Origin: a virus
Direction: 5' to 3' (one strand)
Virus record (IMG/VR): IMGVR_UViG_3300033153_011945
Coordinates: 1 to 32,580 of that record
DNA: 32,580 bases
Shown here: one piece after another, positions 1-32,580 of the stretch
Position numbering within the stretch: position 1 is the stretch's first letter
Layout: every line of letters starts with the position of its first letter
Translations under genes and position numbers: made by a program
Notes under the pieces: model-generated
What the model was told of the DNA's origin: nothing
The model's input: only the letters and a program-made list of their open reading frames with translations
Database searches by the model: none

Positions 1-791
1 GCTTCCTTCACTGTCATTACCACTCCCTCTAATTCCCCACACTCAATACAAACTCTTTCATCACCTGCCGTGGACCATTCGGCCATAATCTGTAATTCTT
101 CAACCCCCAATCGTTCGTAGGCATCTAACTGGCCTTCGGCATGAGAACGGATAATTTCCGTTCTGGCTATTACATTAGCTCTGGTTTTAGTCATCTTGGT
201 AACATTTATCCGTAAATTACGGGCAATTACTCTTGCCCCCCTTCCTTGTACTAAACCTTCCGCTAATATTCTTGACATCTGCTGGTCCATAGCAGCAGTA
301 ACGCCTTCCAATTCGTTGAAGGACCTGGTATATAATAATTCTATTTTCCGTGCGGCCTCAGGACTGCTGAAGGCTGTCCTTAAAAATTCGGCTTGTCCCC
401 CTTCAAAAAGAGTCGGATGAGCAGCTAATTCTGTCGCCCTCAAATCTGTATAGGCTCTTAATACCGCTTTCTTGTAAGCAGATTCAATATAAGGAGCAGT
501 CCAAGGCTTGCCACTTATACCCCCTACCGGGGCCAATATATTAGCATCTACTTGTTGTTTAAGCCATTTGCGGTAAGCTGCTACTTTTTGAGCATTAGTT
601 TTAAAACGCCATATTTGCCTTTCTTGTAAAATAAGAAGTGGAGTGGGGTCTTCTAAACCCAAAGCATCCTCATCTACGATGAGTGTTTGAATAGCTCGAC
701 TTAATTTCTTAAAACGCCGAGTCATATCCGCTACAAACTGCCTGCGGAGCAGGGTAGTGCGGGTTGGGTCTATTCTTAATTGGTTAGGCAT
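1..791 (-). CDS. Phage minor head / head morphogenesis protein (Mu F / SPP1 gp7-like), partial
   Basis: This reading frame starts at ATG 791-789 and is open to the window edge, giving 263 codons with the C-terminus missing. It ends in the segment characteristic of the Mu F/SPP1 gp7 minor head family: ARTEIIRSHAEGQLDAYERL, followed by a W-x3-GDERVCIECGELEG stretch with a CxxC pair. Family members are present in few copies in procapsids and are thought to act near the portal in head assembly or DNA delivery. Immediate downstream position from the portal gene fits. The start is supported by a TAATG overlap with the small frame upstream, which implies translational coupling. The N-terminal ~150 residues are mostly helical-looking and not diagnostic. 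Family assignment is confident; the exact role is inferred. Confidence 0.88.
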   Translation of the reverse strand, partial: MPNQLRIDPTRTTLLRRQFVADMTRRFKKLSRAIQTLIVDEDALGLEDPTPLLILQERQIWRFKTNAQKVAAYRKWLKQQVDANILAPVGGISGKPWTAPYIESAYKKAVLRAYTDLRATELAAHPTLFEGGQAEFLRTAFSSPEAARKIELLYTRSFNELEGVTAAMDQQMSRILAEGLVQGRGARVIARNLRINVTKMTKTRANVIARTEIIRSHAEGQLDAYERLGVEELQIMAEWSTAGDERVCIECGELEGVVMTVKE

Positions 792-880
792 TAACTCTTC
801 CGACCAGTACCTTTACCCCTTCCACCGCCTTTGCCAAAACCCGGACCACTTTTCGTTCCGGCTCCTGTATTTTAAGCCAT
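791..880 (-). pseudogene. Gly/Lys-rich micro-ORF interrupted by a stop at codon 3
   Basis: A good Shine-Dalgarno (AGAAAGGAAG) lies 6 nt before ATG at 880-878, but the frame reads ATG GCT TAA. In the same frame it then continues for 26 codons (NTGAGTKSGPGFGKG and so on, very rich in Gly, Lys and Arg) to a TAA that overlaps the minor head ATG as TAATG. The ribosome site, the in-frame downstream stretch and the coupled stop all indicate a real 29-residue gene in which codon 3 was once sense; CAA (Gln) is one base away. TAA is used as a genuine stop by neighbouring genes such as the portal, so global recoding is unlikely. It is a nonsense mutation, a sequence error or a readthrough site. Confidence 0.5.
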
Positions 881-935
881 AATAAACTTCCTTTCTAAAA
901 ATGTAATAATTGGATAACCAAATTCCTTATTAAAG

Positions 936-2426
936 TTATTCCTCTACAATTTCTTCTTCTGGTTCTTCTGGCTCCTCAGGTTCTTCCTCTTCTTCTCCTT
1001 CATGTTCTTTGATATAAGCCAAAGCAGCTTTCTCAATAGCTTCTGCTTCATCCTGAGTAAACCCAAGTACCATAGTAAGATATTCCCTCGGGGAAATCAA
1101 ACTATCTGCTCCACCAGTAACATATTTGACTATGGCTTCCGTTAAAATTTTAGCCACATTAGCCTTATCCTCATCCGTTGGAGCATTTAAATCAGGCCAA
1201 TCAACAGTATATTCTTTAGGTTCGGGTAATATACCCAGAATTATTAATCTATCTATAAAGGGCCTGATAACAAATGGGGTAACGTAATTCTCTTGACGTT
1301 GACTTAATCTCTTATTCCATGTGGTTATATCTTGAGCAGAAGCCAATTTAGCCTCTTCAGTACCTAAAAAGATGCGATAAGGAATGCCCAAACTAATGGC
1401 TATATTCCTCATATTAGTTTCCACATGGTCTTTAGGACTGGCCACTTGTGGCCCTAAACTTTTAACTGTCATGCCTGTCGTAGCAAGATACCTTTGCATT
1501 CCTGCCATATACTTTTCCATCTGGTCTTTTAAACTATCCAAATCCAAAGCCTCATCTCCCGGTTCCGGTTGTGTCTCAAAACTCAATCCAGGAAAACCCC
1601 CCTTCCAAAACATTTCCCCACTGCCGCCTAATATTTTTCTAATATCAAGCAACCGGTTATAAATCAATTCCATCCTTGGGGTACCAAATACTTCACTCAT
1701 CTCCCTATTATCTGCTATATGAATCACTCTTGTCCAATGTGCCACTTTAGTTTGTCTGGCACTGGTAGTGAGTAAACCTTCAAATTCAATATCATAGGTT
1801 TTGGGGAATCCATACCTGGGAGAAGCTACGTCTGTTTCTTTGGTTTTAACTTTAACTACACTTTGGTCAAAAGGTTTCAAATAGATAAGTTTATGTTTGC
1901 TCTTACCTACCTGTTCTCCCGTAGTTTCGTTTATTCCTTCTATTGGTTCATTTAATTCTTTGCCATCATCAATACCTAACAACAATACGCCAAATTCCCC
2001 AATACCACTTAATACGTCAATCCTTTGCAAATAATGAAGGATACGTTTGGTTTCCTGAAGAGTTTTCCATTCTTTTTCAAATTCTGTTTCATTAGATTCT
2101 TCCGTTTCATAAATAACGGGGGGCAAAGCCCAAGTCTCCTCCGGCAGTATTCTTACGACTCTTTTAGCTACGCCAGACCTCTTATACATACCTTTGTAAT
2201 CAGTAATGGTAATAGTATCCGGGTAACCACATTCCAAATTAATATCTTTACCTGGATTGAGTAGTTTTTTTAATAATTCGCTCCTCATCAATGTGGCATT
2301 GGTTGCCAATAATTCAACGGCAGCTTTACGTTTTAGTTGATTAATTTTTACTTCTGTATTAGCATTTACCAAAGCTTGATATTTAGCTTTGGTTGTTGCA
2401 GCCCTGTCCGTTATTTCCTTTGCCAT
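936..2426 (-). CDS. Phage portal protein (DUF1073-type)
   Basis: The 496-residue product has the layout of DUF1073-type portal proteins: a basic N-terminus, an early KGMYKRSGVAKRVVRILPEE segment, a central β-rich region, and a late RNIAISLGIPYRIFLGTEEAKLAS helix-rich segment typical of the portal stem/crown. The C-terminus is a strongly acidic, proline-punctuated tail (runs of E with PEEPEEPEE). The portal forms the dodecameric channel at one capsid vertex and docks the terminase. A strong Shine-Dalgarno (AAGAAAGGAAAG) precedes ATG 2426. The start lies 44 nt inside the upstream 90-codon gene, so the two overlap. Position between terL and the minor head gene matches usual phage order. The family is sometimes annotated as Acb1-like because a portal-related domain shares the Pfam entry; I see no anti-CBASS catalytic HxT pair here. 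Confidence 0.9.
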   Translation of the reverse strand: MAKEITDRAATTKAKYQALVNANTEVKINQLKRKAAVELLATNATLMRSELLKKLLNPGKDINLECGYPDTITITDYKGMYKRSGVAKRVVRILPEETWALPPVIYETEESNETEFEKEWKTLQETKRILHYLQRIDVLSGIGEFGVLLLGIDDGKELNEPIEGINETTGEQVGKSKHKLIYLKPFDQSVVKVKTKETDVASPRYGFPKTYDIEFEGLLTTSARQTKVAHWTRVIHIADNREMSEVFGTPRMELIYNRLLDIRKILGGSGEMFWKGGFPGLSFETQPEPGDEALDLDSLKDQMEKYMAGMQRYLATTGMTVKSLGPQVASPKDHVETNMRNIAISLGIPYRIFLGTEEAKLASAQDITTWNKRLSQRQENYVTPFVIRPFIDRLIILGILPEPKEYTVDWPDLNAPTDEDKANVAKILTEAIVKYVTGGADSLISPREYLTMVLGFTQDEAEAIEKAALAYIKEHEGEEEEEPEEPEEPEEEIVEE

Positions 2427-2655
2427 TATTCTTTCCTTTCTTACTTACTAAAAAATCCGGTGAGGGATTAAGTTTCTCATATTTTTCCTCATCCATATAA
2501 CGAAGAGATATACAAGCTACAGAACCCAATTTAGCATTCTCAAAAAGGTTTCTAAACAAGGTCAATAAAACCTTCTCGTAATCCCTATCTAAACTAAGGA
2601 TATATTTTTTACCGTCGAATGTTTCAATATATACTACCTTTATTCTTCTACTCAT
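2383..2655 (-). CDS. Unknown 90-residue protein in head/packaging operon
   Basis: This 90-codon frame begins at ATG 2655, 1 nt after the TGA of the preceding Cys-rich gene, with GAAGAAGG as Shine-Dalgarno. The N-terminal two thirds look folded (RRIKVVYIETFDGKKYILSL, β-strand-like, then a helix). The C-terminus is low complexity, Gly/Asn/Lys rich. The last 44 nt overlap the portal start in another frame. I do not recognise a family. Spacing and overlap make it a genuine operon member, and co-expression with terminase and portal suggests a structural or packaging accessory, but that is only context. Confidence 0.65.
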   Translation of the reverse strand: MSRRIKVVYIETFDGKKYILSLDRDYEKVLLTLFRNLFENAKLGSVACISLRYMDEEKYEKLNPSPDFLVSKKGKNNGKGNNGQGCNNQS

Positions 2656-2656
2656 G

Positions 2657-2803
2657 TCAACCTTCTTCCTCAGAACAATTCGAGCAACTATCTACTATCG
2701 TTATATTATTCCGCTTCGACCATTCCCTTGCTTCGTCACATAAGCAACCATCAGGACATGCTTGCTTAACGGGACAATCTTCACAAGGAAACTTACCTTC
2801 CAT
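2657..2803 (-). CDS. Cys-rich 48-residue microprotein
   Basis: I chose ATG 2803 because it lies directly after the terL stop and has a strong AAAGGAAGGAAAG Shine-Dalgarno; a longer frame from 2884 would overlap terL by 80 nt without need. The product starts MEGKFPCEDCPVKQACPDGC and carries eight cysteines: CxxC, CxxxC and CxC groupings in the first half, then a terminal CSNC before an acidic end. This pattern suggests a small zinc- or Fe-S-binding fold. No family is recognised. It sits between terL and the 90-residue protein with almost no spacing. The cysteines resemble the CxxC and W/C groupings of the frameshifted SSB tail near 30.1 kb, but I claim no homology. Confidence 0.65.
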   Translation of the reverse strand: MEGKFPCEDCPVKQACPDGCLCDEAREWSKRNNITIVDSCSNCSEEEG

Positions 2804-2804
2804 A

Positions 2805-4250
2805 TTACTTTCCTTCCTTTGGGAATAAACCTCCCACCCTTCTTCTTCTTTGTGATAACTGATTAAAGGCTCCAGAGGACGCATCCACTTGGTCCTTATA
2901 CGTGGAATAAGGGAAAAAACTTAATTCACTTATATACTCTGCATTCCAATCCCCCCTTACCATATATACATTGCCATTGTTTACTTGCACGCTGAACGGG
3001 TCCGCCCTCAATTCCTTACTACTACCACTACCAGAAGGCTTATCTATTTTAACCCGCCACCCAGCCAAATTCTTAACAGTATTTTCAGCAGATTCTTTTC
3101 CACCGCTTCCCGGTTCCTGCTCTATCCCTATTAATACCCCATAACCGTCCATTATGGCTACTTGTTTTATTTTGGCTTCACGAGCGGAGGAATCCCATCT
3201 GTCCCTTATCACATCTTCTACATAAAAACCCCCTTCCCTTCCCTCACTCATTAATACCCCTACAGTAAAAGCTCCTTTGCCCCCTTCCGTACCGGCTTTG
3301 TCCCAAAACCGTATTCGTTTTTTAATTTTAATTGGACGTTGTTCTACTATTTTAATTCTATCAGTTTTAAACATCCCCCCACCAAGAGGTACCGGCCATT
3401 GCAAAAACTGTCCTGCATAACCATATTCTCCCGCCACCGCTTTATTTTCATTTAATACCGTCCGAGGTAATCGCACGGGGTCCATCAAACCATCTTTATA
3501 ATAAGAAGCCAAGTGTTTAGGTTTGACCTTATCTGTCAATTCAGCAGGCAGGCATATATGCTTCAATTTCAAAGGGCCTCCATCCATTCTTTGTGCCATT
3601 TGAATTTGCTCTATCATATTATTAGTACAATCATTTTGGTGGAGACGTTGCATTATTAATATGGTTGGGGTAATAGTTTTTTCTACCTTACGAGTAGGCA
3701 ACGTCTCCGCCATCCACCGGTTAGCATTAGCCAATTCCGCTTCACTAATAGCTTTATTGGGGTCGATAGGGTCATCTATAACTAAAAAATGTCCGTGCAT
3801 ACCAGTAACACTACCACCTACTCCTACTGCATACCGGCTACCACCTAAAGTATTCATAAAATAACTTTTAGTATCCTGGTCCGCTCTTAATCTAATACTT
3901 GGGAAAGCCTTTCTGTATTTGTCGCTTTTAATTATATCACGTTGATGGCGAGATAAATCCATTGACAAGTTATGAGCATAACTTCCCCCTATTATTCTTG
4001 CTGTAGGCATTCTGGCCCATACCCACGCTGGGAACATTATAGAACATATAGTGCTTTTAGTGCTACCGGGACTAATATTTATAATAAGGTCATATTCCTT
4101 AGGTACCCCCAAAAAAACCCTTTCCGCCACATACTGTAACTCATCACATAAAAGTTTTATATGCCAGTTGTCTATAAACTTTTCCGGTATGATGGTATCC
4201 CAAAACTCTTTTACAAATTCATAAAAGCTCTCCCGTACGATGCTTGCCAT
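2805..4250 (-). CDS. terL: Terminase large subunit (packaging ATPase-nuclease)
   Basis: The 481-residue product has both terminase domains. The N-terminal ATPase shows a variant P-loop, NISPGSTKST (residues ~58-67; the usual G-K is replaced by T-K), and a Walker B HFLVIDDPI with the DDP typical of phage terminases. The C-terminal RNase H-like nuclease shows RIRFWDKAG (first Asp), GIEQEPGSGGK (Glu) and a late YKDQVDASSGAF (Asp). It translocates and cuts concatemeric DNA at the portal. ATG 4250 has a weak ribosome site. The frame stays open for roughly 20 codons upstream, and that stretch (including LADIKFDEYDV) looks protein-like, so a non-ATG start inside the end of terS is possible. Function is very secure. 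Confidence 0.95.
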   Translation of the reverse strand: MASIVRESFYEFVKEFWDTIIPEKFIDNWHIKLLCDELQYVAERVFLGVPKEYDLIINISPGSTKSTICSIMFPAWVWARMPTARIIGGSYAHNLSMDLSRHQRDIIKSDKYRKAFPSIRLRADQDTKSYFMNTLGGSRYAVGVGGSVTGMHGHFLVIDDPIDPNKAISEAELANANRWMAETLPTRKVEKTITPTILIMQRLHQNDCTNNMIEQIQMAQRMDGGPLKLKHICLPAELTDKVKPKHLASYYKDGLMDPVRLPRTVLNENKAVAGEYGYAGQFLQWPVPLGGGMFKTDRIKIVEQRPIKIKKRIRFWDKAGTEGGKGAFTVGVLMSEGREGGFYVEDVIRDRWDSSAREAKIKQVAIMDGYGVLIGIEQEPGSGGKESAENTVKNLAGWRVKIDKPSGSGSSKELRADPFSVQVNNGNVYMVRGDWNAEYISELSFFPYSTYKDQVDASSGAFNQLSQRRRRVGGLFPKEGK

Positions 4251-4279
4251 AACATCATACTCATCAAACTTGATATCAG

Positions 4280-5002
4280 CTAAGTTGGTTTGTTCTTGCG
4301 TAATGATTTTAGTATTTCCTTTCTTGTCTGTAAAGGTAATTTTAATACATCCACGCTTAATACTGCATGGTCGAGTTCTCCACTTAAATTCATATCCACG
4401 TCCACTTTTTCGTTATAACCCCGATCCCGGTTATAAGTCCTGTTAGCAAAAATAATAGCGGAAGTGTCTCCGCCAGCTACAAGGGAGCATAAATGGTCTT
4501 CGAAGAAGTTTTTTTTGTGCCAATTAATTTCCTCTATTAACTGGGCAAATCCTGAATCTTCTTTTTTCCATTTATCAAATGTACTGCGGCTTATGTTGAC
4601 TTTACGCATAGCTTGACTTATAGAAAAATTACCGGCCACCCAAGCATAAACAAACAAATGTTGACGGACACTTTTACCTCTTTGAGCTAAGATAGCTTCT
4701 ATTTTTTCCATCCCACTTTTAGCTTTATCTAATTTATTTATGCGATGCCAAACCTTGCGTAAATCGTAAGGCAATCTCTCAAAAATGTAATCCCTAAAAT
4801 TAGGAGTTTTGCCGTTGGCTTTTTTGTATTTTTTACGCCCTGTTTGAAATGCTAAGCGGAATGGTTTTTTATTTTTTACCCACTTATTAAAAGTAGGTAC
4901 GGCTACGCCTAATACTTGTGCTATTTTATTACCACTCATACCGCTGCGAGCCAAATCGTAAACTTCTATAATAAATTTATCTTGCCATAATGTTTTAGCC
5001 AT
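4280..5002 (-). CDS. terS: Terminase small subunit-like DNA-binding protein
   Basis: The 240-residue product contains two helix-turn-helix-like segments: GNKIAQVLGVAVPTFNKWV near residues 25-43 and FSISQAMRKVNISRSTFDKW near 130-150. Its C-terminal part (FFEDHLCSLVAGGDTSAIIF followed by NRDRGYNEK) resembles the ‘small terminase/transposase-like HTH’ proteins that precede terL in many phages. The role would be recognition of packaging initiation sites and loading of TerL. It is the first gene of the leftward operon, 29 nt from terL. ATG 5002 is preferred over the TTG at 5005 because AAAGGA lies 7 nt upstream of the ATG. A duplicated HTH is slightly unusual, and a purely regulatory function cannot be excluded. 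Confidence 0.75.
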   Translation of the reverse strand: MAKTLWQDKFIIEVYDLARSGMSGNKIAQVLGVAVPTFNKWVKNKKPFRLAFQTGRKKYKKANGKTPNFRDYIFERLPYDLRKVWHRINKLDKAKSGMEKIEAILAQRGKSVRQHLFVYAWVAGNFSISQAMRKVNISRSTFDKWKKEDSGFAQLIEEINWHKKNFFEDHLCSLVAGGDTSAIIFANRTYNRDRGYNEKVDVDMNLSGELDHAVLSVDVLKLPLQTRKEILKSLRKNKPT

Positions 5003-5024
5003 CAATAGTTCCTTTCGGTTGTAT

Positions 5025-5052
5025 ATAATAGTTTATAGTCTTTAAAAATCAA
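5025..5052 (-). promoter_or_regulatory. Candidate promoter for the leftward head/packaging operon
   Basis: On the minus strand a TTGATT box (5052-5047) and a TATTAT box (5030-5025) are separated by 16 nt, close to the sigma-70 consensus. They end about 22 nt before the terS ATG, leaving a short leader with the AAAGGA ribosome site. Late phage operons are often driven by a phage-controlled promoter, so this housekeeping-like match may be only one of several start points. Confidence 0.4.
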
Positions 5053-5094
5053 ACAAAACATTACAATCCTCTTCTTTTATTTTATTTAATTCAA

Positions 5095-5143
5095 AAAACT
5101 ATACGTATTTTGTGAAATTTTTTCACTAAAAAACTGTAGTTTT
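5095..5143. repeat. Nested inverted repeats, operator-like
   Basis: A perfect 6-bp inverted repeat GTGAAA-ttt-TTTCAC (5112-5126) is enclosed by a second inverted repeat AAAACTA (5095-5101) / TAGTTTT (5137-5143). The symmetry and position between the divergent candidate promoters fit a dimeric repressor site. A DNA or RNA hairpin is equally possible. No regulator can be assigned, although the phage encodes an XRE-type protein at 10540-10734. Confidence 0.35.
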
Positions 5144-5195
5144 AAGCTAATATTACAGATTCCAAAAAAATATTGGAAAAATCAGGAAATAGTTG

Positions 5196-5224
5196 TTGTA
5201 ATACTATTATTATTAGGGTATTAT
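5196..5224 (+). promoter_or_regulatory. Candidate promoter for the rightward early genes
   Basis: TTGTAA (5196-5201) and TATTAT (5219-5224) are separated by exactly 17 nt. A start near 5231 would give a ~275-nt leader containing the hairpins at 5260-5283 and 5423-5436 before the first gene at 5507. The match is reasonable but the region is AT-rich, so chance matches are easy. Confidence 0.35.
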
Positions 5225-5506
5225 TTACGTAGTTGGTTATTTAAAAACTTAATAGATTGCAAGGCTGAAAAAGCTAAGCCTTGAAGTAGCCGGAGAATTA
5301 TCCCGAGCTCCAAAGATGAACCCGAATGATGATAAAATTTAGATAACAACAAAAAGGATTTTTTGGGGCAATAAGGTGGCGGCAAAGAAATAGTGAACTG
5401 TTTCATGCTAATTTAAAAAATATGCCAAGGGTGGCAGGTTAAAAACTGTCACCATTGATGTGTTTTTTCAAACTAATTTTTTAACCTATTTAAAAGGAGC
5501 AGTAAA

Positions 5507-5671
5507 ATGAAAACGAAAGAAAGTAAAAATCAAAGTCAAGTTTTGTATTTGAGTCCGGTTCCTGGTTACAATAACAGGAAACTTATAAAGAGCGGTTCCT
5601 GTCCTGAATGTTATAGAGGACAAGGTCAATATCATGAACCTGGTTGCTCACTTGATAAATCAAAATGTTAA
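5507..5671 (+). CDS. Micro-ORF, 54 residues, Cys-containing, upstream of ribozyme 1
   Basis: ATG 5507 follows a textbook AAAAGGAGCAG Shine-Dalgarno in the repeated leader. The product is basic at the N-terminus and carries a C-terminal cluster GSCPECYRGQGQYHEPGC, i.e. CxxC plus a His and a further Cys, suggesting a small metal-binding loop, and it ends KSKC. No family is recognised. The TAA stop (5669-5671) directly abuts the first base of the hammerhead ribozyme at 5672, so a terminating ribosome would cover part of the ribozyme. It is likely the first gene of the rightward early operon. Confidence 0.65.
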   Translation: MKTKESKNQSQVLYLSPVPGYNNRKLIKSGSCPECYRGQGQYHEPGCSLDKSKC

Positions 5672-5724
5672 GACCGAAACGCCCGCAAGGGCGTCTGCCG
5701 GTTGTAGCCGGTACTGATGAGGTC
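5672..5724 (+). ncRNA. Hammerhead ribozyme, type II topology (copy 1)
   Basis: All core elements are present in order. Stem II 5' strand GACC (5672-5675), GAAA (5676-5679), stem III CGCCC/GGGCG (5680-5684/5689-5693) closed by a GCAA tetraloop, UC at 5694-5695, stem I TGCCGG/CCGGTA (5696-5701/5708-5713, one G·U), CTGATGA (5714-5720), stem II 3' strand GGTC (5721-5724). A5679-U5694 supplies the conserved A15.1-U16.1 pair, and the predicted cut is after C5695 in a GUC triplet. The open helix is stem II, which defines type II. The upstream product would end in a GNRA hairpin and the downstream product would start with stem I and a 5'-OH. Stem II is only 4 bp, so in vivo activity may depend on loop contacts. 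Confidence 0.92.
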
Positions 5725-5757
5725 AATTTTTTAACCTATTCAAAAAGGAGCAAGAAA

Positions 5758-5919
5758 ATGGAAACCAAAAAGAAAACCAAAAAAGTACCCTCACTCAAAA
5801 CTATGGAAAGATGGATGGCCAATGGGGCAGCACGAGCAACCGATGGTTGTAAAGTAGAACCTGATGGGACTTGTCCTCATGGTAAACAAAGTTGGCTACT
5901 TGTTTTAGGTCTCATATAA
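5758..5919 (+). CDS. Micro-ORF, 53 residues, between the two ribozymes
   Basis: ATG 5758 has an AAAAAGGAGCAAG Shine-Dalgarno in the second copy of the duplicated leader; a longer frame from 5665 would start inside ribozyme 1 and is rejected. The product has a Lys-rich N-terminus (METKKKTKKVPSL) and a conserved-looking C-terminus, ATDGCKVEPDGTCPHGKQSW followed by LLVLGLI, with two Cys and one His. From memory, small proteins with a ‘DGC-VEPDG-CPHG-SWLL-LGLI’ signature are scattered in phage and bacterial genomes without known function. If both ribozymes cut, this gene lies alone on a ~250-nt RNA (5696-5945) with a hairpin at each end. Confidence 0.75.
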   Translation: METKKKTKKVPSLKTMERWMANGAARATDGCKVEPDGTCPHGKQSWLLVLGLI

Positions 5920-5921
5920 AA

Positions 5922-5973
5922 GACCGAAACGCCCGCAAGGGCGTCTTACCGTAAAACGGTAACTGATGAGGTC
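5922..5973 (+). ncRNA. Hammerhead ribozyme, type II topology (copy 2)
   Basis: Same architecture as copy 1: GACC (5922-5925), GAAA (5926-5929), stem III CGCCC/GGGCG with GCAA loop (5930-5943), UC (5944-5945), stem I TTACCG/CGGTAA (5946-5951/5957-5962, six perfect pairs, TAAAA loop), CTGATGA (5963-5969), GGTC (5970-5973). Stem II, core and stem III are identical to copy 1 while stem I differs in both strands and stays paired. That is compensatory change, the best internal evidence that the fold is selected. The predicted cut is after C5945. It starts 2 nt after the TAA of the 53-residue micro-ORF, mirroring copy 1. Confidence 0.93.
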
Positions 5974-5977
5974 AGAA

Positions 5978-6255
5978 ATGAAACTTTAATTTAAAGGAGC
6001 AAGAAAATGGAAAAGGCATTAACTTACAATTACAGAGGTTTCAAATTTTATATTGAAACAATTCAAAGTCGGTTTGGGGTATTGTTTAGAAGCTCAAATA
6101 ACATTGGCGAACCTGTAATTGATTGTCCTGCTTACAAAACATTGAAGGCAGCCAAACAAAACGCCAAGAAAATAATTGATGACTATATTAAGGATACCAA
6201 ATAGTTTGGTCCTTATTTAATGAAACTTTAATTTAAAGGAGCAAGAAAATGGAAA
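5978..6255 (+). repeat. 36-nt direct repeat, leader and start of two micro-genes
   Basis: An exact 36-nt repeat occupies 5978-6013 and 6220-6255. It covers an AT leader, AAAGGAGCAAG and the first codons ATG GAA A of the genes at 6007 and 6249. Exact identity, including codons, implies recent duplication or gene conversion of the translation-initiation unit. It could serve as a site of recombination that shuffles micro-ORFs. Confidence 0.85.
6007..6204 (+). CDS. Unknown 65-residue protein downstream of ribozyme 2
   Basis: ATG 6007 lies within the 36-nt repeated initiation unit, with AAAGGAGCA 7 nt upstream. The sequence alternates β-like segments (LTYNYRGFKFYIETIQ, FGVLFRSS) with a C-terminal Lys-rich helix (AKQNAKKIIDDYIKDTK). 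It contains one Cys and no transmembrane segment. The composition looks like a small folded cytoplasmic protein of the kind often seen as host-takeover genes, but I recognise no family. It is the first gene after the ribozyme-2 cut, so its transcript would begin with the stem I hairpin and a ~50-nt leader. Confidence 0.65.
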   Translation: MEKALTYNYRGFKFYIETIQSRFGVLFRSSNNIGEPVIDCPAYKTLKAAKQNAKKIIDDYIKDTK

Positions 6256-6422
6256 CGAAAGTGCTGAGCAAGATAGTGGTGCTTGGTGGACTTACCTTAT
6301 CCCCAGGAAAGCGATGCGGGATGTTTATTCCACACTCAGCAAATGTAGGGCTACACATAAAAATCTTACACTGCCTTGGAATGATGGAGGTTGCCGTATA
6401 TTACCGGCGGCGATGTTTATGA
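6249..6422 (+). pseudogene. Displaced N-terminal frame of the gene at 6314
   Basis: The strongest ribosome site here (AAAGGAGCAAG, 36-nt repeat unit) starts a 57-codon frame that begins METKVLSKIVVLGG and ends at TGA 6420-6422. Its first ~14 residues look like a normal protein N-terminus, but the rest overlaps the real coding frame of the 6314 gene, which is shifted by -1. It is most simply the original start of that gene, cut off by a small deletion near 6285. A genuine overlapping micro-ORF or a -1 frameshift cannot be excluded; I see no convincing slippery heptamer at the junction. Confidence 0.45.
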
Positions 6423-7006
6423 AGTATTCGGAAGCAATGCGGAAAGCCAAAACTGATTATGAGGAAGCCGTAAATGAATTTTTAAAAGGCTATCCTGATA
6501 TAATTGAGCATGCTCACGAACGGTTAGGCAACCTATTAAAAGGCAAAACCTTCCCCTCAGCTGCGGAAATCAAACATAAGTTTGGAGTAATTCAGGAAAT
6601 CTATCCGTTACCTGACTCTTCAGATTTCAGGGTAGATTTAGCGGGAGAGGACGTAAAAGAAATTCGTAATCAAATGAAAATATCCATAGATACTACAATT
6701 CAAAAAGCTATGACTGACATTTGGTTACGGCTTGCGGGGCTCATTGAAAAAGTAGAACAAACTTTAAAACAACCCAAAAAGGTTTTCAGGGATTCGCTTA
6801 TCAACAACCTTAAAGACTTCTGCGAACTTATACCCAAACTCAACCTAACCAATGATACTCAATTAGAAAGCATTAGGCAAGAAACCGTAAAAAGGCTTGC
6901 TCAACTAAAACCCGATAATTTGAGGGAAGGTAAACAAGAAAGAAAAGCAGCAGCAAAAACTGCAAAAGAAGTTTTGGAAAAAATGAAGGCTTATACAGAT
7001 ATATAA
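6314..7006 (+). CDS. Phage protein of unknown function (LPW-DG-RILPA family), probably N-truncated
   Basis: This 230-codon frame from ATG 6314 contains NLTLPWNDGGCRILPAAMF, then long amphipathic helices with a Lys/Glu-rich C-terminus. From memory, this motif marks a family of helical phage/plasmid proteins usually found beside a MoxR ATPase and a VWA protein, as here (7439, 8613). In that family residues like ‘LIDKEALKKI’ precede the motif. The frame upstream of ATG 6314 indeed reads TYLIPRKAMRDVYS, so conserved coding extends beyond the ATG. A start at 6314 with AGGAAAGCG as Shine-Dalgarno is possible, but the intact gene likely began at 6249 and has lost part of its N-terminus by a frame-changing deletion. 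Function unknown. Confidence 0.7.
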   Translation: MRDVYSTLSKCRATHKNLTLPWNDGGCRILPAAMFMKYSEAMRKAKTDYEEAVNEFLKGYPDIIEHAHERLGNLLKGKTFPSAAEIKHKFGVIQEIYPLPDSSDFRVDLAGEDVKEIRNQMKISIDTTIQKAMTDIWLRLAGLIEKVEQTLKQPKKVFRDSLINNLKDFCELIPKLNLTNDTQLESIRQETVKRLAQLKPDNLREGKQERKAAAKTAKEVLEKMKAYTDI

Positions 7007-7016
7007 TATAATTAGC

Positions 7017-7072
7017 GGGCCAAACCAAAAGGTGGAAGCATATTGCTGTGAGTTCGATTCTCACTTGGCCTT
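7017..7072 (+). ncRNA. Miniature tRNA-like element
   Basis: A 55-56 nt sequence folds as a shrunken cloverleaf. A 7-bp acceptor-like stem GGGCCAA (7017-7023) pairs with TTGGCCT (7065-7071, one G·U). A 3-bp ACC/GGT arm has a 4-nt loop (7024-7033), and a 4-bp AGCA/TGCT arm has a 3-nt loop (7037-7047). A canonical T-arm GTGAG-TTCGATT-CTCAC (7048-7064) completes it. There is no normal anticodon loop and no encoded CCA. The T-arm is exact enough that descent from a tRNA with an internal deletion is likely. It lies in the 110-nt gap between 7006 and 7117. It may be a decayed tRNA, a remnant attachment site or a functional tRNA mimic. Confidence 0.5.
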
Positions 7073-7116
7073 TGTAGTGTAAAACAATTTAACCCAAATT
7101 TGAAAGGAGCGGTAAA

Positions 7117-7317
7117 ATGAGAATCAAACCAACAAAACAAGAATTAAAAGCTTTACAGTATGCGGGGTTAATGGGGCATGAGTTTGTTTCTACCCGGAAA
7201 AATTCAGAAGTGCGGTCTGAATGTAATACTCTTGAGAGCGCAATAAAAGATGCGAAAGAAGTAGATGGGTCTGTTTTTCAACAACTACCAAAACGGCAGT
7301 GGATTAAAAGATTTTGA
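7117..7317 (+). CDS. Unknown 66-residue basic protein
   Basis: ATG 7117 follows GAAAGGAGCGG in the repeated leader style (AATTTAACCCAAATTTG). The product is basic and mainly helical (PTKQELKALQYAGLMGHEFV) with a single Cys, and ends KRQWIKRF. No family is recognised. Its last ~50 nt overlap a second frame starting at 7265. Position between the tRNA-like element and the MoxR gene gives no clear functional hint. Confidence 0.6.
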   Translation: MRIKPTKQELKALQYAGLMGHEFVSTRKNSEVRSECNTLESAIKDAKEVDGSVFQQLPKRQWIKRF

Positions 7318-7414
7318 ACAGCGTCCATTAGTAAATCCCAAAGCAAGTGCAATACAACGAGATAAACAACTTAAGGAGCAACAGGCTTGGGATAGAAAAT
7401 ATGATGTAATTTAA
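7265..7414 (+). CDS. Possible 49-residue overlapping micro-ORF
   Basis: A frame from ATG 7265 runs to TAA 7412-7414, overlapping the 7117 gene by 53 nt and filling the otherwise empty gap before the MoxR gene. The product begins MGLFFNNYQNGSG and continues with a charged, Gln-rich segment (DKQLKEQQAWDRKYDVI) that reads like real protein. The ribosome site (GAAAGAAG) is weak, so expression would rely on coupling to the upstream gene. It is moderately plausible. Confidence 0.4.
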   Translation: MGLFFNNYQNGSGLKDFEQRPLVNPKASAIQRDKQLKEQQAWDRKYDVI

Positions 7415-7438
7415 CCCAAATTTAAAAGGAGCAAAACT

Positions 7439-8425
7439 ATGACACCGAAAGAATTAAAAAGGACATTGCTTGTAGCAATGGAAGAGGGCCTGCCCGTGCT
7501 TATTAAAGGAGCACCTGGCGTAGGCAAAAGCGACATCGTTGCTCAAGTAGCGGCGGAGTTGGAAATGGATTTAATTATTAGCCATCCTGTAGTAAGCGAC
7601 CCGACGGATTATAAAGGTTTGCCAGGAATAGTAAATGGCAAAGCCGAATTTCTCCCCTTTGGAGATTTAAGGCGACTTATAGTAGCCAAAAAACCTACTA
7701 TAGCGTTCCTCGATGACTTGGGACAGGCCCCCGCCGTAGTCCAGGCAGCAGCTATGCAGCTAATATTGGCCCGTAGAGTAAATGGTCATAAGATTAGTAA
7801 GAAGGTGGTATTTATAGCAGCCACCAACAGAAGACAGGATAGAGCAGGAGTAACTGGTATCCTGGAACCTGTTAAAAGTAGATTTGCTACCATCCTGGAA
7901 TTACAAGCCAATGTAGATGATTGGATTGAATGGGCCTTAGAGAATAATATGCCTGCTGAGTTAATAGGCTTCATTCACTTCAGGCCCGGTTTGTTGAACA
8001 CCGAAAAGACTACCGCTGAAATCATCAACCATCCCTGCCCAAGGACGATAGCGTACTGTGGTAAACTTCTAAATGCAGGTTTGGATTCGATTGAGATTTT
8101 AGCTGGAGCAGTCGGTGAAGGATGTGCAGTAGAATTGGTAGGGTTTTTAAAGGTATATAAGGGCCTACCGAACATTGCAGCCATTTTGTTAGACCCAACA
8201 GGCACCCCAATACCCACTGACCCCGCAGCAATATATGCCGTAGTGGCAGCCTTAGTTGAAAAAGCTACTGAGGATAACGCAAATCGTATCCTTGAATATG
8301 GCAACCGGTTGCCAGCAGACTTCAGTGTTTTATTAGTGCGAGATATGATTCGCAAAGAACCAAAAATTCAAAACACGACAGGATTCATCAAATGGGCAAC
8401 TAAACATCAAGATGTCCTACTTTAA
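7439..8425 (+). CDS. MoxR-type AAA+ ATPase
   Basis: The 328-residue product is an AAA+ ATPase of the MoxR class: Walker A GAPGVGKS (residues 24-31), Walker B IAFLDDLGQ (D92, D93), sensor 1 FIAATNRR near 125-132 and an arginine in VKSRFATILEL. MoxR ATPases act as chaperones or remodelers, usually with a VWA-domain partner that recruits metal-binding or enzyme substrates. The VWA gene lies just downstream at 8613 with one micro-ORF between, so the two probably form one complex. ATG 7439 has an AAAAGGAGCAAA Shine-Dalgarno from the repeated leader series. Length is typical. The phage substrate is unknown. Confidence 0.85.
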   Translation: MTPKELKRTLLVAMEEGLPVLIKGAPGVGKSDIVAQVAAELEMDLIISHPVVSDPTDYKGLPGIVNGKAEFLPFGDLRRLIVAKKPTIAFLDDLGQAPAVVQAAAMQLILARRVNGHKISKKVVFIAATNRRQDRAGVTGILEPVKSRFATILELQANVDDWIEWALENNMPAELIGFIHFRPGLLNTEKTTAEIINHPCPRTIAYCGKLLNAGLDSIEILAGAVGEGCAVELVGFLKVYKGLPNIAAILLDPTGTPIPTDPAAIYAVVAALVEKATEDNANRILEYGNRLPADFSVLLVRDMIRKEPKIQNTTGFIKWATKHQDVLL

Positions 8426-8445
8426 AAAGAAAGGAAGGTATCAAA

Positions 8446-8616
8446 ATGGAATCTCAAGAAGATTATCTCGACAGAATTTGTGGAAAACCTAAAAAAACAA
8501 AACCTAAAAAGAGAAAAACCAAAAACTCAGATACCAATAATTTAATTTTTGGTTATACTTGGGAAGATATTCAAGCAATGCAAAATAAGACGTACAAAAG
8601 GAGGATAATCAAATGA
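8446..8616 (+). CDS. Basic 56-residue linker protein between MoxR and VWA genes
   Basis: ATG 8446 is preceded by AAAGAAAGGAAGG; the stop TGA overlaps the next gene's ATG as ATGA, so translation is coupled to the VWA protein. The product has an acidic start (MESQEDYLDRICG), a central Lys/Pro-rich stretch (KPKKTKPKKRKTK) and a short folded-looking end (LIFGYTWEDIQAMQ). No family is recognised. Strict position between the two partners suggests an accessory of the MoxR/VWA module. Confidence 0.65.
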   Translation: MESQEDYLDRICGKPKKTKPKKRKTKNSDTNNLIFGYTWEDIQAMQNKTYKRRIIK

Positions 8617-9743
8617 TAACTATAGACAAAATCACAAAGGCCCGTTCTATACTTGTCCTTGACCATCCTTTCTTCGGAAGTTTGGCTCTCCGATTGGGGT
8701 TGGTTGAGGATAATAGTTTTGAAACAGCCTCAACAAATGGAACAGATATATTTTACAATTCCAAATATATTGAATCCTTAACAACAAGAGAGATTGTAGG
8801 GCTATTAGCCCACGAGGTAATGCATTTGGCTTTGGGGCATGGGTGGAGGCAAGGAAGCAGAAAAAGTAAAAAATGGAATGTAGCTGCTGACTATACTATT
8901 AATGAAAACTTAATAGCAACTGGTTTCACTTTACCAAAAGGTGCTCTTAATGACGACCGATATAAATCTCTATCTGCTGAAGAAATATATGAACAATTAC
9001 CAAAAGAGCAACCTAACAGTAAACCACAAAAAGGAAAAGACAAGGGCAAGAACAATGACGATAGAACTGACCTTGGAAAATGTGGCAGCATCTTACCAAC
9101 AAAGGATGAGGAAGAAGCAAAAGAAATGAAAGCCATATGGCAAGCAGCAGTAAGCCAAGCCGTTCAACTGTCTAAAGGTGCGTTGCCCGCAAGTATTGAA
9201 AAACAAGTACAAGAGATTATCAACCCTACCGTACCTTGGTACATATTGTTGAGAGATTTTGTAGAAAAAACAGCTCGCAACGATTATGATTGGACACGTC
9301 CTTCGAGAAGGTATATAGGACAAGACATAATATTGCCGAGCTTGATAAGTGAGGAGCTTCCGGAAATTGCTATAGCTATTGATACAAGTGGAAGTATCAA
9401 TCAAAAAGCCTTATCACGGTTTGCTGCAGAAGCTTCGAATGTTTTGGGAGACTATGATACGACCGTCCGGGTAATATATTGTGATGCCAAAGTTCAAAAG
9501 GAAGAGGTTTTTACCAGAGCCGATTTTCCAATGAAGATGAAACCTATTGGTGGTGGTGGTACTAACTTCTGTCCTGTTTTTGAATACATTCACAAACAAC
9601 ATTTCACTCCTGCATGTTTAATATATTTCACAGACCTCTGCGGAAGATTTCCAAATGAAGAACCTGAGTACCCTACTATGTGGCTCACTACTACAGAAAA
9701 CAAAAAAGCTCCATTTGGGAAAACCGTAAAATTCAAAAATTAA
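8613..9743 (+). CDS. Metallopeptidase-like / VWA protein (DUF2201 type), MoxR partner
   Basis: The 376-residue product matches the DUF2201 architecture. An N-terminal metallopeptidase-like domain has the zinc motif HEVMH (residues 67-71, in LLAHEVMHLALGH). A charged low-complexity linker (~132-155) follows. The C-terminal VWA-like domain has the MIDAS signature AIAIDTSGSIN (D257-S261) and a late YFTDLCGRFP. Proteins of this type are encoded beside MoxR ATPases. The VWA domain binds a divalent ion for partner contacts, and whether the HExxH domain cleaves anything is not established. The GGAGGATAATCAA Shine-Dalgarno lies inside the preceding micro-ORF (ATGA overlap). Confidence 0.85.
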   Translation: MITIDKITKARSILVLDHPFFGSLALRLGLVEDNSFETASTNGTDIFYNSKYIESLTTREIVGLLAHEVMHLALGHGWRQGSRKSKKWNVAADYTINENLIATGFTLPKGALNDDRYKSLSAEEIYEQLPKEQPNSKPQKGKDKGKNNDDRTDLGKCGSILPTKDEEEAKEMKAIWQAAVSQAVQLSKGALPASIEKQVQEIINPTVPWYILLRDFVEKTARNDYDWTRPSRRYIGQDIILPSLISEELPEIAIAIDTSGSINQKALSRFAAEASNVLGDYDTTVRVIYCDAKVQKEEVFTRADFPMKMKPIGGGGTNFCPVFEYIHKQHFTPACLIYFTDLCGRFPNEEPEYPTMWLTTTENKKAPFGKTVKFKN

Positions 9744-9777
9744 AATTTAAAAACTAAAATTGAAAAGGAGCAAAACT

Positions 9778-10509
9778 ATGGCGAATAAAAAAGGGACAAA
9801 ACTAATTTGGCGTGGATACGAAACGGATTGGGGTAAATTACCTATGGTAATTATTCAAACGGAACTCCTCAAACAAAAATGGTTTGAAGGGGATATCTAT
9901 TTTGTTAATCAAAAAATGGGTAGTGAAGAGGCAAGGGAAAAATTTGAAAAAAATAAGATTAAGCCCTTCCGTTTGTACATAACATCTCGATACAAAACCT
10001 TTATGAGAATTATAAAGGTATTTTGGAATGGGGAATTTAAAGATACTACTAATATAGGCCGGTGTGAAGTGCTCTTAGTAGATCCAAGAATAAAGAAATA
10101 CTTTCCCATTCGTAGAAGTCGGAGTAAACCGAGGGGTTCCTTATATTTGGAAGGAGTTCTTGAAAGAATCAAGATAGCTTTGGAAGAAGCAAAACCAGCG
10201 GTGGATGAGGAAATAGAAAGGGAAGCAAAAAAAGAGCAGAAAAAAATAGAGGCGGAGAAATTCAAGGAAAATCTCTGTAAAGAACTTAAAGTAACATTAG
10301 ATAGTGGCTATATTTCACCGTATTCTTACATTTACGGAAAAGATAGGTCTTATGGAATGAACTTTAAAAAAAATGATGATGGTACATTCCAACTTGAGAC
10401 GGTTCGTGGAGATTTCACCACCAAGGAAATTAAAGAATTCATTAAAATTGTCGGAGGTAATCCAAGGGCGGTTGCAGACCGTTTGACGAACAAGAAAAGG
10501 ATATATTAA
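9778..10509 (+). CDS. Unknown 243-residue charged protein
   Basis: ATG 9778 (MANKKGTKLIW) is chosen over the TTG at 9760 because AAAAGGAGCAAA sits correctly before it. The N-terminal half looks like a compact α/β domain (VIIQTELLKQKWFEGDIYFV, FRLYITSRYKTFMRIIKVFW). A central highly charged helix (EEIEREAKKEQKKIEAEKF) probably forms a coiled coil. The C-terminal region ends in a basic segment (RAVADRLTNKKRIY). No family is recognised and there is no membrane segment. It follows the MoxR/VWA pair with a separate strong ribosome site and may belong to that module by context only. Confidence 0.6.
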   Translation: MANKKGTKLIWRGYETDWGKLPMVIIQTELLKQKWFEGDIYFVNQKMGSEEAREKFEKNKIKPFRLYITSRYKTFMRIIKVFWNGEFKDTTNIGRCEVLLVDPRIKKYFPIRRSRSKPRGSLYLEGVLERIKIALEEAKPAVDEEIEREAKKEQKKIEAEKFKENLCKELKVTLDSGYISPYSYIYGKDRSYGMNFKKNDDGTFQLETVRGDFTTKEIKEFIKIVGGNPRAVADRLTNKKRIY

Positions 10510-10539
10510 AAGTCCCCTTGACATATAAATAGAAAGGAA

Positions 10540-10734
10540 ATGAAAGTGGACATAACAGATTTCAGATTACAAATTAGAACCCTTATGGAAAGGAAAAAGA
10601 TTAGCATTGCCAAACTCTCTCGTATGACTGACCTTAATTCAGGAACAGTGTACAAATATTTACGGGGAGAAACTGAAATGACAGCAGCCAATCTCGAAAA
10701 ATTATTTAATGTTTTGAATTCCGCAAAATCTTAA
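10540..10734 (+). CDS. Small XRE/Cro-type helix-turn-helix regulator
   Basis: The 64-residue product is almost entirely one Cro/C1-type HTH domain: FRLQIRTLMERKKISIAKLS, then SRMTDLNSGTVYKYLRGETE, with the recognition helix around residues 28-40. Such single-domain proteins bind DNA as dimers and control phage transcription. AGAAAGGAA precedes ATG 10540. It lies immediately upstream of the sigma-like gene, so the pair may constitute a small transcription-control unit. The inverted repeats at 5095-5143 are a conceivable target, but nothing in the sequence links them directly. Confidence 0.8.
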   Translation: MKVDITDFRLQIRTLMERKKISIAKLSRMTDLNSGTVYKYLRGETEMTAANLEKLFNVLNSAKS

Positions 10735-10758
10735 AATTTTATTTAAAGGAGTAATATT

Positions 10759-11289
10759 ATGGAAGCTACATTACACAAAGAAGCTTTAACAGAAACTTAT
10801 TATGATATGGAAAAAACATTACAAAGTATGATTTGGCAATTCCATGGAAAATACGGGGGAGATATGGAAGAATGGCGTGCGGAAGCCAATTTACTTTTTA
10901 TAAAGGCTTACTATACTCATGATGAAAACAAGGCTGCCTTTTCCTCTTGGGTTCGTTATAAAGTATGGAAAGGGTTATTAGACTACTCCAGGAATATATT
11001 CAAATACTGCCACGACATCCCCAATATTGATATCCTTAAATTCATAAAAAATAAAGGGGGAAATCCCTTTTTACCCATAGAATTATTAGATGGAGCAACT
11101 GACGATGCAAAAACCCTTATGCACTTAATATGGAATCCCCCCGCAGAAATAACAAATGCAAAAATTAAAAACGGTTCCCACCCTTGCCATATGAAGGTTG
11201 TTTTGCGTCGGTACTTATCTAATATAGGTTGGACTGGGCGAAGGATTAAGGAATCTTTTGAAGAAATAGAAAGAATAATTAATGACTAA
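10759..11289 (+). CDS. Sigma-70 region 2-like phage transcription factor
   Basis: The 176-residue product contains a segment resembling sigma region 2: EEWRAEANLLFIKAYYTHD followed by FSSWVRYKVWKGLLDYSR, i.e. helix-acidic patch-‘F-S-W’-basic helix. The C-terminus (RYLSNIGWTGRRIKESFEEI) looks like a short HTH in place of region 4. Comparable short sigma-like proteins occur in phages and redirect host RNA polymerase. I infer that it could recognise the ACGATAATATA motif repeated at 13799, 17539 and 28242. AAAGGAGTAAT precedes ATG 10759; the gene overlaps the helicase start by 8 nt. Low similarity leaves some chance of an unrelated helical protein. Confidence 0.55.
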   Translation: MEATLHKEALTETYYDMEKTLQSMIWQFHGKYGGDMEEWRAEANLLFIKAYYTHDENKAAFSSWVRYKVWKGLLDYSRNIFKYCHDIPNIDILKFIKNKGGNPFLPIELLDGATDDAKTLMHLIWNPPAEITNAKIKNGSHPCHMKVVLRRYLSNIGWTGRRIKESFEEIERIIND

Positions 11290-12619
11290 ATTAAAACATT
11301 TTTCTTATCAACTAAAGGCTGTACGCAAAATAGAACATTTTAAAGGTAGAGCTTTATTAGCAGATGAGATGGGATTAGGTAAAACAGTTGAAGCCTTACT
11401 CTGGATAAAAAAACATCCAAAGAGAAAACCTATTATCGTTATATGTCCTGCCTCCTTAAAATGGATGTGGAAAGCTTTTGTCCATGATATCCTTAAAATA
11501 AGGTGTGAGATATTACAAGGAACCGCCCCACCAAAAAAAGGATTAATAGGGAAACACTCTTTTTTAATTATCAACTATGAAATTTTACAATATTGGTTAC
11601 CTTACCTTAAAAAATTGAAACCAAAAATACTTATAGTTGATGAATGCCATTATCAAAAAAACAGAAGGGCCAAACGGACCAAAGCAGTACAAAAACTATC
11701 AAAAAAGATTCCCTACATAATAGCACTCAGTGGCACACCTTTGGTAAATAGGCCTGCTGAATTATGGACAACTCTTCATCTTATCAGACCAGAAGAATTC
11801 AAAAGTTTTACTACTTTTGCTTTTAGATATTGCAAACCTGTTTTACGTCCTTGGGGTTGGGAATATAAAGGAGCCCATAATTTAAAAGAATTACACCGGA
11901 AACTTAATTCCATGATGATGATACGCAGATTAAAAAAAGATGTCTTAGGGGAATTGCCGGACAAGATTCGTCATATTATTCCGCTCGAAATTAAAAGAAA
12001 AGAATATGATGAAGCAGTAATCAATTTCATTAGATGGTTAACAAAAAAATCTATTTCTAAAGCCAAACGGGCAGCAAGAGCAGAACAATTAGTCAAAATG
12101 GGTTATTTAAAAAGATTGGCGGCAGAACTCAAAATGGAATCTATCCTGGATTGGGTGGATAACTTTTTAGAGGAAAGCAACGATAAATTGGTATTATATT
12201 GCACTCATAGAAACATTATAAAAATACTTCACGATAAATATAAAAAAATCTGCGTAGTGGTTGATGGTAGTGTAACCGGAAAGAGAAGGAAACAGTCAAT
12301 TCGTAATTTTCAAAACAACAAAAAAATAAGATTATTTATAGGAAACATTAAAGCCGCAGGGGTAGGTATAACCCTAACAGCAGCAAGCTCGTTAGCTTTC
12401 GTAGAAATGAGTTGGACCCCCGGGGAACATACCCAGGCAGAAGACAGGATTCATAGGATAGGTCAAAAGAATGCTGCCAATATCTATTATCTCATTGCCA
12501 AAGATACTATAGAAGAAAACCTCTGCAAACTAATTCAAAAGAAACAAAAAATACTTACTGCCACTTTGGATGGGGCAGTAAAAGCCAACCAATTAAATAT
12601 TTTTGATGAGCTAATGTAG
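11282..12619 (+). CDS. SNF2-family (SMARCAL1/HepA-like) superfamily 2 helicase
   Basis: The 445-residue product contains the complete SF2 motor: motif I DEMGLGKT (28-35), motif Ia IIVICPASL, motif II DECH (120-123), motif III SGTP (150-153), and in the second RecA-like lobe LFIGNIKAAGVGITLTAAS and motif VI QAEDRIHRIGQ (~390-400). This set defines Snf2-type ATPases that translocate on double-stranded DNA; SMARCAL1-like members anneal or remodel forks. In phages such proteins are thought to assist replication or recombination. The compact length, with no accessory domains, is typical for phages. The start overlaps the sigma-like gene by 8 nt, indicating coupling. Confidence 0.9.
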   Translation: MTKLKHFSYQLKAVRKIEHFKGRALLADEMGLGKTVEALLWIKKHPKRKPIIVICPASLKWMWKAFVHDILKIRCEILQGTAPPKKGLIGKHSFLIINYEILQYWLPYLKKLKPKILIVDECHYQKNRRAKRTKAVQKLSKKIPYIIALSGTPLVNRPAELWTTLHLIRPEEFKSFTTFAFRYCKPVLRPWGWEYKGAHNLKELHRKLNSMMMIRRLKKDVLGELPDKIRHIIPLEIKRKEYDEAVINFIRWLTKKSISKAKRAARAEQLVKMGYLKRLAAELKMESILDWVDNFLEESNDKLVLYCTHRNIIKILHDKYKKICVVVDGSVTGKRRKQSIRNFQNNKKIRLFIGNIKAAGVGITLTAASSLAFVEMSWTPGEHTQAEDRIHRIGQKNAANIYYLIAKDTIEENLCKLIQKKQKILTATLDGAVKANQLNIFDELM

Positions 12620-12620
12620 A

Positions 12621-12770
12621 ATGTGTGAAACGGAAATGCTTCATCCATCGGAAGACGGATTATGTGCGATGTGTCATATGGAACTTTGTTTATTACTTCC
12701 ACACGAATGTCCCCGTTGTAGTGAGATACTTGAAAAACTTTTAAAATTTCTTGATGGGGAAGATTCGTGA
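12621..12770 (+). CDS. Cys-rich 49-residue microprotein
   Basis: ATG 12621 follows the helicase stop by 1 nt. The product begins MCETEMLHPSEDGLCAMCHM and has CxxC at 15-18, then CPRC at 30-33, plus a single Cys between. This is a zinc-ribbon-like arrangement (C15, C18, C30, C33) on a 49-residue chain. The stop overlaps the primase GTG start (GTGA). No family is recognised, but coupling to the zinc-ribbon primase gene suggests a replication accessory. Confidence 0.6.
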   Translation: MCETEMLHPSEDGLCAMCHMELCLLLPHECPRCSEILEKLLKFLDGEDS

Positions 12771-13639
12771 AGTTTATTGAAATCTTACAACAACTCAATA
12801 TACCCTACAAGACGGAAGGGCATCATCATTGTCGTCCTGGTTGGATTCAAATAGACTGTCCCTTCTGCGGCAAAGATTCTCATAAATGGCATTTGGGCTA
12901 TCCTTTAGAAGGATATACCTTAAACTGCTGGAGATGTGGCCCTCATTCTCTTATTGAAACTTTGGTGGAGATAACAGGATATTCTTTTAGTAAATGTAGA
13001 AAACTTCTTCGTGATATAGAACCCACCAAAGTTAAAAAACCTAAATCAAAAGGCAAACTCATCATACCCAAGGGGGTAGGACCTCTTTTAACCGCTCATA
13101 AACAATATATAGGTAGCAGAGGTTTCTTCTGGAAAGAAATAAGAAAACTTTGGGGTATAAGAGGGATAGGAATAGCGAATAAATTATCATGGAGAATTTT
13201 CATTCCTATTTTCTACCACGGAAAGATGGTTAGTTGGACTACCCGTGCTATTACAGATAGCGATAAGGTTACAAGATATATGAGTGCTGGTTTAAAAGAG
13301 GAATCTATACCTCACAAATCTCTCCTATATGGAGAAGACTATGCCCGTCAATCTATTATTATAACTGAAGGGCCTTTTGATGTTTGGAGAATTGGTCCTG
13401 GTAGTGTAGCCACTTTGGGCACTGGATATAGCAATGAACAAATATCTCGGATGGTAAAATATCCCAAAAGGGTAATTTGTTTTGATAATTCAATTCCTGC
13501 CCAAAAAAGAGCGAAAAAGTTATGTGATGATTTATCCGTTTTTCCAGGTGAGACCTATAATATACAACTTGATAGTAAAGACCCTGGAGAAGCATCTATC
13601 AAAGAAATAAAAAAGTTAAAAGCTATTTTCTTAAAATAG
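12767..13639 (+). CDS. DNA primase with zinc ribbon and TOPRIM domain
   Basis: The 290-residue product starts with a CHC2-like zinc ribbon, C31-xx-C34 and C54-xx-C57 (IDCPFCGKD, LNCWRCGPHS). It continues with a basic linker and a TOPRIM core: TEGPFDVWRIG (Glu of motif 1), CFDNS (Asp motif) and a late DPGEAS. It would synthesise primers for lagging-strand replication, working with the separate DnaB-like helicase at 15941. T7 fuses these two activities; here they are separate. The start is GTG 12767 with GGGGAAG as Shine-Dalgarno inside the preceding micro-ORF. It is shorter than bacterial DnaG, as usual for phages. A long gene-free stretch follows. Confidence 0.85.
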   Translation: MKFIEILQQLNIPYKTEGHHHCRPGWIQIDCPFCGKDSHKWHLGYPLEGYTLNCWRCGPHSLIETLVEITGYSFSKCRKLLRDIEPTKVKKPKSKGKLIIPKGVGPLLTAHKQYIGSRGFFWKEIRKLWGIRGIGIANKLSWRIFIPIFYHGKMVSWTTRAITDSDKVTRYMSAGLKEESIPHKSLLYGEDYARQSIIITEGPFDVWRIGPGSVATLGTGYSNEQISRMVKYPKRVICFDNSIPAQKRAKKLCDDLSVFPGETYNIQLDSKDPGEASIKEIKKLKAIFLK

Positions 13640-13688
13640 CTCGACTTAGGCTCTAAGGCTCAATCTTTTAAAATCGGTATAATAGTGT

Positions 13689-13763
13689 GGGCCAATAACC
13701 GTTCGCATCAGGACGGTGGCGTCCGGTGCCGTTTCAGTACTAAATAAAGGTTCGTACTTTGGC
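13689..13763 (+). ncRNA. Possible tRNA-like structured RNA
   Basis: This segment can form a cloverleaf-like fold. GCCAA (13691-13695) pairs with TTGGC (13759-13763). A 5-bp ACCGT/ACGGT hairpin (13698-13702/13713-13717) is followed by a GGC/GCC stem closing a 7-nt loop GTCCGGT (13718-13730, U33-like T at loop position 2), then an AGTAC/GTACT stem with a 13-nt loop (13736-13758). It starts GGGCCAA like the element at 7017. The T-arm is not canonical, so it is not a normal tRNA. A TATAAT box lies 13678-13683, just upstream. Confidence in a functional RNA is low. Confidence 0.28.
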
Positions 13764-13798
13764 GGAAACCGTGTTTTTTCAGAAAAGTAGGATTTTTT

Positions 13799-13809
13799 AC
13801 GATAATATA
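13799..13809 (+). promoter_or_regulatory. Promoter-like motif ACGATAATATA (copy 1)
   Basis: The 11-mer ACGATAATATA occurs exactly here, at 17539-17549 and at 28242-28252, each time in a non-coding gap on the same strand. It contains a GATAAT -10-like core. No common -35 box is visible; upstream sequence is A/T-runs. Here it would drive a ~165-nt transcript ending at the terminator near 13979. Confidence 0.55.
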
Positions 13810-13814
13810 ATAAA

Positions 13815-13980
13815 TTCACTTATTTTTAGTTTGGTTAAAGATGCCTGTATGAATATAATATCAAATAAATCATTGAGGGGCAATTTTGAAATGGTGGAAC
13901 CGGTCATATTCAATAAAAGTATAAAAAGGCTGTCAGGTACGAACTTACCGGTTCCGTGTATTTGGCAGTCTTTTTTATTT
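13815..13980 (+). ncRNA. Candidate small RNA between promoter motif and terminator
   Basis: The boundaries are inferred: a start just downstream of the ACGATAATATA motif and an end in the T-tract after the 13964-13975 stem. The body has no convincing reading frame. Its first half is AT-rich and open, and its second half holds two interleaved helices that could form a pseudoknot. It may be a regulatory RNA or simply a leader with an attenuator for the genes from 14062. Confidence 0.4.
13896..13979 (+). terminator. Terminator-like stem interleaved with a 9-bp helix (pseudoknot)
   Basis: Helix A: GGAACCGGT (13896-13904) with ACCGGTTCC (13947-13955), nine perfect pairs. Helix B: AAAAAGGCTGTC (13923-13934) with GGCAGTCTTTTT (13964-13975), twelve pairs including two G·U, followed by T-rich sequence. 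Helix B is a Rho-independent terminator form. Because the 5' strand of B lies inside loop A and its 3' strand outside, the two helices form an H-type pseudoknot or are alternatives, as in an attenuator. A small GGTA/TACC hairpin sits in the B loop and competes with A. Confidence 0.6.
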
Positions 13981-14009
13981 TATTTAAAAAATTTACAAAC
14001 AACTCTTCT

Positions 14010-14041
14010 CTACTCTCCTCCCGTAGGGAGGAGGAGAGTAG
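14010..14041. repeat. Strong bulged hairpin before gene 14062
   Basis: CTCCTCCC (14015-14022) pairs with GGGAGGAG (14026-14033) around a GTA loop, extended after a 3-nt bulge by CTACT/AGTAG (14010-14014/14037-14041). It is GC-rich in an AT-rich setting and lies ~20 nt before the next ATG. No T-tract follows in either direction, so it is more likely a processing or stability hairpin than a terminator. Confidence 0.55.
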
Positions 14042-14061
14042 TTTGATAAAAGAAAGATAAA

Positions 14062-14439
14062 ATGTCTAAAGAGAAATTAAATTTGTGGGGTAATTGTCCC
14101 CAATTAAAAACTTTTGATGAAAAAGCCGCCATAAAATTAGAAAATATCATACGTATCAAAAGGAAAGTATTCAGAAAAATAAATAAAAAGCAATGGGTTC
14201 TCCATTTCAAAAGGTTTAGAACCAAATCTGGAATAGAGAAACAAAGGATTAAAAAGGTTTTGATTTGGTACACCAAACACTTCGGAGAAGAATATGTCCC
14301 CGTAGCTTATTCCGCCGGGAGTTTTTGTAATAAATTTCTCAGAATAGAAGATGCTATGGAAAGGTCTATTAAGAACGCCAAAAAAGAGAAAAAGGTAAAA
14401 TATAATATCAAAGAAAAAAGAACCGTGATTGTAAAATGA
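14062..14439 (+). CDS. Unknown 125-residue basic protein
   Basis: ATG 14062 follows AAAGAAAG, 7 nt upstream. The product is strongly basic, with an N-terminal helix region (EKAAIKLENIIRIKRKVFRK), a central KRFRTKSGIEKQRIKKVLIW segment, and a more conserved-looking part (EEYVPVAYSAGSFCNKFLRI). The tail is Lys-rich (KNAKKEKKVKYNIKEKR). It probably binds nucleic acid, but no family is recognised. It is the first gene after the structured interval, and overlaps the next gene by 4 nt (ATGA). Confidence 0.6.
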   Translation: MSKEKLNLWGNCPQLKTFDEKAAIKLENIIRIKRKVFRKINKKQWVLHFKRFRTKSGIEKQRIKKVLIWYTKHFGEEYVPVAYSAGSFCNKFLRIEDAMERSIKNAKKEKKVKYNIKEKRTVIVK

Positions 14440-14654
14440 CAAAAGAAAAAATAGCCCAACTTGCTGCTTGTCGTCTTAAAGGGCATTGGATTTCAAGGTA
14501 TAATAATAATAGTCCTTTTTGTATTACTTGTTTGCTTGATAGGTGTGTAATACCTAAGTTTGCTCCATCTGAGTTTACTTCCGACAAATTCCCTACCACA
14601 ATTCATAATATTGTTCACCCTAATTGTAAATGTGCAATAAAGAATGAAATATGA
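14436..14654 (+). CDS. Unknown 72-residue Cys-containing protein
   Basis: ATG 14436 overlaps the preceding stop. The product has C12, then CITC (29-32), CV and a late HPNCKC, a scattered Cys/His set that could hold one zinc ion; it otherwise lacks strong signatures. The stop overlaps the methyltransferase start (ATGA). No family is recognised. Tight coupling on both sides supports expression. Confidence 0.55.
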   Translation: MTKEKIAQLAACRLKGHWISRYNNNSPFCITCLLDRCVIPKFAPSEFTSDKFPTTIHNIVHPNCKCAIKNEI

Positions 14655-14986
14655 AAAATAATTCTTTGATATATAAAAGTAAAAATTGTAAATTATATTC
14701 AGGGCATTGTTTATCGAGACTGAAAAAATTTCCTGATAATTATATTACGACTATAATTACAGACCCACCATATGGTTTATCATTTATGAACCAAAAATGG
14801 GATTATAATATACCAAGCATTAAAATTTGGCAGGAATGTTTAAGAGTATTGAAACCTGGTGGTACATTATTATGTTTTGCAGGAACACGAACACAACACC
14901 GAATGGCTTGCAATATTGAGGATGCAGGATTCATTTTAAAAGATTGTATTATGTGGTTATATGGTTCGGGTTTTCCAAAAGCGTAA
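14651..14986 (+). CDS. DNA methyltransferase, N-terminal part (motif IV), frame-split
   Basis: The 111-residue frame carries the catalytic DPPY (residues 38-41, in IITDPPYGLSF) and continues with LRVLKPGGTLLCFAGTRT and the family segment CIMWLYGSGFPK, then stops at TAA 14984-14986. This is the start of a β-class amino-methyltransferase (order: catalytic motif, target recognition, SAM motif) that would methylate adenine N6 or cytosine N4. The remaining two thirds lie in the +1 frame at 14961-15944. Moving +1 over the T of TAA joins GSGFPKA directly to KQLDKRAGAERE, which is where related proteins continue, although with about four residues missing. It is either a deletion-frameshifted gene or a split or recoded enzyme. 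Confidence 0.8.
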   Translation: MKNNSLIYKSKNCKLYSGHCLSRLKKFPDNYITTIITDPPYGLSFMNQKWDYNIPSIKIWQECLRVLKPGGTLLCFAGTRTQHRMACNIEDAGFILKDCIMWLYGSGFPKA

Positions 14987-15944
14987 ACAGTTGGATAAGA
15001 GGGCGGGGGCGGAAAGGGAAAGAATATCTGATAATCCAAATGCACGGAATAGTCATGGAAAGAATCCTATTTCAATGCAATCGAGTTTAAATAGCAAAGC
15101 AAAAGGAATCACTACCCCTGCTACTCCCGAAGCCAAACTTTGGAATGGTTGGAAAAGTCATGGTTTAAAACCAGCATACGAACCAATTTTGCTTGCAATG
15201 AAACCTAACGAAGGTAATTACGCCGAAAATTTGAATATAGATGGAGGGAGAATAAAGGTGAATTTAAAAAAAGAACCAGATATAGGAGATAGTTATTATT
15301 TGAAGAGAAATAAAAAATATCCAAATAAAGGTTCTGCTAAGATTATGGGTCGAAAATCCAATCGAGTGGATGTAACAATGAAACAAGGCCGTTATCCTGC
15401 TAATTTAATACTTGACGAGGAAAGTGGACGACTTTTGGACGAGCAGAGCGGAGTACTGTGTTCTAAATGGGGAACTCAGAAAAATTATAATTACAAAGAC
15501 GATAAAGCCTTTTTGGGAAAGTTAGGAAACAAGGAAACAGCATTAACAAGTAATAAATTTACAGGCGATTCCGGCGGTGCTTCCCGTTTTTTCTACGTAG
15601 CTAAAGCAAGTAAAGCGGAACGTAATGCAGGATGTGAAAGATTAAAAACGAAAGGTGTTCATAGATACCATGCAGGAATAGGAGAAGGTAAAGATCCCAA
15701 TGCTCCAAGTATGGATAAAAACAATCATCCCACCGTCAAACCTCTCGCCCTTATGGGATACCTTTGCAAATTAACCAAAACGCCTACAGACGGAATAGTG
15801 TTAGACCCTTTTATGGGTAGTGGCACAACAGGAATAGCAGCTATTAAAAATGGGCAGAAATTTATAGGTATAGAAAAGAAATGTAGTTATTGTCGAATAG
15901 CCATAGCTCGGATTAAAAATATAAGAAAAGGACTTTTCTATTGA
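14961..15944 (+). CDS. DNA methyltransferase, C-terminal part (TRD and SAM motif)
   Basis: This 327-codon frame includes KQLDKRAGAERERISDNPNA, a variable central target-recognition region, HPTVKPLALMGYLCKL and the SAM-binding VLDPFMGSGTTGIAAI with a final FIGIEKKCSYC, all in the order expected for the β-class. Its ATG at 14961 lies inside the first fragment, so a separately translated subunit is possible but would begin with an out-of-family leader (MVRVFQKR). I see no cognate restriction enzyme, so it would be a solitary phage methyltransferase, typically for protection from host restriction. It overlaps the helicase start by 4 nt. Confidence 0.8.
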   Translation: MVRVFQKRKQLDKRAGAERERISDNPNARNSHGKNPISMQSSLNSKAKGITTPATPEAKLWNGWKSHGLKPAYEPILLAMKPNEGNYAENLNIDGGRIKVNLKKEPDIGDSYYLKRNKKYPNKGSAKIMGRKSNRVDVTMKQGRYPANLILDEESGRLLDEQSGVLCSKWGTQKNYNYKDDKAFLGKLGNKETALTSNKFTGDSGGASRFFYVAKASKAERNAGCERLKTKGVHRYHAGIGEGKDPNAPSMDKNNHPTVKPLALMGYLCKLTKTPTDGIVLDPFMGSGTTGIAAIKNGQKFIGIEKKCSYCRIAIARIKNIRKGLFY

Positions 15945-17332
15945 AAATACAAAAAAGAAATAACAATGAAGAAAGATTAATCCTAATTGGGATGATTGTG
16001 GATATTACTGTCCTCGGTCGCATCAGTTCTAAATGGCAGCGGAATATGTTTAAAAGTCGATGGGCAAATATTGTAGCCAAGTGGTGTGTTGATTTTTATC
16101 GCAAATACGAAGATGTACCAATGAATCAAATAGAAAATTTATTTCAATCTTGGGCTTCCGAAACAAATGATAAAGAAACAATAAATTTAGTAGAAAAGTT
16201 TTTGGATACATTGTCCGAGGAATACGAAGATTTACAAGCCGAATCAAATAGTGATTATATAATAGATATGGCTGGTAAATATTTTAATCGTGTTAGAGTA
16301 GAAAGATTGGTTGATATAATACAGGGGGATATTGATAGAGGTAAAGTAACAGAAGCAGTTAATCATGCCGTAAATTTTAATCAAATTGAAATGGGAGTGG
16401 GACAAGGGATAGATATATTACAGGATACGGAAGCCATTAAAGAGGCCTTTAGGGAGAAAGGGGAAACTCTTATTCAATATCCAGGTGCTTTAGGTACCTT
16501 TTTTAAAAGTGCTTTGGAACGGGATGCTTTCATTGCTTTTATGGCTCCAGATAAAGTTGGTAAATCGTTTTGGTTAATTGATATGGCTTATAGAGCTATG
16601 TTACAAAGAAAAAGAGTGGCTTTTTTTGAAGCAGGGGATTCCAGTCAAAATCAAGTTATGAGAAGATTGATGGTTCGTGTATCTCACCGGCCTTTATATC
16701 CCAGTACTATCAAATATCCTACAGAAATATATATAGACGAGGATGGTAATGGGGACGTGGAGGTAGAAAGGAGGGTTTACAAAAGTAAATTGAATTGGCG
16801 TGAAGCTAAAAAGGCTTGCAAAAAATTAATGAGGAAAAGAATTAAAAGCAAAGATTCTTATTTCCGTTTGTCTTGTCATTTCAATTCCACCCTTTCTGTT
16901 AGAGGAATACAAGATGCCCTTCAAAATTGGGCAAGGGAAGATTGGGTACCAGACGTAGTTGTTATTGACTATGCAGATATACTTAATATGGACCATCCGG
17001 GATTAGAAGGTAGGGATAGAACAAACGAAACTTGGAAACGATTGCGTTCTTTGTCCCAAATGTTTCATTGTTTGGTGGTCACAGCCTCCCAAACGGATGC
17101 GAATGCTTATAAAACTAATGTTATTACCAGAAGTAACTTTAGTGAAGACAAACGCAAGCTCGCTCATGTAACCGGTATGATAGGCATAAATGCTAAAGAA
17201 GAAGAAAAAGACATTGGTATAACAAGACTAAACTGGGTGGTTCTACGGGAAAGGGCATTCAGCGTAAACAAATGTACGTACGTAGCAGGATGCTTGGATG
17301 TAGCGAACCCTGCAATAAAGAGTACCTTTTGA
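15941..17332 (+). CDS. DnaB-like replicative helicase
   Basis: The 463-residue product has an N-terminal helical domain and a RecA-type motor. Walker A is APDKVGKS (~202-209), preceded by AFIAFM; Walker B is DVVVIDYADIL (~336-346); a LVVTASQTDANAY segment with the DnaB H3/Q motif follows, and the C-terminus ends near a WVVLRERA strand. This is the ring helicase that unwinds the fork 5'-3' and partners with the primase at 12767. The P-loop differs from the usual G-x4-GK[ST] in having A at the first position, seen in several phage DnaB relatives. Starts with a TTG or ATT-like codon in the overlapped ATTGAAAATAC context (TTG 15941). Confidence 0.82.
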   Translation: MKIQKRNNNEERLILIGMIVDITVLGRISSKWQRNMFKSRWANIVAKWCVDFYRKYEDVPMNQIENLFQSWASETNDKETINLVEKFLDTLSEEYEDLQAESNSDYIIDMAGKYFNRVRVERLVDIIQGDIDRGKVTEAVNHAVNFNQIEMGVGQGIDILQDTEAIKEAFREKGETLIQYPGALGTFFKSALERDAFIAFMAPDKVGKSFWLIDMAYRAMLQRKRVAFFEAGDSSQNQVMRRLMVRVSHRPLYPSTIKYPTEIYIDEDGNGDVEVERRVYKSKLNWREAKKACKKLMRKRIKSKDSYFRLSCHFNSTLSVRGIQDALQNWAREDWVPDVVVIDYADILNMDHPGLEGRDRTNETWKRLRSLSQMFHCLVVTASQTDANAYKTNVITRSNFSEDKRKLAHVTGMIGINAKEEEKDIGITRLNWVVLRERAFSVNKCTYVAGCLDVANPAIKSTF

Positions 17333-17342
17333 AAAGAGGTGT

Positions 17343-17528
17343 ATGAGAATGAAAAACCCAAATATTAGAACGGTACAGGAGTTTGTTAAGGACCTTTTAT
17401 CAAGGAGGAGAACTCCAAAACAGATTTTAATAGTGGCCAGAAGCACTCGCTGGGAATCAGATATCGAGGGGGTTAAACAGATAATTAAAAGTTTTTCCAG
17501 GAAAACCAAAAAAAGATTTAGGATTTAG
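17343..17528 (+). CDS. Unknown 61-residue basic protein
   Basis: ATG 17343 (or in-frame ATG 17349) follows AAAAGAGG. The product is Arg/Lys-rich with a hydrophobic core (TPKQILIVARSTRWESDIEG) and a basic end (SFSRKTKKRFRI). No family is recognised. It closes the helicase operon; a 61-nt gap with the promoter-like motif follows. Confidence 0.5.
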   Translation: MRMKNPNIRTVQEFVKDLLSRRRTPKQILIVARSTRWESDIEGVKQIIKSFSRKTKKRFRI

Positions 17529-17538
17529 GCAAAAAACT

Positions 17539-17549
17539 ACGATAATATA
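17539..17549 (+). promoter_or_regulatory. Promoter-like motif ACGATAATATA (copy 2)
   Basis: Exact match to the motif at 13799 and 28242, located in the 61-nt gap before the Lys-rich protein gene at 17590. It is followed ~26 nt later by TTGGAAAGGATAG, the ribosome site. The likely role is a promoter for the Lys-rich gene and the radical SAM cassette. Confidence 0.6.
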
Positions 17550-17589
17550 TACAGTAATAAAATTTAGAGATTTTGGAAAGGATAGTAAA

Positions 17590-18150
17590 ATGAAGATGAA
17601 ACAAGAGACAATAGTAAAACTTTTTGAGGCATTGGGTTTCAAAACTGCCCAGACCTGGGATGAACCAAAACTACAGAAGAAGGTTAAAGAGCTCCCAGAA
17701 CTCGTAGATGGTGTAAAACTTAAAAACCGTAATGCCAAAAGAATTTTGAAGGCCATTTTGGGTGCTAAGGAAATAAGTATCATCCCGGCAGGGCAAAAGG
17801 AAGAACCAGAACGAGCGAGTGAAACAGCGATGAGAAAAACAGCTAAGAAAAAAGTGGCTAAGAAAAAAGCCCCTGGCAAGAAAAACAAAACAGTTAAAAA
17901 GGGAGTGAAAACCTCCATAACCAAAAAGGCTCCCAAAAGGCTTAATCGTATGGCCGCTGTAGTAGAAGTTTTAAAGAAGAACAAGAAAATCTCCGTGAAG
18001 GAATTAATTGTTGCCGCCGACCGGCTTTATGCAGAGAACGGTGGTAAAAAGAACCAGGCTGAGGCTTCCTACTCTGTTAATAAAGTCCTGGTGACTTTGC
18101 AACTAATAGAATATCTTACTGTTGAAGAAGGAATATGTCAAAGATTGTAA
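17590..18150 (+). CDS. Lys-rich (histone H1-like) protein with flanking folded domains
   Basis: The 186-residue product has an N-terminal helical module (ETIVKLFEALGFKTAQTWDE, residues ~5-65), a central ~50-residue Lys/Ala/Pro stretch (RKTAKKKVAKKKAPGKKNKT), and a C-terminal winged-helix-like module (NRMAAVVEVLKKNKKISVKE then VNKVLVTLQLIEYLTVEEG). The layout recalls H1-type linker proteins, and the C-terminal part resembles small winged helices that bind DNA. In phages such proteins are thought to organise DNA or modulate replication, but the function is unknown. GGAAAGGATAG precedes ATG 17590, and its end overlaps the radical SAM gene by 16 nt, so they are co-translated. Confidence 0.65.
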   Translation: MKMKQETIVKLFEALGFKTAQTWDEPKLQKKVKELPELVDGVKLKNRNAKRILKAILGAKEISIIPAGQKEEPERASETAMRKTAKKKVAKKKAPGKKNKTVKKGVKTSITKKAPKRLNRMAAVVEVLKKNKKISVKELIVAADRLYAENGGKKNQAEASYSVNKVLVTLQLIEYLTVEEGICQRL

Positions 18151-19202
18151 AAACATATCAAGCATCTATTGGGGTAAGGGGGGATTGTTTAAATTGCCCG
18201 TTGCCTCTATCTGTTGATAGTTATTGGAATTGTTTAACAGATTGTCATCATTGTTCTTTCCGTAGTTTGAATAGAACTTGGGGAACGGATTTGAGGCCAG
18301 CTGACCCTAACCAAATATATATCAAATTAAGGAATGGGTTAAAAAACAAAAACCCAAGAAGCTCTTTAGCCTATGCTTTGTCTTTGAAAAAGACTATACG
18401 TTTTGGTAGTCGAACGGATCCTTATCAAGAAGTGGAATTAAAACATGAAATATCTCGACAGATTCTTAAATATTTAATAAAACTCAGATGGTCCTTCGCT
18501 ATTCAGACCCGATTTTTGGGGAATTTAATTAGGGATGAAGATTTATTAGCACAAGCCCACGAACTAAAATTATTAACTATTATTCCTGTAATTAGCCCTG
18601 GTGCTGAGCAAGACCAAAAAATTTTAGAAAGAGGTCGAACTACTCCTATATCAAAGCGCCTGAAAATTTTGGAAAAGTGGATTAAAAAAGGATGGAACAT
18701 AGGAATAAATGGAGAGCCTTTTATTCCTGGTTTACATACTACCAAACAATTCCGTCTTATTTTAAAGCGATTAAAAGATGTAGGGATATTTAGTTATAAC
18801 ACTTATAATTTACATTTCAATGATTATGTAGCTAAAAGAATGCAAAAAATTGGAATAGATATTTTAAAAATATGGGAAATGAATCAAGACCGTAATTGGA
18901 AAAAAATTCAACGACAGTTATGTCAAATAGCTCTACAAGAAGGGGTAATATTAGGTTGCCCAGATTTTGTTAATACTGGTCCTCAATGGATAGAACAAAC
19001 TAATACTTGTTGTGGCGTTAATGTCCCTAATCCTTCTACGTTTAATACTCATTTTTGGAAGAGAAAAATACAAAAAGGGGAACCCATAACTAAAATATTA
19101 AAAGATACTTGGGAAGGGATAGGAGACCGGCAAATGGGCATAAATATAATTAAAGGCCTCCCTTGTAAAAATTATACTATGAGGGATGCAGGTTTAGTAT
19201 GA
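18135..19202 (+). CDS. Radical SAM protein, SPL-like (first of a pair)
   Basis: The 355-residue product carries the [4Fe-4S] motif C33-x3-C37-x2-C40 (WNCLTDCHHCSF), preceded by two further cysteines in GDCLNCPLPLSVD. Downstream are IRFGSRTDPYQEVE, an IPVISPG strand and a GEPFIPGLHT segment, as in the spore photoproduct lyase-like radical SAM group. These enzymes cleave SAM to a 5'-deoxyadenosyl radical; the SPL group acts on DNA or nucleotides or is uncharacterised. A late TNTCCGVN pair of Cys might hold a second cluster. It overlaps the Lys-rich gene (16 nt) and the next gene (4 nt). The substrate is unknown; DNA or nucleotide modification is my inference. Confidence 0.8.
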   Translation: MSKIVKTYQASIGVRGDCLNCPLPLSVDSYWNCLTDCHHCSFRSLNRTWGTDLRPADPNQIYIKLRNGLKNKNPRSSLAYALSLKKTIRFGSRTDPYQEVELKHEISRQILKYLIKLRWSFAIQTRFLGNLIRDEDLLAQAHELKLLTIIPVISPGAEQDQKILERGRTTPISKRLKILEKWIKKGWNIGINGEPFIPGLHTTKQFRLILKRLKDVGIFSYNTYNLHFNDYVAKRMQKIGIDILKIWEMNQDRNWKKIQRQLCQIALQEGVILGCPDFVNTGPQWIEQTNTCCGVNVPNPSTFNTHFWKRKIQKGEPITKILKDTWEGIGDRQMGINIIKGLPCKNYTMRDAGLV

Positions 19203-19897
19203 ATATATTATTATCAAACAACGAAGTTCAATACTCTATAGAATATAAAGCGGATGGAGTGGAGGCATTTCCTTCTTTGAAAAAATTAAGTAAAAAGAAA
19301 AAGTATAATACCACTTGTGATGTAGTATATAAATTGAATGGCCTATATAGTTTATTGAAAGACGAATCAATTAATAGTTATTTGGAACCAATGGCAGGTA
19401 TAGGTTTCAGTGCCGGTTTGATAGAAGCTATGTTTAATCCCGATATGATATTAAACGATATTTCAGAAACGTGTTGGGAACATTTGAAAGAAAGGTTCCC
19501 AAATCAAATGGTATATAACGAGGATTGTAAAAAAAATCAATTCCTACGACGATTACCTATTGTTGACTGTTGTTTTTTGGACCCTAATCATAATTTGTTC
19601 CGGCGTAATAAAGATATTTTGTTATTATATTTGTATCAGGCTTCTTCTATTTTTATTTGTGGAGATAGCTTACCTTTTTCTTGGAGTTTACCTTGGGATG
19701 AAATGGCTTTTCGTGATTATTTAAAATCCATTAACAAAACGGTATTTTCAGCGGGATGGTCCATTAAAGAAATATATTTGTACCCTCACAAACGGGTAAT
19801 GATTATAAAATTCAAAAAACACAAAAGCAAAATAAAAATAATAACTTGTAAAAAACCTTTTGCCCTTCGCATATTAAAAAGGCCAGGACTCCTATGA
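19199..19897 (+). CDS. Rossmann-fold methyltransferase-like protein
   Basis: The 232-residue product has a SAM-binding-like motif I, YLEPMAGIGFSAGLIEAMF, and a motif II-like strand (DMILNDISETCWEHL) with an acidic residue after it. A later VDCCFLDPNH sits in the position of a catalytic D-P-x motif, suggesting it may act on a base or act as an inactive scaffold. The C-terminus is basic. It is translationally coupled to both radical SAM genes (ATGA overlaps on each side), so the three proteins probably act on the same substrate. No precise family is recognised; a DNA or nucleotide methyltransferase is plausible. Confidence 0.6.
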   Translation: MNILLSNNEVQYSIEYKADGVEAFPSLKKLSKKKKYNTTCDVVYKLNGLYSLLKDESINSYLEPMAGIGFSAGLIEAMFNPDMILNDISETCWEHLKERFPNQMVYNEDCKKNQFLRRLPIVDCCFLDPNHNLFRRNKDILLLYLYQASSIFICGDSLPFSWSLPWDEMAFRDYLKSINKTVFSAGWSIKEIYLYPHKRVMIIKFKKHKSKIKIITCKKPFALRILKRPGLL

Positions 19898-21306
19898 ATT
19901 ATTATGAATTGAGAAAAGAAGTTTCCCAAATAATTCCAAGAACAGCCTTTTTGTTTGAGGAAAAAATCCCAGCAACTAAATTAACTGTTAAAACTAAAGG
20001 TAGGAAAACAGGCTATAAAGAATTTTCTATTAGTAAAAAAGCATGGCAAGATAAGGCCCGTTTTTTAAATACTGAAGAAATAGGTTCCTTTGTAGAAGTA
20101 AGTTGTAGAGCTGCCGCTTGTCCTATGCCCTTGAATGTAGATGTTTGGGATGGGATGTCTTGTCCTTTCATGTGTAAATATTGCTTTGCTTTTACTTTTA
20201 GGACTTACCTTTATACAGCCTTTTTTGATAATAGCCGTTCATTAGGCGTCCGTCATTGCAACCCAACCAAATTCAAAAAAGAACTTGACGTATATATGAA
20301 AAGGCGAGGTCGGGACCCACATGATGTAAATGGTGATATTGCTAAGGCTATAACTATGGGCATACCTTTGCGTCTCGGTATTAGATACGAAGATTTTATC
20401 CCTCAAGAAGCCAAAAAAGGTATTAGTTTGGAATTATTAAAATATCTGTCAGATTTAGAATACCCCGTAATGATAAATACTAAAAGTGATTTGGTGGGTA
20501 GAGACGATTACGTCCGAGCTTTAGCGGAAAATAAAGCCAAGGCAGCAGTACATATAACTTTGATAAGTTCCGATAATGAATTATTAAAACAATTAGAACC
20601 AGGGGCTCCTTCTTATGCCCGGCGATTAAAAGCAATGAAAACATTAAGTGAAAATGGAATAAGGGTGGTAGCACGTATAGAACCATATATTCCGTTTTTA
20701 ACCGACCGGCAAGAAGATGTAGAACGGTATATAGAAGAAGTTTGGGACGCTGGGGTAAGGAACATCACTTTTGACACTTATAGTTATTCAGCTAAAAATC
20801 CTACTATGTATCGTGCTTTTAGAAATATGGGTATAGACTGGGAAAGGATATTACTAACTGGATGCGATTCACAAGCCTTGGGTTCCTTATTATTAAAAGA
20901 ATATATGCAATTGTTCAAGAACAAAGGCTTTAGTTGTTCTACTTTTGATATGGGAAATGTACCGGATAATGACCAATCCATTTGTTGTGAAGTCGGTGAT
21001 TGGTTTAAAACAGGATATAATTGGGGCAGTTCCGTTATAGCAGCCAGATATATAAAAAGCAAAAAAGGCCAACCAGTAAGATGGTCCGATTTCAAGGCTT
21101 GGGTAAACCATAAAGGAGGTTTTCTTTCTGGGGCTTTGGAAAATGATTTACATTACCTTTGGAATTGTGAAGGCACTAATGATGCTTATAGTCATGCTTG
21201 GGCTAAAGGTATGACGGCTGTGGGATGTGATGAAGATGGTTTGGTCTGGTTTTACGATAAAAAATCTGATTTTAGAAATGATTTGTTTCAAAATATAAAG
21301 GGATAA
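19894..21306 (+). CDS. Radical SAM protein, SPL-like (second of a pair)
   Basis: The 470-residue product has C90-x3-C94-x2-C97 (MSCPFMCKYCFAF) preceded by SCRAAACPMPLNVDVW, the same CPxPLxVD lead-in as the first radical SAM protein, so the two are paralogues. The TIM-barrel-like remainder includes RLGIRYEDFIPQ, TLISSDNELLKQLEPGAPSY and RIEPYIPFLTD, matching the SPL-like group. A C-terminal ~100 residues (YNWGSSVIAARYIKS, WNCEGTNDAY) extend beyond the common barrel and contain additional Cys (DQSICCEVGD). It overlaps the methyltransferase-like gene by 4 nt. Having two divergent radical SAM enzymes in one phage cassette suggests sequential steps or a heterodimer. Confidence 0.82.
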   Translation: MNYYELRKEVSQIIPRTAFLFEEKIPATKLTVKTKGRKTGYKEFSISKKAWQDKARFLNTEEIGSFVEVSCRAAACPMPLNVDVWDGMSCPFMCKYCFAFTFRTYLYTAFFDNSRSLGVRHCNPTKFKKELDVYMKRRGRDPHDVNGDIAKAITMGIPLRLGIRYEDFIPQEAKKGISLELLKYLSDLEYPVMINTKSDLVGRDDYVRALAENKAKAAVHITLISSDNELLKQLEPGAPSYARRLKAMKTLSENGIRVVARIEPYIPFLTDRQEDVERYIEEVWDAGVRNITFDTYSYSAKNPTMYRAFRNMGIDWERILLTGCDSQALGSLLLKEYMQLFKNKGFSCSTFDMGNVPDNDQSICCEVGDWFKTGYNWGSSVIAARYIKSKKGQPVRWSDFKAWVNHKGGFLSGALENDLHYLWNCEGTNDAYSHAWAKGMTAVGCDEDGLVWFYDKKSDFRNDLFQNIKG

Positions 21307-21311
21307 ACAAA

Positions 21312-22031
21312 ATGAAAAAGAAAAGCATCCATCAAAGAATTGAACGTATCTTCGCTCATGCGGCTGCTCTACAACAAAGTGGTCGATTGAAAAATACGAT
21401 ATATTGTTTTAAAAATCGGGTATATATCCTTAATCAAGACCATACAGTATTATTAAAATTCTTATTGCGTAGTTACGAATATAATTTTGAGCAACCGATG
21501 AGTTTTGAAGCTAATGATTACGATAGCCCTGTATTTGAAATGGAAGGGGATAAAATATGTTTTATCAAGAGGCGGGACGGATATGAACGTAAAAAATCTT
21601 GCAAAACCCCATATCATACACCTATTAAAATAGCCAAATTGTTTAAAATCTTTAGTGATAAAAGGGAATTAAATAATTGTGTGTCTTTAAATTCTTCTTT
21701 TTTAGGCCATTTGGAGGAAGGTTTGAGTCATATAGAATTCAAAGGCACTAAAGAAGGGTTCATAGCCCTCCAAAGAAATATATATTCTGGCACTATTATA
21801 ACTATCAAAAGGGATGAAACTAAGAAGAGATTAATACAAACTGCTGGAAAATTGAATTTCAAAACTGTTGGTTTGAGGACCAACGATTTTATAGCTTTGT
21901 TTTCCTTCTCGGATAATATAAATTTATATTTTACAAATAAAGATTTTGTTTGGGTAGAAAGTAAAGACCCTAAAATGTTATTCACAGGTATTATTAGCCA
22001 ATGTGTTTATGACCAATTAGGAAAGGTATAA
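21312..22031 (+). CDS. Unknown 239-residue protein, possibly clamp-fold-like
   Basis: ATG 21312 starts 6 nt after the radical SAM stop with GGGATAAACAAA as ribosome site. The sequence is a succession of β-like segments and short helices (IYCFKNRVYILNQDHTVLLK, TIITIKRDETKKRLIQTAGK, FIALFSFSDNINLYFTNKDF). The second half, with a ‘T-ND-F-ALFSFSDNINLYF’ flavour, vaguely recalls sliding-clamp repeats, but I cannot confirm it. No catalytic motif is obvious. It sits within the radical SAM cassette and ends 2 nt before the next micro-ORF, so participation in that pathway is likely by context alone. Confidence 0.5.
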   Translation: MKKKSIHQRIERIFAHAAALQQSGRLKNTIYCFKNRVYILNQDHTVLLKFLLRSYEYNFEQPMSFEANDYDSPVFEMEGDKICFIKRRDGYERKKSCKTPYHTPIKIAKLFKIFSDKRELNNCVSLNSSFLGHLEEGLSHIEFKGTKEGFIALQRNIYSGTIITIKRDETKKRLIQTAGKLNFKTVGLRTNDFIALFSFSDNINLYFTNKDFVWVESKDPKMLFTGIISQCVYDQLGKV

Positions 22032-22033
22032 TC

Positions 22034-22174
22034 ATGGGCGGTAAAAGTCGAAAAAGTGGTGGTATTAGTAGGGCATTAATAAATCAAATTATTAAAAATT
22101 CTCCAAAAGGTAAAAAAGGCGATGCCAAAAGCAACAAAAGAAAGAATTTCGGATTATTTACGGATAGTAAGTGA
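22034..22174 (+). CDS. Basic 46-residue micro-ORF overlapping the GNAT gene
   Basis: ATG 22034 follows GAAAGGTATAATC. The product starts MGGKSRKSGGISRALINQII, is Lys-rich and ends in NFGLFTDSK; the Q/x-L-F-like end could bind a sliding clamp, though this is speculative. Its last 53 nt overlap the GNAT-like gene in another frame. I have a recollection of small phage proteins beginning MGGKSRK, so it may be a known class, without function. Confidence 0.5.
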   Translation: MGGKSRKSGGISRALINQIIKNSPKGKKGDAKSNKRKNFGLFTDSK

Positions 22175-22904
22175 TGTAGGAGTTTGCCCTAATTTTTGGA
22201 TGAGTGAAGAATATATAGACAAAGCTCGACTCGAATGGGTAAAAACTTCTAATGGATTATCCGGATTCAAAGATAATTATATGGACGATGAATGGTTTTT
22301 CCCCCCTATTCGGGGTGGAAACTTTGTATTGAATGAAAATATATATAGTGGGTTCCTTATCACCAATCCTCCCATCAAAAGTAATTTTTTAGATTATCAA
22401 TTTATATATCAATCCTCTAATTTCTTGGATCTAAGTGGAGGCAAGTGGGCTGTATTTCGTAAAAATATTAAAAAATATCAAAGGAGAATCCGTAGAGATT
22501 TACATTACAGGACTTTACAACCCGATGAACAAACACAACGGTTAGAGGCCTTATTATTAAAATGGGCTCAAGATAAAAAAATATACGACCCAGAAGTAAT
22601 GGTACGTTTCGTAATGGAGGGTAATAATAGGGAAGCTCTCTTCGCAGGGGGTGAATTAGTAGGATTAAATGTATTTGATGAAAATCATTGGTTTGTTAAT
22701 TTCCGTTATTGTTTGGACGATGGTAGTCCCTTTCTTAATGAGTTGATGAGGTATCTATTTTATATCAACCGGCCTGCTACTTACGTCAATGATGGCGGTT
22801 CGTTAAATAACCCTACTTTACATGCGTTCAAAGTTAAATTGAATCCGTTTTTGGTTTACAAAATTTATAGTTATAGAAAGGGATATGAAAATGAGAATAA
22901 ATAG
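22122..22904 (+). CDS. GNAT-fold acyltransferase-like protein
   Basis: The 260-residue product has the general look of a GNAT/FemX-type acyltransferase: LSGGKWAVFRKNIKKYQRRI, a long helix, then ALFAGGELVGLNVFDENHWF (β4-like strand with turn) and NELMRYLFYI, TYVNDGGSLNNPTLHAFKVK as the C-terminal segment with an Asn-Pro. GNAT-like proteins of this kind occur in phage gene sets for DNA hypermodification (for example in the ViI/M6 phage pathways, known from the literature), where they acylate modified thymines. Together with the radical SAM genes this suggests a base-modification pathway, but the kinase/glycosylase steps are not visible here. The start is supported by AAAAAAGGCG directly upstream. 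Confidence 0.6.
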   Translation: MPKATKERISDYLRIVSDVGVCPNFWMSEEYIDKARLEWVKTSNGLSGFKDNYMDDEWFFPPIRGGNFVLNENIYSGFLITNPPIKSNFLDYQFIYQSSNFLDLSGGKWAVFRKNIKKYQRRIRRDLHYRTLQPDEQTQRLEALLLKWAQDKKIYDPEVMVRFVMEGNNREALFAGGELVGLNVFDENHWFVNFRYCLDDGSPFLNELMRYLFYINRPATYVNDGGSLNNPTLHAFKVKLNPFLVYKIYSYRKGYENENK

Positions 22905-23898
22905 AGAAGAACTTTTAAAACAATTGGAATCCGTAATGCCAGGGTTGTCTACAAGAGAGAATATAGAGCAATCCTCTTGTTTTGTTTTTAAAAATAAAAC
23001 AGTGGCCACTTACAATGACGAAATAGCTTGTACTCAAAGCTGTTGTTTACCTATTACAGGAGCTGTACAAGCATTGCCTTTTGTTTCTATCCTCCGCAAA
23101 CTACAAGAAGAGGAATTGATGATAGAGTCCTCTGAAGAAGAATTATTAATCAAAGGCAAACGCAAACGTGCTGGTATTAGGATGGAAACAAATATTCTAT
23201 TGCCCATCGATTCTATAGAAAGGTCCAAAAAATGGAAAGACTTACCCGATGATTTTGCGGATGCTATATCTATCGTTCAACACTGTACAAGTAAAGATGA
23301 TACAAGATTTAGTTTAACTTGCGTACACCTTCATCCTAAATGGGCGGAAGCTTGCGATGATTACCAAGCCGCCAGATATAGGATGAAAATAGATATGTCG
23401 GAACCTACTTTAGTACGAAAGGAATCTATAAAATATATTATATCTTTAGATATGACGGAATTTAATGAAACAAAAAGTTGGATTCATTTTAGGAATTCTT
23501 CTGGGCTTATATTAAGTTGTCGTCGTTGGACGGAGCCTTTCCCAAAAATATCAGGATTGTTAAAAGTGGAAGGCACACCAACTACTTTCCCTAAAGGTTT
23601 AATTGAAGCAGCTGAAAAGGCCGAAATATTTTCGGGGGAAAATGCGGAAGATAACCAAGTAACTATAAATCTTCAGCCTAACAAACTTAGGATTACCGGT
23701 AGAGGGGTTTCTGGGTATTATCAAGAAATTAAAAAGATAAAATATAAAGGACAACCTTTATCGTTCAGGATAACTCCAAAATTACTTATAGACTTAATTC
23801 GTCGTCATAACTCCTGTGAAATAACTCCTACGAGATTAAAAGTAACTACCGGCAAATATTCTTATGTTACTGTTTTAGAAACAGAAAAATCAAAATGA
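22891..23898 (+). CDS. dnaN: DNA polymerase sliding clamp (β subunit-like)
   Basis: I choose ATG 22891 over 22885 because AAAGGG lies 8 nt before it. The product (MRINREELLKQLESVMPGLS, 335 residues) has the opening and strand pattern of β-clamps, including CFVFKNKTVATYNDEIACTQ and the closing FRITPKLLIDLIRRHNSCEI segment with SYVTVLET. β-clamps encircle DNA and tether polymerase. Length is close to bacterial DnaN (about 366), somewhat shorter. The gene overlaps the GNAT gene by 14 nt and the exonuclease gene by 4 nt. A phage-coded clamp with its own loader (27282) is compatible with autonomous replication. Confidence 0.78.
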   Translation: MRINREELLKQLESVMPGLSTRENIEQSSCFVFKNKTVATYNDEIACTQSCCLPITGAVQALPFVSILRKLQEEELMIESSEEELLIKGKRKRAGIRMETNILLPIDSIERSKKWKDLPDDFADAISIVQHCTSKDDTRFSLTCVHLHPKWAEACDDYQAARYRMKIDMSEPTLVRKESIKYIISLDMTEFNETKSWIHFRNSSGLILSCRRWTEPFPKISGLLKVEGTPTTFPKGLIEAAEKAEIFSGENAEDNQVTINLQPNKLRITGRGVSGYYQEIKKIKYKGQPLSFRITPKLLIDLIRRHNSCEITPTRLKVTTGKYSYVTVLETEKSK

Positions 23899-25109
23899 AA
23901 AAAGGATTTTTTTCGTCATCTAATTTTCAAAGTAAAAATAAAATTCCTACAATCCCTCAATGTGGATTATGTGGTCTCTATAAAAATTGTCTGTCTCCTA
24001 AAATGCCCCCTACTGGTAAAGGACAAAAAAAGATATTGGTAGTGGCGGAAGCTCCTGGAAAAGATGAAGACAAAGAAAATATTCAATTGATAGGTAAAGC
24101 AGGCCAATTATTTAGAAGATATTTGAGGAAAATGAGCATTGATTTAGATAGAGATTGCTGGAAAACTAATGCTATAATATGTCGACCAAAAAGAAATCAA
24201 ACACCTGATGATAATATGATTAAAGCGTGTCGCCCAAACCTAATGAAGACCATAAAACAATATCAACCCAATGTTATTATTCTATTAGGTAAAATAGCTA
24301 TCAAAAGTTTGATACCCGTTTTATGGAAAGAAGACGATGGAGTTGTAAATAAGTGGGTTGGGTATTATATTCCTTGTCTCAATCCCAATGCTTGGATTAT
24401 TCCTATTTATCATCCTTCTTATTTATTAAGAAAAAATGATAAAGTTTTGAATAAACTTTTTGAAAAACATTTGAGAGTAGCAATAAGAAAATCAAAAACC
24501 AGACCCTGGAAGGTTGTGCCTTCTTATAAAGACCAAATTGATATAATAATGAATCCTATACAAGCTGCTCAGGAAGTAAAAAAGATGATTGATAGAGGGG
24601 GTCCCGTTGCTTTTGATTATGAAACTAATTGCTTAAAACCAGAAGGGGAAGGGTCTAAAATAGTTTCCTGTTCAGTTTGTTGGAGAGGAAGAAAAACGAT
24701 TGCTTTTCCTTGGCAAGGGAAAGATATAAAACAAACAATGAATCGGTTATTACTTAAACCTTCTATACCTAAAATAGCAAATAATATGAAATTTGAGGAC
24801 AGGTGGACAAGGGTAAAGATGGGACGCCCTGTTAAAAATTGGTGGTGGGATACGATGATAGCCGCTCATACCTTAAACAACAGTCCTGGAGTAACGGGCC
24901 TCAAGTTTCAAGCCTTTGTTTTATTAGGGATGGAGTCTTATGACGACCATATAGCATCTTTCCTCAAACCAACAAAAGGTAATAGATTTAATAGAATACA
25001 TGAAATAGATTTGAGAGATTTATTATTATACAATGGACTTGACAGCCTGCTTGAATATAAAGTGGCCATGAAACAAATGAAACTTTTTGCTGAAAGGAAA
25101 AAAGTATGA
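23895..25109 (+). CDS. Fusion: family 4-like uracil-DNA glycosylase and DnaQ-like 3'-5' exonuclease
   Basis: The 404-residue product combines two domains. N-terminal UDG: VVAEAPGKDED (52-58, active-site motif), YHPSYLL (172-178) and four cysteines C23, C26, C96, C112. Their spacing (2, 69, 15 residues between) closely parallels the 4Fe-4S ligands of family 4 UDGs. C-terminal exonuclease: PVAFDYETNC (Asp241-Glu243, ExoI), IANNMKFEDRW (ExoII) and LLLYNGLDSLLEYK (ExoIII). It supplies proofreading to the polymerase at 25874, which lacks this domain, and has a uracil-recognising module. SPO1-type phage polymerases are known to carry a UDG-like domain on the polymerase chain; here it is detached with the exonuclease. 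A 4-nt overlap links it to the clamp gene. Confidence 0.85.
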   Translation: MKKGFFSSSNFQSKNKIPTIPQCGLCGLYKNCLSPKMPPTGKGQKKILVVAEAPGKDEDKENIQLIGKAGQLFRRYLRKMSIDLDRDCWKTNAIICRPKRNQTPDDNMIKACRPNLMKTIKQYQPNVIILLGKIAIKSLIPVLWKEDDGVVNKWVGYYIPCLNPNAWIIPIYHPSYLLRKNDKVLNKLFEKHLRVAIRKSKTRPWKVVPSYKDQIDIIMNPIQAAQEVKKMIDRGGPVAFDYETNCLKPEGEGSKIVSCSVCWRGRKTIAFPWQGKDIKQTMNRLLLKPSIPKIANNMKFEDRWTRVKMGRPVKNWWWDTMIAAHTLNNSPGVTGLKFQAFVLLGMESYDDHIASFLKPTKGNRFNRIHEIDLRDLLLYNGLDSLLEYKVAMKQMKLFAERKKV

Positions 25110-25682
25110 GTAAAGAAAAATCAAAATCAAAAGAAGAAAAACAAGAACGAAGGATAACAGCTATTGTTGATAAACAATTAGGAAGAGCTTTGTCATTATC
25201 AACGGCTCGGAATGATGGTCGATATACATTGGATTTTATTTATTTTAATAGTAATGACAAAGTATTAGTAGCTACCAATGCTCGGGCAATGCTTATCGTA
25301 TTTCCCAAACCAAGAGGATCCCTTACAGAAATTTATGAATTAGAAACGGGTTTGTACGAGATTACAAATGGAAGACTATTTAAAATTGATAGGGAGGATA
25401 TAAATTTTCCTAAATATCAAGGTATTGTTCCAAAAGCAAAACAGATATGTACAGGGGAAGCTCTTAGGGGAATTATACAATGTATGATAGAAAATAAAGT
25501 GTATGTAAATATATGGAAATTTGCAAAAGTCTTGAGAATTCTTGATAAATATTCCCCCGATTGGATATTTACAAATAATTCCCCTGAAGAGCCTGTTATG
25601 ATGGAAACTGAAAATGGTTTCTATAAAATTCAATATATTATGATGCCTTATAGAAACAAATGAAACTTTTTGCTGAAAGGAA
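25070..25682 (+). repeat. 30-nt direct repeat flanking the second clamp-like gene
   Basis: The same 30 bases occur at 25070-25099 and 25653-25682 (starting GAAACAAATGAAAC, ending GCTGAAAGGAA). The first copy encodes the end of the UDG-exonuclease (KQMKLFAER) and the ribosome site of the clamp-like gene. The second supplies the last codons and TGA of the clamp-like gene and the ribosome site of the gene at 25689. Exact repeats bracketing a single gene indicate insertion or duplication by recombination. Confidence 0.92.
25106..25663 (+). CDS. Second, short sliding-clamp-like protein
   Basis: The 185-residue product has clamp-like features: RYTLDFIYFNSNDKVLVATN followed by ARAMLIVF, comparable with the ‘(I/V)YF---KL-ATDG-R--V’ repeat of β-clamps. 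Later come GLYEITNGRLFKIDREDINF and a final PVMMETENGFYKIQYIMMPY that recalls the β-clamp C-terminus (‘P—i---y-VMP-R’). It is about half the length of DnaN, so it would have to oligomerise differently or compete with the main clamp. A Lys/Glu-rich N-terminal tail (SKEKSKSKEEKQERR) is extra. It is flanked by the 30-nt direct repeats, indicating later insertion. The assignment is by eye and moderate. Confidence 0.55.
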   Translation: MSKEKSKSKEEKQERRITAIVDKQLGRALSLSTARNDGRYTLDFIYFNSNDKVLVATNARAMLIVFPKPRGSLTEIYELETGLYEITNGRLFKIDREDINFPKYQGIVPKAKQICTGEALRGIIQCMIENKVYVNIWKFAKVLRILDKYSPDWIFTNNSPEEPVMMETENGFYKIQYIMMPYRNK

Positions 25683-25688
25683 GTTAAA

Positions 25689-25877
25689 ATGAAAATAAGG
25701 GTGGTTTGTAATAGGTGTAGGAAGGAATTGAGAATAACGGATGTTACAATTAATGGGACGGATGAAATACAATTATGGATAGATAATAGGGATTGTGAAG
25801 AAATGAAAGAAGAACTTCCCGGGTATGAGGAAGATTGTGGAGATACCCGTTTGGATAGATTGGGTATAGATATATGA
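25689..25877 (+). CDS. Unknown 62-residue Cys-containing protein
   Basis: ATG 25689 uses GAAAGGAAG from the second copy of the 30-nt repeat. The product begins MKIRVVCNRCRKELRITDVT (CxxC, zinc-finger-like knuckle), continues with two further Cys (DNRDCEE, YEEDCGDT) and an acidic C-terminus. Its stop overlaps the polymerase ATG (ATGA). Before the clamp-like insertion it probably followed the UDG-exonuclease directly. No family is recognised. Confidence 0.6.
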   Translation: MKIRVVCNRCRKELRITDVTINGTDEIQLWIDNRDCEEMKEELPGYEEDCGDTRLDRLGIDI

Positions 25878-27259
25878 GACCGGTAACTGACGAAGGTTAT
25901 AAATTGCTTCATGATGGTTGTGTTGCTTTATCTCAAGTAGAAGCAAACGGGATGAGGATAGATACCAAATACCTTCATCGTGCCATATCTCATACCAAAC
26001 GTAGAATTGAAAAAATAACTTCTCAAATGACGCAAGATACCATCTTCAAAATATGGAGAAAACAATACGGATTAAAAACTAATATGGGTTCCAGAGAACA
26101 ATTAGGTAAAATTTTATTTTCAGTAATGAAGAATCCTTTCAATCCTACTCTAACCAAAACAGGGAGATATAAAACCGATGAAAATGCTTTAAATTCCATT
26201 AATATTCCTTTTGTTAGAAATTTTCTTGAATTGGAAAAACTGAAAAAAGCAAAAACAACTTATTTGGAAGGGATTCTACGAGAAACTACAGATGGATTTA
26301 TACACCCATTTTTTAATCTTAATTTGGTTCAAACTTACCGCAGTAGTAGCGACCATATTAATTTTCAAAACATCCCTATCAGGTACCCCAAAATAGCAAA
26401 ATTAGTTAGAAGAGCTTTTATAGCAAGGCCCAATCATCAAATCGTTGAAGTAGATTATAATGGGGCAGAGATTTGCAATGCTACTTGTTATCATAAAGAC
26501 CCGAGGATGATAGTATATATAAAGGACGAAAGAAAAGATTTACATAGGGATATGGCCGCTCAATGTTATATACTTCCAAAGAAAGAAGTATCAAAAGATA
26601 TTCGCCATTGCGGTAAAAATATGTTTGTCTTCCCTGAATTCTATGGAGATTATTATATTCATAGTGCCAAAAATTTATGGGAAGCTATAGGTCAAATGAA
26701 TCTTAAAAGAAATGATGGGTATGATTTATATAATCATTTAGAAACCAAAGGCATTTATGAATTAGGCGATTGTGACCCCGAAAAGAAACCAAGAAAAGGA
26801 ACGTTTGAAAAGCACCTTCAAGAAGTAGAAGATGATTTTTGGAATAAACGGTTTAAAGTTTATGGGCGATGGAAAAAAGATTGGTACAACGCTTATCTTA
26901 AAAAAGGATATTTTGACACTTTGACAGGTTTCAGGATTGAGGGTCTTTATAGAAAGAATGAAGTCATCAACTATCCTGTACAAGGCTCCGCTTTTCACTG
27001 GTTGTTATGGTCTTTAATCCGTATTCAAAAATTGCTAAAGAAATATAATATGAGAACTTTAATTGTAGGACAAATTCACGATAGTATAGTAAGCGATGTT
27101 TATAAAAAGGAATTGCGAAATTATTTGGATATAGTGAAACAAGTTATGACTATTGATATTCGTAAACATTGGAAATGGATTATAGTACCTTTAACTGTTG
27201 AAGCGGAAGTAGCTCCTGTAGGTGGTAATTGGTATCAAAAGTCTCTAATGAAGATTTAA
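25874..27259 (+). CDS. polA: Family A DNA polymerase (polymerase domain only)
   Basis: The 461-residue product carries the family A palm/fingers motifs: motif A QIVEVDYNGAE (catalytic Asp), a fingers helix DIRHCGKNMFVFPEFYGD (R...K...F...YG, the nucleotide-binding helix) and motif C GQIHDSIVSD (HDS in place of HDE, the metal ligand Asp present). TYRSSSDHINFQNIP also matches the family. No 3'-5' exonuclease domain is present; that activity is encoded at 23895. The chain is about half of Pol I, as for split phage polymerases. It should be the replicative enzyme of the phage. The C-terminus ends in VAPVGGNWYQK. The gene is followed 22 nt later by the clamp loader. Confidence 0.92.
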   Translation: MRPVTDEGYKLLHDGCVALSQVEANGMRIDTKYLHRAISHTKRRIEKITSQMTQDTIFKIWRKQYGLKTNMGSREQLGKILFSVMKNPFNPTLTKTGRYKTDENALNSINIPFVRNFLELEKLKKAKTTYLEGILRETTDGFIHPFFNLNLVQTYRSSSDHINFQNIPIRYPKIAKLVRRAFIARPNHQIVEVDYNGAEICNATCYHKDPRMIVYIKDERKDLHRDMAAQCYILPKKEVSKDIRHCGKNMFVFPEFYGDYYIHSAKNLWEAIGQMNLKRNDGYDLYNHLETKGIYELGDCDPEKKPRKGTFEKHLQEVEDDFWNKRFKVYGRWKKDWYNAYLKKGYFDTLTGFRIEGLYRKNEVINYPVQGSAFHWLLWSLIRIQKLLKKYNMRTLIVGQIHDSIVSDVYKKELRNYLDIVKQVMTIDIRKHWKWIIVPLTVEAEVAPVGGNWYQKSLMKI

Positions 27260-27281
27260 TCAAATAAAAGGAATTTATAGC

Positions 27282-28211
27282 ATGAAAGAACTTTATAAAA
27301 AGTATCGCCCAAAAACTTTTAATAAAGTATTAGGGCAAAGTAGTAGTGTTAAGGTGTTGCAAACCTTTATCAAAAAAAATAAGGTTCCTCACACCTTGCT
27401 TTTTACCGGCCCTTCTGGTTGTGGTAAAACTACCCTTGCCAGAATACTAAGGAAGGAGCTCAAATGTGGTAAACATGACTTTACAGAATTAGATTGTGCT
27501 GATTTTAGGGGTATTGAAATGGTGCGAAACATTCGTAGTCATATACATCAGGCTCCTATTAGTGGAGAATGTAGGGTGTGGATAATAGATGAGTGTCATA
27601 AACTTACCAATGAGGCTCAAAATGCTTTCCTTAAAATATTGGAAGATACCCCCAATCATGTTTATTTTATGTTGGCTACAACGGACCCTCAAAAATTAAA
27701 ACAAACCATAAGAACCAGAAGTACTGAAATTGTTGTTAGAAGTCTTAATAACAAATCCATTCTTAAATTGCTTTCTTATATTTGTAAAATGGAAAAAATA
27801 AGGTTGCCGGAAGAGGTTGCCGATAAAATAGCGGAATGTAGTAATGGTTCTGCTCGTAAAGCCTTAGTCTTCCTTAATCAAATAGCGGAACTGGATGATG
27901 AAGATGATATGATGGGAGCTATTAAAGCCACTACTGCAGAAGTACAGGCCATCATTATAGCAAAGGCTTTATTTAATTCGAGAACAAAGTGGATTGAAAT
28001 GGCTAAAATATTAAAGGAGACTTCAAACGAGGAACCGGAACAGATTAGATGGATGATTTTAGGCTATGCTAAAACCATTTTGCTATCTGGTGGTAAACTT
28101 TCAAGCAGAGCTTATTTAATTATAGAAGCTTTTCGAGACCACTTTTATGATAGCAAATGGGCAGGTCTCACTGCATCTTGCTACGAGATTATAGTAGGAA
28201 CAAGGGATTGA
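27282..28211 (+). CDS. Clamp loader ATPase (DnaX/RFC-like)
   Basis: The 309-residue AAA+ product opens with KYRPKTFNKVLGQ, typical of clamp loaders, then Walker A GPSGCGKT (43-50), Walker B VWIIDECHKL, and a sensor 1/arginine finger TIRTRSTE. It loads the β-like clamp at 22891, and perhaps also the 25106 protein. There is only one loader subunit in view; T4 uses two (gp44/62), whereas many phages manage with one RFC-like homo-oligomer. AAAAGGAATTTATAGC precedes the start. Residues 100-110 (DECH) are the usual DEAH-type variant. Confidence 0.9.
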   Translation: MKELYKKYRPKTFNKVLGQSSSVKVLQTFIKKNKVPHTLLFTGPSGCGKTTLARILRKELKCGKHDFTELDCADFRGIEMVRNIRSHIHQAPISGECRVWIIDECHKLTNEAQNAFLKILEDTPNHVYFMLATTDPQKLKQTIRTRSTEIVVRSLNNKSILKLLSYICKMEKIRLPEEVADKIAECSNGSARKALVFLNQIAELDDEDDMMGAIKATTAEVQAIIIAKALFNSRTKWIEMAKILKETSNEEPEQIRWMILGYAKTILLSGGKLSSRAYLIIEAFRDHFYDSKWAGLTASCYEIIVGTRD

Positions 28212-28241
28212 AATTTTTATTTTAAAAAAACAACGAATTTA

Positions 28242-28252
28242 ACGATAATATA
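28242..28252 (+). promoter_or_regulatory. Promoter-like motif ACGATAATATA (copy 3)
   Basis: Exact third copy of the motif at 13799 and 17539, placed in the 60-nt gap before the UvsY-like gene, with ribosome site GGAAAGGAA 9-17 nt downstream of it. It would start a transcript covering the recombination genes. Confidence 0.6.
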
Positions 28253-28271
28253 GTATAGGAAAGGAATTAAA

Positions 28272-28781
28272 ATGGCAAAAAGAAAAACAAAAGATATAGA
28301 ATTCGATTTCTTTGATATTGATATAAACAATTTGGATAAGGAGTGGATAAATCAACCTAAAATCTTTTTTAAATATGCTTCTGAATTAGCTGATGTAAGA
28401 AGGAGACTGGAGGAAGCCAAAGCGGAATTAGACGTAGTAAAAGCTTCGTTGGATAAGACTGTCAGAGAAAACCCTGCATCTTTTGGGCTTCCTGAAAAAA
28501 TAACTGAAACATTAATTTCAAACACAATCATTCAACAATCTGAATATCAGGAGGCCTTAAAAATCTACAGAATAAGAAAACATAAGGTTGATATATTGCA
28601 AGCTGCTGTAACCGCCTTAGACCATCGTAAGAGTGCCTTGGAACGATTAGTTAGTTTACATGGACAAAATTATTTTGCCGCCCCAAAACCTATTGATACT
28701 TGTTCGGTGGAAGCTGTAGGTAATATTGAAAAAGGGGCAGCAAGATTAGCCGGAAAGAAAAGAAAAAGGAATAAAAAATGA
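28272..28781 (+). CDS. UvsY-like recombination mediator (tentative)
   Basis: The 169-residue product starts with an acidic region then DKEWINQPKIFFKYASELAD, long helices (EEAKAELDVVKASLDKTVRE), and YQEALKIYRIRKHKVDILQA then HRKSALERLVSLHGQNYFAA, followed by a Lys/Arg-rich tail. This helical arrangement and the basic end resemble phage UvsY-like mediators, which help UvsX displace SSB on ssDNA. The identification rests largely on memory of that family and on context: SSB at 28954 and RecA/UvsX at 30569 follow. Stop and next start overlap (ATGA). A role in the tail or structural complex is less likely here. Confidence 0.6.
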   Translation: MAKRKTKDIEFDFFDIDINNLDKEWINQPKIFFKYASELADVRRRLEEAKAELDVVKASLDKTVRENPASFGLPEKITETLISNTIIQQSEYQEALKIYRIRKHKVDILQAAVTALDHRKSALERLVSLHGQNYFAAPKPIDTCSVEAVGNIEKGAARLAGKKRKRNKK

Positions 28782-28924
28782 GTCAGATGAATCAAGCGTT
28801 TTTAATCTTATTAAGCCTTTTCCTTAGTCCTTTTTTAGTTTATTTCTGCGTAAAGTTTGGGACGGTGGCTTACTATAAAGCAAAGGAATTTGTAGAAGAA
28901 GAACGTAAAAAGTATAAACAATAA
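28778..28924 (+). CDS. Small single-span membrane protein
   Basis: ATG 28778 overlaps the preceding stop. The 48-residue product has a hydrophobic span AFLILLSLFLSPFLVYFCV (about residues 7-25) and a charged C-terminal tail (KAKEFVEEERKKYKQ), consistent with one transmembrane helix and a cytosolic tail. No family is recognised. It could be a holin-like or host-membrane protein, but position among recombination genes does not support lysis. Confidence 0.6.
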   Translation: MSQMNQAFLILLSLFLSPFLVYFCVKFGTVAYYKAKEFVEEERKKYKQ

Positions 28925-28953
28925 TTTTATTAAGAAGAAAGGTAGTTAGTAAA

Positions 28954-30072
28954 ATGTCAAAGAAAAGAAAAGGCAAAAAGAAAAGAAGTACTGCTGTTAC
29001 CGCAAAAAGAAGGTCGGAGCAGCACAAGGTTGGGTTTGAGACAACTTCCTTAAACCTGCCAGAAGGAGCGAAATTATTTTCGCTAAAAAGTGATAAGGCT
29101 GTTCGTTTGGACATTCTTCCCTATATAGTAGGGAAGGGCAATCCGTGGGCAGATGAAGGGACTCTTCATTATGAAAGAACTTTTTGGGTTCACCGTGGTA
29201 TAGGCGTAGACCAAAGTTCTTATATTTGCTTACGGAAAACTTGTAATGAAAAATGTCCCATTTGCGAATATCGAGCCAAATTATCTAAAGACCCTGATGC
29301 GGATGAAGACCTCATTAAGGATTTGGCTCCAAAAGAAAGACAATTATTCAATGTCATTGATACTCGGGACCGGGACAAAGGCGTACAACTATGGGATATT
29401 TCCTTTCACTTGTTTGGGAAAAGTTTGGACGCCCGTATTCGCAACGCCGATGAAGATGATGGTTATGAGAACTTTGCGGAATTAGAGGATGGCTTTACCT
29501 TAAAACTCGGTATCGAAGAAGGCCACTACGGAAAAATAAGTTTCTATAGTGTTGAAACTATAGATTTCAAACCCAGAAAAGAAGACTATGACGAGGACAT
29601 TCTGGAAGAGGTTTATTGTTTAGATGAGCTCCTTAATATAATCCCTTATAAGGAATTGAAACAAATCCTTCTCCAAACGGAAGATGATGACGATGATGAT
29701 AAAGATGAGGATAAACCTAAATCCAAAAAAGGCAAGAAGGGCAAATCTAAGAAACAGAAAAAGGAAGACGATGAATTTGAAGATGATGAATTTGAAGATG
29801 ATGACGAAGAATTTGAAGACAGCGACGATGATGAAGAATTTGAGGACGAAGATGACGATGAATTTGAAGATGATGACGAAGAATTTGAGGACGAAGATGA
29901 CGAATTTGAGGACGAAGATGACGAATTTGAGGACGAAGATGACGATGAATTTGAAGATGAGCCTAAATCCAAAAAAGGCAAGAAGGGCAAATCTAAGAAG
30001 AAGCCCGATAAAAAGTCTTCAAAAAAAAATGCCCCCAAAAAGGGACGTTCGGGAAAGACACGGACCAAATAG
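28954..30072 (+). CDS. Phage single-stranded DNA-binding protein (gp32-like), acidic tail
   Basis: The 372-residue frame-0 product has a basic N-terminus (KKRKGKKKRSTAVTAKRR), a core with KLFSLKSDKAVRLDILPYIV, a zinc-binding set CLRKTCNEKCPICEYR, and an OB-fold-like region to about residue 245. Then comes a long acidic tail of EFED/DEDD repeats flanked by two basic KSKKGKKGKSKK blocks. gp32-type proteins coat ssDNA and use an acidic C-tail to contact replication proteins. Frame 0 ends KKGRSGKTRTK, but the -1 frame at the preceding A9 run gives a CPQKGTFGKD...WDEC tail that looks like the normal family end; see the frameshift entry. AGAAAGGTAG is the ribosome site. Confidence 0.75.
   Translation: MSKKRKGKKKRSTAVTAKRRSEQHKVGFETTSLNLPEGAKLFSLKSDKAVRLDILPYIVGKGNPWADEGTLHYERTFWVHRGIGVDQSSYICLRKTCNEKCPICEYRAKLSKDPDADEDLIKDLAPKERQLFNVIDTRDRDKGVQLWDISFHLFGKSLDARIRNADEDDGYENFAELEDGFTLKLGIEEGHYGKISFYSVETIDFKPRKEDYDEDILEEVYCLDELLNIIPYKELKQILLQTEDDDDDDKDEDKPKSKKGKKGKSKKQKKEDDEFEDDEFEDDDEEFEDSDDDEEFEDEDDDEFEDDDEEFEDEDDEFEDEDDEFEDEDDDEFEDEPKSKKGKKGKSKKKPDKKSSKKNAPKKGRSGKTRTK
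29716..29999 (+). repeat. 38-nt direct repeats enclosing an acidic codon-repeat tract in the SSB gene
   Basis: A 38-nt sequence encoding PKSKKGKKGKSKK occurs exactly at 29716-29753 and 29962-29999. Between them (about 29766-29960) the DNA is a degenerate tandem repeat of a ~21-nt unit coding EFEDEDD. Such tracts change length easily by slippage or recombination, so tail length may vary between relatives. It lies entirely inside the coding frame. Confidence 0.85.
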
Positions 30073-30131
30073 AAGGATGTCGTGATTGCCCCATTTGGGA
30101 TGAATGCGATGATGCAAAGCATGGAAACTAA
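30021..30131 (+). other. Putative -1 frameshift site and zinc-tail extension of the SSB gene
   Basis: A run of nine A (30021-30029) includes the heptamer A AAA AAA in the correct register (codons TCA AAA AAA AAT). A -1 shift reads K-C-P and continues KGTFGKDTDQIEGCRDCPIW to a TAA at 30129-30131, adding 34 residues with four Cys (C-x15-C-x2-C-x5-C). Product length would be 392 instead of 372. The extended frame is strongly protein-like and from memory resembles C-terminal tails of phage SSBs of this type. An assembly loss of one A would give the same picture. Confidence 0.6.
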
Positions 30132-30132
30132 T

Positions 30133-30258
30133 ATGAAGAAGGATAGGAAAAGGAAAGGACGGGAAACGGCTATGATTGCCCCCAGGAGTACACGCCCCGA
30201 CTTGAGCCGGCACTGGGGGCAGGCTGGCTCTCCTATCTTTCCTCCTTTTGAAAAATGA
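30133..30258 (+). CDS. Doubtful 41-residue micro-ORF over a GC-rich element
   Basis: An in-frame ATG at 30133 follows the extended SSB stop by 1 nt and ends in an ATGA overlap with the 30255 gene, so coupling is possible. The product begins MKKDRKRKGRETAMIAPRST and is basic with Pro/Arg. An in-frame GTG at 30082 with AGAAGGATG would lengthen it. Composition is unlike neighbours because the middle codes through a GC-rich inverted repeat. The reading frame may be accidental, with the RNA structure being what is selected. Confidence 0.3.
   Translation: MKKDRKRKGRETAMIAPRSTRPDLSRHWGQAGSPIFPPFEK
30177..30234 (+). other. GC-rich pseudoknot-capable element
   Basis: A 9-bp perfect inverted repeat TGCCCCCAG (30177-30185) / CTGGGGGCA (30213-30221) encloses a 27-nt loop. 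GAGCC (30204-30208) in that loop pairs with GGCTC (30226-30230) outside it, and AGGAG (30184-30188) can pair with CTCCT (30230-30234). The local base composition is far more GC-rich than the surrounding phage DNA. The fold would be an H-type pseudoknot or a terminator-like hairpin without T-tract. Function unknown. Confidence 0.5.
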
Positions 30259-30563
30259 AAAACAAAAGAAATTTGAAAATTCTTGAGAATGTAGCAAAAG
30301 AAAGTTTTGGTAAAATTTCTGAAAGTATGGTATTCTTAGGATTGTGTTCAGAAAATTATATTGATGACCCTATATGTTTGTTGCAACTTTCAATATCTAT
30401 TATGCTTGATAAACCAATATTTCTACTAATAGAAAAGGGAGTAAAAATACCAAAAAAATTAATTAGATTACTTGATGGTTATATGTTTTATGATAAAGAC
30501 GATGATAAATCTTTTGAAGAAGCAAGTGATAAATTGTTATTAAAAATACAACATTACTTATAG
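30255..30563 (+). CDS. Small TIR-like (Rossmann-type) protein
   Basis: The 102-residue product contains MVFLGLCSENYIDDPICLLQ then LSISIMLDKPIFLLIEKGVK, the ‘S-E-N-Y—DP-C-L-EL’ to ‘KPIF-L---G’ pattern of TIR-like or nucleoside-deoxyribosyltransferase-like folds; the C-terminus (DKSFEEASDKLLLKI) is a helix. TIR proteins often cleave or bind NAD. Phages also encode TIR-like proteins that interfere with host TIR-based defence, but whether this one does is speculation. It starts in an ATGA overlap after the doubtful micro-ORF, and ends 6 nt before RecA. Length is shorter than bacterial TIR effectors. Confidence 0.5.
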   Translation: MKNKRNLKILENVAKESFGKISESMVFLGLCSENYIDDPICLLQLSISIMLDKPIFLLIEKGVKIPKKLIRLLDGYMFYDKDDDKSFEEASDKLLLKIQHYL

Positions 30564-30568
30564 GTATA

Positions 30569-31636
30569 ATGAAAACAAAAGATATAGAAAGAATGTTAAA
30601 GAAAAAGAAGAAAAAAAGGCAATTATCTGCTAAAGATTTTGTCAGCACGGGTAGTACCCTTTTAAACTTGGCTTGTACAGGCAAACCTAATTGTGGTTTT
30701 GCTAAAGGACATTATTATTTTATAGTAGGGGATTCAATAAGTGGTAAAACTTGGTTATCACTTACTTGTTTGGCAGAAGCTTCCATTAATTCCCGATTCG
30801 ATAATTATAGGTTTATTTATGATAATGGTGAAGAAGGGGCTTTGATGGATGTCAAAAAGTTTTTTGGGGTAGAAGTTTTTCGTAGGTTAGAATGGCCTGG
30901 AAAACATTGTTCATTTAATATAGAAGAATTTTATTATCATGTGGATGATGCCATTAAGGATGGCAGACCATTTATTTACATTCTTGATTCAATGGATAGT
31001 TTGAGTTCCAAAGCGGAGCAAGAAAAATTTGGCAGTACCAAAAAGGCATATAGAAAGGGCAAAGAGACAACAGGTTCCTATGGTGATGGCAAAGCCAAAG
31101 TGAATTCAGCCATGCTCCGTCAAATTATAGGAAAACCCCTACAGGAAAGTGGTTCAATTTTAATTATCATAAATCAAACAAGAGATAATGTAGGGGCATT
31201 ACCGTTTCAACCCAAAAAGACCCGTTCTGGTGGCCATGCTTTACATTTTTATGCCTGCCTTGAAATGTGGTCAAGTGTATTTAAGAGAATTAAAAAAACC
31301 GTTAAGGGTAAACCTCGACAACTGGGGATACAATGTAGGATTCAGATTAGGAAAAACAGAATAACAGGAAGGGAACGAACCATAACTATTCCTATTTATC
31401 ATTCATTTGGTATAGATGATGTGGGTTCCTGTGTTGATTACTTAATAGAAGAAGGACATTGGCCTCAAAAGAAGAGTATTATATTAGCTGAAGAATTTAG
31501 ATTCAAAGGCCCCAAAGGTAAACTTATTAAATATATTGAAACTGAAGGGATGGAAAAAGATTTGAAGAGTATAGTTGAAGACGTTTGGAATGAAATTGAA
31601 GAAGCATGTGAAATAAAACGGAAACGGAGGTATTAA
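30569..31636 (+). CDS. uvsX: RecA/UvsX-like recombinase
   Basis: The 355-residue product has a RecA-type core: Walker A GDSISGKT (54-61), Walker B FIYILDSMDSL, an ILIIINQTRDNVG segment matching the DNA-binding L1/L2 approach, and QIRKNRITGRERTITIPIYH in the C-terminal part, resembling the UvsX/RecA arrangement. The N-terminus is Lys-rich (KKKKKKRQL). It would form filaments on ssDNA and drive recombination-dependent replication together with the SSB and UvsY-like proteins upstream. Its length is close to RecA. The downstream micro-ORF uses a separate ribosome site (ACGGAGG). Confidence 0.85.
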   Translation: MKTKDIERMLKKKKKKRQLSAKDFVSTGSTLLNLACTGKPNCGFAKGHYYFIVGDSISGKTWLSLTCLAEASINSRFDNYRFIYDNGEEGALMDVKKFFGVEVFRRLEWPGKHCSFNIEEFYYHVDDAIKDGRPFIYILDSMDSLSSKAEQEKFGSTKKAYRKGKETTGSYGDGKAKVNSAMLRQIIGKPLQESGSILIIINQTRDNVGALPFQPKKTRSGGHALHFYACLEMWSSVFKRIKKTVKGKPRQLGIQCRIQIRKNRITGRERTITIPIYHSFGIDDVGSCVDYLIEEGHWPQKKSIILAEEFRFKGPKGKLIKYIETEGMEKDLKSIVEDVWNEIEEACEIKRKRRY

Positions 31637-31637
31637 A

Positions 31638-31787
31638 ATGAAAAAGAAATTGTCGGTTGAAGAAATGTATCGGGCATTAAAATCTGGACGATTTAAATTA
31701 CGTTCGTTAGCATCCATTAAAAATAGAAGAGAAAGAGGATATAATAAAAATTATATTCGAGATTGGTTTATTTTTCCTTCTAAATAA
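31638..31787 (+). CDS. Basic 49-residue micro-ORF
   Basis: ATG 31638 follows CGGAGGTATTAAA, a strong ribosome site at the end of the recombinase gene. The product begins MKKKLSVEEMYRALKSGRFK and is Arg/Lys-rich with a final RDWFIFPSK; an HTH-like or nucleic-acid-binding role is possible. No family is recognised. Confidence 0.6.
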   Translation: MKKKLSVEEMYRALKSGRFKLRSLASIKNRRERGYNKNYIRDWFIFPSK

Positions 31788-31793
31788 TAGTTC

Positions 31794-32114
31794 TTGGGCG
31801 ACATTAAAGTAATTGAAGCACAAAGGATTTTAAGAGGCATTCCTTCCAATACCTTTGAAAATAGAGATAAAAAAATACCTTTTGTATTAGGTCCAATTGT
31901 TAAATTAAATTATTGCCCACCTTTTAAAATAGATGACTTTCGATGGGTTTGGCTTTCAGCTATTCTTAAAACCGAAAAAGTTTCTTTTATGGTGCAAGGA
32001 AAAACCTATGAAGGTTATGTTACTGAATGTAAACTTGAAGGATCACCACTTATTCCATCACGACATATAATATTTCTTAAAATTCATCTAACAGAGGTTT
32101 CTTTCAATGAATAA
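31794..32114 (+). CDS. Unknown 106-residue protein
   Basis: The frame's first plausible initiator is TTG 31794 (read as MGDIKVIEAQR), 6 nt after the preceding stop, with no clear Shine-Dalgarno, so the start is uncertain and coupling is likely. The product has β-like segments (FVLGPIVKLNYCPPFKIDDF, WLSAILKTEKVSFMVQGKTY) and ends VSFNE. No family is recognised. Its end overlaps the FEN start by 8 nt. Confidence 0.5.
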   Translation: MGDIKVIEAQRILRGIPSNTFENRDKKIPFVLGPIVKLNYCPPFKIDDFRWVWLSAILKTEKVSFMVQGKTYEGYVTECKLEGSPLIPSRHIIFLKIHLTEVSFNE

Positions 32115-32580
32115 AAAATGGCTTATGCTTGATTGCAAATACCTTTGTCATAGGGCAAAACACACTACGGGAAGTTTAAGTTACGGGGGGACACCCACAG
32201 GAATTATCTATGGTTTTTTAAAAACCATTCCTGTTTTTCAAGAGCTTTTTGAAACTCCTCATGTGGTTTTTTGTTGGGATTCTAAAGTAAACATACGAGA
32301 GGAAATTTTTCCAGCATATAAACAAAAGAGAAAAAATAAAATTAAGGAATGGACTGATGAGGAATTAGAATTTGAGAATGAATTTAGATTTCAAATGAGG
32401 GACCTTCGTAGAATTTATTTACCCAAAATAGGTTATAAAAATGTATTCATACAACCAGGATACGAAAGTGATGATATAATAGCTTCTATTTGCGGTAGGC
32501 TTTCACCCAAGGATGAAGCTATAATTATTAGTTCGGACCAAGATTTGTATCAACTTATTCGTCATAATATTTCTTTCTAT
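32107..32580 (+). CDS. 5'-3' exonuclease / flap endonuclease (PIN-like), partial
   Basis: The 158-codon frame from ATG 32107 runs off the right edge. It shows the FEN/PIN N-terminal acidic active site: KWLMLDCKYLCHRAKHTTG (Asp), VFCWDSKVNIREEIFPAYKQ (the ‘D----R---P-YK--R’ helical-gateway segment), and YESDDIIASIC (the DD pair), then IIISSDQDLYQLI (final Asp in ‘SxDxDL-QL’). It would remove primers and flaps during replication, matching the polymerase that lacks this domain. An overlap of 8 nt with the preceding gene supports the start. Confidence 0.88.
   Translation, partial: MNKKWLMLDCKYLCHRAKHTTGSLSYGGTPTGIIYGFLKTIPVFQELFETPHVVFCWDSKVNIREEIFPAYKQKRKNKIKEWTDEELEFENEFRFQMRDLRRIYLPKIGYKNVFIQPGYESDDIIASICGRLSPKDEAIIISSDQDLYQLIRHNISFY

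Follow-up and report, generated by a model that had tools for sequence, protein, structure and literature searches.

Tandem Type II Hammerhead Ribozymes Lie Between Small Phage Genes and May Split Their Transcript into Short mRNAs

Introduction

By sequence and structure, the window analyzed here (the whole stretch of viral DNA, 32,580 bases) carries two type II hammerhead ribozymes in tandem, separated by a protein gene of 53 codons (Table 1). We consider the best explanation for the pair, and a probable one, to be that a polycistronic transcript is divided at the ribozymes into short, shielded mRNAs; the activity, timing, stability and benefit are what we infer in this explanation. The window pair is itself an ordinary example, and its value lies in what comparison with other viral contigs brings out, namely a rule of placement, by which the ribozyme follows a stop codon and precedes the ribosome site and start codon of the next gene, and a ribozyme form that is missed by standard Rfam scans. 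This rule, together with the arrays described below for cultured phages, makes the idea of mRNA splitting directly testable.

Hammerheads clustered around single genes in prophages were reported by Perreault 2011 (PMC3088659), who measured cleavage in vitro for three tandem arrays and inside E. coli for one, and a 2017 review notes small, non-conserved ORFs with flanking hammerheads and treats the role of the ribozymes in bacteria and phages as an open question of the field (PMC6155905). The preliminary description of this DNA had called the pair unusual, which cannot be maintained: clusters around small (pro)phage genes have already been described, the present form occurs in at least 119 viral stretches, and several phages carry 7-12 copies. 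The type II hammerhead/small-gene kind is thus known, and what may be new, to our knowledge, is the stop-codon rule and the form that scores under the cut-off of Rfam.

Results and Discussion

Two Type II Hammerheads in the Window

Both copies contain every core base in the type II order (GACC, GAAA, stem III, UC followed by the cut, stem I, CUGAUGA, GGUC) where the preliminary description had placed them, and both contain the core that defines the hammerhead class, CUGANGA...GAAA...UH, as CUGAUGA, GAAA and UC. In the minimum free energy folds, stems I and III are closed by loops and stem II is open in both copies, giving a three-way junction. Between the copies, which are offset by 250 nt, a block of 27 nt comprising the 5' strand of stem II, GAAA and stem III is identical (5670-5696 and 5920-5946). 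Stem I has diverged and, as had been proposed, is still paired in the folds of both copies, its strands being UGCCGG/CCGGUA in copy 1 and UUACCG/CGGUAA, within a 7-bp fold, in copy 2. The core layout predicts the same two cleavage sites as were originally given, and the arrangement of tandem type II hammerheads among small genes is likewise supported.

Table 1. Coordinates of the ribozymes, flanking genes and leaders in the window
Feature	Position	Strand	Details
Type II hammerhead 1	5672..5724	+	RF02276 33.3 bits; model R1 54.8 bits; fold -25.5 kcal/mol
Hammerhead 1, stem II	5672-5675/5721-5724		
Hammerhead 1, GAAA	5676-5679		
Hammerhead 1, stem III	5680-5684/5689-5693		loop GCAA
Hammerhead 1, U and C before the cut	U5694, C5695		predicted cleavage 3' of C5695
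Hammerhead 1, stem I hairpin	5696-5713		18 nt
Hammerhead 1, CUGAUGA	5714-5720		
Type II hammerhead 2	5922..5973	+	RF02276 32.0 bits; model R1 70.7 bits; fold -22.3 kcal/mol
Hammerhead 2, stem II	5922-5925/5970-5973		
Hammerhead 2, GAAA	5926-5929		
Hammerhead 2, stem III	5930-5934/5939-5943		
Hammerhead 2, U and C before the cut	U5944, C5945		predicted cleavage 3' of C5945
Hammerhead 2, stem I hairpin	5946-5962		17 nt
Hammerhead 2, CUGAUGA	5963-5969		
54-aa ORF, 5' of ribozyme 1	5507..5671	+	TAA 5669-5671
Middle-gene leader	5725..5757	+	bracketing A5725; TTAACCTATT; Shine-Dalgarno AAGGAG 5745-5750
53-aa gene between the ribozymes	5758..5919	+	C-terminal motif GTCPHGKQSWLLVLGLI; TAA 5917-5919
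Third-gene leader	5974..6006	+	bracketing A5974; Shine-Dalgarno AAAGGAG 5993-5999
65-aa ORF, 3' of ribozyme 2	6007..6204	+	no hammerhead after
Shrunken tRNA-like cloverleaf (weak)	7017..7073	+	in the gap separating the 6314-7006 gene from the ATPase gene

In the Rfam check proposed in the preliminary description, the RF02276 model covers both copies end to end with E values of 7.8e-7 and 1.7e-6 (calculated for the 32,580-base record alone), but both scores stay under its gathering cut-off of 37 bits, so that a default Rfam scan would miss both copies. The window shares with the type II hammerheads of RF02276 and of Perreault 2011 the core, the permutation and the setting, in which hammerheads of the same strand cluster in the intergenic gaps on either side of a single small gene. 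The RF02276 consensus, however, has a stem II of 2 bp and, in most members, a pseudoknot between loop I and the 3' tail, whereas the window copies have a stem II of 4 bp with an A on both sides, a loop I that begins with U, and no pseudoknot; the scores fall under the cut-off because of these differences in stem II and loop I.

A covariance model, R1, was made from 26 aligned sequences from other viral contigs, with the window copies and those of a syntenic contig (L043) left out. The next-best site for this model in the window reaches 9.2 bits, in comparison to 54.8 and 70.7 bits for the ribozymes. All 390 of the 390 pair cells in these 26 sequences are standard pairs, and 10 of the 15 pairs show double-sided changes, a number equalled by none of 500 shuffles. 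We consider it extremely improbable that the copies are chance or decayed, inactive hammerhead-like sequences. Such a reading could draw on the Rfam scores below the cut-off and on the stem I of copy 1, which measures 18 nt as against 17 nt in 90 of 105 relatives and goes with a weaker R1 score than that of copy 2, but the R1 scores, the intact core and bracketing As, and the 0 descriptor matches in 0.95 Mb of shuffled loci argue against it.

A Recognizable Form of the Type II Hammerhead in Viral Contigs

The pattern GACCGAAAC...GTC...CTGATGAGGTC was found in at least 119 stretches of viral contigs, as against only 6 in 257 Gb of genomes from bacteria and archaea. Among the matches listed, stem II has an A directly before it in 105 of 106 unique R1 matches and directly after it in 99, and the first base of loop I is U in all 90 of the sequences with a 17-nt stem I, which may point to a U-A contact of the kind found in other hammerheads. 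The pseudoknot of the Rfam consensus was rejected for this form: complementarity of 4 bp or more between loop I and the 3' tail occurs in 7 of 90 relatives, against about 12 expected from swapped tails, and in the window copies such pairing comes to about 2 bp at most by eye. No RF02276 match reaches the cut-off in 15 other contigs holding dozens of these ribozymes, or in L043, and this form is thus hidden from default Rfam scans. Two or more copies occur in 23 of the 121 contigs with R1 matches, among the matches listed, with strands never mixed and with seven copies in some.

We tentatively take these sequences, at a little less than even chances, to be a widespread, phage-specific type II form that acts as stop-codon-coupled punctuation, joined to the end of one frame and to the ribosome site of the following one, and systematically splitting early operons into one-gene, two-hairpin mRNAs. 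The same joint reading would give this form a 4-bp, A-bracketed stem II, a U-first loop I, no pseudoknot, mostly sub-cut-off Rfam scores, and arrays that reach seven copies or more. As a separate observation, a hammerhead-like match of 28.9 bits lies at L150:5945-5994, on a contig of a Candidatus Baldrarchaeum assembly, and could come from an archaeal virus or from contamination.

Placement Relative to Stop and Start Codons

Placement was analyzed for 105 unique ribozymes with enough flank, among the matches listed, all found through one stem II sequence, in contigs that may be related and with heuristic gene calls. Taking open frames of 40 codons or more, and random same-strand positions as the null, we find that 83 of the 105 have an upstream stop whose end falls within -1 to +6 nt of stem II (null 2.9%). 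A Shine-Dalgarno-like site followed by an ATG lies 15-45 nt downstream of 82 (null 5.2%), and 68 of the 105 combine both features (null 0.25%). In 29 of the 105 the ribozyme begins with the G of a TAG stop. The window has stop-to-ribozyme gaps of 0 and 2 nt, the final A of the TAA of the 54-aa ORF doubling as the A that brackets stem II of ribozyme 1, and ATGs 33 nt past each ribozyme. The tight placement could be due in part to the compactness of phage genomes rather than to a need for cleavage at these positions. The text of Perreault 2011 makes no mention of such a rule for stop codons (PMC3088659).

Proposed Splitting of the Operon

In the explanation that we favor, each ribozyme, which fills the gap from the stop codon of a small gene to the Shine-Dalgarno site of the next, would fold during synthesis of the polycistronic RNA once the upstream terminating ribosome has departed and no longer covers stem II and GAAA. 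The cut would fall 24-26 nt past the stop codon and 61-62 nt ahead of the next ATG, such that both ORF ends and the ribosome site would remain whole after cleavage. The upstream mRNA would keep hairpin III beside its 2',3'-cyclic phosphate, and the downstream mRNA would start with a 5'-OH directly on hairpin I. Both new ends would carry hairpins because stem II is the open stem, an outcome that no permutation other than type II gives. The end hairpins have median energies of -10 kcal/mol (stem III, upstream) and -7.9 kcal/mol (stem I, downstream). With the operon split into short, shielded mRNAs, small exchangeable accessory genes, probably for host takeover, could therefore be expressed and decay independently. 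Some of the genes that flank the ribozymes belong to anti-restriction families, ArdA and Ocr-like. In favor of this reading we also count the core, folds, covariation and placement described above, the successive hammerheads of L043 (below), the arrays of cultured Streptomyces phages and the self-cleavage measured in Perreault 2011; the longer stem I and weaker score of copy 1 count against it. We note that 5'-OH ends are not always protective: in Bacillus, glmS mRNA is degraded once it has been cleaved.

The main rival, which we consider unlikely, is a translation-coupled switch, in which the terminating ribosome blocks stem II and GAAA, cleavage takes place only when upstream translation is low, and the resulting change in the expression of neighboring genes serves regulation rather than constitutive splitting. 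The placement of stem II at the stop in 83 of the 105 ribozymes speaks for this, since a terminating ribosome must cover the 5' strand of such a ribozyme, and gene control was discussed as a possible hammerhead role in Perreault 2011 (PMC3088659). Against it, no alternative fold or conserved ligand-like domain is seen, and the proteins neighboring the ribozymes, 143 in number, are diverse, with no family represented more than five times.

Genes and Leaders Around the Pair

The pair starts a rightward cluster of replication genes, and for this reason the early-operon setting given to it in the preliminary description is plausible. The leader of the middle gene is repeated ahead of neighboring genes, and an exact 37-nt repeat (5977-6013 = 6219-6255) encloses the third-gene leader and brackets gene 3. 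No hammerhead precedes the gene after the 65-aa ORF, which has the second copy of this leader, or the gene at 7117, and therefore not every junction needs a ribozyme. A search with the leader motif reached only hammerhead-free contigs of distant relatedness.

Relatives in other contigs were found for just one of the small genes, the 53-aa one: these lie in 19 viral contigs, none with a hammerhead nearby. For the 54-aa ORF no relative was found in viral contigs, and none was found for the 65-aa ORF. PADLOC gave nothing for the three small proteins, and neither did PDB for the 53-aa protein. A ribozyme function specific to particular genes was rejected on the hammerhead-free relatives of the 53-aa gene and the lack of a dominant family among the flanking proteins. 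Separate promoters for each gene are not supported, as sigma-70-like sites, the one promoter type covered, are not commoner than in shuffles.

Two further features were observed nearby. The 119 nt preceding the first small gene (5418-5536) are 84% identical to L043, contain a hairpin (GGTGGCAG/CTGTCACC), and are possibly a leader or control element of the operon. The 6314-7006 gene shows an apparent N-terminal truncation, its relatives being about 60 residues longer there, and within 6219-6450 the copied 37-nt leader and an ATG at 6249 join this gene out of frame.

Syntenic Relatives and Exchange of Small Genes

The L043 contig is syntenic with the window, with an ATPase that is 80% identical and at least five further genes in common, and at the equivalent place three of its genes in a row are each followed by a hammerhead. 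One of these reads CUGACGA instead of CUGAUGA; position 7 of the hammerhead core is free. A decayed-looking fourth hammerhead lies behind a later gene.

The site and the stem III sequence are common to L043 and the window, and the small genes between the ribozymes are unrelated. This would suit cassette boundaries, repeated 50-nt elements that provide homology for swaps of small genes while cleavage lets inserts work anywhere, as would the occurrence of the 53-aa gene elsewhere without hammerheads and the bracketing of gene 3 by the exact leader repeat. We nevertheless regard this reading as quite improbable: adjacent copies have a common stem III in only 2 of 30 cases and differ in stem II in 20 of 33, which is poor for homologous recombination, and neither covariation nor an intact catalytic core would be called for in elements that only marked boundaries in the genome.

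The mismatch of stem II strands in 20 of the 33 adjacent pairs also makes it very improbable, in our view, that the 250-nt RNA excised from between the copies is closed into a circle, as happens in retrozymes and viroids, and serves as a circular RNA or mRNA. In the window the stem II strands are identical in both copies and the excised RNA could rebuild a hammerhead across its ends, but in the mismatched pairs it could not, and circular or spliced products were sought and none found in Perreault 2011 (PMC3088659). Retrozymes and viroid-like circular RNAs resemble the window in having same-strand tandem copies a few hundred nt apart; their hammerheads, however, are of types I and III, surround non-coding repeats and yield circular RNAs, whereas the phage copies are separated by differing protein genes and often have no common stem II.

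Two other contigs, L123 and L124, are syntenic with the window and free of hammerheads; both have long hairpins at the junction before the ATPase gene (fold z of -6.6 and -5.6). At this junction L043 has a hammerhead, in the region that matches the cloverleaf of the window, which retains a T arm and acceptor stem with the other arms short and scores 18.2 bits with the Rfam tRNA model (cut-off 29; fold z = -1.4). We infer that differing RNA structures at one junction fit a role in processing or end protection. In place of the small genes of the window, L123:3780-3935 holds an ORF with a tract of repeated Cys-Ser-Xaa (NCSYCSRCSYCS...).

Hammerheads in Other Known Viruses

In the haloviruses HF1/HF2 (PMC3088659) a viral hammerhead also lies just upstream of a gene, for a helicase, in the early-gene region, but unlike the window it is a single copy with a variant core and no tandem partner.

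A BLAST search of a phage collection with a single hammerhead is insensitive, yet led to cultured Streptomyces phages. RF02276 matches, most above the cut-off, are gathered in one arm of the genomes of R4 (9), Daudau (9) and Paedore (12), all on the coding strand and commonly 0-2 nt past a stop codon. Within our incomplete coverage of the literature, no paper joining Streptomyces phages with phage hammerheads was found. These arrays resemble the window in having many same-strand type II hammerheads in successive gaps between small genes in one arm, and differ from it in being of the Rfam-detectable form, GC-rich, and present at 9-12 per genome. R4 (L154), whose array lies at 41.8-49.5 kb, has a laboratory host, Streptomyces coelicolor A3(2). 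Several of the R4 hammerheads fall inside annotated CDS, which suggests wrong gene starts.
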